From Gammaproteobacteria bacterium Ga0077554 (GTDB lineage: Bacteria > Pseudomonadota > Gammaproteobacteria > Ga0077554 > Ga007554), in NCBI GenBank assembly GCA_001464585.1, contig LNFF01000018.1, forward strand, positions 1-64,000: a stretch of 64,000 nt of DNA. The letters are read 5' to 3'. Positions within the stretch are counted from its first letter, which is position 1; the number at the start of each line of letters is the position of its first letter. The notes below the pieces were generated by a model that saw only the letters and a list, made by a program, of their open reading frames with translations, was not told the origin of the DNA and made no database searches. This document shows, one piece after another, positions 1-64,000 of this stretch. The translations under genes and the position numbers were made by a program.

Positions 1-1
1 T

Positions 2-79
2 GCTACTCGATATGAGAAAAAAGCTGTTAATTACATGGGTATGCTATCTTTTGCAGCGGTACTTTTGTGGCTGAGATGA
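2..79 (+). pseudogene. C-terminal end of an IS5-type transposase (cut by window edge)
   Basis: Reading frame 2 runs open from the window edge and ends in ...NYMGMLSFAAVLLWLR then TGA. An RYEK-x-AxNY...(M/L)xxxWLR ending is typical of IS5-family DDE transposases, where it follows the catalytic Glu. Only 25 residues are visible, so it cannot be said whether the element is intact. A sequence just after the stop (85-97) may belong to its terminal inverted repeat. Confidence 0.6.
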
Positions 80-100
80 AACGTCAACAGAACCTAGAAT

Positions 101-124
101 AAAAGGGGGGCTTTCCCCCCTTTT
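101..124. terminator. Bidirectional hairpin terminator
   Basis: A perfect 10-bp stem (AAAAGGGGGG / CCCCCCTTTT) with a four-base loop separates the transposase remnant from nirK, which ends at 139 on the other strand. The A/T tracts give a U-run in both directions, so it can serve both convergent units. Confidence 0.8.
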
Positions 125-138
125 ATTGCCACTATTTT

Positions 139-1092
139 TTACCGTGGCAAGATGTTGTCACCCTTGCCCATCTTGGGATCGGCATCCGGCGTGTTCATCA
201 ACACTGTAATCGCACCGCGCATGGCGGCGCCCATGGTGTGGTCTACAATCGCGTTGTTGGTGGCGCGATCCTTGGGGGACACAATGTCGAGAGTCGCCGC
301 ATCAGCAACCCCCATGCTGTAAGTAGAGATACCGTAGAGCACATTCCTGGGGTTGCCGCTGGGGTAGACGCGTTCCCAAATGCCAGCGATAGGGTGGATG
401 GCCGCCGGCAGATTCACATTGGCATTGACATAAAAGATGCGCACCAGTTCACCGGGCTTGGCAACCAGTGCCAGGCTGGCGGCCGGATCATGCACCGGGT
501 CATAGTGAAAGATCTTGCCGTTGATCAAGGTATTGGTCCAGCCCTGATTTTCCATGATGGCATGATGATCGTCCGCCTTGGGGAAAAATTGCCCCTGCAC
601 CAATACATATTCGCGGTCAGGTTTTGGATACTCTTTCGTGTAGCCTTCCTTGGGATCGACAATGATAATGCCGTACATGCCGCGCGCGATGTGTTGGTGC
701 ATGGGCATGGCGCCGCAGTGATACATGAATACGCCGGGGTATTTGGCGTCGAACTTGAAACGCTTGGTCTCGCCCGGTTTAACGGGTGCAAATTCCTTGA
801 GCACATCGACAACCGCTGCGTGAAAATCCATGGAGTGGCTTTCTTTGTTGGTGGCATCATTGATTAATTCAAAATCAACAATGTCGCCTTCTTTGACGCG
901 GATCACTGGCCCAGGGATATGACCGCCAAAAGTCCAGGCAGGATACTCCGTGCCCTTGTTGTCGATCTTGACCGTGGTTTCCATAGCGTGCATGGTGACC
1001 TTCACGGTTGCTGCCAAGGCGGTTTCTGTGCCAAAAGCCATTGTGGCGGCCAGTAATGTGGTTAGAGTGCCAATTTTTTTAAGGTATTGCAT
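139..1092 (-). CDS. nirK: Copper-containing nitrite reductase
   Basis: Reduces nitrite to nitric oxide in the periplasm. The 317-residue protein begins with a signal peptide (cleavage likely after ALA at about residue 27). Cupredoxin domain 1 carries the paired type-1/type-2 ligands: HSMDFH, then YHCGAMPMHQHIARGMYG (HC plus H and M). Domain 2 has an IHPIAG histidine and a late DHTMGAAMRG histidine corresponding to the last type-2 copper ligand. It is shorter than classical denitrifier NirK and resembles the compact form of nitrifiers. It is the last gene of ncgA-ncgB-ncgC-nirK, an arrangement known from Nitrosomonas europaea, where NsrR represses it. A 122-bp gap with a strong hairpin separates it from ncgC. 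Confidence 0.93.
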   Translation of the reverse strand: MQYLKKIGTLTTLLAATMAFGTETALAATVKVTMHAMETTVKIDNKGTEYPAWTFGGHIPGPVIRVKEGDIVDFELINDATNKESHSMDFHAAVVDVLKEFAPVKPGETKRFKFDAKYPGVFMYHCGAMPMHQHIARGMYGIIIVDPKEGYTKEYPKPDREYVLVQGQFFPKADDHHAIMENQGWTNTLINGKIFHYDPVHDPAASLALVAKPGELVRIFYVNANVNLPAAIHPIAGIWERVYPSGNPRNVLYGISTYSMGVADAATLDIVSPKDRATNNAIVDHTMGAAMRGAITVLMNTPDADPKMGKGDNILPR

Positions 1093-1170
1093 GATGCTTC
1101 CTCCGTCTTACGGTTTAACAACTGATAGTGCCATTCCCTGTGCCTTCTGATATTTTCCCTGTTCCGGTTA

Positions 1171-1215
1171 GAAGCTGTTGTCAAAACGCGTAATCCGCAT
1201 TTTGACAACAGCTTC
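1171..1215 (-). terminator. 16-bp perfect hairpin directly after ncgC
   Basis: The arms GAAGCTGTTGTCAAAA (1171-1186) and its exact complement (1200-1215) enclose 13 bases, and the stem abuts the ncgC stop codon. No T-run follows in the ncgC direction. It may therefore be a weak attenuator or an mRNA processing/stability element that lowers or uncouples nirK from ncgABC rather than a full terminator. Confidence 0.6.
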
Positions 1216-1593
1216 TTATTCGCCATGCTTGCAGCGGCACAGCGTTCTTAAGTACATCACCAGTCCGGTGATCTCTTCATCACTGAGTACGTCATCCCAC
1301 GGTGGCATCAACACTGATTTGTTGATGGAAAGCCCGCCGTCTTCAATAGCCTTGAATAGATCTTGGTCCGAACGTGCCGACATCTCTTTGGTGTCGGTGT
1401 GATCGCGCGGTTGCACCGACATGTCACGACTATTGATGCCCTTGCCATTCCCTTGCACGCCATGGCATTGCGCGCAGTAGGTACGGTAATTATCTTCCGG
1501 CTTTTCCCCGGCGCTGGCCGTAGTGCTGGATAGCGCATTCCATGCCAGTAGTGCTGGCAAGAGTAAGGCGAGCAGGGTGTGTGGTTTCTTCAC
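1216..1593 (-). CDS. ncgC: Small monohaem c-type cytochrome (NcgC-like)
   Basis: A 125-residue exported cytochrome c: signal peptide ending about residue 29 (TASA), one haem site YCAQCHG at about residues 39-45, and a distal Met in the VLMPPWDD segment typical of class I cytochromes. The start is GTG at 1593, overlapping the ncgB stop as GTGA, so the two are translationally coupled. By analogy with the Nitrosomonas ncgABC-nirK cluster it likely carries electrons to or around NirK; the exact partner is inferred. Confidence 0.85.
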   Translation of the reverse strand: MKKPHTLLALLLPALLAWNALSSTTASAGEKPEDNYRTYCAQCHGVQGNGKGINSRDMSVQPRDHTDTKEMSARSDQDLFKAIEDGGLSINKSVLMPPWDDVLSDEEITGLVMYLRTLCRCKHGE

Positions 1594-2306
1594 TTGCCGT
1601 TTTCCTCATCGATGGCGCGCAGGTAATGCACCAGTTTCTGCAGATCGACATCACTCAAGTGCTTATTGGGCATGAATACCTTGGGATCCCAAGCCTGTGG
1701 GTTACGCATGTAGCTAATGAGGTAATCCGGTTGCAGCCGTGCCGCAGCAGTGTATACCTCTGGCCCTGACATGCCGCCATAGCCGGGTTCGATCTCATGG
1801 CATGACAGGCAGCCACGGAATTTATCAAACAGCATTTCGCCCGTGGCCAATGACACGGTTCCCGGTTTATATTCGCCAGGGCGGATTAATTCACTCCTGG
1901 TTGTAAGTTTCATTAATGCGGCAGTGATGGCCTTTGCATCATTCATCGCAAGTGCTGGGTGGTCGGCAAGTGATGCGGTGTCGATTTCGTCACCCTTTGC
2001 GCCGGGTTTGACGTGATTGGCGTAAAACATGCCAGCAGGGCGGATGCGCGTGGGTGTTTGCAGCCATTTTTCCAACCATCGCGCCTGATATTTATTGCCT
2101 GCATAAAACAGATCGGGGCCTTTGCGGTTCCATAGCGCTTGCAGTGTTGTGGGTGCGGGGCCGATCAGATTGTGGCAGCCAGCACAGTCATTTTTAAGTA
2201 TTTCCTCCGCGCTGGCGGCATGAATCTGTGGCGTGGCCGTCATGGCCAGTACCCCGATCAACAGTCGACGCATACCTTGTCTGTATTGGGTATTAATGAC
2301 CATCAT
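1590..2306 (-). CDS. ncgB: Dihaem c-type cytochrome (NcgB-like)
   Basis: The protein holds two CXXCH sites, CAGCH near the N-terminus and CLSCH in the second half, i.e. two fused cytochrome c domains, behind a signal peptide (MRRLLIGVLAMTATPQIHA). The start is placed at the ATGATG at 2306/2303 that overlaps the end of ncgA; an internal ATG at 2273 is an alternative giving a tighter signal peptide. It overlaps ncgA upstream and ncgC downstream, so the three form one translational unit. Role by analogy: periplasmic electron transfer linked to NirK and NO tolerance. Confidence 0.85.
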   Translation of the reverse strand: MMVINTQYRQGMRRLLIGVLAMTATPQIHAASAEEILKNDCAGCHNLIGPAPTTLQALWNRKGPDLFYAGNKYQARWLEKWLQTPTRIRPAGMFYANHVKPGAKGDEIDTASLADHPALAMNDAKAITAALMKLTTRSELIRPGEYKPGTVSLATGEMLFDKFRGCLSCHEIEPGYGGMSGPEVYTAAARLQPDYLISYMRNPQAWDPKVFMPNKHLSDVDLQKLVHYLRAIDEENGK

Positions 2307-3360
2307 GTGCGCGCTCACGTTTTCTGCGGACGGATTGCAGTGGCGTACCTTTGAAACCGTCCTGGTTGTGCAGGCCATACGGCTTTTTCATGGAATCGCT
2401 ATAAAAGAAATCCGCATCGTATTTCAGGTCACGCCAATGATATTCCTCGGACAGCGGTATGCCTTCGTATTCGATCACTGTCATGGGGCCGCCATGGTGT
2501 TTGCCGTTATTGGTGACATGCGGATCAACGTGATCATGCACCATCCACAACCCAGGATTATTCATTTCAATAATGGCGTCGTAGCGTTCGCCGGGGCCGA
2601 TCAGCAAGGTGTCTACCGAATAAGGAGCAGGCAAGGGCAAGCCGTCTTTGTGGGTGACCAGCATGTCGTGGCCGTGAGTATGCAGGGAATGAATCTCTCC
2701 ACCCGCGCCAAACAGGCGCAGGCGCACCACATCACCTTCCTTGACGCGCAGTGGTTGTGTCAGCGGAAATGACCGGCCATTGATGGAGAAATAATTTGTT
2801 TGATCAAGCGGCCCGCCACCCTGGCCCAATTTGTCGGCATAGTTGGAGTCCCACGAGCTGAACATCATGATCACCTCCTTGGTCACTTTCTTTTCCAGAG
2901 GCGTGGGCTGTTTGGGGTCTACGATCAACGGACCCCACATGCCCCGGATGCCGACATGCTCGCTGACGTTGACATGGCAGTGATACCACAGGCTGCCGGT
3001 TTTTTCTGCCTTCCAGTGGTAGGTATAGGTTTCCCCCGGTTCGATGGCTTTTTGTGTCAGCCCCGGCACGCCATCGTTGCGCCAGTTGTTTTTCTGGTAA
3101 AGCCCGTGCCAGTGGATGGTGTGCGGCAGGGTGGTGTTATTGGTAACGTGTACCGTGACCTGGTCATCTTCCTTGACGCGTATCAAGGGCGCGGGTACCT
3201 GGCCGTTAAAGGCAAACACCTGATATTCCAGATCGGGGGCGACACGAATCTTCATTTCTTCGATGGTCAGGTTGAATTCGCGTTCAGTCGCCCCGGCGCA
3301 AGACATAAAAAACAATAAAAATAGCAGGATAGATTTTTTTTGTAGAGCCGTTGCGCGCAT
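2293..3360 (-). CDS. ncgA: Two-domain multicopper oxidase (NcgA-like blue copper oxidase)
   Basis: A periplasmic copper oxidase of about 355 residues. After the signal peptide (MRATALQKKSILLFLLFFMS, start at 3360) come the copper motifs HWHG, then WYHCHVNVSEHVGIRGMWG, which supplies a type-1 site (Cys, His, Met) in domain 1, and later HSLHTHGHD and VHDHVDPH, which supply trinuclear-site histidines in domain 2. A type-1 copper only in domain 1 matches the two-domain 'type C' oxidase described from Nitrosomonas europaea. First gene of the ncgABC-nirK operon, divergent from nsrR. A longer frame reaches 3453 but would cross both NsrR operators, so the internal ATG is preferred. Confidence 0.88.
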   Translation of the reverse strand: MRATALQKKSILLFLLFFMSCAGATEREFNLTIEEMKIRVAPDLEYQVFAFNGQVPAPLIRVKEDDQVTVHVTNNTTLPHTIHWHGLYQKNNWRNDGVPGLTQKAIEPGETYTYHWKAEKTGSLWYHCHVNVSEHVGIRGMWGPLIVDPKQPTPLEKKVTKEVIMMFSSWDSNYADKLGQGGGPLDQTNYFSINGRSFPLTQPLRVKEGDVVRLRLFGAGGEIHSLHTHGHDMLVTHKDGLPLPAPYSVDTLLIGPGERYDAIIEMNNPGLWMVHDHVDPHVTNNGKHHGGPMTVIEYEGIPLSEEYHWRDLKYDADFFYSDSMKKPYGLHNQDGFKGTPLQSVRRKRERAHDGH

Positions 3361-3412
3361 CTTGAGGAGTCTCCATGCAAGGGAAGAGGGCGTTACGCCG
3401 GAAAAGCCACAT

Positions 3413-3435
3413 AACATGCATATACAATACATGTT
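3413..3435. promoter_or_regulatory. NsrR-like operator 1
   Basis: A 23-bp palindrome with half sites AACATGCATAT and AATACATGTT. Compared with the NsrR consensus (AAGATGYATTT, N, and its complement) it differs mainly by a symmetric G-to-C change in each arm. It lies 53-75 bp upstream of the ncgA start and about 180 bp upstream of nsrR. Confidence 0.7.
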
Positions 3436-3438
3436 ATG

Positions 3439-3461
3439 AATAGGCATTGTCAATACATGTT
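3439..3461. promoter_or_regulatory. NsrR-like operator 2
   Basis: A second 23-bp site, spaced so that its centre is 26 bp from that of the first. Its right half (AATACATGTT) is identical to that of operator 1 and the left half is weaker (AATAGGCATTG). Tandem sites suggest cooperative binding and stronger NO-dependent derepression. Confidence 0.6.
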
Positions 3462-3613
3462 ATGTGGTTTTTTGCGATTTTTTTGTGCGGTTGGTCGCCA
3501 ACGGCTTTTTCTAGAATGAAATGACCATCGCAGATTGATGTGTAGCTATTCGTCAAATGAAGGGATAGAATTTTTACTTGAAGCCTTAGCCTGAGACGGG
3601 ATAAGCATCCATT

Positions 3614-4069
3614 ATGCAGTTAACGCTATATACCGATTATTCTTTGCGGGTGCTGATGTACCTGGGTCTGCACGCGGACAAAAAAGCGACTATCTCGGAA
3701 ATTGCAGGTTTCTATGGCATTTCACGCAACCATCTGGTGAAGGTGGTGCATGATTTGGCGAGTCATGGGTATATTAATACCCATCGCGGCAAAGGCGGTG
3801 GAATGTTTTTGGCGCGCCCGGCGGGCGAAATCAATATCGGTGAGGTGGTGCGTCATGCTGAACCGAATTTTCACATGGTGGAGTGTTTCAATCCACAAGC
3901 CACACATTGCCCAATTTTTGCCATGTGTACCCTGAAGGGCGTGTTGAATAACGCCCTGAGCGAATTTTTTACCGTGCTGGATAAATATACCCTGGAAGAC
4001 CTTTTGAAGCGGTCGGGCGGTGTGGCGCTGCCACAATTCATGGGGGTGAGCATAGCGCGTGAGCGATGA
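3614..4069 (+). CDS. nsrR: NO-sensing Rrf2-family repressor NsrR
   Basis: A 151-residue Rrf2-family protein: an N-terminal winged helix (MQLTLYTDYSLRVLMYL..., recognition helix near ISRNHLVKVVHDL) and the three cluster ligands Cys91, Cys99 and Cys105 in CFNPQATHCPIFAMC, the arrangement that holds the NO-sensitive Fe-S cluster in NsrR. It is divergent from ncgABC-nirK, with NsrR-type palindromes in between, so direct repression of that operon and possibly of itself is expected. Length matches the family. Confidence 0.93.
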   Translation: MQLTLYTDYSLRVLMYLGLHADKKATISEIAGFYGISRNHLVKVVHDLASHGYINTHRGKGGGMFLARPAGEINIGEVVRHAEPNFHMVECFNPQATHCPIFAMCTLKGVLNNALSEFFTVLDKYTLEDLLKRSGGVALPQFMGVSIARER

Positions 4070-4122
4070 CCCAAGGCGTAGTGCTGTTCTGCCAAAGAAC
4101 CCGACCTGCGCCGTAAAAAATT

Positions 4123-4956
4123 TTAGAGCTGTGCGCGAATCGCGCTAATCACCGACGCCGTCTCAGGCCGTACGCTGCGCCATAAAAAAAATGATTCAGC
4201 CGCCTGTTCCACCAGCATACCCAGACCATCCAGGGTGCGTTGCGCACCGTGTTGTTGCGCCCATTGCATGAAAGTTGTGGGCGTTGCGCCATACATCATG
4301 TCATAGCATAAGCATTCTTTTGCTATTGCGGACGCGGATAGCGCAGGCACTTCTCCTTTTAAGCTTGCCGAGGTGCCGTTGATAATAATGTCAAAGGACT
4401 CTGCGCCAAGATCCTGATAGGCGCAGCCTGTAACAGTGCCCACATCCGTCAAATCTTTGGCTAATGCCACGGCTTTATCTGCGGTACGATTGACTATCAC
4501 CAAATGTGCCGGCTGCTCTTCGAGTAACGGCATTAATACGCCCCGCGCCGCGCCGCCCGCTCCCAGTAGTAGCACGCGTTGTCCACGAATTGTGACGCCC
4601 TGATTGTGTTTCAGGTCGCGTACTAGCCCTGTTCCATCAGTATTGTCGCCGTAGCTTGTGCTATCGGGTCGAAATAGAATGGTGTTGACGGCGCCTGCGC
4701 GTTCGGCGCGCGGGCTGCGTTGCGTTACCCATTGCCAGGCGGCATGCTTGAAAGGCACGGTAATATTCAGGCCTTTTCCGCCGTTTTCCGCAAATGTCTG
4801 CAAGGCGTGTTCAAATTGATCTAATACAACAAGGTTGGCGGTATATACCAATTGTTGGTGGGTTTGTTGTGCAAACAGCGCATGAATTTGTGGCGATTTG
4901 CTATGCGCAACAGGGTTGCCTATGACGGCGTAGTGATCGGGTTTGATGTAAGCCAT
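4123..4956 (-). CDS. aroE: Shikimate dehydrogenase (NADP+)
   Basis: Reduces 3-dehydroshikimate to shikimate in aromatic amino acid synthesis. 277 residues from the ATG at 4956 (MAYIKPDHYAVIGNPVAHSK). Visible hallmarks: the N-terminal GNPVAHSKSP substrate motif, GLNITVPFKH with the catalytic Lys, DNTDGTGLVRDL, the Rossmann motif LLGAGGAARGVL, NRT specifying NADP, and a C-terminal DGLGMLVEQAAESF. A monocistronic gene on the minus strand; the frame extends upstream to 5121 but that part has no conserved features. Confidence 0.95.
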   Translation of the reverse strand: MAYIKPDHYAVIGNPVAHSKSPQIHALFAQQTHQQLVYTANLVVLDQFEHALQTFAENGGKGLNITVPFKHAAWQWVTQRSPRAERAGAVNTILFRPDSTSYGDNTDGTGLVRDLKHNQGVTIRGQRVLLLGAGGAARGVLMPLLEEQPAHLVIVNRTADKAVALAKDLTDVGTVTGCAYQDLGAESFDIIINGTSASLKGEVPALSASAIAKECLCYDMMYGATPTTFMQWAQQHGAQRTLDGLGMLVEQAAESFFLWRSVRPETASVISAIRAQL

Positions 4957-5044
4957 GGCGGTAAGGTAAAATTCCGGGAGTGTGATATAAGGGACATGAT
5001 AATAGAAAGCGCGCAAAATCGGTATGGATATTGCTAGGCTAATG

Positions 5045-5170
5045 TGTAACACATACGCCGGGCAGGATGCCCAAGTGCTGTGGGCGCAGGCGACCGCCAT
5101 GGATGGCGGAAGGTAGGGCAACGCAGGAGCAGTTGCCGGGATGCGCGAGAACTGCCGCGGGGCACGACTG
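5045..5170. repeat. GC-rich dispersed repeat, 'AGGATGCC...GCGACCGCC' family
   Basis: The stretch has GGGCAGGATGCCCAAGTGC and CAGGCGACCGCCATGGATGGCGG, related to the units at 57036-57057, 57138-57157 and inside atpI at 57608-57626. It lies between divergent aroE and the PstS-like gene and has no coding signal. Probably an extragenic palindromic repeat. Confidence 0.5.
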
Positions 5171-5262
5171 CAATCTTGTCGGCTGGGAGTAGTCTACAGC
5201 GTGCTTTATGCATAAACTTACCCGACAAGTTTGAACAGGCTGGATGTAATGGATACAGTTTA

Positions 5263-5730
5263 ATGAGAAAATTGTGGCGAATCATAGCTAGCTTTTGTTG
5301 TGTCGGATGTTTATATGTTGGTAACACTGCGGGCATGGCCGCTGAAGCGCGGTATCTGGTTTTGGTGTCGGGCGCTCTTTCGAATGTGCCCCAGCTTACG
5401 CCTAACGAAGTGCGTAAATTATTTTTAGGTGTGGTGCTGGTCAAGGATGGCCAGCGCATTGAACCCTTGCTTAATGCAACAGAACCCCTGTTGAATGAAG
5501 TTTTTCTGCAGAAGATAATCTTCATGTCAGGAGACAACTACCAACGTCAATTAAATGCGCGCATCGCTGCAACAGGCGACCCACGCCCACAGGAATATTC
5601 CGACCGCTGGCAGTTGATCAGCGCACTGCGTACCCGTCCTGGCTCAGTAAGCTTTATGTGGAACAAGGATGTCCGGGTCCAGACGGGCCTTAAGGTGATA
5701 CAGGAATTATGGCAAACCCCTCTCGAATAG
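5263..5730 (+). CDS. Small PstS-like periplasmic substrate-binding protein
   Basis: A 155-residue exported protein: signal peptide (MRKLWRIIASFCCVGCLYVG..., cleavage near AEA), then the LTPNEVRKLFLG and PGSVSFMW segments typical of the short phosphate-binding-like proteins (PstS-like) often found beside sensory GGDEF/EAL or chemoreceptor proteins. Its end overlaps the start of the next gene by 22 bp, so the two are co-translated. Inferred role: a periplasmic ligand-binding partner that feeds the downstream c-di-GMP enzyme. The ligand is unknown. Confidence 0.7.
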   Translation: MRKLWRIIASFCCVGCLYVGNTAGMAAEARYLVLVSGALSNVPQLTPNEVRKLFLGVVLVKDGQRIEPLLNATEPLLNEVFLQKIIFMSGDNYQRQLNARIAATGDPRPQEYSDRWQLISALRTRPGSVSFMWNKDVRVQTGLKVIQELWQTPLE

Positions 5731-7619
5731 CGCGCCTTTCGCGTGGTTTGATTGTTCGCCTCATTATTGGTGTAGTGGCGATCCATCTTACTTTAATTCC
5801 GCTGTTATTTGCCGGCGTGCTCTATATTGTCAAAGAGGGCTATCAAGAGCAGTTTGTTGATCAATTGCGTTCCGATTCCTATTTGTTGTCGATTCTGGTC
5901 GGCAATTATGTCGGACATCCCGCATCTGAAGGAAACTTGCAGAAATTAGCCGATGAAGCCCTGCTCAGCGGTGACCTGGTTTTTATGAAAGTGGTTGATG
6001 CGTCAGGCCGTGTGCTCGCTGCGGCCGAAGTCCGCAATACGCATGTCAGTTTCAAAGAAGATTTTTTCTTTGGTGAGCATGCCGACGCAATTTATTATGT
6101 TTCCTTGCCGGTATATGGCGATAGCGGCAAAGAAATCGCCACGCTACGTTTGGGTTATGATGAGATGCCGATACAAGAGCAGATTGATCTTACCCATCAG
6201 CGCGGCTTGTATCTGGCGATAGGTTATGTCGCGCTCACATTATTTTTATTGGGGTTGGGTTGGCGGGTGCTCAATCTGATGCGCAGGGAATTAGTAATGC
6301 AGGCGGACGCCCTCGAGCATCAGGCATTACATGACACCTTAACGCGATTGCCAAACCGCGCTTTGTTGCAAGATCGTTTGCTGCAGGTTATTCGTGGTAG
6401 TCAGCGTGAACGGGCCACATTTGCTTTATTTCTGATGGATCTGGACCGCTTCAAGGAAGTGAACGATACTTTGGGCCATCATGCGGGCGATATTATTTTG
6501 CAGGAAGTGGCCTTGCGCTTGCGTGAAGTCATCAGGGAGTCTGACACGGTAGCGCGCTTAGGGGGCGATGAGTTCGCAGTGGTATTGCCGCGCGTGGATC
6601 CAAACGGAGCGACATTGATCGCAGAAAAAATTCTTAAGGCGCTGCACGAACCTTTTTCCGTGGAGGGGCGTGTTTTGCCTTTGGGTGGCAGCGTTGGCAT
6701 CGCGCTATTTCCAGAGCACGGTGAGGATGGCGGCAGTCTGCTGCGTCGTGCTGATGTTGCCATGTATGCTGCAAAGCATGCCGGGGGCGGCATCATGCTG
6801 TATGCGCCTGAACTTGATACCCACAGTGTGGATCGCCTTACCTTGGCAACCGAATTGCGCCAAGGCATTGAGCGGGATGAAATCGAAGTTTATTACCAGC
6901 CCAAACTTGATTTGAAAACGGGGGAAATATGTGGTGTTGAAGCGCTGGCGCGCTGGCGTCACCCGCAACGTGGGTTAATATTACCGGTAGAATTTATTTC
7001 TCTGGCGGAAAGAATTGGTGTTATCAATACCTTGACACTACGTGTTCTTGATGCCGCCATAAAGCAATGCAGCGCGTGGAGCGAGGTTAATCTGCATATA
7101 CCCGTGGCAGTCAACCTGTCTCCTGTCAGTTTTCTTGACGCACAGTTGGCCGACCGCATACAGGAAATTTTGACAAAATATAGTTGCTCTGCACGTTCGT
7201 TAGTACTGGAAGTGACAGAAAGCACATTAATGGCCGATACACCGCGCGCGCAGGATACCCTGGCGCGCCTGGATGCCATGGGCATCGCGCTTTCCATAGA
7301 TGATTTCGGTACCGGCTATTCTTCCCTGGCGCGCTTAAAGAACTTGCCGATTTCGGAAGTCAAGATCGACCAGTCTTTTGTCATCGACATGCTTGAGGAT
7401 GATAATGATGCAGCGATTGTGCGGGCGACGATTGACCTGGCGCATAATCTTGGCCTGAAAGTTGTCGCCGAAGGTGTTGAGACGGTGGGCCATCTCGAAA
7501 GACTAAACAGCTTTGGCTGTGATATGGCGCAAGGTTATTATCTGAGCCGGCCCTTGCCCGCCGCAGAAATGCAGCGCCTGATAGTGTCCAGCAGAAAGCT
7601 GGTGTTGGCTGTGGCTTGA
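5709..7619 (+). CDS. Membrane-bound GGDEF/EAL c-di-GMP enzyme
   Basis: 636 residues. Two transmembrane helices (about 14-38 and 164-186) bracket a periplasmic sensor region of about 125 residues. The cytoplasmic GGDEF domain has an intact RLGGDEF signature (GGDEF at 285-289), and the EAL domain has EAL at 411-413 plus DDFGTGYSSLARLKNLP and KIDQSFV, so both activities look retained. It overlaps the preceding PstS-like gene, which suggests that protein supplies the periplasmic signal. Whether net activity is synthesis or breakdown of c-di-GMP cannot be read from sequence. Confidence 0.93.
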   Translation: MANPSRIARLSRGLIVRLIIGVVAIHLTLIPLLFAGVLYIVKEGYQEQFVDQLRSDSYLLSILVGNYVGHPASEGNLQKLADEALLSGDLVFMKVVDASGRVLAAAEVRNTHVSFKEDFFFGEHADAIYYVSLPVYGDSGKEIATLRLGYDEMPIQEQIDLTHQRGLYLAIGYVALTLFLLGLGWRVLNLMRRELVMQADALEHQALHDTLTRLPNRALLQDRLLQVIRGSQRERATFALFLMDLDRFKEVNDTLGHHAGDIILQEVALRLREVIRESDTVARLGGDEFAVVLPRVDPNGATLIAEKILKALHEPFSVEGRVLPLGGSVGIALFPEHGEDGGSLLRRADVAMYAAKHAGGGIMLYAPELDTHSVDRLTLATELRQGIERDEIEVYYQPKLDLKTGEICGVEALARWRHPQRGLILPVEFISLAERIGVINTLTLRVLDAAIKQCSAWSEVNLHIPVAVNLSPVSFLDAQLADRIQEILTKYSCSARSLVLEVTESTLMADTPRAQDTLARLDAMGIALSIDDFGTGYSSLARLKNLPISEVKIDQSFVIDMLEDDNDAAIVRATIDLAHNLGLKVVAEGVETVGHLERLNSFGCDMAQGYYLSRPLPAAEMQRLIVSSRKLVLAVA

Positions 7620-7670
7620 GAATCTTTTTCAAGATGGCGCCTCGCCAGAGGTGTCTCCTTGAGTGAATAG

Positions 7671-7991
7671 TTAGAGTGTTTCGTTGTTACTATGGCCCTG
7701 CTGCTTTTTTGACAAATGATACAGCACGAAATCAGCAATCCCTTCGATCGTCGGCTCAACATTGAACCATTCTTCGGGGGGCGAGTCGATGCCGAAGTGC
7801 TTTACGACCGCATCAGCAAATATCGACAGGTCATCGGTATAGATGTAAAAGTCTTTGGCTGGATTTGTGGTGCGGGAAACCTCTTCCCTTCCAATAAACC
7901 CAATCTCGCGCACAAAAATGTCGATGACCGTTTCGATCACCTGATCCTTCGATGGAAGCTCCCCGGCGTTATTTTCCAGTGCGTTCTTCAT
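7671..7991 (-). CDS. DUF1493-family (acyl-carrier-like) small protein
   Basis: 106 acidic residues starting at the ATG at 7991, which overlaps the stop of the upstream gene as ATGA. The DLSIFADAVVKHFGIDSPPE region and the C-terminal helix resemble the DUF1493 family, small proteins with an acyl-carrier-like fold seen mainly in enterobacteria beside genes for hypothetical membrane proteins. No obvious Asp-Ser-Leu phosphopantetheine motif is present. The function is unknown. Tight coupling to 7988-8539 suggests the two products work together, for instance as partner or immunity to the larger protein (inference). Confidence 0.6.
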   Translation of the reverse strand: MKNALENNAGELPSKDQVIETVIDIFVREIGFIGREEVSRTTNPAKDFYIYTDDLSIFADAVVKHFGIDSPPEEWFNVEPTIEGIADFVLYHLSKKQQGHSNNETL

Positions 7992-8539
7992 AAGCCATAA
8001 GCACACATGCCGATGCTGATGGCGTCGTAGACCGCCAGACCCACGGCCACGAAGGGCATTGCACGTCCAACGATTCCAAAAACGCGAATCGTGCCGAAGG
8101 TGCTCTTTGCCACGCGAGCGGCGGTAGAACCACGTGACAGCGTTGTCATGGGAAAGAACTTGAGGCCATAGTGACTGACCAGATTGGTGTATTTGCTTGA
8201 GCCTGGTTGAATGCGATGACCGAGATGCATCTTTTTTATCGGAACGCCACCCACGCCAGCGGCGATAGTCGCCGCCGTTAGCCCGTAGTGTTCTTTCGCG
8301 CATACCCAAAGGTCATCAACGGTAATCTCAAGTGACGGCACGTCTGGCGCTGACAGTTTCACCAGATCGTACCCTTGATGGCGTTCTCTCTCAGGAGGGA
8401 GCGCGATGACGCCACTCGTGCCAGGCGACATACCGAGGTCTGCGATAAATCTTCCCATGCTTGGCTTGAAGGCGGTTCCGTGCCTGTTGATCTTCTTTAT
8501 TCCAAACTGCACAGCGAAAGATAAAGGCATTTCATTCAT
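7988..8539 (-). CDS. Conserved hypothetical protein with hydrophobic C-terminus
   Basis: 183 residues if started at the ATG at 8539, which sits seven bases after GGAG; ATGs at 8542 and 8557 are alternatives. Visible parts: an N-terminal basic region, a central VDDLWVCAKEHYGL segment, a HRIQPGSSKYTNLVSHYGLKF patch, and a C-terminal hydrophobic stretch (FGIVGRAMPFVAVGLAVYDAISIG), probably one membrane segment. It overlaps the DUF1493 gene by four bases. I do not recognise a function. The pair sits between two housekeeping or regulatory genes as an insert. Confidence 0.6.
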   Translation of the reverse strand: MNEMPLSFAVQFGIKKINRHGTAFKPSMGRFIADLGMSPGTSGVIALPPERERHQGYDLVKLSAPDVPSLEITVDDLWVCAKEHYGLTAATIAAGVGGVPIKKMHLGHRIQPGSSKYTNLVSHYGLKFFPMTTLSRGSTAARVAKSTFGTIRVFGIVGRAMPFVAVGLAVYDAISIGMCAYGL

Positions 8540-8605
8540 CATGGCGCTCCAGCTCATGATCGCTTTGTATTTGGGGGAGTATTCTAACGTATATATAGAG
8601 TCGGG

Positions 8606-10866
<2,261 letters not shown>

Positions 10867-11197
10867 AGCGACGTTTGCACTCCCTCTATATTTATTGGCT
10901 TTTGTTGGTTGTTAATGAAATTGTTTATTTTTAAGAATGTTACGTGCGTCTATCCATGCTCGCCAAGTCGCGCTTAAGTCTGGCGCGGCTTCAGCAAATT
11001 CATAAAGACGCTCCCTTGTTATCTATGTAACGCCGCGCGGAAAATAGGTGGCAACACGGTGCTCGCTGTGGCGTTACGATTGTGCTTAAGCTACTCTGAG
11101 TACACGCCTTAAGTCAATGAAGTTTTGTGTAAAATTGAAATTTTTTAGGTTGATCGCTGGAGTTTCCTGAAAATGCCAAGCAAAATACCATGCAGTG
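10867..11197. other. Intergenic region between divergent adk and ppa
   Basis: About 330 bp without a recognisable gene, AT-rich near adk (10900-10940) and near 11120-11150. It must contain the adk promoter on the minus strand; no convincing operator or RNA element was seen. Confidence 0.5.
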
Positions 11198-11228
11198 TTG
11201 GTATTGGCTGGGGATGTGCCGCTATAAT
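11198..11228 (+). promoter_or_regulatory. Probable sigma-70 promoter of ppa
   Basis: A perfect TATAAT at 11223-11228, 36 bp upstream of the ppa ATG, with a candidate -35 TTGGTA at 11198-11203 (19-bp spacing, slightly long). Confidence 0.5.
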
Positions 11229-11264
11229 ATGCGTCTTTTCCGCACCCAACCAAGGATTACTGCC

Positions 11265-11801
11265 ATGAATATTGAAAAAATCAGCCCCGGCCGCGACGTT
11301 CCCAACGACATCAATGTGGTGATAGAAATTCCCGCGCACAGTGGCCCGGTCAAATATGAAGTCGACAAAGACAGCGGCGCGTTGCTGGTAGACCGCTTCA
11401 TGGGCACCGCCATGTATTACCCATGCGACTATGGCTTTATTCCCAACACCCTGTCAGAAGATGGTGACCCGGTGGATGTGCTGGTGGTTTCGCCAGTGCC
11501 TTTGGTGCATGGCGCCGTGATCCGCTGCCGCCCGGTGGGTATGCTGAAGATGACCGATGAGTCGGGCGTGGACGCTAAACTGCTTGCCGTGCCCGTTGCC
11601 AAACTGTCCCCGCTGTACACCCATGTGCAAACCCCGCAAGATTTGCCGCCTACCCTGTTGGCGCAGATCAAACATTTTTTCGAGCACTATAAAGAGCTGG
11701 AAGTAGGCAAGTGGGTCAAGGTAGAAGGTTGGGAAGGGGTTGCCGAAGCCAAGGCCGAAATTCTCGCCAGTATCGAGCGGTTCAAAAAGGCTGCCAAGTA
11801 A
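11265..11801 (+). CDS. ppa: Inorganic pyrophosphatase (family I)
   Basis: Hydrolyses pyrophosphate, driving biosynthetic reactions. 178 residues from the ATG at 11265 ([20 protein letters not shown]). Metal and substrate residues of the soluble hexameric family are present: YEVDKDSG, the [12 protein letters not shown] signature, [10 protein letters not shown], and K-H-F-F-E-H-Y-K near the end. The frame extends upstream to 11190, but that part lies in the promoter. Confidence 0.96.
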
Positions 11802-11883
11802 ATCCGTCGGATTCCGGTCAGTCTGCAGCGCCCGTGAAAGCGGGTGTTGCAGACGCTTTCAGATTGATTGGGCGCAAAAAGTT

Positions 11884-11917
11884 CGGGCGCCGAAAGCGCG
11901 GTGACTTTCGGCGCCCG
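11884..11917 (-). terminator. Hairpin terminator between ppa and rpmG
   Basis: A perfect 13-bp stem (CGGGCGCCGAAAG and complement) with an 8-base loop between convergent ppa and rpmBG. On the minus strand it is followed by AACTTTTT, so it best serves the ribosomal-protein operon. Confidence 0.75.
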
Positions 11918-11948
11918 ATAATCAGGTAATCAGGCAAGTAAGTAGTGC

Positions 11949-12104
11949 TTACTTGATTTTGGCTTCTTTATACATAACGTGCTTGCGCACGACGGGGTCG
12001 TATTTTTTACGCTCCAGCTTGTCGGGCGTATTGCGCTTGCTTTTCATGGTGGTGTAGAAGTGGCCGGTGTCGGCGCTGGAAATAAGTTTGATTTTTTCAC
12101 GCAT
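11949..12104 (-). CDS. rpmG: 50S ribosomal protein L33
   Basis: 51 residues, [20 protein letters not shown] through [15 protein letters not shown] to the end MYKEAKIK. It is the Cys-free form of L33, lacking the zinc CXXC pairs. It follows rpmB by 12 bases on the minus strand, the usual rpmB-rpmG pair. Confidence 0.95.
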
Positions 12105-12116
12105 GATAGTGCCCCC

Positions 12117-12353
12117 TTATGCCTTTTCGCCACGGCTGCGCATTTCTGCCAGCACCACATCAATCCCGACCTTGTCGATCATGCGCATACCTTGTGTGGT
12201 CAGGCGCAGGCGAACCCAGCGGTTTTGGCTTTCCACCCAGAAACGGTGGCTGTGCAGGTTCGGCAAAAAGCGGCGCCGGGTTCTGTTGTTGGCGTGGGAC
12301 ACATTGTTCCCGGTGATGGGGCGTTTGCCCGTGACTTGACATACTCTGGCCAT
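12117..12353 (-). CDS. rpmB: 50S ribosomal protein L28
   Basis: 78 residues, with [20 protein letters not shown] and [15 protein letters not shown] typical of gamma/beta-proteobacterial L28. A structural protein of the large subunit; first gene of rpmB-rpmG. Confidence 0.96.
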
Positions 12354-12599
12354 GATTTCTCTCCAAACAAATTCGATCCCGCCCCCTTGGCAATAGTTAA
12401 TAGGGAACGGCTAAACCGCAATTTATAACATATTTGGCAAGTTTGTACAATAAATAAAGAGTTTTTACAGCAGGGTTACCTCATTAAAAATGTGAGCGTA
12501 AAATTTACAAAAAGCGGCCATTTCGGGTATTTTTCCTCTAAAGATCGCCAGAAATAGAAAACTTGTGGGTTCGATTTATTGATCCCACATAAGCCCTTG

Positions 12600-12690
12600 G
12601 CTGAGGGAGCGCAGAAATGAAACAAGATTTCTCCCTGCGGTCGAAATGACAGCAGGGTTGTCATCCCGAACGGGAGTGAGGGATCCTGGT
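12600..12690. repeat. Dispersed intergenic repeat with 'CGGTCGAAATGACA' core
   Basis: The stretch TTTCTCCCTGCGGTCGAAATGACA followed by GTCATCCCGAACGGGAGTG resembles the segment at 49298-49408 (TTTCTCGCTTCGCTCGAAATGACA and GTCATTTCGACCAACGGGAG). The two copies have these half-units in opposite order. The remainder of 12354-12710 shows no gene. Confidence 0.5.
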
Positions 12691-12710
12691 TTTGAGCGAA
12701 TGGGCGGATT

Positions 12711-13804
12711 CAAAAACCAACCGCAACAGTTAATGTTTAGTAACGATTTTAGCGAGTTCCATATTAAGCAGGATCTCGCTGTAAACCTCTGCCGGTGATC
12801 GAAATCCGAGAGATTTCCTCGGGCGCGTATTCATACTCCACGCAATAGCATCCAACTGTTCTTGCGTGTAAACTGACAGGTCTGCCCCTTTAGGCAAATA
12901 CTGGCGCAGCAGTCCGTTGGTGTTCTCGTTCAATCCGCGCTGCCATGGGCTGTGCGGGTCGCAGAAATACACCGCCACGCCCGTTTGTTCAGTCAGTTGC
13001 GCGTGTTTGCTCATCTCCCGCCCTTGGTCATAGGTGAAGGTTTTCCGCAACGCCGGGGGGATTGCACTGAGCGCCTGACAGAAGCCGTCCAGCGCCGATT
13101 GCGCTGTGCCATCAGGCATCCTGGCTAACACCACCAGCCGTGTGGTACGCTCAACCAGCGTGCCGACGGAAGAACGGTTCATCGCGCCTTTGATGAAATC
13201 CGCTTCCCAATGCCCAGGTATCAGGCGATCCGCCACGTCCGGGGGGCGCAGGTGAATGCTCTACATTTCCGCGATGTGCCCCCGGCCATCCGGGGCGCGG
13301 GTCTTGGAACGACGTTTATCCCGGCTCCAACGCAAGCAGGTGATCAACTCACGGCGCAATTCGCCACGCGGCAGGCAGCGTACAGCGTATGGTAAATCGT
13401 TTCATGGCTAACGCATTGTTCCGGCGTGTCGGGGTGCATGCGTTTGAGTATGCCTGCGATTTGTTCGGGCGACCACTTTTTCTTGAGATGTGCCGTCACA
13501 ACCTCAAGCAGCGGGGTACCTGACGCGAGCTTCAATGCCTTACGGGGCTTGATCCTCAGGCGGTGCGCCTGTTCGCCCGCCAATGAGGCAACGTAGCCTG
13601 ATTCAGGCCCCAGGTCACGATGTGTTCGCGTGAAATGGTGCTGGGGGAACGGTTCAAGAATCGTCCGATTTCCCGCAGTCCTCTGCTGTCCTGCTGCATC
13701 AGCATAATCGCCGCCCGCTCTTCAGCACCCAACTGCTTGTGCTGCTTTTCTGTTTTTTCCATCCCAACACCTTAACCTCTCCAAGGTGTTGCAGTTGGTT
13801 TTTG
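12711..13804. mobile_element. Decayed IS30-family insertion sequence
   Basis: About 1.09 kb bounded by imperfect 18-bp terminal inverted repeats (CAAAAACCAACCGCAACA at 12711-12728 and its complement with one mismatch at 13787-13804). The interior encodes a broken IS30 transposase. No clear target duplication was seen. It sits between rpmB and gatB. Confidence 0.85.
12730..13762 (-). pseudogene. IS30-family transposase, inactivated
   Basis: Pieces in three frames align with an IS30 transposase: an N-terminal helix-turn-helix (REIGRFLNRSPSTISRE), a middle part (LKKKWSPEQIAGILKRMHP, VSHETIYHTLYA) and the catalytic part with the DDE residues (GHWEADFIKG, TYDQGREM, RGLNENTNGLLRQYLPKG). A frameshift near 13380 and an in-frame TAG near 13261 separate the middle and catalytic parts; another shift lies near 13580. 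It cannot make a working transposase. Confidence 0.88.
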
Positions 13805-13812
13805 AGCGCGCC

Positions 13813-13830
13813 GTGCGAATAAATTCGCAC
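13813..13830. repeat. Small palindrome just outside the IS30 end
   Basis: GTGCGAAT AA ATTCGCAC forms a perfect 8-bp hairpin followed by CTACG, an arrangement common among extragenic palindromic repeats. Confidence 0.4.
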
Positions 13831-13855
13831 CTACGCCGGATTTGCAATACATAAC

Positions 13856-13998
13856 ATGAAAAAAAAACTAGAACTCACCTGGATTGGCAAGGAGAGCCGG
13901 CCCAAGCTGGAGCCGTATGGCCTGGGAGCCGGGCATCCTGCCGACAAGAAAGCGAGCGCGACGCTTGCGATCCCAGCAGGAGGCGCAGCGCTTTCTTA
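13856..13998 (+). pseudogene. N-terminal remnant of a type III-like adenine DNA methyltransferase
   Basis: The ATG at 13856 starts MKKKLELTWIGKESRPKLEP, which closely matches the opening of Mod-type (type III restriction-modification) DNA methyltransferases. After LEP the similarity stops and unrelated sequence runs to a stop at 13996, overlapping the gatB stop. Only about 20 diagnostic residues remain, so this is a scar of a lost restriction-modification locus. Confidence 0.55.
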
Positions 13999-15432
13999 AG
14001 CACTCAGTTTCTTCTTCAGCAGTTCATTCAACAAGGCCGGATTCGCTTTGCCCTGCGTGGCTTTCATCGCTTGCCCGACAAAGAAGCCGAACAGTTTTTC
14101 CTGTCCACTGCGGTATTGTTCGAGCTGTTTGGGATTGTTGGCGATAACGGCGTCAATGGCGGCTTCAATCGCGCCTGTGTCGGTGACTTGCTTCAACCCT
14201 TTTTTCTCGATCACAGCATCTGCATCGCCTTCGCCGTTCCACATCGCTTCGAATACTTCTTTGGCGATTTTGCCGGAGATGGTGTCGTCGGAGATGCGCT
14301 GGATCATGCCGCCTAGCATGTGTGCGGTGACGGGGCTGGCGGTGATGTCGAGATTAGCTTTGTTCAATGCGCCGGATAAATCGCCCATCACCCAATTGGC
14401 AGCGAGTTTGGCCTCACCATCGGAGGCTCTTTCGGTGGCCTCAAAGAAGTCGGCGAGTTCGCGGCTACTGGTGAGCACGCTGGCATCGTAGGGGGTAAGT
14501 CCGTATTGGTAAACAAAGCGCTCGCGTTTTTCGTCGGGCAATTCAGGCAAGGTTTTGCGCGTGGCCTTGATAAAACCATCATCCAATATCACAGGCAATA
14601 AATCAGGGTCAGGGAAGTAGCGGTAATCCATCGCCTCTTCCTTGCTGCGCATGGAGCGGGTTTCATCTTTGTTGGCATCGTATAAGCGCGTTTCCTGTAT
14701 CACAGTGCCGCCGCGTTCTAGCAGATCGGTTTGCCGCTCTATTTCGTAATTGATAGCGCGTTCGACAAAACGGAACGAGTTGATGTTTTTGATTTCTGCG
14801 CGCGTGCCGAATTTTTCCCGGCCTTTGGGCCGCATTGAGACGTTGGCGTCACAACGGAACGAGCCTTCCTGCATGTTGCCATCGCAAATTTCCAGGTAGC
14901 GTACCAGCGAGTGGATTTTTTTCATGTAGGCGACGGCTTCTTTAGCCGAACGTAGATCGGGCTCCGAGACAATTTCCAGCAGCGGCGTACCGGCGCGGTT
15001 CAGGTCAATGCCGGTGAGGTTGTGAAAATCCTCATGCAATGATTTTCCTGCATCTTCTTCCAGATGCGCGCGCGTGATGCCGATGGTTTTAGTGACGCCA
15101 TCATCAAGTTGAATTTCCAGCTTGCCTTGGGCAACGATGGGCAGTTCGTATTGGCTGATCTGATAGCCTTTAGGCAAATCCGGGTAAAAATAATTTTTGC
15201 GCGCAAACACCGAACGTGGCGCGATCTTGCAGCCAGTGGCGAGGCCGAACTTTACCGCCATGCGTACGGCTTCGGCATTCAATACCGGCAGCACGCCGGG
15301 CATGCCTAAATCAACCGCGCAGGCCTGCGTGTTGGGCGCCGCGCCATAGGCGGTGGCTGCGCCTGAAAAAATCTTGCTCCGCGTGGCAAGCTGCGCATGA
15401 ATTTCAAGACCGATGACGACTTCCCATTCCAT
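13996..15432 (-). CDS. gatB: Aspartyl/glutamyl-tRNA(Asn/Gln) amidotransferase subunit B
   Basis: 478 residues, the tRNA-binding and transamidating kinase-like subunit of GatCAB, which converts misacylated Asp-tRNA(Asn)/Glu-tRNA(Gln). It starts [15 protein letters not shown] and has [46 protein letters not shown] and the C-terminal YqeY/GatB tail with [16 protein letters not shown]. It follows gatA by 75 bp; the gatC partner is displaced to 30244-30531. Confidence 0.97.
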
Positions 15433-15507
15433 TTTATTTAGAATCTCTTAATTTGTTGAGCCACGGAGAAGAATATTTTTGAAAATCTCTGTGTCCTGCG
15501 TGGTTAA

Positions 15508-16962
15508 TTATTTAAACCCTTCTGGTACGCGCTGATGCCAGTCCGTTACTTGCTGGTATTTATGCGCCGCATTTAACAGCCGCGCTTCATCAAAGTAGTT
15601 TCCGATAATTTGTAATCCCACCGGGCGCTGGCCGACAAAGCCTGCGGGAATTGACATGCCAGGCAAGCCAGCAAGATTGACAGCGATGGTGTAGATGTCG
15701 GACAAATACATGGTTACGGGGTCAGCGAGCTTTTCGCCCAGGTTAAAGGCCACCGTGGGCGATGTCGGGCCCATGATCACGTCTACGTGCTTGAATGCCT
15801 GCTTGAAGTCTTCGCTGATCAGGCGGCGTAACTGTTGCGCCTTGGCATAATAGGCGTCGTAATAACCCGCTGACAGCGCGTAAGTGCCGATCATGATGCG
15901 GCGTTTGACCTCGGCGCCAAAGCCTTCACCGCGCGAGCGTTTGTAGAGATCGGCAAGGTCTTTGGGGTCTTTGCAGCGATAGCCAAAGCGTACGCCATCG
16001 AAGCGCGATAGATTCGATGAGCATTCGGCGGGCGCGACGACATAATAGGTCGGCACCGAGAGCATGGTGTTGGGTAACGTGATCTCGACAATCTCGGCGC
16101 CCAGCGCGCGGTATTGCTTGATGGCGCCGTCGATTACTTTTCCCACTTGCGCATCCAGGCCGTCACCGAAATATTCTTTGGGCAAACCGATTTTCAGGCC
16201 TTGCAATGAGTTATTTAAAGTGGCGCGGTAGTCCGGCACCGGCATATCCACGCTGGTGGAATCCAGCGTATCAAAACCCGCCATGGTGCCGAGAAGCATG
16301 GCGCAATCTTCGGCGCTACGCGCCATCGGCCCGGCCTGATCAAGGCTCGAGGCAAACGCGATCATGCCGTAACGCGATACGCGGCCATAGGTGGGTTTGA
16401 TGCCGGTGATGCCGCACAGCGCAGCGGGTTGACGAATCGAGCCGCCGGTGTCGGTGCCGGTGGCTGCCGGGGCCAGGCGCGCGGCAACCACCGCCGCCGA
16501 GCCGCCCGATGAACCGCCGGGCACGGCGCTGAGATCCCACGGATTGCGTACCGCGCCGTAGTAGCTGGTTTCGTTGGACGAGCCCATGGCGAATTCATCC
16601 ATGTTGGCTTTGCCCAGCATCACCGTGCCTGCTTCTTTCAGCTTGATCACGGTGGTGGCGTCATAGGGCGCAATGAAGTTGTCGAGCATTTTCGAACCGC
16701 AGGTGGTTTTCACGCCCAGTGTACAAAAGATGTCTTTCTGAACGATGGGAATGCCAGTGAGCGGCTCCGCTGTTCCGTTTGCGATGCGCGCATCGGCACT
16801 GCGTGCAGCGGCCAGGGCGTGCTCGGCAGTCAGCGTAACCAATGCATTAAGCTGCGGATTGAATTTTTCAACACGCGCCAAAAAAGCGCGCGTCAACTCC
16901 TCGCTGGAATATTTTTTGGCGCGCAGGTCAGCGGATAATTCCACGATAGTTTTATTGTGCAT
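15508..16962 (-). CDS. gatA: Aspartyl/glutamyl-tRNA(Asn/Gln) amidotransferase subunit A
   Basis: The glutaminase subunit of GatCAB. From the ATG at 16962 ([20 protein letters not shown]) it has 484 residues. Amidase-signature features: catalytic Lys in [10 protein letters not shown], the GGSSGGSAA loop and the cis-Ser region [17 protein letters not shown], with [11 protein letters not shown] further on. The nine codons upstream of the chosen start lack conservation. Normally gatC would precede it; here the upstream neighbour is an accessory island read in the opposite direction. Confidence 0.97.
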
Positions 16963-17089
16963 TGTTTTTTTGCATGAGGTTGTGAACAAGGAATCCGCAT
17001 GGATTAAATAAATATTTTTGATTATCCCACGTTGCCGTAATTATTAAAACCCAACGGCGATTAATTGTAGCCTATGATTGCAGTGGCGC

Positions 17090-17106
17090 TGCATTTTCAT
17101 GGTGCA
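17090..17106. promoter_or_regulatory. Candidate NtrC (NRI) binding site
   Basis: The 17-bp sequence TGCATTTTCATGGTGCA matches the NtrC consensus TGCACY-N5-RGTGCA at all defined positions except one. It lies about 135 bp upstream of a sigma-54-like promoter, a usual enhancer distance. Confidence 0.55.
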
Positions 17107-17223
17107 TGCCAGATATTGAGCGCACTTGCTCAGGGCGTCCCATTCATTACCGCATGCCACAAGCTTTCCGTACGACGGCATAATTATATGAATCATATAG
17201 GTATTAGTCCATCACAGCAGGCT

Positions 17224-17239
17224 TGGCATGCTCTGTGCT
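17224..17239 (+). promoter_or_regulatory. Candidate sigma-54 promoter of the fmd/urt genes
   Basis: TGGCATGCTCTGTGCT has the invariant GG-N10-GC spacing and matches most of the TGGCACR-N4-TTGCW consensus. It lies about 130 bp upstream of fmdA and downstream of an NtrC-like site, so nitrogen-limitation control is likely. The rest of 16990-17370 shows no gene. Confidence 0.55.
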
Positions 17240-17370
17240 GAAGATACATCGCAAGGTTATGGTTTGCAGGTAATGGGGGCATCTCCATACAAGAATATGC
17301 CATACAAGATATTAATCATGCGGCGCCTGATCCTGTGTAAAAAATTATTAAGCTCATAAGAGGATGTGTT

Positions 17371-18597
17371 ATGCCTAAAACGCTTATTAGAGTAGATATT
17401 AACAAAGCGCCAGAACAGCAATCGGAGGTGATCCATAATCGCTGGCACCCGGATATTCCGATGGCGGTGATGGTAAAACCCGGAGACGAATTCCGCATTC
17501 AATGTCTGGACTGGACGGGCGGACAGATTGCCAATAATGACAGTGCGAATGATGTTCGCGACGTTGATCTCACCCAGGTGCATTACTTAAGCGGCCCCGT
17601 GGGCGTGGAAGGTGCGGAGCCTGGGGATCTGCTGGTAGTGGATATTCTCGATGTCGGTACCCTGGCGGAATCTGAATGGGGTTTCACGGGCTTGTTTGCA
17701 CGTGAAAATGGCGGTGGATTTCTGGTTGATCACTACCCCGAAGCGCGCAAGGCTTGCTGGGATTTTCATGGAATTTATACAACCTCACGGCAAATTCCCC
17801 ATGTTAAGTTTGCCGGCATCATGCATCCGGGATTAATCGGCTGCATGCCATCAAAAGCATTACTGGCAGAATGGAACAAACGTGAAACCGCATTAGTGGC
17901 AACCCAACCCGACCGTGTGCCGCCCTTGGCCACGTTACCCAATGAACAATCCGCAGTAATGGGTAGCTTGCGCGGCGCTGCCGCCAAGGCGGCCGCTAAA
18001 GAAGGCGCGCGCACGGTACCACCGCGTGAACACGGCGGTAATTGTGACATAAAAAATCTTTCGCGTGGCTCACGCGTTTATTTCCCCGTGTATGTAAAGA
18101 ATGCCGGCTTGTCGATGGGCGATATTCATTTTTCACAAGGCGATGGCGAGATTACTTTTTGTGGCGCCATTGAGATGGCGGGTTATCTCGACTTGCATGT
18201 GGAATTGATTAAAGGCGGCATGGAGAAATATGCCATAAAAAACCCGATTTTCCAGCCCAGCCCGATGGAACCGCGCTATAACGATTACCTGATATTCGAA
18301 GGTATTTCCGTAGATGAAAAAGGTAAGCAATATTATCTTGATCCGCATGTTGCTTATCGCATGGCCTGCCTCAATGCCATCGAATACATGAAAAAATTTG
18401 GTTATACCGGTGAACAAGCCTATGCAATTCTCGGCACGGCACCGGTCGAGGGTCATATTAGCGGCATTGTTGATATTCCTAATGCGTGCGCAACGCTGTG
18501 GTTACCAACGGGCATTTTTGATTTCAATATCAAACCCAATGGTGCCGGGCCGGTCAAGGCGGATATGAAGGGTATTGATTTAGCGCGAACATCGTAA
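17371..18597 (+). CDS. fmdA: Formamidase (FmdA/AmdA family)
   Basis: Hydrolyses formamide, and possibly other short amides, to the acid and ammonia in the cytoplasm. 408 residues. Family landmarks: MVKPGDEFRIQCLDWTGGQ, HYLSGPVGVEGAEPGDLLVVDI, the FAGIMHPGLIGCMPS loop, PPREHGGNCDIKNLSRGS and FSQGDGEITFCGAIEM. This matches the formamidase of Methylophilus methylotrophus, where fmdA also precedes fmdB and an amide/urea transporter. RBS AAGAGG precedes the ATG. First gene of a seven-gene plus-strand run ending at 24018. Confidence 0.93.
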   Translation: MPKTLIRVDINKAPEQQSEVIHNRWHPDIPMAVMVKPGDEFRIQCLDWTGGQIANNDSANDVRDVDLTQVHYLSGPVGVEGAEPGDLLVVDILDVGTLAESEWGFTGLFARENGGGFLVDHYPEARKACWDFHGIYTTSRQIPHVKFAGIMHPGLIGCMPSKALLAEWNKRETALVATQPDRVPPLATLPNEQSAVMGSLRGAAAKAAAKEGARTVPPREHGGNCDIKNLSRGSRVYFPVYVKNAGLSMGDIHFSQGDGEITFCGAIEMAGYLDLHVELIKGGMEKYAIKNPIFQPSPMEPRYNDYLIFEGISVDEKGKQYYLDPHVAYRMACLNAIEYMKKFGYTGEQAYAILGTAPVEGHISGIVDIPNACATLWLPTGIFDFNIKPNGAGPVKADMKGIDLARTS

Positions 18598-18627
18598 TTA
18601 ACCCAGCCAAAAAAATCAGGAAACTCT

Positions 18628-18978
18628 ATGCCTATATATGACTACCAGTGTGTTGATTGCGGAAGTTTCACGGGGTGGGCTCCCATGAGCCAGGCTACGA
18701 TGCCTCTCCCCTGTCCGATATGCGGCGGCCCGGGTCAGCGTGTGATTTCAGCGCCGAATCTTACACGCATGAATGCCGATGTCAGGAAAGCGATGAGTCG
18801 CAATGAGCGGGCGGCACATGAGCCAGGGATGGTTCGGCGAAATTGTGGTTGTTCGGGGACTCATACGTGCCGACCCAAGGTCAATACGGGTGTGTCTGCC
18901 GATCCTGAGCGTAAAGCGGCTCCGGCATTACAGACCCAAACCAAGGCCAATGCGCGGCCCTGGATGTTGGGGCATTAA
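18628..18978 (+). CDS. fmdB: FmdB-type zinc-ribbon protein
   Basis: 116 residues: an N-terminal zinc ribbon (MPIYDYQCVDCGSFTGW..., CPICGGPGQRV) of the FmdB regulatory-protein family, then a low-complexity tail with a second Cys group (NCGCSGTHTC). In Methylophilus FmdB is proposed to regulate amide uptake genes; a direct regulatory role here is inferred from position, 30 bp after fmdA. Confidence 0.88.
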   Translation: MPIYDYQCVDCGSFTGWAPMSQATMPLPCPICGGPGQRVISAPNLTRMNADVRKAMSRNERAAHEPGMVRRNCGCSGTHTCRPKVNTGVSADPERKAAPALQTQTKANARPWMLGH

Positions 18979-19039
18979 TTGATCTGTTGTAACCAAACGG
19001 AAATCCGTTTTCATTAACAACCCTGAGGATGATATAGCG

Positions 19040-20284
19040 ATGTATATATTTAACAGAAATAAACTTTCAAAAATAAGCTCAGTCTTTATCGGCATCACAA
19101 TGGCGGCCAGTGTGATGGTTAATAGCGTAATGGCGGCCGATTACCCCACCGCAAAAGTGAACACTACCAAGCTGAATGTTACGGATACCACGGTTAAAGT
19201 CGGCATTTTACATTCCGCTACCGGAACCATGGCGATCAGTGAAACGGGATCAATTCAGGCGGAAAAATTGGCGATCGCCCAGATTAATGCGATGGGCGGT
19301 ATCCTGGGACGCAAGATAGAAGTCATTCAGGAAGACGGCGCCAGTGACTGGCCTACCTTCGCAGAAAAGGCGCGCAAATTATTGGTGAAAGATAGAGTGG
19401 CGGCAATCATGGGATGCTGGACATCAGCTTCACGTAAAGCGGTGTTACCCGTGGTTGAAAAAGAAAACGGCTTATTGTATTACCCCACCTTCTATGAAGG
19501 CCTGGAGCAATCCAAGAATGTGATCTATACAGGACAAGAAGCGACTCAGCAAATTTTGGCGGGTATAGATTGGATCGCCAAAGAAAAAGGAGCCAAGACT
19601 TTCTACTTGATTGGCTCTGATTATATCTGGCCGCGCACCTCAATGAAAATTGCCAGAAAGCACATTGAGAATGTGCTTAAGGGAAAAGTGGTGGGTGAGG
19701 AATATGTGGCCCTGGGCGATACGCAATTCGGTTCCGTGATTAACAAAATCCGCTTGAAGAAGCCTGATGTTATTTATGCTGCGGTGGTGGGTGGCAGTAA
19801 CGTGGCATGGTTTAAACAGCTCAAGGCAGCAGGCATTAACTCAAAGACACAAACCATGTTGACCATTTCAGTCACTGAAGACGAAGTGCTGGGCATTGGT
19901 GGTGAAAACCTGGAAGGCTTTTACTCCGCGATGAAATATTTCCAAAGCCTGGATAACGCAAACAACAAGGCATTTATTGCGGAGTTCAAGAAAATGTGGG
20001 GGCCAAAGAGCGTTGTCGGCGATGTAACCCAGGCTGCTTATTTAGGGCCATGGTTGTGGAAAGCGGCAGTTGAGAAAGCGGGAAGTTTTGATGTGGACAA
20101 AGTGGTTGCTGCCTCACCTGGCATCGAGTTTAAGGCGGCGCCTGAAAGGTACGTCAAAATTCACAATAATCACCACTTATGGAGCAAGCTGCGGGTTGGC
20201 AAATGGCGTAGCGATGGACAAGCGGACGTAGTCTACGAGTCAGCATTGATTGAGCCTAATCCATTTCCAAAAGGTTATCAGTAA
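19040..20284 (+). CDS. urtA: Urea/short-chain amide ABC transporter, substrate-binding protein
   Basis: 414 residues with a signal peptide (cleavage after VMAA, about residue 33). The mature part matches UrtA/FmdD: KVGILHSATGTMAISE, EDGASDWPTFAEKARKLL, IMGCWTSASRKAVLPV and LYYPTFYEG. Binds urea or short amides in the periplasm and delivers them to the permeases encoded downstream. The family assignment is firm; whether urea or formamide/acetamide is the main ligand is not, since FmdD and UrtA are close homologues and fmdA is adjacent. Confidence 0.9.
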   Translation: MYIFNRNKLSKISSVFIGITMAASVMVNSVMAADYPTAKVNTTKLNVTDTTVKVGILHSATGTMAISETGSIQAEKLAIAQINAMGGILGRKIEVIQEDGASDWPTFAEKARKLLVKDRVAAIMGCWTSASRKAVLPVVEKENGLLYYPTFYEGLEQSKNVIYTGQEATQQILAGIDWIAKEKGAKTFYLIGSDYIWPRTSMKIARKHIENVLKGKVVGEEYVALGDTQFGSVINKIRLKKPDVIYAAVVGGSNVAWFKQLKAAGINSKTQTMLTISVTEDEVLGIGGENLEGFYSAMKYFQSLDNANNKAFIAEFKKMWGPKSVVGDVTQAAYLGPWLWKAAVEKAGSFDVDKVVAASPGIEFKAAPERYVKIHNNHHLWSKLRVGKWRSDGQADVVYESALIEPNPFPKGYQ

Positions 20285-20298
20285 GTTGATTTAATAAG

Positions 20299-20345
20299 AG
20301 TCCTCTAAAAGTTACAGAGACGAAATTTTCAGAGGACTTTATTTT
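20299..20345 (+). terminator. Partial terminator/attenuator after the binding-protein gene
   Basis: The stem AGTCCTCT (20299-20306) / AGAGGACT (20331-20338) is followed by a T-rich tract (TTATTTT). Placed between urtA and urtB it would let more binding protein than membrane components be made, a common design in ABC operons. Confidence 0.65.
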
Positions 20346-20405
20346 GATGCAGGTAACACATTGATGCATTACCTGCAATTTTTTAAGTTAGAGAGGCCTC
20401 TGATT

Positions 20406-21323
20406 ATGGATGGTTATACTACTTCTGAATTATGGTCTATTTTTGCGATGCAGGGATTTTCCGGGCTGAGTTTACTCAGCGTGCTGCTATTAATGGCTTT
20501 GGGGTTGGCGATTATCTTTGGTCAAATGGGCGTTATTAACATGGCGCATGGCGAGTTCATGGCTATCGGCGCCTATACCACGGTAATGCTGTCAAAAGTC
20601 GCGCTGGAATACGGTTTTGGTAACTATTATTTTTTGTTTGCGATAGTGGCCTCATTTGGTGTGGCGTTTCTTGTGGGCTATTTAGTTGAGTTGGGGTTAA
20701 TACAACATCTATACAAACGGCCTCTTGATACATTGCTGGCGACATGGGGCTTAAGTCTGATCATGCAGCAGGCCTTCCGCTCTACGTTCGGCGCAAAAGA
20801 AGTCAGCGCAGAATTACCAGAGTGGTTGATGGGGTCATTCAAGCCGACAGAAACAGTGGATATTCCAATTAATGGCGTTTTCGTAATGGGCTTGACGGCA
20901 GTGGTCTGCCTGGGCGTGTTTATTTTCCTGTTCCGCTCGCGCTGGGGTTTGCGCGTGCGCGCCACTACACAGAATCGGGTTATGGCAGGCGCCGTCGGCA
21001 TTAACACCAAAAAAGTTGATCGCGTTACCTTTGCTTTAGGCTGTGGTATTGCGGGTGTGGCGGGCGCGGCATTTACCACTATCGCATCAACCGGCCCTAC
21101 CACCGGCTCGCTATATATTGTCGACAGCTTCATGGTAGTGGTATTTGGTGGGGCAGCCAGTTTAATGGGCACGGTATTATCCGCATTCGGCATTGCCCAG
21201 GCCCAATCCATCCTGCAATTTTTCATGGATAGCTCAATGGGCAAGGTGGTTACCCTGCTGGTGATTGTGACCATTCTGATGCTGCGTCCGGAAGGTTTGT
21301 TCGCGGCTAAAGTGCGCAGGTAA
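20406..21323 (+). CDS. urtB: Urea/amide ABC transporter permease 1
   Basis: 305 residues from the ATG at 20406, chosen because GAGAGG lies upstream; an in-frame ATG at 20361 lacks such a site. LivH-type permease with about eight membrane helices, starting AMGFSGLSLLSVL-like hydrophobic segments and the conserved INMAHGEFMAIGAY and GAVGINTKKVDRVTFALGCGIAGVAG loop that contacts the ATPase. It lacks the long periplasmic N-terminus of classical UrtB, closer to FmdE. Confidence 0.88.
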   Translation: MDGYTTSELWSIFAMQGFSGLSLLSVLLLMALGLAIIFGQMGVINMAHGEFMAIGAYTTVMLSKVALEYGFGNYYFLFAIVASFGVAFLVGYLVELGLIQHLYKRPLDTLLATWGLSLIMQQAFRSTFGAKEVSAELPEWLMGSFKPTETVDIPINGVFVMGLTAVVCLGVFIFLFRSRWGLRVRATTQNRVMAGAVGINTKKVDRVTFALGCGIAGVAGAAFTTIASTGPTTGSLYIVDSFMVVVFGGAASLMGTVLSAFGIAQAQSILQFFMDSSMGKVVTLLVIVTILMLRPEGLFAAKVRR

Positions 21324-21337
21324 CACTTCAAGGAATT

Positions 21338-22549
21338 TTGATGATGAAGGCAATGTATCAAAATATGTTGGGTGGCAGGTCAGGCATGATCGGCCTGCTG
21401 ATACTGGCGGCGATTATTTTCCTGGTATTGCCGCTGGGGTTGGATTTATTTCGTTTGAATCTGGTAGGAAAATATCTCACCTATGCGTTTGTTGCAGTGA
21501 GCCTGGTGTTGCTGTGGGGTTATGGTGGCATTCTTAGCCTGGGCCAAGGAATTTTCTTTGGCCTGGGCGGTTATTGCATGGCGATGTTTCTCAAGCTGGA
21601 GGCCTCAGATCCAGAAAGCACCAAGATCCAAACCACCCCGGGCATTCCTGATTTTATGGACTGGAATCAATTAACCGCGCTGCCCTGGTTCTGGGAACCG
21701 TTTCATAGCCTCACGTTCACGCTAATAGCAATACTGGCAGTGCCGACCCTATTCGCCTTTATTATTGGCTATGCCATGTTCAAGCGTCGCGTGGGGGGCG
21801 TGTATTTTGCGATTATCACCCAGGTAATTGCTTTGATTCTTACCATCCTGATTGTCGGTCAACAAGGTTATACCGGTGGTGTGAATGGCATTACAGATTT
21901 AAAAACACTGATGGGATGGGATATAAGGACTGATTCTGCAAAATATATTTTATATTTTATAAACGGTGCCTTGTTGATCGCCGTGATTCTTGTCTCTCGC
22001 GTGATACTCGGCAGCAAATTTGGCATGCTGATGCTGGCGATGCGTGACAAGGAAGAACGCGTGCGCTTCTCTGGCTATGACGTGGCTGATTTCAAGATTT
22101 TCGTGTTCTGCCTTGCGGCCATGATTTCTGCGATTGGCGGCGCTATGTTTACCTTGCAGGTTGGATTTATGTCGCCAACATTTGTCGGCATTGTGCCGTC
22201 CATTGAAATGGTGATCTTTGCGGCGGTGGGTGGGCGCATGTCCTTGATCGGTGCGGTGTATGGCGCATTGCTGGTTAATTATGGAAAAACCGTGTTTTCA
22301 GAAAGCTATCCCGAGCTGTGGTTATTCCTGATGGGGGGGTTGTTTATAGCGGTAGTGATGTTCTTTCCTAATGGCCTTGCGGGAATATATGACAAATATG
22401 AAAAAAAACTCTTTACCAGAAAACCGCGCAAGGGATCCGCTTCTGCCATGTCGTCACGCACCCTGTCCGACCCGCAACCTGGACCAGTGCGGGACGCCGC
22501 TTCTCCACCAGCAAAGGGGATGGGGATAAGCAATCAACCGGTTAACTGA
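21338..22549 (+). CDS. urtC: Urea/amide ABC transporter permease 2
   Basis: 403 residues, LivM-type permease with about ten membrane segments. Recognisable parts: GYGGILSLGQGIFFGLGGY, VGQQGYTGGVNGITDL, and the coupling loop RDKEERVRFSGYDVADFKIFVF. It ends in a Ser/Pro-rich tail (residues about 365-403). Starts 14 bp after urtB; forms the channel with it. Confidence 0.9.
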   Translation: MMMKAMYQNMLGGRSGMIGLLILAAIIFLVLPLGLDLFRLNLVGKYLTYAFVAVSLVLLWGYGGILSLGQGIFFGLGGYCMAMFLKLEASDPESTKIQTTPGIPDFMDWNQLTALPWFWEPFHSLTFTLIAILAVPTLFAFIIGYAMFKRRVGGVYFAIITQVIALILTILIVGQQGYTGGVNGITDLKTLMGWDIRTDSAKYILYFINGALLIAVILVSRVILGSKFGMLMLAMRDKEERVRFSGYDVADFKIFVFCLAAMISAIGGAMFTLQVGFMSPTFVGIVPSIEMVIFAAVGGRMSLIGAVYGALLVNYGKTVFSESYPELWLFLMGGLFIAVVMFFPNGLAGIYDKYEKKLFTRKPRKGSASAMSSRTLSDPQPGPVRDAASPPAKGMGISNQPVN

Positions 22550-22562
22550 GCGGGGATAGCGT

Positions 22563-23312
22563 ATGAGCAACAACACTGATTTTATTCTTTCGATAGAAGA
22601 CCTCACGGTGTCTTTTGATGGGTTCAAGGCCGTTGATATGGTTAATTTATATGTAGATAAAAATGAGTTGCGTGTCATTATTGGCCCCAACGGAGCGGGT
22701 AAAACAACCTTGCTGGATTTGATTTGTGGTAAGACCAAGGCCACCTCAGGGTCGATCAAATTCAAGGGAAAAGAACTTACAAAGCTTGCCGAACACAGCA
22801 TTGTGCGTTCGGGTGTCGGACGTAAATTCCAGACCCCTTCCATTTACGAAAATCTATCGGTATTTCAAAACCTCGAAATGTCGTTTCCACGCGGACGCAG
22901 TGTGTTTGGTTGCCTGACATTTCGCCGCACCACAGACGTTATAGATCGCGTCCATGAGGTGGCTGAGCAGGTGATGCTAAAGGATTCCCTGTATCTCGAA
23001 GAAGCGGGTTTATTAAGTCATGGACAGAAGCAATGGCTGGAAATTGGCATGCTGCTTATGCAGGATCCTGAACTGTTGATGCTCGATGAACCCGTGGCGG
23101 GTATGAGCGTCAAGGAGCGTGAGCAAACGGCAGTACTGTTGAACAAAATTTCTCAAAATCGTTCAGTGGTTGTTATAGAGCATGATATGGAATTTGTAAA
23201 ACGTATTGCCCATAAGGTCACCGTGCTTCATCAGGGCAAAGTGTTGATGGAAGGCAAAATGGATAAGGTTCAGTCTGACCCGCGCGTTGTGGAAGTCTAT
23301 TTAGGCCATTAA
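22563..23312 (+). CDS. urtD: Urea/amide ABC transporter ATPase 1
   Basis: 249 residues, LivG-like ATPase: Walker A GPNGAGKTT, LSHGQKQWLEIGMLL in place of the canonical LSGGQ signature as is usual in UrtD, Walker B LLMLDEP, and switch His in VVIEHDMEFV. The FDGFKAVDMVN start is typical of UrtD. Powers transport together with UrtE. Confidence 0.92.
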   Translation: MSNNTDFILSIEDLTVSFDGFKAVDMVNLYVDKNELRVIIGPNGAGKTTLLDLICGKTKATSGSIKFKGKELTKLAEHSIVRSGVGRKFQTPSIYENLSVFQNLEMSFPRGRSVFGCLTFRRTTDVIDRVHEVAEQVMLKDSLYLEEAGLLSHGQKQWLEIGMLLMQDPELLMLDEPVAGMSVKEREQTAVLLNKISQNRSVVVIEHDMEFVKRIAHKVTVLHQGKVLMEGKMDKVQSDPRVVEVYLGH

Positions 23313-23328
23313 AAAGGTGGGGCAGACC

Positions 23329-24018
23329 ATGTTTGAAATTTCCGATTTACAAGTCAGTTATGGTCAGAGTGAAGTTATCCACAAGGTAAACTTCAGCGCT
23401 AAAAAAAATGAAACCGTGGCTATCATGGGCCGTAACGGCATGGGAAAAACTACGCTGTTCAAGGCGCTGATGGGCATTCTGCCAAGTAAAGGCGGCAAGA
23501 TTGCGTTGGAAGGAAAAGACCTCACCACCCTGGATAGCTATCAGCGGGTTAGCAGTGGCTTGGCTTACGTGCCCCAGGGGCGCATGATTTTCCCCAGCAT
23601 GACTGTGCAGGAAAATATTGAAACCGGCATGGAGAAATCAAAAACCCGGCAGATACCCCAGGATATTTATAGGCTGTTTCCGGTTTTATTTGATATGCGC
23701 CACCGCAAGGGGGGCAATCTTTCTGGTGGACAGCAGCAGCAGTTGGCAATCGCACGCGCGCTGGTCACTAATCCAAAAGTATTGCTGCTGGATGAACCCA
23801 CCGAAGGTATCCAGCCTTCCATCATCAAGGACATTGCACGGGTGCTGAATGAAATCCGCAAGATGCGGGAAATTACCATTATTGTGTCAGAGCAGGTGTT
23901 AAGTTTTACCCTGGAAATCGCCGATCGGCTGATCGTTATCGACTCGGGCAAGTTCATTCATGAAGATCAGCGTGCGGCGGTGGATGCCGATAAGATTCGT
24001 CAGTATTTGTCTGTGTAG
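23329..24018 (+). CDS. urtE: Urea/amide ABC transporter ATPase 2
   Basis: 229 residues from the ATG at 23329 (MFEISDLQVSYGQSEVIHKV), eight bases after AGGTGGGG; a GTG four codons upstream is less likely. LivF-like ATPase with Walker A GRNGMGKTT, Q-loop YVPQGRMIFPSM, LSGGQQQQLAIARAL, Walker B LLLDEPTEGIQPS. Last gene of the fmd/urt run. Confidence 0.92.
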   Translation: MFEISDLQVSYGQSEVIHKVNFSAKKNETVAIMGRNGMGKTTLFKALMGILPSKGGKIALEGKDLTTLDSYQRVSSGLAYVPQGRMIFPSMTVQENIETGMEKSKTRQIPQDIYRLFPVLFDMRHRKGGNLSGGQQQQLAIARALVTNPKVLLLDEPTEGIQPSIIKDIARVLNEIRKMREITIIVSEQVLSFTLEIADRLIVIDSGKFIHEDQRAAVDADKIRQYLSV

Positions 24019-24490
24019 CCTGATTTTTATTTCACGAAAAGTAGCCTATTTGTAAAAGTCACAAATGGATCTGATGATATGCACCTGTATGAGCAGATAT
24101 AATAATATCTGGGCAAGGAGGTGAGTTGGGCGGTTATTGGTAGCCCCGAAAACTTCCATTAGCTCCTGTTTTTTCCCTTTATAAAAATAGTGTAGAGAAC
24201 GAAGTGTCACCTTTTTTTAAAAAATATTATATTATAAATCAATAGCATAAATCATATGCCCCGCAGCAGCGTAGCCAAACAGCGACACTGCCACCGAAAT
24301 TTTTTGGCCATCATCCGCTTCCTGCTAATATTCCAAGCGCTATTGCCAATATAACAATATGATTTTTATAAAATAATTTTTTATGGGCATGTGTCTTGCA
24401 ATATCAAACATGTTGAGGCCGTCATGTATATTTTATTAATTTAGATGGCGGTTTTGTTTGGATATTCGTTTATTTAACAGGAGAATCATT
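24019..24490. other. AT-rich intergenic region
   Basis: About 470 bp between urtE and the EF-hand gene. No open frame of quality; a minus-strand stretch (24245-24360) reads ILAIALGILAGSG, then a stop and frame change, then SLFGYAAAGHMIYAIDL, which may be the remains of a small membrane protein gene but is too short to name. Confidence 0.35.
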
Positions 24491-24757
24491 ATGTACGGAA
24501 AGAAAAACGTATTTTTGAATGGGTTGGGAATCGGGTTGCTAGTGATTTCAAGTGCTGCTTTGGCGGACTCAAATACTGTGCCTGAATTTGGCACGATTGA
24601 TAAAAACGCTGATGGGACGGTAGACGTTACCGAAGCAAAGCAGGTAAAAGGCCTGGTAGAAATTTTTGGTCAGCTTGATGCTAATGCCGATGGTAAACTG
24701 ACCCCGACAGAATACACAGAAGGGCTAAAAAAGAAGCAGGATCCGGCGGGAAGCTAA
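24491..24757 (+). CDS. Small secreted EF-hand protein
   Basis: 88 residues from the ATG at 24491, with AGGAGA upstream. A signal peptide (cleavage after AALA) is followed by two EF-hand-like loops, DKNADGTVDVTE and DANADGKLTPTE, so it probably binds calcium in the periplasm or outside. Monocistronic, with a strong hairpin after the stop. Partner unknown. Confidence 0.8.
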   Translation: MYGKKNVFLNGLGIGLLVISSAALADSNTVPEFGTIDKNADGTVDVTEAKQVKGLVEIFGQLDANADGKLTPTEYTEGLKKKQDPAGS

Positions 24758-24766
24758 TGCTGCGAT

Positions 24767-24798
24767 GATGCTCCCTACAGTGCGCTGTGGGGAGCATC
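24767..24798 (+). terminator. Hairpin after the EF-hand gene
   Basis: A 14-bp stem with one G-U pair (GATGCTCCCTACAG, loop TGCG, CTGTGGGGAGCATC) ten bases after the stop codon. The following tract is only mildly T-rich. Confidence 0.6.
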
Positions 24799-24947
24799 TG
24801 GTTGTAGCGCGCTTTATCAATTAATATGGTTCAGTGAAGTTTGAAGTCTTTTCGTTATCTGCCAGAAGCAGAAGATTGAGATGTCACCATGGTAACAAAT
24901 TAAAACTTCAGAGGGCTGGCCAATAATAATGGGGCGCATGTTGTAAC

Positions 24948-25742
24948 TTACCACCTATCCCGCGCTTGTTCCCAGCGTTGCAGGAACTGCAATAGTTCTT
25001 CAGGTGGGGTTAACCACAAATCTGCCCGTGTCGGGCGCAATGTGCTGCGCACTAACACAGATAACCCCTTGCCTTGAAGCGCGGCGAAGGCATCTTCATC
25101 CGTCTGATCGTCACCCAGGCAAGCAACAATAGCATCGTCTTTCATCTCAGACAGTATGGTTTTCACTGCATCCGCTTTGCTATGGCCGCGTGCGCGCAGT
25201 TCAATGCCACCATCAAAATCATGTAATTTCAAACCATTTATTGTGGCGTATTTGCCCCATAGCGCTAACGCTCTGGTGCGTATAATTCTGGTCGTTTTAA
25301 TTGGCAAGTTACGCCAATGAATAGCGATACCGCTTGCTTTCCGTTCGCAGCGCGCGCCCAGCGCCTGGAGTTCTTGGGCATCCAGTGTGGCGCGTTCCAA
25401 TGCTTTCAGGGTAACTTCGCTCAGTGTGGCCCGTTCCCGGTTCCCCTCCGGATGAGCCCTTTCCCCGCCGTGTTCGCCCCATATTTCCACCGCACGATCC
25501 AATGCTAATAAAGGAATTAAATCGGCGAGTGTACGTCCAGTGACGATAACCAGTCGTGTACGGCCCTGTGCCAAAATACGGTTGATTGCCTCACGTACAC
25601 CGGGATAAGGTATCGCCCCCTCAGGATTGACCTGGAATGGCGCGAGCGTGCCATCATAATCCAATAACAATGCACACTGATCCGCATTACATAGCCCATG
25701 AAAAAAAGAATCAACGTCGATGACGCTACGAAGTTTTTTCAT
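24948..25742 (-). CDS. otsB: Trehalose-6-phosphate phosphatase
   Basis: 264 residues from the ATG at 25742. HAD-superfamily enzyme: motif I LLDYDGTLAPF with the nucleophile Asp, VIVTGRTLADL, WGEHGGERAHPEG, motif III/IV KADAVKTIL and CLGDDQTDEDAFAAL. Dephosphorylates trehalose 6-phosphate in the cytoplasm. It lies 25 bp downstream of the OtsA-like gene, so the two form an operon for a compatible solute. Confidence 0.92.
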   Translation of the reverse strand: MKKLRSVIDVDSFFHGLCNADQCALLLDYDGTLAPFQVNPEGAIPYPGVREAINRILAQGRTRLVIVTGRTLADLIPLLALDRAVEIWGEHGGERAHPEGNRERATLSEVTLKALERATLDAQELQALGARCERKASGIAIHWRNLPIKTTRIIRTRALALWGKYATINGLKLHDFDGGIELRARGHSKADAVKTILSEMKDDAIVACLGDDQTDEDAFAALQGKGLSVLVRSTLRPTRADLWLTPPEELLQFLQRWEQARDRW

Positions 25743-25767
25743 ATATCGATTCCGCGATGCAATATCT

Positions 25768-28059
25768 TCATAAAGCGCTACGACGCTCGAAAAGTGATAA
25801 TGAATCCGGTTTTGATGCCTGGGAACGGGTTGCCGCCAATTCTGTGAGGAAGCTGGCCGCCCAGCGATACACATTATGCTCCTCTACAAAGCGATACATA
25901 CGCTCCATCCGTCTGCGCCGCTCCACCGGATCCATTTCAATGCCATAGCGAATTGAGTCGGCAAATTGCTCCGTATCATAGGGATTGATGATGAGCGCGT
26001 CAGAAAGCTCACGTGCCGCACCGGCAAACTCCGATAGAATCAATACCCCTTCTTGCGCTGTCTGGGCTGCAATATATTCTTTTGCTACCAGATTCATGCC
26101 ATCGTGCAGCGAGCTTACTATGCACATCGAAGCCATGCAGAGAAACGCATGCACAGTATTGGCATCGTGATGGGCCGCCAAAAACCGGATCGGTTTCCAG
26201 TCGACGGTTTGATACTTCCAATTGATCTCGTCCGCCAGCGCCTCGAGTTCGGAGATGTGTTCGCGATAGCGCCGGATATGCGTGCGGCTCGGTGCGCCCA
26301 GCTCCACAAAAGTAAAGCGTCCGTGATACCGGGGATTTTTCTCCAGAAATCTGTCGATGGCGCGGAAGCGTTCAGGTAATCCCTTGGTATAGTCGATGCG
26401 GTCCACGCCCACCGCAATGTATTGGCCGTCAAGTTTGTGTTGAAGCTTGAGATCCGCAATCTGTTGCTTGAGTTCCTCGCCTGCAGGAACTTTGCGCTCC
26501 AGCCAGCTCTGCACACTGATAGGAAATGGCCGGACATGCGATATGGATCCCTTGAGTTCAACGGCAAAATGATCCCAGTCCAGGCGTGATTCGAGCACGC
26601 GATCTACCGTTTCCAGAAAATTATTGCAATGCTGCTGTAAATGGAAACCTATCAGATCAGCGCCAAGCATGCCGGCAAGAAGATCTGCGCCCCATGGGCA
26701 AATGCGGAATGCTTCGGAATTTGGCCAGGGAATATGCCAGAAAATACCCACGCGCAAGTCAGGGCGTTTGGATTTGAGCATTTGCGGTACCAGAGCGAGT
26801 TGATAGTCCTGTACCAGGACAACCGCCAACCCGTTGCCGATCTCCTCAAGCACCGCATCGGCAAAACGCTGATTGGCCTGGCGGTAACATTCCCAGTCCT
26901 CGGCGCGGAATACCGGCCGTTCGTGGGCAAGGTGACACAAGGGCCAGAGACCTTCGTTGGAAAAGCCGTAGTAGTATCCTTGTTCTTCTTCGCGGGTGAG
27001 CCAGACACGCTTGAGAGTATAATGTGCATCACCGGGTGGTACGGTGAGATGCCCGGAGGCGTCCGCCGTTTCGCGGTCCGCATCGCCGCTGCCGTGCGCG
27101 ATCCATACCCCGCCGCAAGCCTGTAATATTGGATCCAGCGCCGTGACCAAACCGCCCGCCGGAACAATTACATGGGGTTTGCCATCGCGCAACTGATGCA
27201 TGTAAGGTTCGCGGTTGCTGACCACAATCAGTTGCTGTGCCTCGCCTAGCGCGGCCACGGCATGGGCGCGCAGCCGGTCGGAAGTCCACACCTGTTCTGC
27301 GTGCAACGCCGCTTGCGACAACCGCCAACCCGTGCTACGCGCCGCACGGAATGTTGCGGCCAATCGGTCGCTTTCGCTGCCCAGCAGCGCTGAAGGCAAA
27401 CCGCGCGGCGGCGCTTCTACGACATTTTCGGTGCGCAAGCGCCGCATCCAGTCCGCGAGTTTATGCAGTGGCCGTTCATAAGTGAACCACGTTGTACCCA
27501 TGACCAGCGTCACCACCAGCAACGTAACAATCAGGATCCAGAAGCCGTACTGGATGAGCCGATCAGTGGCGCGCACATCAATGTAGGAAATATCATGCGC
27601 TACCACCAGCACGCCACCCACATCCGGGAGTGGAATGATGAGAATGTGGACGGGGATACCTTGAGCACGAACGACTTCGATACTATTTTTGTCTGATAGC
27701 GCTGCGCGCTTGACTGCGGGTTCAATGTGATCCAGAAAATCCGTCACCGCCTTGCCCGCCGCAACCAACCGGCCGTCCGACCGGAACACGGCGAAGCCGA
27801 TTAAACGGCTGTAACCTTCCAGGCGCGCACGCAACGCTTGATTCGCCTGGGCGTCAGTCAGTGTCAGGGCCTTTTTCACGGTTACGGTAAGCTGTTGAGC
27901 CACCGCGTGGGCGCGGCGATTGACATCGTCGAGATCGATCTGGCGTTCACCCTCTATCTGGTTCCATGCGAATATACCGGTAGCGAGCCCGATAATCGCA
28001 GCGATGAGAAAGCCTAAACGTAATGATCGTGCAAGATGTGAGTGTGGTGTGGTTGCCAT
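25768..28059 (-). CDS. otsA: Membrane-anchored trehalose-6-phosphate synthase-like protein (GT20) with sensor-type N-terminus
   Basis: 763 residues, about 280 longer than E. coli OtsA. Residues 1-270 resemble a receptor: transmembrane helix 13-32, a periplasmic region 33-169, helix 170-192, then a HAMP-like linker. From about 277 a full GT20 domain follows: LIVVSNREPY, PAGGLVTALDPIL, HIPWPNSEAFRICPWG, GVDRIDYTKGLPERFRA, SLHDGMNLVAKEYI. It should make a glucosyl-sugar phosphate that OtsB dephosphorylates. Trehalose 6-phosphate is the likely product, but GT20 relatives such as glucosylglycerol-phosphate synthase remain possible. The sensor region may tie synthesis to osmotic or envelope signals. 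Confidence 0.88.
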   Translation of the reverse strand: MATTPHSHLARSLRLGFLIAAIIGLATGIFAWNQIEGERQIDLDDVNRRAHAVAQQLTVTVKKALTLTDAQANQALRARLEGYSRLIGFAVFRSDGRLVAAGKAVTDFLDHIEPAVKRAALSDKNSIEVVRAQGIPVHILIIPLPDVGGVLVVAHDISYIDVRATDRLIQYGFWILIVTLLVVTLVMGTTWFTYERPLHKLADWMRRLRTENVVEAPPRGLPSALLGSESDRLAATFRAARSTGWRLSQAALHAEQVWTSDRLRAHAVAALGEAQQLIVVSNREPYMHQLRDGKPHVIVPAGGLVTALDPILQACGGVWIAHGSGDADRETADASGHLTVPPGDAHYTLKRVWLTREEEQGYYYGFSNEGLWPLCHLAHERPVFRAEDWECYRQANQRFADAVLEEIGNGLAVVLVQDYQLALVPQMLKSKRPDLRVGIFWHIPWPNSEAFRICPWGADLLAGMLGADLIGFHLQQHCNNFLETVDRVLESRLDWDHFAVELKGSISHVRPFPISVQSWLERKVPAGEELKQQIADLKLQHKLDGQYIAVGVDRIDYTKGLPERFRAIDRFLEKNPRYHGRFTFVELGAPSRTHIRRYREHISELEALADEINWKYQTVDWKPIRFLAAHHDANTVHAFLCMASMCIVSSLHDGMNLVAKEYIAAQTAQEGVLILSEFAGAARELSDALIINPYDTEQFADSIRYGIEMDPVERRRRMERMYRFVEEHNVYRWAASFLTELAATRSQASKPDSLSLFERRSAL

Positions 28060-28122
28060 GAAATCTCCTTCGCTTGGAGGCGCTTACTTCTGGTGCTTTT
28101 CCCTACAGAAAGCCAACAGAAC

Positions 28123-28275
28123 CTAGAGGGCGCCTCTATAAATTCGATCAAGACACGAGGGCAAGGCGGAAATGTGCGAAAAAGCGCAGTGTACACGTAG
28201 TACATGAGCATTTTGAGCCCATTTCCAACGCCGCCATCGCATCGTGGCTTCAGCGGATTTATAGAGACGCCCTAG
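28123..28275. repeat. 153-bp palindromic repeat, copy A
   Basis: Imperfect terminal inverted repeats (CTAGAGGGCGCCTCTATAAA at 28123-28142; complement near 28256-28275) bound a core that matches copy B at 39979-40122: GATCAAG, GCAAGGCGGAAA, CGAAAAAGCG, GTGTACACG, AGTACATGAGCATTTTGAG, TTTCCAACGCCGC. An internal hairpin (GGCGGAAATGTGC / GCCCATTTCCAACGCC) differs from that of copy B in a compensatory way. The right end supplies the TAG stop of the GH15 gene. Confidence 0.8.
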
Positions 28276-30065
28276 AAACCTTCCTCCCAATCCTTGCTTA
28301 AGCGCATGGCTGAGTTGATAAGCCCGACCATACTGTAAGTCTGCGGAAAATTACCCCACAGCGTACGGCTTGTGGGTTCAATGTCTTCAGAAAGCAGGCC
28401 GAGTGGATTGCGGCAGGCGAGCATGGTTTCAAACAGGGCGCGTGCTTCGTCGTGACGCCCCAATGCCGCCAGCGCATCAATGTACCAGAAAGTGCACACC
28501 AGGAACGCGGTTTGCGGTTCACCAAAATCATCTTTTTGAATATAACGAAAAATAAAATCGCCTTTCCTGAGATGCCGTTCGACGGCTGCCACCGTCCCGG
28601 CGAAACGCGGGTCGTCATGGGCCAGAAACTTAAGCTCGTGTAGCAACAGCAAGCTGGCATCAAGTTCTTGCCCGCCAAAACTCTCGACGAAACTCTGCTG
28701 TGACGCATCCCAGGCGTTCTCGCAAATTGTCTGGTGTATCACGTCCGCATGGCCGCGCCAATAGAGGACGCGCTCGTGCAGGCCCAAACGTGTGGCGATG
28801 CGCGCAAGCCGATCACAGGCTACCCAGCACATGACGCTGGAGAAGGTATGGATGCGCGCGGTATTACGCAACTCCCAAAGTCCGGCATCAGGACGGTTAT
28901 AAACCCTGCGCGCTATTTCTCCCAAGGCTTCAAGCTGGTGGAAAAGACTTTCATTACCTGGGTGATCCAAGCGCTCGTCAAAAAACATATGGGTGGCGGC
29001 TAGGATCGTCGCACCATATACATCATTCTGTATTTGATAGTAAGCGGCATTGCCGATACGCACCGGCCCCATTCCCTGATACCCGGAAAGATCGGGGACA
29101 GTGGATTCGGCCAGATCTCCATGACCATTGATGCGATATACGGGTTGCAAGTGCCCACCCCCCATATTGGCGACAATATTTACAATATAGTGCAGGTAGT
29201 GCTCCATGGTGCGCGTTACGCTCAGGCGATTAAGCGCCTCGACTACAAAGTAGCCATCGCGCAGCCAGCAATAACGGTAGTCCCAATTGCGCCCGCTGTT
29301 CGCCGCCTCCGGGATGGAAGTGGTCATGGCGGCGACAATTGCGCCAGTATCGGCAAAAGTGGAAAGTTTGATGGTGATCGCGGCGCGGATCACTGCCTGC
29401 TGCCACTCGAAAGGAATTCCGAGAGAGCGCACCCACTCGTGCCAGTAGTTGCGTGTTGCGCTGAAGAATCGCTGTCCAGCCTCTCCCGGTGCCTCGGTCA
29501 TCGTCTCGTCCGGACCAAGTACCAGTGTAATATCACGGTCAAGTACGAAAGATAGTTGCTCCAGTACCGCAGTAATTGAGGCGTCGGTGGTAAGGCGTAA
29601 TGCCAATTGCGGCGATACATAACGAATGTGATTGCTGCCAAAGGTAACTGCAGGAATCCCGGCACCGTAATCATGGGCGGGTTCCAGACAGATGCGAATC
29701 ACTGGACTGCCTGCCAGCCGCCGCACTCGCCGAACGATCATCATTGGATGGAAAGTGCGCCCGAATTGATGGAAGCGTGGCGCAAAATCAGTGATTTCCA
29801 CTGCGCTACCTGCCTGATCATACAGGGTAGTCACCAAAATGGCGGTGTTGCGTAAATACTGTTGTTCTACCCGCGCCAGATTCTGCAACTCAAGCGTAAA
29901 TGTTCCGTGGTTATCCCCGGGGTTGTCTGGAGTATTTCGCAGTAGCCCACAAAAGACCGGGTCACTGTCAAAGCGCGGCATGCACGACCATACGATCCTG
30001 CCAGCCTGATCAACAAGAGCGCTAATGCTGCAATTACCGATGAGACCTAGGTCAAGCGTACCCAT
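28272..30065 (-). CDS. GH15-family glucan glucohydrolase (glucoamylase/trehalase-like)
   Basis: 597 residues from the ATG at 30065, preceded by AGGA. N-terminal beta-sandwich (MGTLDLGLIGNCSISALVDQ, WSCMPRFDSDPVF) and a C-terminal (alpha/alpha)6 barrel with the first catalytic Glu near SIPEAANSGRNWDYRYCWLRD and a later region ENAWDASQQSFVESFGG, the hallmarks of bacterial cytoplasmic GH15 proteins. The family includes glucoamylases and trehalases; with otsA/otsB next to it a trehalose or oligoglucoside-degrading role is attractive but unproven. No signal peptide. Repeat copy A abuts its 3' end. Confidence 0.88.
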   Translation of the reverse strand: MGTLDLGLIGNCSISALVDQAGRIVWSCMPRFDSDPVFCGLLRNTPDNPGDNHGTFTLELQNLARVEQQYLRNTAILVTTLYDQAGSAVEITDFAPRFHQFGRTFHPMMIVRRVRRLAGSPVIRICLEPAHDYGAGIPAVTFGSNHIRYVSPQLALRLTTDASITAVLEQLSFVLDRDITLVLGPDETMTEAPGEAGQRFFSATRNYWHEWVRSLGIPFEWQQAVIRAAITIKLSTFADTGAIVAAMTTSIPEAANSGRNWDYRYCWLRDGYFVVEALNRLSVTRTMEHYLHYIVNIVANMGGGHLQPVYRINGHGDLAESTVPDLSGYQGMGPVRIGNAAYYQIQNDVYGATILAATHMFFDERLDHPGNESLFHQLEALGEIARRVYNRPDAGLWELRNTARIHTFSSVMCWVACDRLARIATRLGLHERVLYWRGHADVIHQTICENAWDASQQSFVESFGGQELDASLLLLHELKFLAHDDPRFAGTVAAVERHLRKGDFIFRYIQKDDFGEPQTAFLVCTFWYIDALAALGRHDEARALFETMLACRNPLGLLSEDIEPTSRTLWGNFPQTYSMVGLINSAMRLSKDWEEGF

Positions 30066-30243
30066 GATTTCCTGGTGACTCCTTTCTCGATCGCCCCGCA
30101 AATTGTTTCCTTACAGCCCCTAAATAAAAGCGCGCTTTTCCGCTTTCAACGATATGGGCAGTGGTTTGAAACACAGGCCACCTTTATGATGCGGCACACA
30201 AAACAAAAGGGGTATAAAACAAGCTGGAACCTGTATTTTTTGT

Positions 30244-30531
30244 CTACTCAATCACCTTCGGCACCAGATACAATCCAGCTTCGACTTGCGGGGCGATAGA
30301 CTGAAACAGCGCGCGCTGATCAATTTCTGTCACCACGTCCGCGCGCAGACGCTGTCCGGCATCAAGGGGGTGCGCCATAATTTCAACGCCGGTGGTGTCG
30401 ACCGCGCTCATCTGCTCAACCAGTTGGAGAATGTTGGACAAATTGTTGGCGTAAAGCGGAATATCGGCCTCTTCTATCTGCAGTCGCGCCAGGTGCGCAA
30501 TTTTTTCAACATCCGACTTGTTTAGGCTCAT
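30244..30531 (-). CDS. gatC: Aspartyl/glutamyl-tRNA(Asn/Gln) amidotransferase subunit C
   Basis: 95 residues from the ATG at 30531: [19 protein letters not shown] at the start, [14 protein letters not shown] and the C-terminal [16 protein letters not shown] typical of GatC. It stabilises the GatA-GatB complex. Divergent from mreB as in many Proteobacteria, but gatA and gatB lie more than 13 kb downstream on the same strand, with accessory genes in between, so it must be transcribed separately. Confidence 0.95.
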
Positions 30532-30674
30532 GAAATTTACCCGTGGTACGATATATACAATATTAGGCCAGAAGCTTAACATATTCTTGATATTTCAAGG
30601 GAGCTTCCCGATATATTAAAGCGAGCTTGCTTAAAAGGCATCTCATTGGTAAATTACGGATTTTTTTGGCATAA

Positions 30675-31772
<1,098 letters not shown>

Positions 31773-31792
31773 AATTGAACCTTGCTAAAAAC

Positions 31793-31814
31793 GGCGCCGA
31801 CGCTGTTCGGCGCC
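31793..31814 (+). terminator. Partial terminator between mreB and mreC
   Basis: The 8-bp GC stem GGCGCCGA / TCGGCGCC with a six-base loop, followed by TTTCTG, 20 bp after the mreB stop. It would allow more MreB than MreCD to be made while leaving read-through. Confidence 0.65.
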
Positions 31815-31861
31815 TTTCTGCTGGATTGTTTCCATGGGATTTTTAATTCAAGAGGCGCACC

Positions 31862-32824
31862 ATTAAACCCCTATTTATACAGGGACCTTCGATTACCCTC
31901 CGATTGGTGTTGTTGGCGCTTATTTCGTTTGCATTAATGACTGCAGATCATCGCCAGCATTACCTGGAAGGTGTGCGCACAGGTTTATCCGCAGCAGTTT
32001 ATCCGCTTTATTATGTCATTAATCTGCCGATTGTGGCCGGCGGCTGGGTAGGCTCAAACTTCACTACGCACCAGACACTGAAAGCAGAAAATGACCGGCT
32101 GAAAAGCGAACATTTGCTGCTTCGGGCGCAGGTGCAGAAACTGGCGGGGCTGGAAGCAGAAAATCGCCGCTTGCGCACCCTGCTGGAAGCTTCCGCCAAC
32201 GTCAGTGAACGCATCTCGGTTGCGGATATTGTAGCGGTGGACATAGACCCTTATGCGCGCAAACTGGTGCTCAACAAAGGTCGGCGTGAAGGTGTTTATG
32301 AAGGCCAGCCGTTGATTGATGGCGCGGGTGTTATGGGCCAGGTTATTGAAGTCGGAGAGCCTTCCAGTGTTGCCATATTAATTACCGATACCGGGCATTC
32401 CCTGCCGGTAATGTTGAATCGTACTGGCCTGCGCGCGATTGCCGTGGGCATGGGGGCATCCGGCGAGATGGATTTGCCGTACCTTCCTAACAGCACCGAT
32501 ATTAAAAAGGGGGACGTGTTGGTCACTTCCGGGCTGGATGGACGCTTCCCCCCCAATTATCCTGCGGCCATCGTCACCTACGCTGAAAAAAAATCAGGGC
32601 AACCATTTATGCAGGTACGCGCTACTCCTGCGGCGCGCCTGGAACATAACCGCGAGGTAGTGTTGGTGTGGCGTGCGCCACCTGTGCCGAAAAGCACGCG
32701 GCCGGAAGCCGCCGCCGCACAAGGCCGAACGCCAGCACCGGTGCCCGCAAGCGCGCCGTTGACGACGAACTCCCCCGCGCCTACAACACCGCCCGCCAAA
32801 CCCGCGCCGACCGCTATCAGGTGA
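31862..32824 (+). CDS. mreC: Rod shape-determining protein MreC (ATT start)
   Basis: The conserved MreC N-terminus (KPLFIQGPSITLRLVLLALISF) is present in frame, but its only initiation codon is ATT at 31862, six bases after GAGG; the upstream codons run into a stop. Starting at the later TTG (31904) would cut into the membrane anchor. So 320 residues with a non-canonical start are proposed. The remainder fits: one membrane helix, a coiled coil (about 65-105), the beta-barrel core (VDIDPYARKLVLNKGRREGVY) and an Ala/Pro/Thr-rich tail. It links MreB to periplasmic wall enzymes. Confidence 0.9.
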   Translation: MKPLFIQGPSITLRLVLLALISFALMTADHRQHYLEGVRTGLSAAVYPLYYVINLPIVAGGWVGSNFTTHQTLKAENDRLKSEHLLLRAQVQKLAGLEAENRRLRTLLEASANVSERISVADIVAVDIDPYARKLVLNKGRREGVYEGQPLIDGAGVMGQVIEVGEPSSVAILITDTGHSLPVMLNRTGLRAIAVGMGASGEMDLPYLPNSTDIKKGDVLVTSGLDGRFPPNYPAAIVTYAEKKSGQPFMQVRATPAARLEHNREVVLVWRAPPVPKSTRPEAAAAQGRTPAPVPASAPLTTNSPAPTTPPAKPAPTAIR

Positions 32825-32828
32825 AGCC

Positions 32829-33317
32829 ATGACACAAATGCATACGGCGCCCGCGAGCGGCTGGCTGATTTTTACCAGCTTTATGGTAGCTTTCGTGTTA
32901 ACGATTATTCCTTTGCCGAACGACATAGAAGCCTTTCGTCCTGAGTGGGTCGTCTTGGCGGTAATTTATTGGGCATTAGCCCAGCCGCAGAGCGTAGGCG
33001 TCGGTGTCGCCTGGATAATTGGCTTGCTGCTTGATATCGTGCATGGCGCGGTGTTTGGTCAGCATGCGTTGGGCATGATTTTTGTGGCGTATATTGTGGT
33101 GTATTTGCACCAACGGATACGCACTTATCCGTTATGGCAACAGTTATTGAGCGTCCTGATGCTGGTAATTCTTTATAAATTATTATTGCTATGGATTTTT
33201 GGTGTGATTGGACGGTCAATAGATATATCTCTCTACTGGTCGTCGGTACTCACCAGTGTACTGCTCTGGCCGTGGCTGTCATCGCTATTGCGCCGGCGTA
33301 CAGCGGTACAACGATAA
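32829..33317 (+). CDS. mreD: Rod shape-determining membrane protein MreD
   Basis: 162 residues with about five membrane helices; RPEWVVLAVIYWAL and GLLLDIVHGAVFGQHAL are typical. Sits four bases after mreC and 13 before mrdA. Membrane partner in the elongasome. Confidence 0.93.
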   Translation: MTQMHTAPASGWLIFTSFMVAFVLTIIPLPNDIEAFRPEWVVLAVIYWALAQPQSVGVGVAWIIGLLLDIVHGAVFGQHALGMIFVAYIVVYLHQRIRTYPLWQQLLSVLMLVILYKLLLLWIFGVIGRSIDISLYWSSVLTSVLLWPWLSSLLRRRTAVQR

Positions 33318-33330
33318 ATAATGTATTGCG

Positions 33331-35298
33331 ATGGCCAGACCTCTCCTTAAAGACTATTTCCGTGAAAGTAAGATACTAAACAATCGCATTATTGTGGCGA
33401 GCGTAATTATTGTGATATTGACGTTCGCCGTTATTTCCCGCCTGTTTTATTTGCAGATCTTAAGCCACGATCATTACACAACACTATCGCAGGAAAATCG
33501 CGTCACGCTGGTGCCAATTCCCCCGCAACGCGGCGTAATCTATGACCGGAATGGTATTGTGCTGGCCCAGGATGCCCCTGCGTTCAGCGTCGAAGTCACG
33601 CCCGACAAGATCGAAAATATAGATGTCATGCTCCAAGCGCTAGGGGAAGTCGTGAGTCTGTCCGATCGCGAAATAAAGCGCTTCCGCCGTGAGCTGAAGC
33701 AAAAGCGCCGTTTTGAAGCCGTGCCTTTACGATTTAATCTGAATGATGAAGAAATGGCGCGCTTCGCTGTTAATCGTTATCGTTTTCCGGGGGTCGAAAT
33801 TAAAGCGCGTATGGTGCGCCATTATCCCCTGGGTGAACTGGGCGTGCATGCCCTGGGTTACGTGGGGCGCATCAATGAAGCAGAACAGAAAAAGCTGGAT
33901 ACCAATTACAGCGGCACCACGCACATCGGCAAATTGGGTATAGAAAAAGCCTATGAAAGTGTTCTGCATGGCACCGTGGGTGTTGAGCAGGTTGAAACAA
34001 CCGCGCAGGGGGATGCGATGCGTGTGCTGGGGCACGTCTTGCCAGTGGCAGGTAAAGATCTTTATTTAACGCTGGATATTAATTTACAGGCGGTGGCTGA
34101 GGGCGCCTTGGGCGGCAAGCGCGGCGCCGTGGTGGCCATCAATCCAAAAAACGGTGAGATATTGGCCTTTGTCAGCAGGCCCGGCTATGACCCTAACCTA
34201 TTTGTAAATGGAATTTCTTATGAAGATTATGATGCATTGCAAACATCATTGGACAAGCCCTTGATTAACCGTGTCCTGCAAGGACAATATCCCCCAGGCT
34301 CTACTGTCAAGCCATTTTATGCCTTGGCGGGTTTGGAATATAACAAAATCACACCGGGTGAAACGGTGTCGTGCCGTGGCTATTTTCAATTGCCGGGCCT
34401 GGCGCATCGTTACCGCGACTGGAAGAAAGAAGGGCACGGCGCCGTCAATCTTGATACGGCGGTAGCGCAATCGTGTGACGTCTATTTCTATACCCTGGCG
34501 CAGACATTAGGCATTGACGCCATGGCGACTTTTATGGCCCAGTTTGGTTTGGGCAAAAAAACCGGCATTGACGTGCCCGGCGAAATGATGGGAGTGATGC
34601 CTTCATCGGCATGGAAGCGCAAAGTACTCAAACAGCCATGGTATGGTGGTGAAACACTGATCGCGGGTATTGGCCAGGGTTATGTGTTGACGACGCCATT
34701 ACAATTGGCAGCCATCACCGCAACCCTGGCCAATCACGGCTTTCAAATGCGGCCCCACCTGCTGCGCGGCACGCATGACTTGGGCAGCGCTACCATGATG
34801 GCGCAAAAGCCGGTTGTCAGCAAGCGGGTGCCGGTGGCGAATGGCGCAAACTGGGATGCAGTGATTAACTCCATGGTCAGTGTAGTGCACAGTCCGCGCG
34901 GCACGGCGTATGGCATTGGCGTAAAGTCGCCGTATAAAATTGCGGGTAAAACCGGTACTGCGCAAGTGGCGAGCATTAAACAGGGTGAGCGTTACAAAGA
35001 AAGTGAAACTCCAGAGCGATTGCGCGACCATGCGTTATTTGTGGCATTTGCGCCTGTGGAAGATCCGCAAATTGCGATTGCCGTGATTATAGAAAATGGT
35101 GGTCACGGTAGCAGTGCGGCTGCTCCGGTTGCGCGCACGGTGATGGATTATTACCTGCGCGACTTAGTTGAGGCGGCGCATAATAAGCAAAGCGCCGCAA
35201 TACCCTCGCCGGTTTCTGTAAAGGCGCCCGCCACCGTGCCAGTGCCAGTGATGCCGCCGTCCACGCGGCCGCCTGTTACGTCAGGCTCATCATTATGA
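33331..35298 (+). CDS. mrdA: Penicillin-binding protein 2 (peptidoglycan transpeptidase)
   Basis: 655 residues. N-terminal membrane anchor (about 21-42), dimerisation domain starting PPQRGVIYDRNG, and a transpeptidase domain with the active-site SxxK (PGSTVKPF), SCD (AQSCDVYF) and KTGTAQ motifs. A Pro/Ala-rich C-terminal tail of about 40 residues follows. Cross-links side-wall peptidoglycan together with RodA. Confidence 0.97.
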   Translation: MARPLLKDYFRESKILNNRIIVASVIIVILTFAVISRLFYLQILSHDHYTTLSQENRVTLVPIPPQRGVIYDRNGIVLAQDAPAFSVEVTPDKIENIDVMLQALGEVVSLSDREIKRFRRELKQKRRFEAVPLRFNLNDEEMARFAVNRYRFPGVEIKARMVRHYPLGELGVHALGYVGRINEAEQKKLDTNYSGTTHIGKLGIEKAYESVLHGTVGVEQVETTAQGDAMRVLGHVLPVAGKDLYLTLDINLQAVAEGALGGKRGAVVAINPKNGEILAFVSRPGYDPNLFVNGISYEDYDALQTSLDKPLINRVLQGQYPPGSTVKPFYALAGLEYNKITPGETVSCRGYFQLPGLAHRYRDWKKEGHGAVNLDTAVAQSCDVYFYTLAQTLGIDAMATFMAQFGLGKKTGIDVPGEMMGVMPSSAWKRKVLKQPWYGGETLIAGIGQGYVLTTPLQLAAITATLANHGFQMRPHLLRGTHDLGSATMMAQKPVVSKRVPVANGANWDAVINSMVSVVHSPRGTAYGIGVKSPYKIAGKTGTAQVASIKQGERYKESETPERLRDHALFVAFAPVEDPQIAIAVIIENGGHGSSAAAPVARTVMDYYLRDLVEAAHNKQSAAIPSPVSVKAPATVPVPVMPPSTRPPVTSGSSL

Positions 35299-35308
35299 GA
35301 TCGTTGCC

Positions 35309-36454
35309 ATGATACACAAAGGGTCAAGAGGCATGCCTGTTTATGGCGGAGCTAATGGCCAGGGATTCTGGCTCAGGTTAATGCAACGCATTCATGTCGA
35401 CATTCCGTTGTTGTCAGGCTTGTTGCTGTTATCGCTGGCGGGTCTGGTTGTCCTGTACAGCGCGGGCGGACAAAGCCTGGAAGTGTTGGGCCGTCAGTTA
35501 GTGCGTTTAGGTTTGGCGTTTACCGTGATGATTGTGCTCGCGCAAATTCATCCCCAGCATCTGCAACGCTGGGCGCCCCTGATGTTTTCGATTGGCGTGG
35601 CGTTGCTGGTGGCAGTATTGCTGGTGGGGGATGTTGGCAAAGGTGCGCAACGCTGGCTCGAGTTGGGCGCGTTTCGTTTTCAGCCGTCAGAAATGATGCG
35701 TATCGCAGTGCCCATGATGGTCGCCTGGTATCTGGCTGAGCGCAACCTGCCGCCACACCCGTTACGTTTATTGGCGGCAGCGGCATTAACTATTGTGCCT
35801 GCGGCAATGATCGCTAAACAACCTGACCTTGGTACATCCCTGTTGATCGCCTCCTCAGGGGTGTTTGTGCTGTTCCTTGCCGGCATGCGCTGGCGTCATA
35901 TTGCCGTGGTGGGCGGATTAATCGGCGGATTTATACCGATCGCCTGGTCGATGATGCATGATTATCAACGCCAGCGCGTCCTCACCTTTCTTGATCCGGA
36001 GAGCGACCCGCTGGGCAGCGGTTATCATATTATCCAGTCAAAAATTGCGATTGGTTCGGGTGGTTTATATGGCAAAGGCTGGTTGAATGGCACGCAATCC
36101 TATCTCGACTTTATTCCCGAACGATCTACCGACTTCATTTTTGCGGTGCTCAGCGAAGAATTTGGTTTGATCGGCATTGTCGTAGTATTATCAATCTACC
36201 TGTTCATCGTCATGCGTGGTTTGTTTATCGCCTCGCAGGCGCACGACACCTTTACCCGGCTGCTCGCAGGCAGTTTGATCCTTACTTTTTCGGTTTACGT
36301 TTTTGTCAACATCGGCATGGTCACCGCATTGTTACCGGTAGTCGGCGTGCCGCTGCCGCTGATCAGTTACGGCGGCACATCCATGGTAACGGTCATGGCG
36401 TCTTTCGGTATCCTGATGTCCATACACACCCATCGCAAACTGGTGCCTACATAA
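35309..36454 (+). CDS. rodA: Rod-shape SEDS glycosyltransferase RodA
   Basis: 381 residues, about ten membrane helices. SEDS motifs: GKGAQRWLELGAFRFQPSEMMRI-type region, KQPDLGTSLLI, GSGGLYGKGWLNGTQSYLDF, PERSTDFIFAV and PLISYGGTSMV. Polymerises lipid II into glycan with PBP2. Its TAA stop overlaps the mltB ATG (TAATG). Confidence 0.97.
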   Translation: MIHKGSRGMPVYGGANGQGFWLRLMQRIHVDIPLLSGLLLLSLAGLVVLYSAGGQSLEVLGRQLVRLGLAFTVMIVLAQIHPQHLQRWAPLMFSIGVALLVAVLLVGDVGKGAQRWLELGAFRFQPSEMMRIAVPMMVAWYLAERNLPPHPLRLLAAAALTIVPAAMIAKQPDLGTSLLIASSGVFVLFLAGMRWRHIAVVGGLIGGFIPIAWSMMHDYQRQRVLTFLDPESDPLGSGYHIIQSKIAIGSGGLYGKGWLNGTQSYLDFIPERSTDFIFAVLSEEFGLIGIVVVLSIYLFIVMRGLFIASQAHDTFTRLLAGSLILTFSVYVFVNIGMVTALLPVVGVPLPLISYGGTSMVTVMASFGILMSIHTHRKLVPT

Positions 36455-37455
36455 TGAATAAAATAGTTCTCGGGATTTCATTAAGTCTTGTTCTCGCTAC
36501 GCAGGTATCCTGTGCAGTGGCAGATGGCATTTCACTGCGGCCAGAGGTGCGCCAGTTTGTCGACCAGATGGTGAGCAAGCACCACTTTAACCGCAATGAA
36601 TTAATTACCCTGCTTGGTCAGGTGCAGACCCGCCAGGACATCATTGCCGCCATGATGAAACCTGCCGAAGCCAAACCCTGGTTCCAATACCGCCCGATTT
36701 TTATTAACGATGCGCGTATTCAGGGTGGCGTCGAATTCTGGAACAAACATGAAACCTTGCTGACTCGTGCGCAGGCCACCTACGGCGTGCCGCCAGAAAT
36801 CATCACGGCGATTATTGGTGTAGAAACCCGTTATGGAAAAAATACCGGCACCTTTCGCGTGCTTGATGCGTTGCATACCCTGGGCTTTGATTACCCGCCA
36901 CGCAGCCCCTTTTTCCTGGGCGAACTGGAAAATTACCTGCTGCTCACCCGCGAAGAAAAAATGGATCCTGCCCTGTTGAAAGGTTCTTATGCTGGGGCGA
37001 TGGGCCAGCCGCAATTTATATCCAGCAGTTACCGCAAATATGCGGTGGACTTTGATGGTGACGGCGCGCGCGATTTATGGCAAAGCCTCCCCGACATCAT
37101 CGGCAGCGTGGCTAATTATTTTAAGGCATTTGGCTGGCAGCCGGGTCAGCCCGTGGTGGCGCGCGCGCAAGTGAGCGGCGAAGAGTTCAAGAGCCTGATC
37201 GGCAGCGTCGTGCCCAATGTAACACTCGCCAGCCTCAAACAAAAAGGCGTCACCGTTGACGAAGATATTGCCCCTGATCAACAGGTCGTCCTGCTTGAAT
37301 ATCAAGGCGAGTCCAATCCGGAATACTGGATAGGCTTGCAGAATTTTTACGTCATCACCCGCTACAACCGCAGCCCCTTATACGCTATGGCCGTGTACCA
37401 ACTGGCGCAAGAAATCCGTACCTTGCGTGATGCTCAGCGGACTAAGGAAAAATAG
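36454..37455 (+). CDS. mltB: Membrane-bound lytic murein transglycosylase B
   Basis: 333 residues with a signal sequence containing a possible lipobox-like VSCAVADG. Catalytic Glu in IIGVETRYGKNTG; FKGSYAGAMGQPQFISSSY and DFDGDGARDLW (calcium site) are characteristic. Cleaves peptidoglycan to make room for new strands. Coupled to rodA. Confidence 0.95.
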   Translation: MNKIVLGISLSLVLATQVSCAVADGISLRPEVRQFVDQMVSKHHFNRNELITLLGQVQTRQDIIAAMMKPAEAKPWFQYRPIFINDARIQGGVEFWNKHETLLTRAQATYGVPPEIITAIIGVETRYGKNTGTFRVLDALHTLGFDYPPRSPFFLGELENYLLLTREEKMDPALLKGSYAGAMGQPQFISSSYRKYAVDFDGDGARDLWQSLPDIIGSVANYFKAFGWQPGQPVVARAQVSGEEFKSLIGSVVPNVTLASLKQKGVTVDEDIAPDQQVVLLEYQGESNPEYWIGLQNFYVITRYNRSPLYAMAVYQLAQEIRTLRDAQRTKEK

Positions 37456-37541
37456 TCATGCCTGTTGGGTTGTCGCTCTTGCGAATAGCATGATTAGGCG
37501 CGCAGGTTGGCGCTGAACAAAATTGCCGGACGCTACTGGTG

Positions 37542-37570
37542 TTGCAATTATAACAAATTATGTTATAATT
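37542..37570 (+). promoter_or_regulatory. Promoter with embedded palindromic operator for the toxin-antitoxin pair
   Basis: TTGCAA (37542-37547), 16-bp spacer, TATAAT (37564-37569). A perfect palindrome with AATTATAACA / TGTTATAATT arms around five bases spans 37546-37570, covering both boxes. Binding there would block RNA polymerase, a typical autoregulation design for antitoxins. Confidence 0.7.
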
Positions 37571-37601
37571 GATCCATACCTGCTGTTACAGGAGGCGTTC
37601 C

Positions 37602-37994
37602 GTGGAAACAACCCCGCAGTTTGGAGAGCGGAAAGCAGATCGGTCGGAACAGGCCAGGATGGTAATGACGTTATTTACCCATTGGCAACTTTCTACCGAA
37701 GACCAGTTGGCGCTATTAGGACTATCCACCGCCAACCGGGGAGCATTGACCCGCTATCGCAAAGGCGAGCCGCTGGCCCCAAATCGCGATTTACTGGAGC
37801 GTGCAGGTATCTTGCTGGGCATCCATAAATCACTTCGCTTGCTGTTCCCCCACAACCGTGAACTGGTGTATGCCTGGATGACACGCCCTAATCGGGCATT
37901 CGAGGGAATGTCGCCGGCCGAAACGATCAAGCAGTGGGGGTTCACCGGCCTGTTAATGGTCCGAGCCTACCTCGATAGAGCCCGAGGCCAATGA
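37602..37994 (+). CDS. Xre/MbcA/ParS-type antitoxin (DUF2384)
   Basis: 130 residues from a GTG at 37602, six bases after GGAGG. An Xre-like helix-turn-helix ([29 protein letters not shown]) is followed by the toxin-binding C-terminal domain with [30 protein letters not shown], characteristic of RES-toxin partners. It overlaps the toxin gene (ATGATG) and likely represses through the upstream palindrome. Confidence 0.88.
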
Positions 37995-38698
37995 TGGACG
38001 GCCTATTTGAGGGCCTTAAGGTGACGGATTTTCATGGTGATATACACCGCAACATCGTGTCGCCAAGAAAATCACAAAATCTCTACGATGATTTAACGGA
38101 CTCTCCCGAGGGATGGCAGGCGGCAATTGATCTTGAGATGGGCGCCAAGCCACACATGTACATCTCGAATCAGCCCGTTATTCATAGACCCTTCGAAGAG
38201 GCGGCTTATAACGAGGCGATTGATTACCCCTTTAAGCACTGGTCTAAAACACGGTATTCAGATGGATCATTCGGGGTGTGGTACGGCGCGGATTCATTGG
38301 AAACCAGCGTTCATGAAACTGTTTACCACTGGCGAAAGAATTTTCTGGAAGATGCTGGCTGGCACACCATGGAAGGCATCATCACTGAGAGAAAAGTCTA
38401 CCTGGTGAGATGCGATGCGGCACTACTCGATTTTATCCCCACGCTCAATGCATTCCCGGCGCTGATTGATCCTGCGCCGGGCGGTTATTACCTCACCCAC
38501 CAGGTGGGCGCGCGGATGAACCACGATGGCCATCCGGGTCTACGATCCCGCTCCGCTCATTGCAAGGGGGATATCTATGCTATCTTTAACCCAAAGATAT
38601 TATCCAACCCCCGCCCAACGTGCTACCTGACCTACCAGATCAAGGCGGGATCGGTGATCGTTGAGCGTCAACCCGGTGTGGTATTGCTTCGAATATAA
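37991..38698 (+). CDS. RES-domain toxin
   Basis: 235 residues. The RES domain has the Arg/Tyr and Glu residues of the active pocket in [27 protein letters not shown], and a later Ser-containing [12 protein letters not shown]. Known RES toxins degrade NAD+ or ADP-ribosylate a host enzyme. It overlaps the antitoxin by four bases. The pair is inserted between mltB and rlpA within a cell-wall gene block that is otherwise conserved. Confidence 0.87.
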
Positions 38699-38818
38699 CG
38701 CATCAACCGAGGGACGATTTCGACTGACCTGCGTGCCCGAAAGTATTAAGCTATTTTTCACGGCATCAATCAAATATAAGCTTCGTAAATTAGATGTTAA
38801 CGTCAAAGGAAAAAGCAT

Positions 38819-39670
38819 TTGATATCCCACCGTATGTTACATAGAGCCTTCTTTTTTTTGGCGTTAGTGCCGTTAGCTTTAACGGCGTGCGGTACCGCAT
38901 CCGGGCCGCGGGGTGGGGCGGCAACAGACACCACACGCGATGGCGCACCTTCTCAAAAAGTAGATAGCGCCTCCATCCCCGACGCCGTACCCCGCAACGA
39001 ACCGCGCAGCAAATACGGGAACCCCGCAACCTATACAGTGGCGGGTAAAACCTATCGCACCCTGTCTGATAACGAAGGCTATCAGGAAAGCGGTATCGCC
39101 TCATGGTACGGCACCAAATTTCACGGCCGCCGCACCTCCAGCGGCGAACCCTATGACATGCACGGCATGACTGCCGCGCATAAAACCTTGCCGCTACCTA
39201 CCTATGCCGAAGTCACCAATCTGCAGAACGGGCGTAAAGTCACCGTCAAGATTAACGATCGTGGCCCCTTCCATGAAAACCGTTTGATTGACTTATCACA
39301 TGCCGCCGCCAGCAAGCTGGGTATTCTGGCGACTGGCACCGGGCTGGTAGAGGTTCGCGCCATCACACCCAAGTGTAGTGGGTGCAAGGATGCGGATACC
39401 CTTACTCCGCAACCCCAGAACCCTGTAAATGATGAAGCCCGTGCTGTGAAGTTGTATCTCCAGGTCGGTGCGTTTCGCAGCCGCGATAACGCCAAACGCC
39501 TGCGTGACCGCATTGATGAAGCCGCGCCCGAGGCGCTCAAGGTACAGGTTATCGAAGGGTCACTTTACCGGGTGCGGATTGGTCCGTTTGCCAGGGTGGA
39601 TGAGGTTGACCGTTTTGCCGGTAGCCTGGATAAATTAGGGGTTCAGAACACGCAGGTGATTATTGATTAA
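38819..39670 (+). CDS. rlpA: Septal/rare lipoprotein A with SPOR domain
   Basis: 283 residues from a TTG at 38819, eight bases after AAAGGA; the ATG at 38834 has no such site. Lipobox LTAC near residue 24, a double-psi beta-barrel with GIASWYGTKFHGRRTSSGEPYDM and NDRGPFHENRLIDLS (lytic-site Asp), and a C-terminal SPOR domain (YLQVGAFRSRDNAKRLRDRI). Outer-membrane lipoprotein acting on denuded glycan at the septum. Confidence 0.95.
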   Translation: MISHRMLHRAFFFLALVPLALTACGTASGPRGGAATDTTRDGAPSQKVDSASIPDAVPRNEPRSKYGNPATYTVAGKTYRTLSDNEGYQESGIASWYGTKFHGRRTSSGEPYDMHGMTAAHKTLPLPTYAEVTNLQNGRKVTVKINDRGPFHENRLIDLSHAAASKLGILATGTGLVEVRAITPKCSGCKDADTLTPQPQNPVNDEARAVKLYLQVGAFRSRDNAKRLRDRIDEAAPEALKVQVIEGSLYRVRIGPFARVDEVDRFAGSLDKLGVQNTQVIID

Positions 39671-39676
39671 CGGCTG

Positions 39677-39718
39677 AATGAACCAAAATGGCGCGATACC
39701 GCACCGTTTTGGTTCATT
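39677..39718 (+). terminator. Hairpin terminator after rlpA
   Basis: A perfect 12-bp stem (AATGAACCAAAA / TTTTGGTTCATT) starting six bases after the stop. It closes the mre-rlpA transcription unit before the guanidine module. Confidence 0.7.
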
Positions 39719-39954
39719 GATGTCTGGGTTTCTGGACTTTTTAGATATTTCAGGATTTCCTGTGAAGGCGATCCGGGTTTTTCCGCCACGCCCCCGCAAT
39801 AAAATTATCCAGATAAAACAACTGTAAAGAAATAATTTTTTATCGGGAAGGCCGTTCATCGGGGCGGTGGTTATACCCTGCTAGATGATTGGCATATCAG
39901 TTGCAGCAATAAATTTGAGAGGTTGATGGAGCCATCATATCCATTGATCTTGAT

Positions 39955-40240
39955 GACAACTAGGGTTCCGGTTTGCTAAGAACCTGTTTTAGAATCTCGA
40001 TCAAGGGATGCAGCGCAAGGCGGAAACGGACGAAAAAGCGGGGTGTACACGCAGTACATGAGCATTTTGAGTTCGTTTCCAACGCCGCGATGCACCCTTC
40101 AGCGAGATTCTAAACAGGTTATAAGGCAGATGCTGGTCCGAGGGTTGTCGGTCGGCTTGAGATAGATTCTATATCAGGCCGGATCCACGGCGGGACAAAA
40201 GCCCGGGAGAGCATTAGCCTCTCGCGTGCGTCTTTTGTTT
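39955..40240 (+). ncRNA. Guanidine-I (ykkC) riboswitch with a large insertion in a variable hairpin
   Basis: The conserved blocks appear in order: CTAGGGTTCCG (39960-39970), GGTCCGAGG (40135-40143), and ACGGCGGGACAAAAGCCCGG near 40187-40206 followed by GAGA. A 6-bp stem (TTTGCT 39972-39977 / GGCAGA 40125-40130) flanks the insertion, and a second stem (GTCGGCTTGA / TCAGGCCGGAT) lies before the last block. Downstream GAGAG/CTCTC and a T-rich tract with CTTTTGT, complementary to the conserved ACAAAAG, look like an expression platform. It leads into an ABC transporter and guanidine hydrolase genes. Repeat copy B fills the first hairpin tip. Confidence 0.88.
39979..40122. repeat. 144-bp palindromic repeat, copy B, inside the riboswitch
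   Basis: Terminal inverted repeats AACCTGTTTTAGAATCTCG (39981-39999) and CGAGATTCTAAACAGGTT (40103-40120) enclose the same core as copy A. The arms differ wholly in sequence from those of copy A, though each copy is self-complementary. It sits at the tip of a riboswitch stem, so its own hairpin would extend that stem. Confidence 0.82.
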
Positions 40241-40259
40241 AGCCTTGGAGGTTACCGCC

Positions 40260-41244
40260 ATGTGGTTTTCCGCGCTTAAAAAATTTTCCGCAGCAATTAT
40301 TCTGTGCAGTTTTTTCGGGGTTTCTTCCAGTGCTTTTTCCGCAGTCAAAATAGGTGTCAGCGACTGGCCGGGATGGGTGGCGTGGTATGTTGCCGAACAG
40401 CAGGGATTTTTCAAAAAATACGGCGCTGATGTAGAGTTGGTGTGGTTTCCGAATTACACCGATTCCATTCAAGCGCTTTCCGCAGGCAGGCTCGATGCCA
40501 ATTCACAAACATTGGGTGATAGCATGGCGCCCATGGCGGCGGGCATCCCCCTCAAGCTTGTTTTAATCAATGATAATTCCGCCGGTAACGATGCGTTGCT
40601 GGCGAAACCTGCCATTAACACCGTCAAGGATCTGAAAGGAAAAACCATCGCGCTGGAAGAGTTCAGCGTGTCGCATTTTGTATTGGTGGTGGCGCTGGCC
40701 AAACACGGCATGAGTCCGCGCGATGTCAAGATCGTCAACCTTACCGCCGGGGATGCCGCTGCTGCTTTTCTTTGCCGGGCGTGTCGATGCCTGCGTGGTA
40801 TGGAATCCCTGGATCAATAAGATTATCAGCAGCGGCAAGGGCAAGGCGCTGTTTACATCAAAAGAGATGCCGGGGCTGATTCCGGATGCGCTGGTGGCGC
40901 GTAGCGAGTCGATCAAGACCAAACGTCAGGATTTAATCGGCATGGTGCGCGCCTGGTACGACACGGAAAAATTCATACGTGAAAACCCTCAGGAAGCAGT
41001 GAAGATCATGTCCAAAGTGGTCGGGCTGAGTGCGGATGAATACACAGTGTTTCTGCCGGGGACACGCTTCTTTGGCCAAAAGGAAAATCTGCAAGCCTTT
41101 GATGCGGGCAACGCTGAGTCGTTGCTGAAAGTCGCGCCCACCATAGAAAAATTCTTGCGTGATCATAAGCTGCTGGAAGGTACGCTGGATGTCACGAAAG
41201 GCTTGGACGCGTCGCTGATAAAAGAAGTGGCTGGAATCAAGTAA
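40260..41244 (+). pseudogene. Guanidine-module ABC transporter binding protein (NitT/TauT type), frameshifted
   Basis: From the ATG at 40260 (GGAGG eight bases upstream) a signal peptide and SsuA/TauA-like domain run to DAAAAF, then the frame breaks; the correct continuation FFAGRVDACVVWNPWINK is in another frame. Removing one T from the run at 40766-40769 restores one continuous protein of about 327 residues ending VAGIK. The two parts are otherwise well conserved, so the lesion is recent, a sequencing error, or a slippage site. Periplasmic substrate capture, probably guanidine or a derivative, is inferred from the riboswitch. Confidence 0.8.
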
Positions 41245-41262
41245 TTCTCAGAGAGGGATGCC

Positions 41263-42081
41263 ATGCCAGACACGCCACACAGTGCCGCGCCACGCCGTGC
41301 GCCGTTATGGGCGGTGCGCGGTGAAATGAGTCGCAAGACGCATGTGATATTTGCGGTGCTTGGATTCTGTGCGGTGTTGGTCGTGTGGTTTGGATTGGCG
41401 GAGAGTGGTTGGTTCAGCAAGGTATTTTTGCCTGCGCCGCAGGATGTGGCGCAACGATTTTACACCTGGCTGGCGGAAGATGACCTTCTCAAGGATGTGT
41501 CGATCAGCATTTATCGCGTGATGGGCGGCTTTATGCTGGCGGTGATCGTGGCATTGCCGCTGGGGTTGATGATTGGCACATTTCGACCAATCCAGGCATT
41601 TTTCGAACCGGTGATTGAGTTTGCGCGCTACTTGCCGGCAGTGGCTTTTGTGCCGCTGGTGATGCTATGGGTGGGAATCGATGAAGGTTCCAAGATTGCA
41701 ATTATCTGGATCGGCACTTTTTTTCAAATGGTGTTAATGATCTCGGAAGATGTGCGGCGGGTGCCCAAGGCGCAGATAGAAGCGGCACAAACCATGGGCG
41801 CCACACGCGAGGAAGTCATTACCAAGGTGATACTAAAATCTGCCATGCCCTCTATCATGGACAGTTTGCGCATCACCATGGGCTGGGCCTGGACTTATCT
41901 GGTGGTGGCAGAATTGGTCGCAGCAAATTCCGGTTTAGGTTATGCCATTTTGAAAGCACAACGCTTTTTGCAGACGGACAAGATTTTTGTCGGCATTCTT
42001 TTGATCGGATTAATTGGGCTGGTGATGGACCAGTTATTTAGATGGGTGCATCGGCGCCGTTTCCCCTGGTTACATGCTTAA
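41263..42081 (+). CDS. NitT/TauT-type ABC transporter permease
   Basis: 272 residues, about six membrane helices, with the coupling motif EAAQTMGATREEVITKVILKSAMPSIMDSLR. Similar to SsuC/TauC permeases. Starts 18 bp after the binding-protein gene and overlaps the ATPase gene by eight bases. Under the guanidine riboswitch. Confidence 0.88.
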   Translation: MPDTPHSAAPRRAPLWAVRGEMSRKTHVIFAVLGFCAVLVVWFGLAESGWFSKVFLPAPQDVAQRFYTWLAEDDLLKDVSISIYRVMGGFMLAVIVALPLGLMIGTFRPIQAFFEPVIEFARYLPAVAFVPLVMLWVGIDEGSKIAIIWIGTFFQMVLMISEDVRRVPKAQIEAAQTMGATREEVITKVILKSAMPSIMDSLRITMGWAWTYLVVAELVAANSGLGYAILKAQRFLQTDKIFVGILLIGLIGLVMDQLFRWVHRRRFPWLHA

Positions 42082-42937
42082 GCTTGAGATCAGGCAGGGA
42101 TCAAAAATTTTCCATGCAGGGAAAATCACGCTGCATGCGTTGCAGGATATAAATTTATCAATCCATGAAAATGAATTTGTAACGCTGGTGGGGGCGTCAG
42201 GGTGTGGCAAGTCGACGCTGTTGCGCATTATCGGTGGACTGGAAAATTTCACGGCCGGTGATGTTAGCGTTAATGCGGCGCCAGTGACTGGTCCAGGCCT
42301 GGATCGTGCCATGGTATTTCAGGATTATAGTGTGTATCCGTGGCTGACGGTGGCAGAAAACATCCGTTTTTGCCGTGAACTTAAAGCACACCAGCAGGAT
42401 AATAGTTTACGCGCCACCTATCATGCGATTGGCCGTGCTCATGCATTGCTGGAATTGATGGGGCTGGATAATGTCAAAAATGCCTATCCCAACCAGTTAT
42501 CGGGCGGTATGCGCCAGCGTGTGGCGATTGCCCGGGCGTTAATGCCCGCACCCGAAATATTGTTGATGGACGAACCGTTTGGCGCGCTGGATGCGCAGAC
42601 CCGCGAAGTGATGCATGGGTTGATATTACATCTCTTCACGCAGGAGCGTAGCACCATTGTGTTTGTTACGCATGATGTGGAAGAGGCCATTTATCTGGCC
42701 AATCGTGTTGTGGTTATGGCTCCGCAGCCGGGGCGTATCGACAGCATTTACAACGTGCCCTTACCGCCCGCCGGGCAGCGTCATCTTGACATGAAACTTG
42801 CGCCGGAATTTTTATCGCTAAAGAAAGAGATATTGCAGCGCATTCGCGCCACAGCACGGGTTCATACAGATGCGGGCCTGTTGGATAAATTAACCAAACA
42901 GCATCACCACGACAATGAAGAGGGCCGTTCGTTATGA
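42074..42937 (+). CDS. NitT/TauT-type ABC transporter ATPase
   Basis: 287 residues: Walker A GASGCGKSTLLR, Q-loop VFQDYSVYPWLT, signature LSGGMRQRVAIARAL, Walker B LLMDEPFGALD, switch His in FVTHDVEEA. Energises the permease at 41263-42081. Its stop overlaps the hydrolase start (ATGA). Confidence 0.9.
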   Translation: MLKLEIRQGSKIFHAGKITLHALQDINLSIHENEFVTLVGASGCGKSTLLRIIGGLENFTAGDVSVNAAPVTGPGLDRAMVFQDYSVYPWLTVAENIRFCRELKAHQQDNSLRATYHAIGRAHALLELMGLDNVKNAYPNQLSGGMRQRVAIARALMPAPEILLMDEPFGALDAQTREVMHGLILHLFTQERSTIVFVTHDVEEAIYLANRVVVMAPQPGRIDSIYNVPLPPAGQRHLDMKLAPEFLSLKKEILQRIRATARVHTDAGLLDKLTKQHHHDNEEGRSL

Positions 42938-44127
42938 AATTACATAGACACCGAAATATCAAAGCTTCCGTATTCAACCAGACGCGGCGCCATCATCATC
43001 CCTCGTTTGACAAAACCCAGTTGCAGGGTTGGAAAATGATGCACAAGGAAGCCGAACTGCCGCATGACAAATGGGATGAAGAAGAGAAGCGTTGCCTTGA
43101 ATTAGGGCTACAGGGTGCGGATAGCATCCAGGATAAATCCATCCCCACGTTTGCGCGTGGCGAGTTGCCACACTTTGCGGGCATCAACACTTTCATGAAA
43201 GCGCCGTATATTGAAGATGTGAGAAAAGTGGGCACCTATGATGTGGCGGTGATGGGCGTGCCTTTTGATGGTGGCACGACGTATCGTCCCGGCACGCGCT
43301 TTGGGCCGCAAGGCATACGCCGCATCTCGGCGCTCTATACACCTTATAATTATGAAATTGGCTGTGACCTGCGTGAGCAGATGAGCATGTGCGATATCGG
43401 CGATGTGTTTACCATTCCCGCCAATCTTGAAAAAACCTTTGACCAGATTTCCAAAGCCACCGCGCATGTATTTGCCAGCGGCGCCATGCCGGTGATTCTG
43501 GGCGGTGACCATTCCATCGGTTTTCCTACACTGCGCGGCATTGCCAGCCAGACCGACAAGAAGATCGGTATAGTGCATTTTGACCGCCACGCCGACATTC
43601 AGGAAAAAGACCTGGATGAGCGCATGCACACTACGCCGTGGTTTCACGCCACTAATCTGCCGAATGTGCCAGCCACCAATCTGGTGCAGGTGGGCATTGG
43701 TGGCTGGCAGGTGCCGCGTCAGGCGGTGAAGGAAGCACGCAAGCGCAACACCACCATCATTACCATGAATGATGTAGAACGACTGGGGCTGGACAAGGTT
43801 GCGGAAATCGCGCTTGAAATCGCCTGGAAAGATGCGGATGCCGTATATCTGAGTTTTGATATTGACTGCGTTGACGCAGGTTTTGTGCCCGGCACGGGTT
43901 GGCCGGAACCGGGTGGATTTTTACCGCGCGAGATTCTTTATTTGCTGCAACTGGTGGCTCGGGAAGGGCTGTGCGGCATGGAAGTAGTGGAAGTATCGCC
44001 GCCGTATGATGTGTCTGACATTACCTCGTTGATGGCGACCCGGGCCATTGTTGATGTGCTGGGCACTATCGTCGCACACGGCAAGATGGGATCGCATCGA
44101 CACATGATTCGTGGCTGGGGCGGCTGA
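42934..44127 (+). CDS. gdmH: Guanidine hydrolase (GdmH-type ureohydrolase)
   Basis: 397 residues, longer at the N-terminus than agmatinases. Metal-binding motifs: GGDHS, FDRHAD (agmatinases have DAH here) and SFDIDCVDAGFVPGTGWPEP. The stretch HFDRHADIQEKDLDERMHTT closely resembles the Synechocystis Sll1077 type, a nickel-dependent enzyme splitting guanidine to urea and ammonia. The guanidine-I riboswitch and transporter upstream support this over agmatinase. The nickel-insertion genes (hypA/hypB-like) found next to some homologues are not in the window. Translationally coupled to the ATPase. Confidence 0.87.
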   Translation: MKLHRHRNIKASVFNQTRRHHHPSFDKTQLQGWKMMHKEAELPHDKWDEEEKRCLELGLQGADSIQDKSIPTFARGELPHFAGINTFMKAPYIEDVRKVGTYDVAVMGVPFDGGTTYRPGTRFGPQGIRRISALYTPYNYEIGCDLREQMSMCDIGDVFTIPANLEKTFDQISKATAHVFASGAMPVILGGDHSIGFPTLRGIASQTDKKIGIVHFDRHADIQEKDLDERMHTTPWFHATNLPNVPATNLVQVGIGGWQVPRQAVKEARKRNTTIITMNDVERLGLDKVAEIALEIAWKDADAVYLSFDIDCVDAGFVPGTGWPEPGGFLPREILYLLQLVAREGLCGMEVVEVSPPYDVSDITSLMATRAIVDVLGTIVAHGKMGSHRHMIRGWGG

Positions 44128-44335
44128 TTATCAGAATAACGCACCATTATAGGGCATAACATGATCTGCCATGGTGCGCGCTCTGCTATGAACCCATGTC
44201 ATTATATGATAATGCATTGTATTTTATAAACTTTACGCCAAGGCATGGTTTGTGCAAACACTTTTGATGTACAAGCTTGGTGTATGCCCGGTGAGCCGTT
44301 TTTAACTATCAATAATTTATATGGGAGAACTTCAA

Positions 44336-45082
44336 ATGCAGGTGAAACATAAAGTATCAAAGCTGGGATGTGCCATCGCGCTGGTGGCAGGTATCGCAAT
44401 GGTGCCTAATGCCTATGCGGATATGACAGGTAATGTCGGTGTGTTTTCAAAATATATTTTGCGGGGTATGACATTCCCGGCGCCAGGCGCATCAGAAAAT
44501 GATGGCGCGGCGGTGCAGGGCGGATTGGACTATAGCCACGCCAGCGGTTTTTATGCAGGTTACTGGGGATCTAGCTTAGGCTACGGCAGTGATGCCAACA
44601 CCGGTTTTGAAAATAATTTTTACGGCGGTTTCGGCGGTAAAGCAGGGAATATAGGCTATTCGATAGGTTTGATTCAGTACTACTACCTGAACGTTGACGA
44701 TTCTAATGGCCTGGAAGTAGATGCCAGCCTCAGCTTTGGCCCTGTAAAGGGACGTATGCAATATCTTACCAATGATGTCGCGTGGGGCAATGCGGGTGAT
44801 ATTTATTGGACATTAGGCTATTCCACCAAGTTGCCTAAAGACTTCTCGTTTGGGGCGACACTGGGCCATTACACCTATGACGATTCAAACGGCAAATATA
44901 TTTCCGCCGCTGCCACTCGTGGCACTTCGGCTTTCCGTCACCTTGATCTCAGCTTGTCGCACCCAATTGGCGCCACGGGCGCCGACATGAGCATCACTTA
45001 TGTTAAAGGCGGCGAAATGCGCGATGGCACAGATCTGAAAGATGGCATTGTGTTCGGTATCAAGTATGGATTTAATATTTAA
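44336..45082 (+). CDS. TorF/Gcw_chp-family outer-membrane protein
   Basis: 248 residues from the ATG at 44336, seven bases after GGGAG. Signal peptide ends NAYA; the mature part is a beta-barrel with alternating residues (GNVGVFSKYILRGMTF, GLDYSHASGFYAGYWGSSLGY) and a final aromatic-rich strand ending KYGFNI. Matches the family of putative porins. Placed after the guanidine hydrolase, it may admit guanidine or urea across the outer membrane (inference). Confidence 0.82.
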   Translation: MQVKHKVSKLGCAIALVAGIAMVPNAYADMTGNVGVFSKYILRGMTFPAPGASENDGAAVQGGLDYSHASGFYAGYWGSSLGYGSDANTGFENNFYGGFGGKAGNIGYSIGLIQYYYLNVDDSNGLEVDASLSFGPVKGRMQYLTNDVAWGNAGDIYWTLGYSTKLPKDFSFGATLGHYTYDDSNGKYISAAATRGTSAFRHLDLSLSHPIGATGADMSITYVKGGEMRDGTDLKDGIVFGIKYGFNI

Positions 45083-45386
45083 GCGGACTACACGCTTTTT
45101 CTAATAGAAGGAATAGGCTGGCGCAAGGAAGCGCCACTTTGCTGGGCGCCACGTTAACCATTTGATAAATATATAGAAAATTTTAGGCGTAGCGGGGTGT
45201 AGAATTGTTGCACGGTCGGTGTGCCGACTATTTCTCCCTGTTCTCCCAATTTAAATCCTAATAAGGGTTTTTTTACCTACCCATTCCGCAGTAAAATATC
45301 TTCCTACCTCAGCGCGTCAATACAATTATAGTTGTAGTCTCCGTTTTTTCAATGAAAATACCAGTTTCCAAAGGAATGTCCCCATC
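45083..45386. other. Intergenic region before dacA
   Basis: About 300 bp with a small GC hairpin (TGGCGC AAGGAA GCGCCA, 45119-45136) soon after the porin gene, possibly its terminator, then AT-rich sequence likely holding the dacA promoter. No gene seen. Confidence 0.4.
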
Positions 45387-46559
45387 GTGAATGTCCCGTC
45401 GCATCATTTTTCTTTTATCCCACTGTTTAAAATTATGAGTGTCTGGTTGTTGTTGGCGGCGGCATGCGCCAGTGCCTGGGCGGCTCCCACTCCCGTGCCC
45501 GCCGCCCCGCCCATCGCCGCGCGCGGTTACATCCTGCAAGACTTCCAGAGCGGCGCGGTGCTGGCAGCCCTGAACGCCGACCAGCGCCTGGAACCAGCCA
45601 GCCTCACCAAATTAATGACCGCCTATCTGGTATTCGATGAGCTGCGCTCGGGTAAGATCAAGATGAGCGACAAGGTCACTATCAGCGAAACCGCGTGGCG
45701 CATGGAAGGCTCGCGTACCTTTGTGCAGGTGGGCACCCAGGTGTCGGTGGAAGATCTGTTGAAAGGCATGATTGTGCAATCCGGTAATGATGCCACCGTA
45801 GCTTTGGCCGAGCATGTGGCGGGCACAGAAACGGTATTTGCCACCATGATGAACCATCGCGCCAAACAATTGGGTATGGCCAACAGCCGCTTCGAAAATA
45901 GCGCGGGCATGCCCGCGCCGCAGCATTACACCACGGCGCGGGATCTGGCCACCTTAACGCGCGCGTTGATTCATGAGTTTCCGCAATATTACCAGCTCTA
46001 TTCGCTGCGGGAATTCGCATTTAATGGCATTACGCAGCCTAACCGCAATCTGCTGTTGGATCGCGATCCGACGGTGGATGGCGTGAAAACCGGCCATACC
46101 GAATCGGCGGGATTTTGTCTGGTATCTTCGGCGTTGCGTGATGGCATGCGGCTGATTGCCGTGGTGTTAGGCGCCACCAGTGAAAATGCCCGCGCCAATG
46201 AGAGCCAGACTTTATTGAATTATGGCTTTCGTTTTTACGAAACACATCGATTATATGCAGCAAAAAAACCACTTTCCACGGTGCGTGTCTGGAAGGGCGA
46301 AGAAGAAAATCTGACATTGGGATTAAGCAAAGATCTTTACTTAACCATTCCTCGCGGACAATATAAAAGTCTGGCAGCGTCCATGAGTGTCTATCCGCAA
46401 ATTATGGCTCCCGTTGCGCAAGGGCAAACTTATGGTACAGTCAAAGTAATGCTCGCAGGCAAAGAAGTCGCCAAACAGCCGTTAGTCGCCCTCCAGGCGG
46501 TTAAGGAAGGGGGCATATGGCGGCGCTTTGTGGACTGGGGGCTGCTGTTGCTGGAGTAG
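45387..46559 (+). CDS. dacA: D-alanyl-D-alanine carboxypeptidase (PBP5/6 family)
   Basis: 390 residues with a GTG start at 45387. Signal peptide ends near WAAP; active-site motifs SLTK (catalytic Ser), SGN and KTGHT are intact, followed by the C-terminal beta domain and an amphipathic anchor (GGIWRRFVDWGLLLLE). Trims pentapeptides in the periplasm. Normally follows rlpA directly; here separated by the guanidine module. Confidence 0.95.
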   Translation: MNVPSHHFSFIPLFKIMSVWLLLAAACASAWAAPTPVPAAPPIAARGYILQDFQSGAVLAALNADQRLEPASLTKLMTAYLVFDELRSGKIKMSDKVTISETAWRMEGSRTFVQVGTQVSVEDLLKGMIVQSGNDATVALAEHVAGTETVFATMMNHRAKQLGMANSRFENSAGMPAPQHYTTARDLATLTRALIHEFPQYYQLYSLREFAFNGITQPNRNLLLDRDPTVDGVKTGHTESAGFCLVSSALRDGMRLIAVVLGATSENARANESQTLLNYGFRFYETHRLYAAKKPLSTVRVWKGEEENLTLGLSKDLYLTIPRGQYKSLAASMSVYPQIMAPVAQGQTYGTVKVMLAGKEVAKQPLVALQAVKEGGIWRRFVDWGLLLLE

Positions 46560-46612
46560 CGGTACCTTTCGGGTACATCTATAAACTCGCTGAGATAAAA
46601 TCGGAGACCTGT

Positions 46613-47515
46613 ATGTCTGAACATACCCCCATCGTCTACCTGCATGGTACCTTCATGCCTATCGACCAGGCCCATGTGCCGGTGCTGGATCGTGGCTTTA
46701 TTTTTGGCGATGGCGTGTATGAGGTCATACCGGTTTATTCGCGGCGGCCGTTTCGCTTGCAGGAACATCTGCGGCGTTTGCAGCACAGCCTCGACGGCAT
46801 TCGCCTCAAAAATCCGCACACCGATGCGGAATGGACCGATTTGATTACGCATCTCATCGCGCGCAATGACGGCGACGACCAATCTGTCTATATGCAAATC
46901 ACACGCGGTGTGGCAAAGCGCGATCATGCTTTTCCGCCCGGCATTAAACCCACTATTTTCATGATGAGCAGCCCGATGACGGTGCCCGTAGCGGAATTGC
47001 GCGCCACGGGTGTGAGCGCCATTACGGCGGTAGATAATCGCTGGCTACGTTGCGACATCAAAGCCACGTCGCTGTTGCCCAACGTTTTGTTACGCCAACT
47101 GGCAGTTGATGCTGGTGCTGTAGAGGTGGTGTTGCTGCGCGAGTTGGCCAATCCCTCCGGCTGTTTTCTTACTGAAGGCGCGGCCAGCAATATTTTTGTG
47201 GTGCACAACGGCACGTTGCTCGCGCCGCCCAAAGACCATCTCATGCTGCCTGGCATTACCTATGATGTCGTCATAGAATTGGCCGTCGCAAACAATATAC
47301 GTTGCGAAGTGCGGCTGGTTTCCGAACACGAAGTACGCACCGCGCAGGAACTATGGCAAACATCCTCGTTACGCGAAGTGCTGCCCATCACAGTGCTTGA
47401 TGGCAAACCCGTCGGCGACGGTACGCCGGGGCCACTGTTCAAAAAAATGTATGCGCTTTATCAGGACTACAAGCAAGCCGTGCGTGTGGGGAGAGCGGAG
47501 CGAGGGGTCGGGTAA
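46613..47515 (+). CDS. dat: D-amino acid aminotransferase (class IV, PLP)
   Basis: 300 residues from the ATG at 46613, preceded by GGAG. Class IV fold: LDRGFIFGDGVYEVIPVY, catalytic Lys in DIKATSLLPNVLL, EGAASNIFVV and the phosphate-binding SSLREVLPI. Probably interconverts D-alanine and D-glutamate for the cell wall; branched-chain aminotransferase relatives look similar. Between dacA and ybeD as in other gammaproteobacteria. Confidence 0.9.
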   Translation: MSEHTPIVYLHGTFMPIDQAHVPVLDRGFIFGDGVYEVIPVYSRRPFRLQEHLRRLQHSLDGIRLKNPHTDAEWTDLITHLIARNDGDDQSVYMQITRGVAKRDHAFPPGIKPTIFMMSSPMTVPVAELRATGVSAITAVDNRWLRCDIKATSLLPNVLLRQLAVDAGAVEVVLLRELANPSGCFLTEGAASNIFVVHNGTLLAPPKDHLMLPGITYDVVIELAVANNIRCEVRLVSEHEVRTAQELWQTSSLREVLPITVLDGKPVGDGTPGPLFKKMYALYQDYKQAVRVGRAERGVG

Positions 47516-47520
47516 TCCTG

Positions 47521-47808
47521 ATGTCGCATAAAGATCCGATGACCACCGAGCCGGAATCCCTGCTGGTATTCCCCTGTGAGTTTCCCATCAAAGCGATGGG
47601 GAAATCCAGCATCGCTTTTGAAGCGCAAGTCATCGACATTATGCGCCGCCACGTACCTGATCTGGACGAAACCACCATCACCCGCCGCCCCAGTCAAGGC
47701 GGTAATTATCTGGCGATTACTGTCACCATACAGGCCACCAGCCGCGCCCAGCTTGATGCCATTTATCAGGACTTGACGGCGTGCAAGGACGTTGTAATGG
47801 CGCTGTAA
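47521..47808 (+). CDS. ybeD: DUF493 (YbeD) family protein
   Basis: 95 residues: LVFPCEFPIKAMGKSS, TRRPSQGGNYLAITVTI and LDAIYQDLTACKDVVMAL, all typical of YbeD, a small ACT-like protein. In E. coli it lies between dacA and lipB; lipB is not next here. Confidence 0.93.
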   Translation: MSHKDPMTTEPESLLVFPCEFPIKAMGKSSIAFEAQVIDIMRRHVPDLDETTITRRPSQGGNYLAITVTIQATSRAQLDAIYQDLTACKDVVMAL

Positions 47809-47811
47809 GTG

Positions 47812-47841
47812 ACCCCCTCTCACGCGCGTGGGAGAGGGGGT
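47812..47841. terminator. Bidirectional hairpin between ybeD and the rubredoxin reductase gene
   Basis: A perfect 10-bp stem (ACCCCCTCTC / GAGAGGGGGT) with a ten-base loop between convergent genes. Confidence 0.65.
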
Positions 47842-47846
47842 GCGAG

Positions 47847-49046
47847 TTATTGCAGCAGCGCCGGTATTTCTTTTGCCAACGCGTTTTTTTCACCCACCAT
47901 GCTACCTGTAACGGCAAACCCGCGCAGCTTGCTTTGCGCATCGAAAAACAGCGCACGCACTCCACCTTCGGGCGTTTCAATGCGCCATTCGCCAGCAATG
48001 CCCAGCGGTGGCGGTGACACCACCACCGGATGCGCAGGCGTTTTTATGACGACCGGCATGGCAGGATACACCACAGGCGTAGGTTGACCGGCGAGAGTTT
48101 TGGCCAGCGCGCGCGCCGCGTTCATCAGTGGCATTACATACAACAACACCAGCCCGTCTACTTCTGCGCAATCACCCAGCGCATACACATCCGGCGCGCT
48201 GGCGGCGAGCAGGCGATTTACCACAATGCCGTGATGCACTTGCAGGCCAGCGGCTTGCGCAAGTGCAGTGCGCGAGCGCAGACCCACGCACGATAGTACC
48301 GCATCGGTTTCCAGCGTGGAGCCGTCCGAGAGGGTCAGGCGATAAGCGTTATCTGCGCCGCACATGGATGTGCAAGTGCCGGGGGCGCAGGATGCGCAGG
48401 AGCGGCCGCCGTGATTTACATGGGTTACGGTTTTTTCCAGGTGCCAGTTTACGCCCAAATCCGTTAACCCTTGTTGCAATGCACGCCCGGCGGTTTCTGG
48501 CAACAAACGCTCCAGCGGTGCTTTGCTGGGCGCGATAACATCCACCGTCATACCGGCATTGCGCAAGTCATTAGCGAACTCGCAACCAATCAGTCCCGCG
48601 CCGATAATCGCTACGTTTTTAGCGCCCGAAATAATCTGACGAAAGCGCGTGTAATCCGCAAGATCGTTGATCGACATCACCGCGTCTGCGGCATCGCCTT
48701 GCATCGGTAGCCGGATCACATCGGCACCCAGCGCCAACACCAGTCTGGCGTAGTGAATATCTTTGCCATTCACCGTCAGCGTGTGCTGTGCCGTGTCGAT
48801 AGCAGTGACGCGGGCATGGGTATCAATAACAGCGTTTAACTGCACAGACATCTGCACCGCATCCGCAGTCGCCAGTTGCTCGGGCTGCTTGCCGCTGGTG
48901 AGCGCGTTGGACAGCATTGGCTTCGGGTAAGCGCGCCCATCATCCGCCGTAATGATGCGCAGCGGCGTGTCCTTGTCGAGCTTGCGAAATTCACGCGCCA
49001 GCGAATAGCCCGCCAGGCCGCTGCCGATAATGATGATGGGGTGCAT
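47847..49046 (-). CDS. Rubredoxin-NAD(P)+ reductase-like flavoprotein
   Basis: 399 residues from the ATG at 49046 (MHPIIIIGSGLAGYSLAREF, FAD-binding). A second dinucleotide fold IIGAGLIGCEFANDL binds NAD(P)H, and YALGDCAEV contacts FAD. Directly upstream on the same strand is rubredoxin, so it likely reduces it. Unusual: a Cys-rich insert at about residues 215-232 (SCASCAPGTCTSMC, spacing CX2CX4CX3C) within the pyridine-nucleotide domain, absent from ordinary family members, which might hold a metal or cluster. Confidence 0.88.
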   Translation of the reverse strand: MHPIIIIGSGLAGYSLAREFRKLDKDTPLRIITADDGRAYPKPMLSNALTSGKQPEQLATADAVQMSVQLNAVIDTHARVTAIDTAQHTLTVNGKDIHYARLVLALGADVIRLPMQGDAADAVMSINDLADYTRFRQIISGAKNVAIIGAGLIGCEFANDLRNAGMTVDVIAPSKAPLERLLPETAGRALQQGLTDLGVNWHLEKTVTHVNHGGRSCASCAPGTCTSMCGADNAYRLTLSDGSTLETDAVLSCVGLRSRTALAQAAGLQVHHGIVVNRLLAASAPDVYALGDCAEVDGLVLLYVMPLMNAARALAKTLAGQPTPVVYPAMPVVIKTPAHPVVVSPPPLGIAGEWRIETPEGGVRALFFDAQSKLRGFAVTGSMVGEKNALAKEIPALLQ

Positions 49047-49066
49047 AGTCTCTCCAATCCACAAAA

Positions 49067-49234
49067 TTACGCGATTTTTATCATTTCAAAATCAGCTTTT
49101 TCTACGCCACAATCCGGGCAGGCCCAGTTGTCGGGAATATCCGTCCAGCGGGTGCCAGCGGCAATACCATCCTCTGGCATGCCGACACTTTCGTCATAGA
49201 TAAAACCGCATACGATACATTGCCATTTTTGCAT
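49067..49234 (-). CDS. rubA: Rubredoxin
   Basis: 55 residues, [18 protein letters not shown] through [18 protein letters not shown]. The two CXXC pairs bind one iron. AAGGAGCAAGTT precedes the ATG. Together with the reductase 21 bp downstream it forms an electron chain, plausibly to rubrerythrin for peroxide reduction. Confidence 0.95.
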
Positions 49235-49297
49235 AACTTGCTCCTTAAATGTTGGGTGATAGTGTTCTAAGTTTAATTTAATGAAACGCTGATTAGG

Positions 49298-49408
49298 CCC
49301 GGATGTGTCATTTCGACCAACGGGAGAAATCTTTTAAGATCTCTCAAAGTTCTCTCACCCTCGTTCGAGACTCGAGACAAGGATTTCTCGCTTCGCTCGA
49401 AATGACAA
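49298..49408. repeat. Dispersed intergenic repeat with 'CGCTCGAAATGACA' end
   Basis: The ends GTCATTTCGACCAACGGGAG and CTTCGCTCGAAATGACA form a loose inverted repeat and resemble 12600-12690. It lies between the rubredoxin and rubrerythrin genes on the minus strand. Confidence 0.55.
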
Positions 49409-49440
49409 CTTAATCAATATCTCTCTGGAGGCCGCACGTT

Positions 49441-49914
49441 CTACCCGCGCACCTTGGCCAGTGTTGCACGATAATGGTTCGCATGGCGCTCTTCAACCTT
49501 GGCCAATGCCGCAAAGCGTTTCGCCGCTTTTTCCAAAGTGGCTTTGAAGCGCTGCGCGTGGTCGATGGACTCGGCAATCTGCCCATCAAATTCACGTACC
49601 GCCGCCGCATCGTTTTCCTGCATCGCCAGGTGGCGGAAGTTCGGATACATTTCAGTGTATTCGTAAGTTTCACCGGCAATCGCCATCTCCAGGCAACGTG
49701 CGGCGCTCATCTGGTCTTTAGGGTAAAGCAAATCAAGATGACCAAAGGCATGCTGCACTTCCTGCGCCGCCGTGTCTTCAAAGACCTTGGCGCTGGCTTC
49801 ATCGCCCTGTGCGCGGCAAATGTTGGCGAAGTACAAATATTTGATATGCGCCATCGACTCGCCGGCAAAGGCAGATTCGAGATTTTTAATGGTAATGGAA
49901 TCGCTGTTTTTCAT
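49441..49914 (-). CDS. Rubrerythrin (ferritin-like diiron peroxidase, no rubredoxin domain)
   Basis: 157 residues forming a four-helix diiron protein: the ligand motifs are ESMAHIKY, EEVQH-type AAQEVQHAFGH, GETYEYTEMYP and KVEERHANHY. The C-terminal rubredoxin domain of classical rubrerythrin is absent; the rubredoxin encoded upstream could supply electrons. Scavenges hydrogen peroxide. Next to oxyR. Confidence 0.9.
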   Translation of the reverse strand: MKNSDSITIKNLESAFAGESMAHIKYLYFANICRAQGDEASAKVFEDTAAQEVQHAFGHLDLLYPKDQMSAARCLEMAIAGETYEYTEMYPNFRHLAMQENDAAAVREFDGQIAESIDHAQRFKATLEKAAKRFAALAKVEERHANHYRATLAKVRG

Positions 49915-50044
49915 GGCCGATGTTCTCCTTGGTAATGGTGGTTTTCAACGTGTGGTATTAGCCACATGGAGCCCATCATAGGCGGAGAGTAGCGATAGGT
50001 CTAATTGATTGTAAATATAACATCAATAGTTTTTAACTATCTTG

Positions 50045-50962
50045 TTAGGGGGCCAAATGCGTAATGCCCGCGCTATCAAATTCAAGAATGACCTGCCGCA
50101 AAACCGCCACGGTTTCCGGGCGTGTATAACTCTTGCGCCACGCCAGCGCTACGCGGCGGCTCGGAACAGGTTTTATCAGCGGGCGTATTGTCAGCATCTT
50201 GTCATGGTGTTTGCCGCCCACGGACGTGCTGGGCAGCACCGTAATGCCCGCGCCGGAAGCTACCATCAGGCGAATTGTTTCCAAGGAGCTGCCTTCCAGT
50301 GTTTTTTGCAGGCTGTCGGTGCTGCGATTGCACGCGGGGCAGGCACGCAACACCTGATCACGAAAGCAGTGCCCCGCGCCCAATAGCAACACCGCTTCGT
50401 TGGCAAGATCAGCCGGTTGCAGCGCGGTTTTTTTGCTTAAAGGATGTCCTTTGGGCAAAGCCACTACGAAAGATTCATCGTACAGTGGCTGCGTGACAAT
50501 GCCCGGCTCATCAAATGGCAATGCGATAATAATCACATCCAGATCCCCTTGCTGCAAACGCTGCGACAACACCGCCGTATAATTTTCATCAATCACCAAG
50601 GGCATGTGCGGCGCGCGTTTACGCAGCAGTGGAATCAACTGCGGCAGCAAATACGGTGCGATCGTGTAGATAGCCCCCAGACGCAACGTGCCCACCAGCG
50701 GGTCTTTTCCTTGTTTGGCAATCTGCTTGATTGCCCCCGCCTCATCCAGCGTGCGCATCGCCTGGGCGATGATGCGTTCACCCATTGCCGTCACCGTGAC
50801 CTCGCTCGCGCCGCGCTCAAACAACGTCACGCCCAGTTCATCTTCCAGCTTGCGCACCGCCACGCTTAAAGTCGGTTGGCTCACAAAACACGCTTCTGCC
50901 GCACGCCCAAAATGGCGCTCGCGGGCTACGGCGACGATATAACGCAATTCGCTAAGGGTCAT
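50045..50962 (-). CDS. oxyR: Hydrogen peroxide-sensing LysR-type regulator OxyR
   Basis: 305 residues. N-terminal winged helix (MTLSELRYIVAVARERHFGRAA, SQPTLSVAVRKLE), then the sensing domain with the redox Cys pair in GHCFRDQVLRAC, nine residues apart as in E. coli Cys199/Cys208. It lies upstream of rubrerythrin/rubredoxin on the same strand and may control them. Confidence 0.93.
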   Translation of the reverse strand: MTLSELRYIVAVARERHFGRAAEACFVSQPTLSVAVRKLEDELGVTLFERGASEVTVTAMGERIIAQAMRTLDEAGAIKQIAKQGKDPLVGTLRLGAIYTIAPYLLPQLIPLLRKRAPHMPLVIDENYTAVLSQRLQQGDLDVIIIALPFDEPGIVTQPLYDESFVVALPKGHPLSKKTALQPADLANEAVLLLGAGHCFRDQVLRACPACNRSTDSLQKTLEGSSLETIRLMVASGAGITVLPSTSVGGKHHDKMLTIRPLIKPVPSRRVALAWRKSYTRPETVAVLRQVILEFDSAGITHLAP

Positions 50963-51138
50963 GGAAAAATCTCTGCAAAGATCAATGATCTGCCGTCTAT
51001 TTTAATCAAATATTATTTATTTATTAATGACTTGTGGAATCTAAAGAAAAATAATCAGGCGTCGATACAGTTGAATGGAAAATAGCGAAAACAGCTATTC
51101 CCGCGTCAACAGTATAGGCGTATAGGAGGCGTTTTAAA

Positions 51139-51951
51139 ATGGAAACTATCACTACACCAACCACCTTGGTTGAAACCCGGCAACCGCGTTTATTTCCGGC
51201 AAAGTTGCGTGCGGCGTTAATTCATATAGGCATTAGCGCCATCATTTTTCTGGTTTTTCTCTACCTGATTTTAATCGAGTGGTATCCGCCACCCTTTTTT
51301 ACCACCGATGGCGGCTGGAACGGTGTTTTGATCATTGTGCTGGTTGACATCGTGCTCGGCCCCACACTTACCTTCATTATTTTCAACCCACGCAAATCCA
51401 GAAAAGAAATCCTGCTTGATCTGTCTATAGTTGCCGTGGTTCAGCTAGGTGCGCTTGCCTGGGGCGGATACACCGTGTACAACCAGCGCCCGGTCGCGGT
51501 GGTCGAGTGGGAGGGCGTGCTCAAACCCCTCACCGCAGAACCTTTATACGCGCAAGAAAAAACCTTGGCTGACTTACAGCAGTTTGGTGTTGGCCCAAGA
51601 CCCATCATTCGCGCTGAACCACCCAAGACGAAAGACGAAATAGGCACAATGATGGAGCTAGCCTTTAACAAAGGCATCGGCGAAACCCAGCAGTTCTGGA
51701 TGTTTCGTTCCTTCGAAGGCTCTTTGGTCGAGATCAGGAAAAGGGCGCTGGACATCACCGCTGTAACAAAAGCCAATGCCGAAATTAATGCTGAACTGGA
51801 TAAATTTTTGCAGAAAAATAGCGGTAAAAAAGCTGAAGATTTTTTCTATCTGAAGTTCGCTGGGCGTTACAAAGATGCGATTTTTATGTTTGATACGGCA
51901 GGTGATCTGGTGGGCACCCTGACGTGGGGTGCGCCGGAGCGGTTGCCGTAA
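51139..51951 (+). CDS. TfpZ/TfpX-like type IV pilin accessory protein
   Basis: 270 residues: an N-terminal group of two to three membrane helices (about 29-47, 65-85, 92-115) with FFTTDGGWNGVLIIVLVDIVLGP, typical of TfpZ-family pilin accessory proteins, and a soluble C-terminal part. Usually next to a pilin gene; none is adjacent here. Starts after GGAGG. Confidence 0.7.
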   Translation: METITTPTTLVETRQPRLFPAKLRAALIHIGISAIIFLVFLYLILIEWYPPPFFTTDGGWNGVLIIVLVDIVLGPTLTFIIFNPRKSRKEILLDLSIVAVVQLGALAWGGYTVYNQRPVAVVEWEGVLKPLTAEPLYAQEKTLADLQQFGVGPRPIIRAEPPKTKDEIGTMMELAFNKGIGETQQFWMFRSFEGSLVEIRKRALDITAVTKANAEINAELDKFLQKNSGKKAEDFFYLKFAGRYKDAIFMFDTAGDLVGTLTWGAPERLP

Positions 51952-52309
51952 AGGCGAGCGCTAAGTGGCGGGGATTATGTGGATCAATCCTATGTATGCC
52001 AGGAAAAAGCCGACCGATGGCATTTCGATAAACATGCAATCCTAAACTTGTCTACGCGATAGACGTCATTTCCGACCACAAAATCCAGTGGCCTTGTCAA
52101 AAAGCGCATCAGTAATTCCTTGAGTAATGGGAGCCATTGTGGGAAGAGCGCCAGACGAAAGTTACCAACAAATTTACCGCGCCAATGCGGAGTATGCCCA
52201 AACACGTTCGAGTAGGCGCAACATTCGCAAAATCTCTTGAGCCAGGTCAGGTCGAAGGGTATAGTTATCGGTTACAACGAGGGTTAAGTGAATTTGCGGC
52301 AAGAAAAAC
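51952..52309. other. Intergenic region upstream of the DUF917 gene
   Basis: About 360 bp. A minus-strand frame (51990-52205) encodes 71 residues with no recognisable domain. Nothing else was found; it should hold the promoter for 52310-54484. Confidence 0.35.
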
Positions 52310-53497
52310 ATGTCCAGCTACGAATACGCTATCACTGATTTTCAATATATTGCAGCGGGTGCCGCAATTCTTGCCAGCGGTGGGGGCGGTAGCTATCGCG
52401 ACGCCGTCAGCGTGCTTGCGGAGTTGGCTAATAGCGGCTGGAGTGGCGCCGTGCAGGTCAAAGATTACGACGGCGCGACAAATTGCTGCGTGCTGGCGTT
52501 GATGGGTTCGCCTGATGCCGCTGACAATTTGACGTTGGCAGATATTGAATATTCCATAACTAACACGATCAATCTTTACCAGGCCTCGACAGGCTCAACA
52601 CTTGGTTGCGTGATCCCGGTCGAAATCGGGGCAATAAATTCCATCGTACCGCTCATCGCAGCATTGTTGCCCAACAATGGCATTCAATGGGTCGTCAATG
52701 GTGACGGCGCCGGGCGCGCCGTGCCAGAGCTGCCGCAAACCACATACAGTGGCAGCGCCACGCTGGCCGCAAGTCCGTGCGCATTGGCTAACGATGCCAG
52801 CGAGATTGTGGCCGTGCAGTCCGCCACGCTCACTGCATCGACTGCGGCCCAGATCGAAACGCTGGCTGGCGGTATCGTTTCCGCTTTCGGCAGCATCGTA
52901 GGGATTGCGTTGTGGCCTTCCACCGCGGGCAATGGTTACGCGTTGACGGGCAGCTACATTGCCGGTACTCTGGCGCAGGCATGGGCGCTGGGCCAATACT
53001 TGTTACTTGCTTCTGATCCACCCACCACGGCTGATGTCGCAGCACAGATTGTCGCACTGACTGGCCGTGGGGCTACGCCTACGCTCACCAATTTCTACAT
53101 CACCGCCGTTACGCAATCGACCACCAGCGCATCGCTTGATGCCGGCATAATTCGCCTGGACAACACGCCGGATCAGGCCGACAGTACGGAAACGCACTAC
53201 ATCTATAACCTGAATGAAAATCTCATCATGTATTCGAGCCTGGGCAGCGTACCTGACATTATAGCGCCGGATTCAATCTGCTACTATTCCGAAAGCACGG
53301 GCCGCGGTTTCTCCAATGCCAGCGACGATCTGGCGACATATTTCGATGCGAACTCAGGCAAGAGCACAGGCCTGACTGTTAGTGTTATCAAGGTCGAGGC
53401 GGCTGTAGAATTCTATCAGTCTACTGGTGTTGTCGCATCGTTCGCCAGCCTGCTGCGCAACATCGGCTATGCCGGCGCGCTGCCTTATTCTACGTGA
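52310..53497 (+). CDS. DUF917-family protein (S-methyl thiohydantoin desulfurase-like)
   Basis: 395 residues. AAGAAILASGGGGSYRDA and VIPVEIGAINSIVPLIAALL, then VNGDGAGRAVPELPQTTYS match the DUF917 family, often linked to hydantoinase genes. The second half (about 250-395) is poorly conserved. No signal peptide. Ten bp upstream of a diguanylate cyclase gene, probably one operon. Substrate unknown. Confidence 0.75.
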   Translation: MSSYEYAITDFQYIAAGAAILASGGGGSYRDAVSVLAELANSGWSGAVQVKDYDGATNCCVLALMGSPDAADNLTLADIEYSITNTINLYQASTGSTLGCVIPVEIGAINSIVPLIAALLPNNGIQWVVNGDGAGRAVPELPQTTYSGSATLAASPCALANDASEIVAVQSATLTASTAAQIETLAGGIVSAFGSIVGIALWPSTAGNGYALTGSYIAGTLAQAWALGQYLLLASDPPTTADVAAQIVALTGRGATPTLTNFYITAVTQSTTSASLDAGIIRLDNTPDQADSTETHYIYNLNENLIMYSSLGSVPDIIAPDSICYYSESTGRGFSNASDDLATYFDANSGKSTGLTVSVIKVEAAVEFYQSTGVVASFASLLRNIGYAGALPYST

Positions 53498-53506
53498 GAT
53501 GCCGAG

Positions 53507-54484
53507 ATGAATGAACGAGACATTAATCAAGATCGCCTGGAGCTTGCCCTGGAAGCAGCCGGTCTTGATCTGTGGGAAAATGATTTAGTAGCCGGTGATG
53601 TCACTCGCAAGGCGATCAAGATTTTTGCGGAACTGGGTTATAGCGAACAGGAAGCCGTCTGCTATGTTGATGATATCTTCACGATCGTCCACCCCGATGA
53701 CATCCCGGTGCTCAAAGCTGCCATCAACGACCACTTGACAGGCGTTACCGCACAATACCGTTGTGAATTCAGGATACGCGCTAAATCCGGTGCATGGGTC
53801 TGGTATGCCAACTACGGCAAAATCATGGATCGTGATGGCAGTAATCGCGGCCAGCGTTTTATCGGCGTAACTTTCAATATAGACGACAGAAAATGCAAGG
53901 AAGACGAGCTGGAGCGCATCAACCGCAAGCTTGCCGAACAGAACGTATTGCTTGAGAATATGAACGCCATGCTGCAATCACTGGCGACAAGTGACCCGCT
54001 CACCGGGCTTGCCAACCGGCGCAAGTTGATGGAAGTGGGCGCCAGTGAAGTTCAGCGGGCCATACGCCTTGGCCACCCCCTGTCGCTGCTGATTGTGGAT
54101 ATCGATCTCTTCAAGCAGGTGAATGACACGTGGGGTCACTTGAGTGGCGACATGATAATCTGCGCCGTAGCCGATGCATGTGTGCAATACGTCCGCAGTA
54201 ATGTCGATATTGTCGGGCGCATCGGCGGCGAAGAGTTTGCCATCATCCTGCCGCAGGCTGACCATGCGATTGCCACTGGTTTGGCTAAACGCCTGTGCGA
54301 AGCTGTGGCGGCGCTGCGGGTGGTAGTCAGCGACACCGTAATTCTGTCCTGCACGATCAGCATTGGCATAGCCACGTTAACCGCATCCTGTACCTCGTTC
54401 AAACATTTGTTGATCAATGCCGACAAGGCGCTTTATCTGGCAAAAAATTCCGGGAGGAATTGTGTGCGGGGCGAGACCGCATGA
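53507..54484 (+). CDS. PAS-GGDEF diguanylate cyclase
   Basis: 325 residues, soluble. PAS domain about 15-130 (WENDLVAGDVTRKAIKIFAELGY, FIGVTFNIDDRK), a short coiled coil (KLAEQNVLLENMNAMLQSL), then GGDEF domain with GGEEF at 240-244 (RIGGEEFAIILPQ). The catalytic signature is intact, so c-di-GMP synthesis is expected. Paired with the DUF917 gene. Confidence 0.9.
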   Translation: MNERDINQDRLELALEAAGLDLWENDLVAGDVTRKAIKIFAELGYSEQEAVCYVDDIFTIVHPDDIPVLKAAINDHLTGVTAQYRCEFRIRAKSGAWVWYANYGKIMDRDGSNRGQRFIGVTFNIDDRKCKEDELERINRKLAEQNVLLENMNAMLQSLATSDPLTGLANRRKLMEVGASEVQRAIRLGHPLSLLIVDIDLFKQVNDTWGHLSGDMIICAVADACVQYVRSNVDIVGRIGGEEFAIILPQADHAIATGLAKRLCEAVAALRVVVSDTVILSCTISIGIATLTASCTSFKHLLINADKALYLAKNSGRNCVRGETA

Positions 54485-54523
54485 TGGTATGTAAGGCGCG
54501 CGTAGCCAACAATCCCGTCACCC

Positions 54524-55180
54524 ATGACTAATCCTTCCCGCACATCGCAAGACGCCGCGTTGGCCGCAACCCTGGCGCGTGGCTTGGAGCGAATGGCATT
54601 GCCATTGTCCGCTACCGTGCAGGAAAAGTTGCTGGCCTATGTGGGGTTGCTTGCCAAATGGAACCGCGTCTACAACCTCACAGCGGTGCGTGATCCCGCC
54701 GAGATGGTGACACGTCACCTGCTCGACAGCCTGTCCGTGAGTCCACACCTGCGCGAGCTGCGCGTGCTGGATGTGGGCAGCGGTGCGGGCTTGCCGGGCA
54801 TTCCCCTGGCGTTGGCCAAGCCCGACTGGCAGTTTGTGCTGCTTGACAGCAATCGCAAAAAAACCCGTTTTATTACCCAGTCGTGTATTGAGTTGGGGTT
54901 AACCAATGTCAGCGTAGAAGCCAGTAGAATCGAAGATTATCACCCGCAAGTTCTGTTCGATAGCGTCATTTCTCGGGCGTTTTCCGAATTGTCGACGATG
55001 CTCACCGCCACTGGCCGTTTGTGCAAGCCCGATGGGGTCATGCTGGCGATGAAGGGCGAATACCCTGCCGCAGAGCTGGCAGGTGTGCCGCCGGGTTTTG
55101 TGGTGCAGGGTGTGGAGGTTTTACAGGTGCCGGGACTGGACGCGCAACGGCATGTGGTGCGCGTTGCATTACAGGCGTAG
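54524..55180 (+). CDS. rsmG: 16S rRNA (guanine527-N7)-methyltransferase
   Basis: 218 residues: KWNRVYNLTAVRDPAEMVTRHLLDSL and the SAM-binding VLDVGSGAGLPGIPLAL. Modifies G527 of 16S rRNA. Followed immediately by parA, the standard rsmG-parA-parB order next to the chromosome origin in many gammaproteobacteria. Confidence 0.96.
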   Translation: MTNPSRTSQDAALAATLARGLERMALPLSATVQEKLLAYVGLLAKWNRVYNLTAVRDPAEMVTRHLLDSLSVSPHLRELRVLDVGSGAGLPGIPLALAKPDWQFVLLDSNRKKTRFITQSCIELGLTNVSVEASRIEDYHPQVLFDSVISRAFSELSTMLTATGRLCKPDGVMLAMKGEYPAAELAGVPPGFVVQGVEVLQVPGLDAQRHVVRVALQA

Positions 55181-55181
55181 A

Positions 55182-55967
55182 ATGGCGCGCATGGGCAAAA
55201 TTATCGCGATAGCAAATCAAAAAGGCGGGGTCGGCAAGACAACCACCAGCGTCAATCTTGCGGCCTCCCTGGCGGCGACCAAGCGCCGCGTGTTGCTGGT
55301 GGATCTTGATCCGCAGGGTAACGCTACGATGGGCAGCGGCGTCGATAAAAAGACCTTGAGCTATTCCAGTTACGACCTGCTGCTGGGCGAGCGCGGCATG
55401 GCCGCCGTCACCGTTGACGCACCGCATGCCGGGTATTCCCTGGTGCCGTCCAACGCTGACCTTACGGCGGCGGAAGTGCGGCTTATGTCCCTGCCGCAGC
55501 GCGAACAGCGCTTGCGCCAGGCGCTGGAACCGATGTTGGACACTTATGATTACATCTTGATTGACTGCCCGCCGTCACTGAACATGTTGACAGTCAACGC
55601 GCTGGTGGCGGCGCGTTCGGTGATCATCCCCATGCAGTGCGAATATTACGCGCTGGAGGGGCTCTCGGATCTGCTCGAAACCATCGAGCAGATCCGCGCC
55701 ACACTCAACCCGCAACTCAAGATCGAAGGCCTGCTGCGTACCATGTATGACCCGCGCAACAACCTCGCCAGCGAAGTGTCGGAGCAGCTCACCCAGCACT
55801 TTGGCGACGCGCTCTACCGCACCGTGATTCCGCGCAACGTGCGCCTCGCCGAAGCGCCGAGTCATGGTATGCCGGTATTACTGTATGATAAAACTTCACG
55901 CGGCGCGCTGGCTTACCTGGCGTTAGCCGGGGAAATGCTGCGGCGCGAAGCGCTGGCCAGCGCTTGA
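55182..55967 (+). CDS. parA: Chromosome-partitioning ATPase ParA (Soj)
   Basis: 261 residues from the ATG at 55182 (AGG six bases upstream; ATG at 55191 is equally typical of the family). Deviant Walker A IANQKGGVGKTTTSVNL and Walker A' DLDPQGNATMG, then IDCPPSLNMLTVNAL. Segregates the origin with ParB. Confidence 0.95.
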   Translation: MARMGKIIAIANQKGGVGKTTTSVNLAASLAATKRRVLLVDLDPQGNATMGSGVDKKTLSYSSYDLLLGERGMAAVTVDAPHAGYSLVPSNADLTAAEVRLMSLPQREQRLRQALEPMLDTYDYILIDCPPSLNMLTVNALVAARSVIIPMQCEYYALEGLSDLLETIEQIRATLNPQLKIEGLLRTMYDPRNNLASEVSEQLTQHFGDALYRTVIPRNVRLAEAPSHGMPVLLYDKTSRGALAYLALAGEMLRREALASA

Positions 55968-55998
55968 ATATAATTCCATTTCTAATTTACTTATAGTG

Positions 55999-56068
55999 TC
56001 TTTACCCCCTCTGCCCGCTTTGCGGGGAGAGCGTAGCGAGGGGGGGCAAAGCCGCTGGGGAGAGGGTA
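55999..56068. repeat. GC-rich palindromic repeat between parA and parB
   Basis: TACCCCCTCTGCCCGCTTTG ... GGGGAGAGGGTA forms a long imperfect hairpin; GGGAGAGCGTAGCGAGGGGG is similar to units near 47812 and 62660. Its last GGGGAGAGGG may also serve as the parB ribosome site. Confidence 0.55.
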
Positions 56069-56071
56069 ACA

Positions 56072-56977
56072 GTGACAATCAAAAAACGCGGCCTGGGCAG
56101 AGGGTTGGGCGCCCTGCTTGGCGACATCTCGTCCTCTCTTGCAGCCTCCGGCGCGCAGGCGGACGAGTTGCGCCAGTTGCCGGTAGACCTGATCCAGCGC
56201 GGCAAATACCAGCCGCGTATCGACATGCGCACTGAAAGCCTCGAAGACCTTGCCAGCTCCATCCGCGCCCAGGGCGTGGTGCAGCCCATCGTGGTGCGCC
56301 TGCTGCCGCCCGCGCCAGGGCGTGATACAGCGCTGGCGTCGCGCCGCTATGAAATCATTGCTGGCGAACGCCGCTGGCGCGCCGCCCAACTGGCGGGTCT
56401 GCAAGACATCCCCGCCATCGTGCGTGACGTGCCCGACTCTGCCGCCATCGCCATGGCGCTTATCGAAAACATCCAGCGCGAAAACCTCAGTCCCATGGAA
56501 GAGGCCAACGCCCTGCAACGCTTGATCGACGAATTTCAAATGACCCACCAGGACGCCGCCGACGCCGTAGGCCGCTCGCGCGCCGCTGTGACCAACCTGC
56601 TGCGGCTGCTCGGCCTGGCCGAAGACGTAAAGCGCATGGTTGAGCACGGCGACCTGGAAATGGGCCATGCCCGCGCGCTGCTCGGACTGGAAGGCGCCGC
56701 CCAGAGCGCGGCGGCGCGGCAAGTGGTGGCGCAAAAGCTGTCGGTGCGCGAAACTGAGCAATTAGTACGCCGTATGCAGCAAGCGGCGGCAGCAAGTGCC
56801 GCGCCGGACAAGCCAAAAACCGCGCCAGACCCCAATATCCGCAATTTACAGGAAAATTTGTCGACAAAAATAGGCGCGAAGGTTGATATACAGTACACTG
56901 CGCGTGGCAAGGGCAAGCTGGTGATCCATTACAACAGCCTCGACGAGCTGGATGGCATTTTAGAGCATATCAAGTAA
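56072..56977 (+). CDS. parB: Chromosome-partitioning protein ParB (Spo0J)
   Basis: 301 residues with a GTG start (KKRGLGRGLGALLGD). CTPase/ParB motif GERRWRAAQLAGL, NIQRENLSPMEEANALQRL, the helix-turn-helix QDAADAVGRSRAAVTNLLRL and a C-terminal dimer domain. Binds parS sites; none was noticed in the window. Confidence 0.95.
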   Translation: MTIKKRGLGRGLGALLGDISSSLAASGAQADELRQLPVDLIQRGKYQPRIDMRTESLEDLASSIRAQGVVQPIVVRLLPPAPGRDTALASRRYEIIAGERRWRAAQLAGLQDIPAIVRDVPDSAAIAMALIENIQRENLSPMEEANALQRLIDEFQMTHQDAADAVGRSRAAVTNLLRLLGLAEDVKRMVEHGDLEMGHARALLGLEGAAQSAAARQVVAQKLSVRETEQLVRRMQQAAAASAAPDKPKTAPDPNIRNLQENLSTKIGAKVDIQYTARGKGKLVIHYNSLDELDGILEHIK

Positions 56978-56999
56978 ACCCCTCCTGTTAGGGTGGGTA

Positions 57000-57160
57000 A
57001 TCTCGCCGTGCAGGGATGCACAAGTGTCGCCAGAGGCAGGATGCCGGAAGCGACCGTCGTGAAGGGTTCCGCAAGTGCCGCCAGAGGGTCGCTCCAAAGC
57101 ATCCTGCGTTCGCAACACTCGCCCATCCATGGACAGCGCAGGATGCCGGAAGCGACAAAA
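57000..57160. repeat. Cluster of 'CAGGATGCCGGAAGCGAC' units upstream of atpI
   Basis: CAGGATGCCGGAAGCGAC occurs twice (near 57038 and 57140), with inverted or degenerate companions (GCATCCTGCG, AAGTGTCGCCAGAGG, AAGTGCCGCCAGAGG). A further unit lies within atpI. Confidence 0.65.
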
Positions 57161-57185
57161 AGTCGCGGTTTTTCGTTGCTTAGGG

Positions 57186-57215
57186 TTGTAGTGGCCCCGC
57201 GCGTAGTGTTAGAAT
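57186..57215 (+). promoter_or_regulatory. Candidate promoter of the atp operon
   Basis: TTGTAG (57186-57191), 18-bp spacer, TAGAAT (57210-57215), about 150 bp upstream of atpI and downstream of the repeat cluster. Confidence 0.4.
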
Positions 57216-57367
57216 GCCGCCCGTCTTTTTCCCGATTTGTTCTGGTGTTTCCTGATGCTGCATGCGCATGAAATCGCTCAGCCTGTAAGTGTTGGGATTC
57301 GCATGGCGGCTGAATATCCTTGGGGCGTGTGAGATGCTGAGCGGGTGGATTAAGTGGAATAGCGCGG

Positions 57368-57835
57368 ATGCTTGCGTCAGTGGTCTGGATGCGCACAGCT
57401 TTTCCCTCGGCTGAAAGGCCGAAATTCCCTGCTCGGCGAATCTTGTTGCTGCAGGCTGCTGTGGTGGTGTTTGGTGGGTTGCTGGCCTATGGCTTTTTTG
57501 GTGGCCGCAGCGCGGCATTGGCGGCGCTGTACGGTGGCTTGATAGCCATGCTGAACGCTGGTTTGCTGCTGTGGCGGATGCGCTTCGCGCAACACCGTGC
57601 AGAGATGCGGCAGGATGCCGGAGGCGACCGCCGTGCAGGTGACAATGCGCAGCAGGATTTGCGCCTGATTTACCGCACGGGCTTCGAGCGCCTGCTCCTG
57701 GCGGGAGTGCTGCTGGCGCTGGGCATGGGGCCGCTGAAGCTGGATCCGCTCGCGGTGGTGGCGGGCTTTGTGCTGGGGCAATGTGCCTGGCTGGCTGCCG
57801 TTGCAACTGGCGGAGTCGGACGAGTTAAAGGCTAA
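57368..57835 (+). CDS. atpI: ATP synthase assembly protein I
   Basis: 155 residues with four membrane helices; FFGGRSAALAALYGGLIAMLNAGLLLWRM and LRLIYRTGFERLLLAGVLLA are typical of AtpI. Helps assemble the c-ring. A loop of about ten residues (RQDAGGDRRAG) is encoded by an in-frame copy of the GGATGCCGGAGGCGACC repeat. Confidence 0.88.
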   Translation: MLASVVWMRTAFPSAERPKFPARRILLLQAAVVVFGGLLAYGFFGGRSAALAALYGGLIAMLNAGLLLWRMRFAQHRAEMRQDAGGDRRAGDNAQQDLRLIYRTGFERLLLAGVLLALGMGPLKLDPLAVVAGFVLGQCAWLAAVATGGVGRVKG

Positions 57836-57857
57836 ATTATATTTATGACCAAATTAA

Positions 57858-58721
<864 letters not shown>

Positions 58722-58788
58722 CCACAGCGCGCCAGGGGCGCTATTAATCACAACTTAACTTTAATCACTTTAACACTTAGAGGAATAG

Positions 58789-59031
<243 letters not shown>

Positions 59032-59111
59032 GTCGTCAAGCATGAATAACTTGACTCTTGGTTGTTCCAATTCGGAACGAAGATTGGCGCTTACCGTAGA
59101 AAGGTTCTGAC

Positions 59112-59582
59112 ATGAATATCAATGCTACCCTGATCGGGCAGTCCATCACGTTTTTCGTGTTTGTCTGGTTCTGCATGAAGTATGTGTGGCCACCCATCAT
59201 GAGCGCGCTGGGTGAGCGCAAGAAACTTATCGCCGATGGCCTGGCCGCTGGCGAGCGTGGCAAGCACGAGTTGGAGCTTGCCGAAAAGCGTGCCAAGGAA
59301 GATTTGCAAACCGCCAAAGCAAAGGCCGCCGAGATTGTTGCGCAAGCCGAAAAACGCGCTGGCGTAATGGTTGAAGAAGCCCGCACCAATGCGCGCGCTG
59401 AAGGCGAGCGTCTGGTGGCTGCAGCGCAAGCTGAAATCGAACGTGAAGTAAATCGAGCCAGGGAACAGTTGCGCGGCCAGGTCGGCGCAGTGGCTGTTGC
59501 TGGCGCGTCGCGGATCCTGAAGCGTGAAATCGACGCCAAGGCGCACAATGACGTGCTTAACGATGTAATTGCGCAGATCTAG
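59112..59582 (+). CDS. atpF: F1Fo ATP synthase subunit b
   Basis: 156 residues: one N-terminal membrane helix ([20 protein letters not shown]) and a long charged coiled coil forming the peripheral stalk. Confidence 0.97.
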
Positions 59583-59584
59583 CC

Positions 59585-60124
59585 ATGGCTGAAAAAACTA
59601 CCGTTGCCCGCCCCTACGCCCAGGCCATTTTTGATCTGGCGCACAGCAAGGGTGCATTACGCGATTGGTCTAATACCCTGCAATTGGCGGCGGCGGTGGT
59701 TGCCGATCCCCAAGTGCAGCGTTTGATCAGCCACCCGCGCGTGCGCAAAGAGCAGATACAAAGCCTGATCCTGGATGTGGGTGGTGCCGGGTTTTCTGCT
59801 GAAGCGAAAAATTTTATCAAGGTGTTGATCGAAAACCGGCGTTTGGGCCTGTTGCCGGAAGTCGCCGCCCAGTATGAGCTTTATCGCGCAGAAGCCGAGC
59901 GTACCATCACTGCCGAAGTTGTTTCCGCGTTTCCTGTCAGCAATGAGCAGCAAGCCAGGATCGCAGCTGCTTTGAAGAAGCGCCTGGGACGTGAGGTCAG
60001 CCTGAACTGTACGGTAGATGGGGCGCTGCTGGGTGGTGTGATTGTCCGCGCTGGCGACTTGGTCATTGATGGTTCAATCGCTGGGCAGCTCACCAAGCTG
60101 GCGAATGTATTAACGCACGCGTAA
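59585..60124 (+). CDS. atpH: F1Fo ATP synthase subunit delta
   Basis: 179 residues: starts MAEKTTVARPYAQAIFDLA and ends with the conserved GGVIVRAGDLVIDGSIAGQL. Connects the stalk to F1. Starts two bases after atpF. Confidence 0.97.
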   Translation: MAEKTTVARPYAQAIFDLAHSKGALRDWSNTLQLAAAVVADPQVQRLISHPRVRKEQIQSLILDVGGAGFSAEAKNFIKVLIENRRLGLLPEVAAQYELYRAEAERTITAEVVSAFPVSNEQQARIAAALKKRLGREVSLNCTVDGALLGGVIVRAGDLVIDGSIAGQLTKLANVLTHA

Positions 60125-60184
60125 CCACCCATCCCCACAAAATAGCCAGATTTATGGCGCAGAGATTTATAGAGGATTAAGTAC

Positions 60185-61726
60185 ATGCAATTAAGCGCTA
60201 CAGAAATCAGTGAACTGATCAAAAAGCGGATTGAGAAATTCGAGGTCGTTACCGAGGCTCGCACCGAAGGTACCGTGGTCAGCGTTGCCGACGGTATTGC
60301 CCGCATCCACGGTCTTGCCGATGTCATGCAAGGTGAAATGATTGAGTTCCCCGGCAACACCTACGGCATGGCGCTGAACCTTGAGCGTGACTCCGTCGGC
60401 GCGGTGATCCTGGGTGATTACGAGCACATCAGCGAAGGCAACAGCGTCAAGTGTACTGGCAAGATTCTCGAAGTGCCGGTCGGTGAAGGCTTGCTTGGTC
60501 GTGTAGTTGATTCGCTGGGTAATCCCATCGACGGCAAAGGCCCGATTACAGCCAGCGGTATGTCCCCTATTGAAAAAGTAGCGCCCGGCGTGATTAGCCG
60601 CCAGTCAGTGAACCAGCCTGTGCAAACTGGCCTGAAGGCGATTGACGCCATGGTGCCGATTGGACGTGGTCAGCGTGAGTTGATCATTGGTGACCGCCAG
60701 ACCGGCAAGACAACCGTTGCGATTGACGCCATCATCAACCAGAGAACCACCGGCGTAAAATGTATCTACGTCGCCATTGGTCAAAAGGCATCTTCGATTG
60801 CCGCTGTAGTGCGCAAGCTCGAAGAGCACGGTGCGCTGGCTCACACCACCATCGTCGCCGCTGCCGCGTCTGATTCCGCCGCCATGCAGTTTATTGCACC
60901 TTACGCCGGTTGTGCGATGGGTGAGTTCTTCCGTGACCGTGGCGAAGATGCCTTGATTGTTTATGATGACTTGACCAAGCAGGCATGGGCTTACCGCCAG
61001 GTATCATTGCTGCTGCGCCGCCCGCCGGGCCGTGAAGCGTATCCGGGTGATGTGTTCTATCTGCACTCACGGTTGCTGGAACGCGCCGCACGCATCAATG
61101 CTGAACATGTTGAAAAGATTACCAACGGTGCCGTGAAAGGCAAGACCGGCTCCTTGACCGCGCTGCCGATCATTGAAACCCAGGCTGGTGACGTATCAGC
61201 CTTCGTGCCTACCAACGTAATCTCTATTACGGATGGCCAGATCTTCCTTGAAACTGATTTGTTCAATTCCGGTATCCGCCCCGCGATCAACGCCGGTTTG
61301 TCGGTGTCCCGTGTCGGTGGTGCCGCGCAAACCAAGATCATCAGAAAGCTCGGCGGTGGCGTGCGTCTGGACTTGGCTCAATACCGTGAGCTGGCGGCAT
61401 TTGCCCAGTTCGCTTCCGATCTGGACGAAACGACCCGCAAGCAGATTGAACGTGGTCAACGCGTTACCGAATTGATGAAGCAGAAGCAATACTCGCCATT
61501 GAGCGTTGCCGAGCAGGCGATTTCACTGTTCGCTGCCAATGATGGTTTGCTGGATGACGTGGAGCGCAAGAAGGTTGGGGATTTCGAGCAGGCCTTGCAC
61601 GCTTATGTGCGCGCCAACCATGCCGATTTGCTGGACCTCATCAACAAGAAAGGTGATTACAACGACGAGATCGCCAACGGTATGCGTAGCGCGATCAAGG
61701 CGTTTAAAGCCAGCGGCGTCTGGTAA
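60185..61726 (+). CDS. atpA: F1Fo ATP synthase subunit alpha
   Basis: 513 residues. P-loop [15 protein letters not shown], the ATP synthase alpha/beta signature [10 protein letters not shown] and the DELSEED-counterpart C-terminus. Non-catalytic nucleotide-binding subunit of F1. Confidence 0.98.
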
Positions 61727-61750
61727 AATCGTCAAGCAGGAGCAACAGCA

Positions 61751-62614
61751 ATGGCCGTAGGCAAAGAAATCCGCACCAAGATCAAGAGCGTTAAAAGCAC
61801 GCAGAAGATCACGCGCGCGATGGAAATGGTGGCCGCCAGCAAAATGCGCAAGGCGCAGGAGCGCATGGCCGCCGCGCGTCCTTATGCGCAGAAGATTCGC
61901 AATGTGATCGGCCATCTGGCGCATGCCCACCCGGAATACAAGCATCCTTATTTGCAAGACCGTGAGGTCAAGGCGGGCGTGGGTTTCATCATCATTTCTT
62001 CCGACCGCGGCCTGTGCGGCGGTTTGAACTCCAATCTGTTCAAGGCCACAGTACGTGCCATGCGCGAATGGAATGACAAAGGCGTAAAGATCGAGCTATG
62101 CACCATCGGTGCGAAAGCCAATGGGTTTTTCAAGCGTCTGGGCGGCAATGTGGTTGCCCAGATTTCCCATGTGGGTGATGCCCCGCAGATATCCAACCTG
62201 ATTGGTGTCGTCAAGGTGATGCTGGATGCGTATGACGAGGGACGCATTGATCGCCTGTTTGTGGTGTACAACGAACTTGTAAACACCATGACGCAGCGCC
62301 CCAATGTCGAGCAGTTGTTGCCAGTGCATGGCGTCGACGATCCGCAGCTCAAGCATCACTGGGATTACATTTATGAGCCAGACGCTAAAGACGTGCTCAA
62401 TGGGTTGCTGATGCGTTATATCGAGTCGCTGGTGTATCAAGGCGTTGTCGAAAACCTCTCTTCGGAGCAGGCGGCGCGCATGGTGGCCATGAAGAGCGCT
62501 TCGGATAATGCCGGTGACCTGATTGGTGAGTTGCAATTGGTTTACAACAAGGCACGTCAGGCGGCGATTACGCAAGAGTTGTCAGAGATCGTGGCAGGCG
62601 CGGCGGCTGTATAA
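61751..62614 (+). CDS. atpG: F1Fo ATP synthase subunit gamma
   Basis: 287 residues: N-terminal helix [40 protein letters not shown], and C-terminal [32 protein letters not shown]. The central rotor shaft. Confidence 0.98.
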
Positions 62615-62703
62615 TCCCCCCGCTGCGGCGACCCCCTTTTTCAAAGGGGGTTGGATCTTCTATCCCCTTTGAAAAAGGGGGTCGAGCGCAGCGAGGGGGG
62701 ATT
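62613..62703. repeat. Long inverted repeat between atpG and atpD
   Basis: Two arms of about 38-42 bases (AATCCCCCCGCTGCGGCGAC, then CCCCCTTTTTCAAAGGGGG, and the near-complement at 62662-62703) separated by about 12 bases. The arms each contain a smaller CCCCCTTTTTCAAAGGGG hairpin. Such repeats are common between genes in Proteobacteria; here it sits inside the atp operon. Confidence 0.75.
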
Positions 62704-62741
62704 TTGATGCGCATAACGGCATAAGAATTTTACGAATTTGA

Positions 62742-64000
<1,259 letters not shown>

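Follow-up and report, generated by a model that had tools for sequence, protein, structure and literature searches.

A candidate guanidine-I riboswitch with a palindromic mobile element in the tip of its P1b helix

RNA genes that contain palindromic elements are known from Rickettsia, and cyanobacterial RNase P RNA provides further examples. Mobile repeats and riboswitches also meet in the pneumococcal trp operon, where a BOX element lies between two T-box riboswitches and is reported to be co-transcribed with them, apparently leaving a functional leader (PMC3049150); a review of MITEs treats riboswitch roles for such elements as speculation only (PMC10969869). Guanidine-I riboswitches permit transcription only when guanidine is present, and their location near guanidinase genes is known (PMC11410670). 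In the open-access literature we found no report of a riboswitch with a mobile element inside an aptamer helix, the BOX/T-box arrangement being the nearest case. The locus described here lies in the window, a 64,000-nucleotide stretch analyzed as a whole (contig LNFF01000018.1 of Gammaproteobacteria bacterium Ga0077554). An initial annotation had read one leader in it as a guanidine-I (ykkC) riboswitch carrying a mobile-type palindrome in a variable hairpin, and this sequence observation is right in every main point.

Riboswitch leader and guanidine operon

Window positions 39955–40240 correspond to a guanidine-I riboswitch (ykkC, RF00442) ahead of an ABC-transporter/guanidine-hydrolase operon. 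The features of the leader and operon are listed below with the evidence for each; G001 is a relative of the same genus that carries the orthologous operon.

39955–39961, + strand: P1a 5' strand GACAACT, pairing with 40143–40149 (fold; pairs the same in G001)
39960–39970, + strand: conserved block CTAGGGTTCCG, invariant in 23 of 23 aligned guanidine-I RNAs
39964–39976, + strand: P1b 5' strand, pairing with 40126–40139 around the insert (fold)
40126–40139, + strand: P1b 3' strand (fold)
40135–40143, + strand: conserved block GGTCCGAGG (alignment)
40143–40149, + strand: P1a 3' strand GGTTGTC (fold)
40152–40182, + strand: P2 hairpin (fold; two compensatory double changes relative to G001)
40187–40206, + strand: P3 and conserved 3' block ACGGCGGGACAAAAGCCCGG (Rfam match, alignment)
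40195–40240, + strand: predicted terminator hairpin ACAAAAG...CTTTTGT followed by TTT, overlapping P3; expression platform (folds; identical in G001)
40247–40251, + strand: Shine-Dalgarno GGAGG ahead of the ATG at 40260 (sequence)
40260–41241, + strand: NMT1/SsuA-like ABC substrate-binding protein gene, frameshifted (domain match; intact 332-aa ortholog in G001)
41263–42081, + strand: ABC transporter permease (PF00528)
42074–42937, + strand: ABC transporter ATPase (PF00005)
42934–44127, + strand: Ni-dependent-type guanidine hydrolase, GdmH/Sll1077-like (PF00491, structure matches)

The whole window gives zero Rfam matches at the curated threshold. A permissive search placed Guanidine-I at 40111–40211 with the insert in place (38.2 bits, E 1.9e-5, gathering threshold 63); this match covers the 3' part alone, with the end of the insert substituted for the 5' half. 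Covariance scoring, the kind of check proposed in the initial annotation, places the natural RNA below threshold and its insert-free ortholog in G001, a riboswitch of 118 nt, at 87 bits. In a profile of natural riboswitches from which this genus was left out, the window sequence scores 66.6 bits once the insert is excised, as against 65.4 bits for the G001 relative, and the natural sequence splits into two separate matches of 47.1 and 11.7 bits. Permissive Rfam matches within or close to the insert, to sX9 (E 0.79) and to a Tetrahymena snoRNA (E 7.8), were treated as chance.

The three ykkC blocks reported earlier are all present, at 39960–39970, 40135–40143, and 40187–40206, and in an alignment of 23 guanidine-I RNAs the excised sequence matches 44 of the 44 invariant columns. 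Covariation in P1a, P1b, P2, and P3 lies well above both shuffles and slid controls, with 88% of cells paired and a score of 0.375 versus 0.125 in shuffles. The fold of the region is also much more stable than that of shuffled sequences (z -9.6). The interrupted riboswitch is not a product of chance, given this z score, the E-value of the RF00442 match, about 40 genomic copies of the inserted repeat, and a same-genus ortholog that lacks it. Sequence comparison thereby supports the reading of the leader as a guanidine-I riboswitch, and the initial annotation had its identity right.

Genes for guanidine transport and degradation, an ABC importer and a hydrolase, lie directly downstream. The permease, ATPase, and hydrolase are intact and 91–99% identical to their G001 counterparts. 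The hydrolase scores 571 bits against the Synechocystis enzyme structure (7esr/7oi1) and 566 bits against PDB 9fek, both far better matches than any agmatinase; 9fek was deposited as putative agmatinase 2, and we take it to be the N. inopinata guanidinase. In the substrate-binding protein gene, one extra T near 40773, within a short T-rich run (40765–40780), splits the gene between two reading frames. Since both halves are 95–97% identical to the intact G001 protein, the frameshift is either very recent or a sequencing error.

The predicted terminator borrows P3 sequence and ends in T residues, the arrangement that would be expected of an ON switch of this class; a simple terminator scan did not pick out the hairpin at 40195–40240. 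From P3 through the Shine-Dalgarno sequence, the window and G001 are identical, whereas the operon genes differ by 16–31% at four-fold degenerate sites. Six of the 28 aptamer pairs differ between the two, and all six still pair, two of them by double change. Judged from this comparison, the compensated pairs and the unchanged stretch show that the RNA has been under selection since the two lineages diverged, an interval in which the insertion itself is not dated. Upstream of the leader, 39670–39949 is unlike G001 beyond roughly the last 60 bases and the upstream genes differ; going by sequence, the G001 operon occupies another genomic context.

The inserted element

The insert has three parts.

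39977–39979, + strand: left target-site duplication TAA (copies lined up with flanks; fold and pair list)
39980–40121, + strand: palindromic MITE, 142 bp, GAACCTGTTTTAGAATCTCG...CGAGATTCTAAACAGGTTA, in the P1b apical loop (copy family, ends, duplications, related IS)
40122–40124, + strand: right target-site duplication TAA (copies lined up with flanks; fold and pair list)

The inserted total of 145 bp, which separates CTAGGGTTCCG from GGTCCGAGG, is the 142-bp element plus one 3-bp target-site duplication, and the earlier boundaries of 39979–40122 fall within 1–2 bases of the element. The repeat had been described as lying between pairing arms, as it does: UUGC (39973–39976) pairs with GCAG (40126–40129), with more P1b pairs below. 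It had also been called a mobile-type palindrome in a variable hairpin, which agrees with its position in the P1b tip, its multicopy family, its inverted ends, and its TAA duplication.

The family numbers about 40 copies in its own genome and is present in 8 of 8 genomes of the order; the other seven hold it in 22 to at least 40 places each among the matches listed, two of them in at least 40. Across the class, 77 of 369 sampled genomes contain matches to the repeat, mostly to its core. Its ends and duplications were defined on 51 copies lined up with their flanks. The element starts with GAACC (or GAGCC, GAAAC) and finishes with the complement, and in 39 of the 51 copies 3-bp TNA duplications are identical on both sides, being TTA, TAA, or TCA and mostly TTA or TAA. 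The IS1031 group of IS5 typically makes such 3-bp TNA duplications. The same genome contains, at G000:C5, an 865-bp IS bounded by perfect 21-bp ends (GAACCTATTCAATATCTTTTT) and a TAA duplication; it contains DUF4096 (IS4/5-type) transposase reading frames, with the transposase in two pieces, and we place this IS, presumptively, in the IS1031 subgroup. By its inverted ends, its 3-bp TNA duplications, and the related IS in the same genome, the repeat is classed as an IS5-type MITE. The site is filled in the window and empty in the same-genus ortholog, which points to mobility, and the empty site proposed earlier as a check was found in the orthologous operon of G001. The window copy differs by 4% from its nearest paralog; in its ends, a terminal C is replaced by A, and one of them contains an extra T.

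Other repeats were observed alongside this copy. The copies of the same genome numbered L002–L030 have a common core of ~107 bp with several different inverted ends (GAACCTG.., GGGTGCCTC.., TTCTACTGTG..), as if several transposases had adopted one core. A second, diverged copy of the family lies in the window at 28144–28259 (81% identical, different ends), and an inverted repeat at 3402–3472 has 34-nt arms that are 3 nt apart and 79% complementary.

Folding around the insert and alternative explanations

In thermodynamic folding, which ignores tertiary contacts and co-transcriptional kinetics, 37 of 37 pairs of the empty-site minimum-energy fold are retained when the natural RNA is folded, and the 18 P1 pairs have a mean pairing probability of 0.911 with and without the insert. 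Replacing the insert with 200 dinucleotide-shuffled versions lowers mean P1 pairing to 0.47, and none of the 200 reaches 0.911. Since P1 pairing is kept with the palindrome and lowered with the shuffles, the palindrome is what spares the aptamer in silico. The insert forms a hairpin of its own, at -72.5 kcal/mol. When transcripts of increasing length are folded, the 5' strand is at first partly paired with the unfinished repeat; it is free of the repeat once position 40121 has been made and is paired with its proper partner on reaching 40150. The earlier claim that the repeat would lengthen the stem without breaking the fold is therefore upheld in silico by the folding with and without the insert that it had called for, and an extended P1b stem on an intact aptamer fold is well supported by these predictions.

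We propose that the P1b apical loop offered a TAA target into which a 142-bp IS5-type MITE transposed. In the RNA, the palindromic element would form a long hairpin of its own that stacks on P1b; as the element folds on itself, P1a, P1b, P2, and P3 would still form, and the model retains every conserved aptamer nucleotide. Without guanidine, the terminator that uses P3 sequence would form; with guanidine, the aptamer and its P3 would hold the terminator off, and the importer/guanidine-hydrolase operon would be transcribed. From the biology of class I and the conserved platform, the natural switch is most likely still functional, acting as an ON switch by transcription attenuation, and the insert is seen most simply as a passenger that is tolerated and not as a part under selection. 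We hold this explanation as a whole, from the MITE in the P1b tip to the tolerated passenger, with good confidence.

An insertion of this size could instead have damaged the switch, through slow or wrong folding or through cleavage of the long hairpin, so that the operon is mis-regulated and the locus is beginning to decay. No other surveyed riboswitch tolerates such a large insert, the 5' strand is partly paired with the repeat in partial transcripts until the repeat is complete, and aptamer conservation that carries no date relative to the insertion leaves room for a recent loss of function. The one-base frameshift in the first operon gene of the assembly is a possible decay signal, but its place in a short T-rich run with nearly identical flanks marks it as very recent or an error. 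The aptamer has kept all of its pairs and conserved nucleotides, the other three operon genes are intact, and we regard damage as rather unlikely. The initial annotation leaned the opposite way and called the repeat domesticated; the long hairpin would then be a functional addition, for example an entry point for RNase III or a pause that buys time for the aptamer. Its great stability fits this idea, as does its position, transcribed between the two halves of the aptamer, and an unrelated genome has a different palindrome at this tip (L037, below). The claim is not supported, however, in view of a single copy with no insert-bearing ortholog, the absence of any sign of selection on the insert beyond that on the whole family, and end changes (the C to A and the extra T) that look like drift. 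A tolerated insertion explains everything seen, and we consider domestication very unlikely.

The position of the insert could also reflect a rule rather than chance, with the element family targeting the tips of RNA hairpins. A few copies do lie between inverted repeats (e.g., L163, L121, L141, and L004), yet stems at the 51 insertion sites are no longer than those at other TWA sites (Mann-Whitney p 0.91 for all sites, 0.84 for intergenic ones), a 31-site test gave no stem enrichment (p 0.26), and none of 20 other family insertions checked by Rfam lies in a known RNA family. Targeting is highly improbable on these figures; the simplest account, which we prefer, is that the element landed at a TAA by chance and was then tolerated. 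There is next to no likelihood that a collapsed repeat joined two loci wrongly in the assembly. The genome is a draft of 44 contigs and the repeat is multicopy, but both flanks match a single G001 locus in order, the TAA duplication is present on both sides, and the repeat is only 142 bp long and 4% off its nearest paralog. A tolerated MITE in the P1b tip of a most likely working switch remains our preferred reading.

Comparison with other guanidine-I RNAs and known systems

The survey comprised 87 distinct guanidine-I RNAs, collected through conserved patterns, chiefly from Pseudomonadota and not as a census. The distance from CTAGGGTTCCG to GGTCCGAGG is 24–56 nt in 85 of them, 71 nt in one, and 175 nt here. 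The 71-nt case (L037:5791-5932, from the MAG Gammaproteobacteria SJ336) carries the palindrome GGGGACAGATTTAAATCTGTCCCC in the same P1b tip. That palindrome occurs in 12 places of its genome with at most 3 mismatches, as against 0 for a backwards control; being multicopy and of a different family, it is a second, unrelated mobile-type palindrome at the same tip. The two riboswitches are alike in holding a multicopy palindrome there and differ in that the L037 insert is only ~25 nt, belongs to the other repeat family, and leaves the RNA above the Rfam threshold, at 81.4 bits. It is conceivable, although we think it quite unlikely, that mobile palindromes repeatedly find a safe harbor in the P1b tip of guanidine-I aptamers and that their hairpins alter the switch, for instance through pausing or RNase III processing; were this so, mobile DNA would supply riboswitches with new parts.

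The locus amounts to a natural insertion experiment in a riboswitch aptamer with a matched insert-free ortholog, and it allows a direct test of how well a large peripheral hairpin is tolerated. Because predicted pairing in the aptamer stem drops by half when a shuffle that preserves size and dinucleotides replaces the insert, palindromic mobile elements can apparently harm a structured RNA less than arbitrary DNA would. A riboswitch that a mobile element interrupts can fall below the Rfam threshold and be missed, and the number of such cases is therefore probably underestimated.

Compared with IS5-type MITEs, the element has the same ends starting GAACC or GAGCC, 3-bp TNA duplications, many copies, and a related IS in the genome; it differs in that the window copy and the one IS found do not have identical end subtypes, and in that the conserved core of the family is common to copies with several different ends. 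The leader shares with RF00442 riboswitches the conserved blocks, P1a, P1b, P2, and P3, the terminator overlapping P3, and the guanidine transporter and hydrolase genes downstream, whereas its P1b tip holds a 142-bp mobile element and 175 nt separate its blocks. Like the pneumococcal BOX/T-box leader, it is a case of a mobile repeat within a riboswitch leader that still seems functional; the BOX repeat lies between two complete riboswitches, whereas the MITE described here lies inside one helix of a single aptamer.
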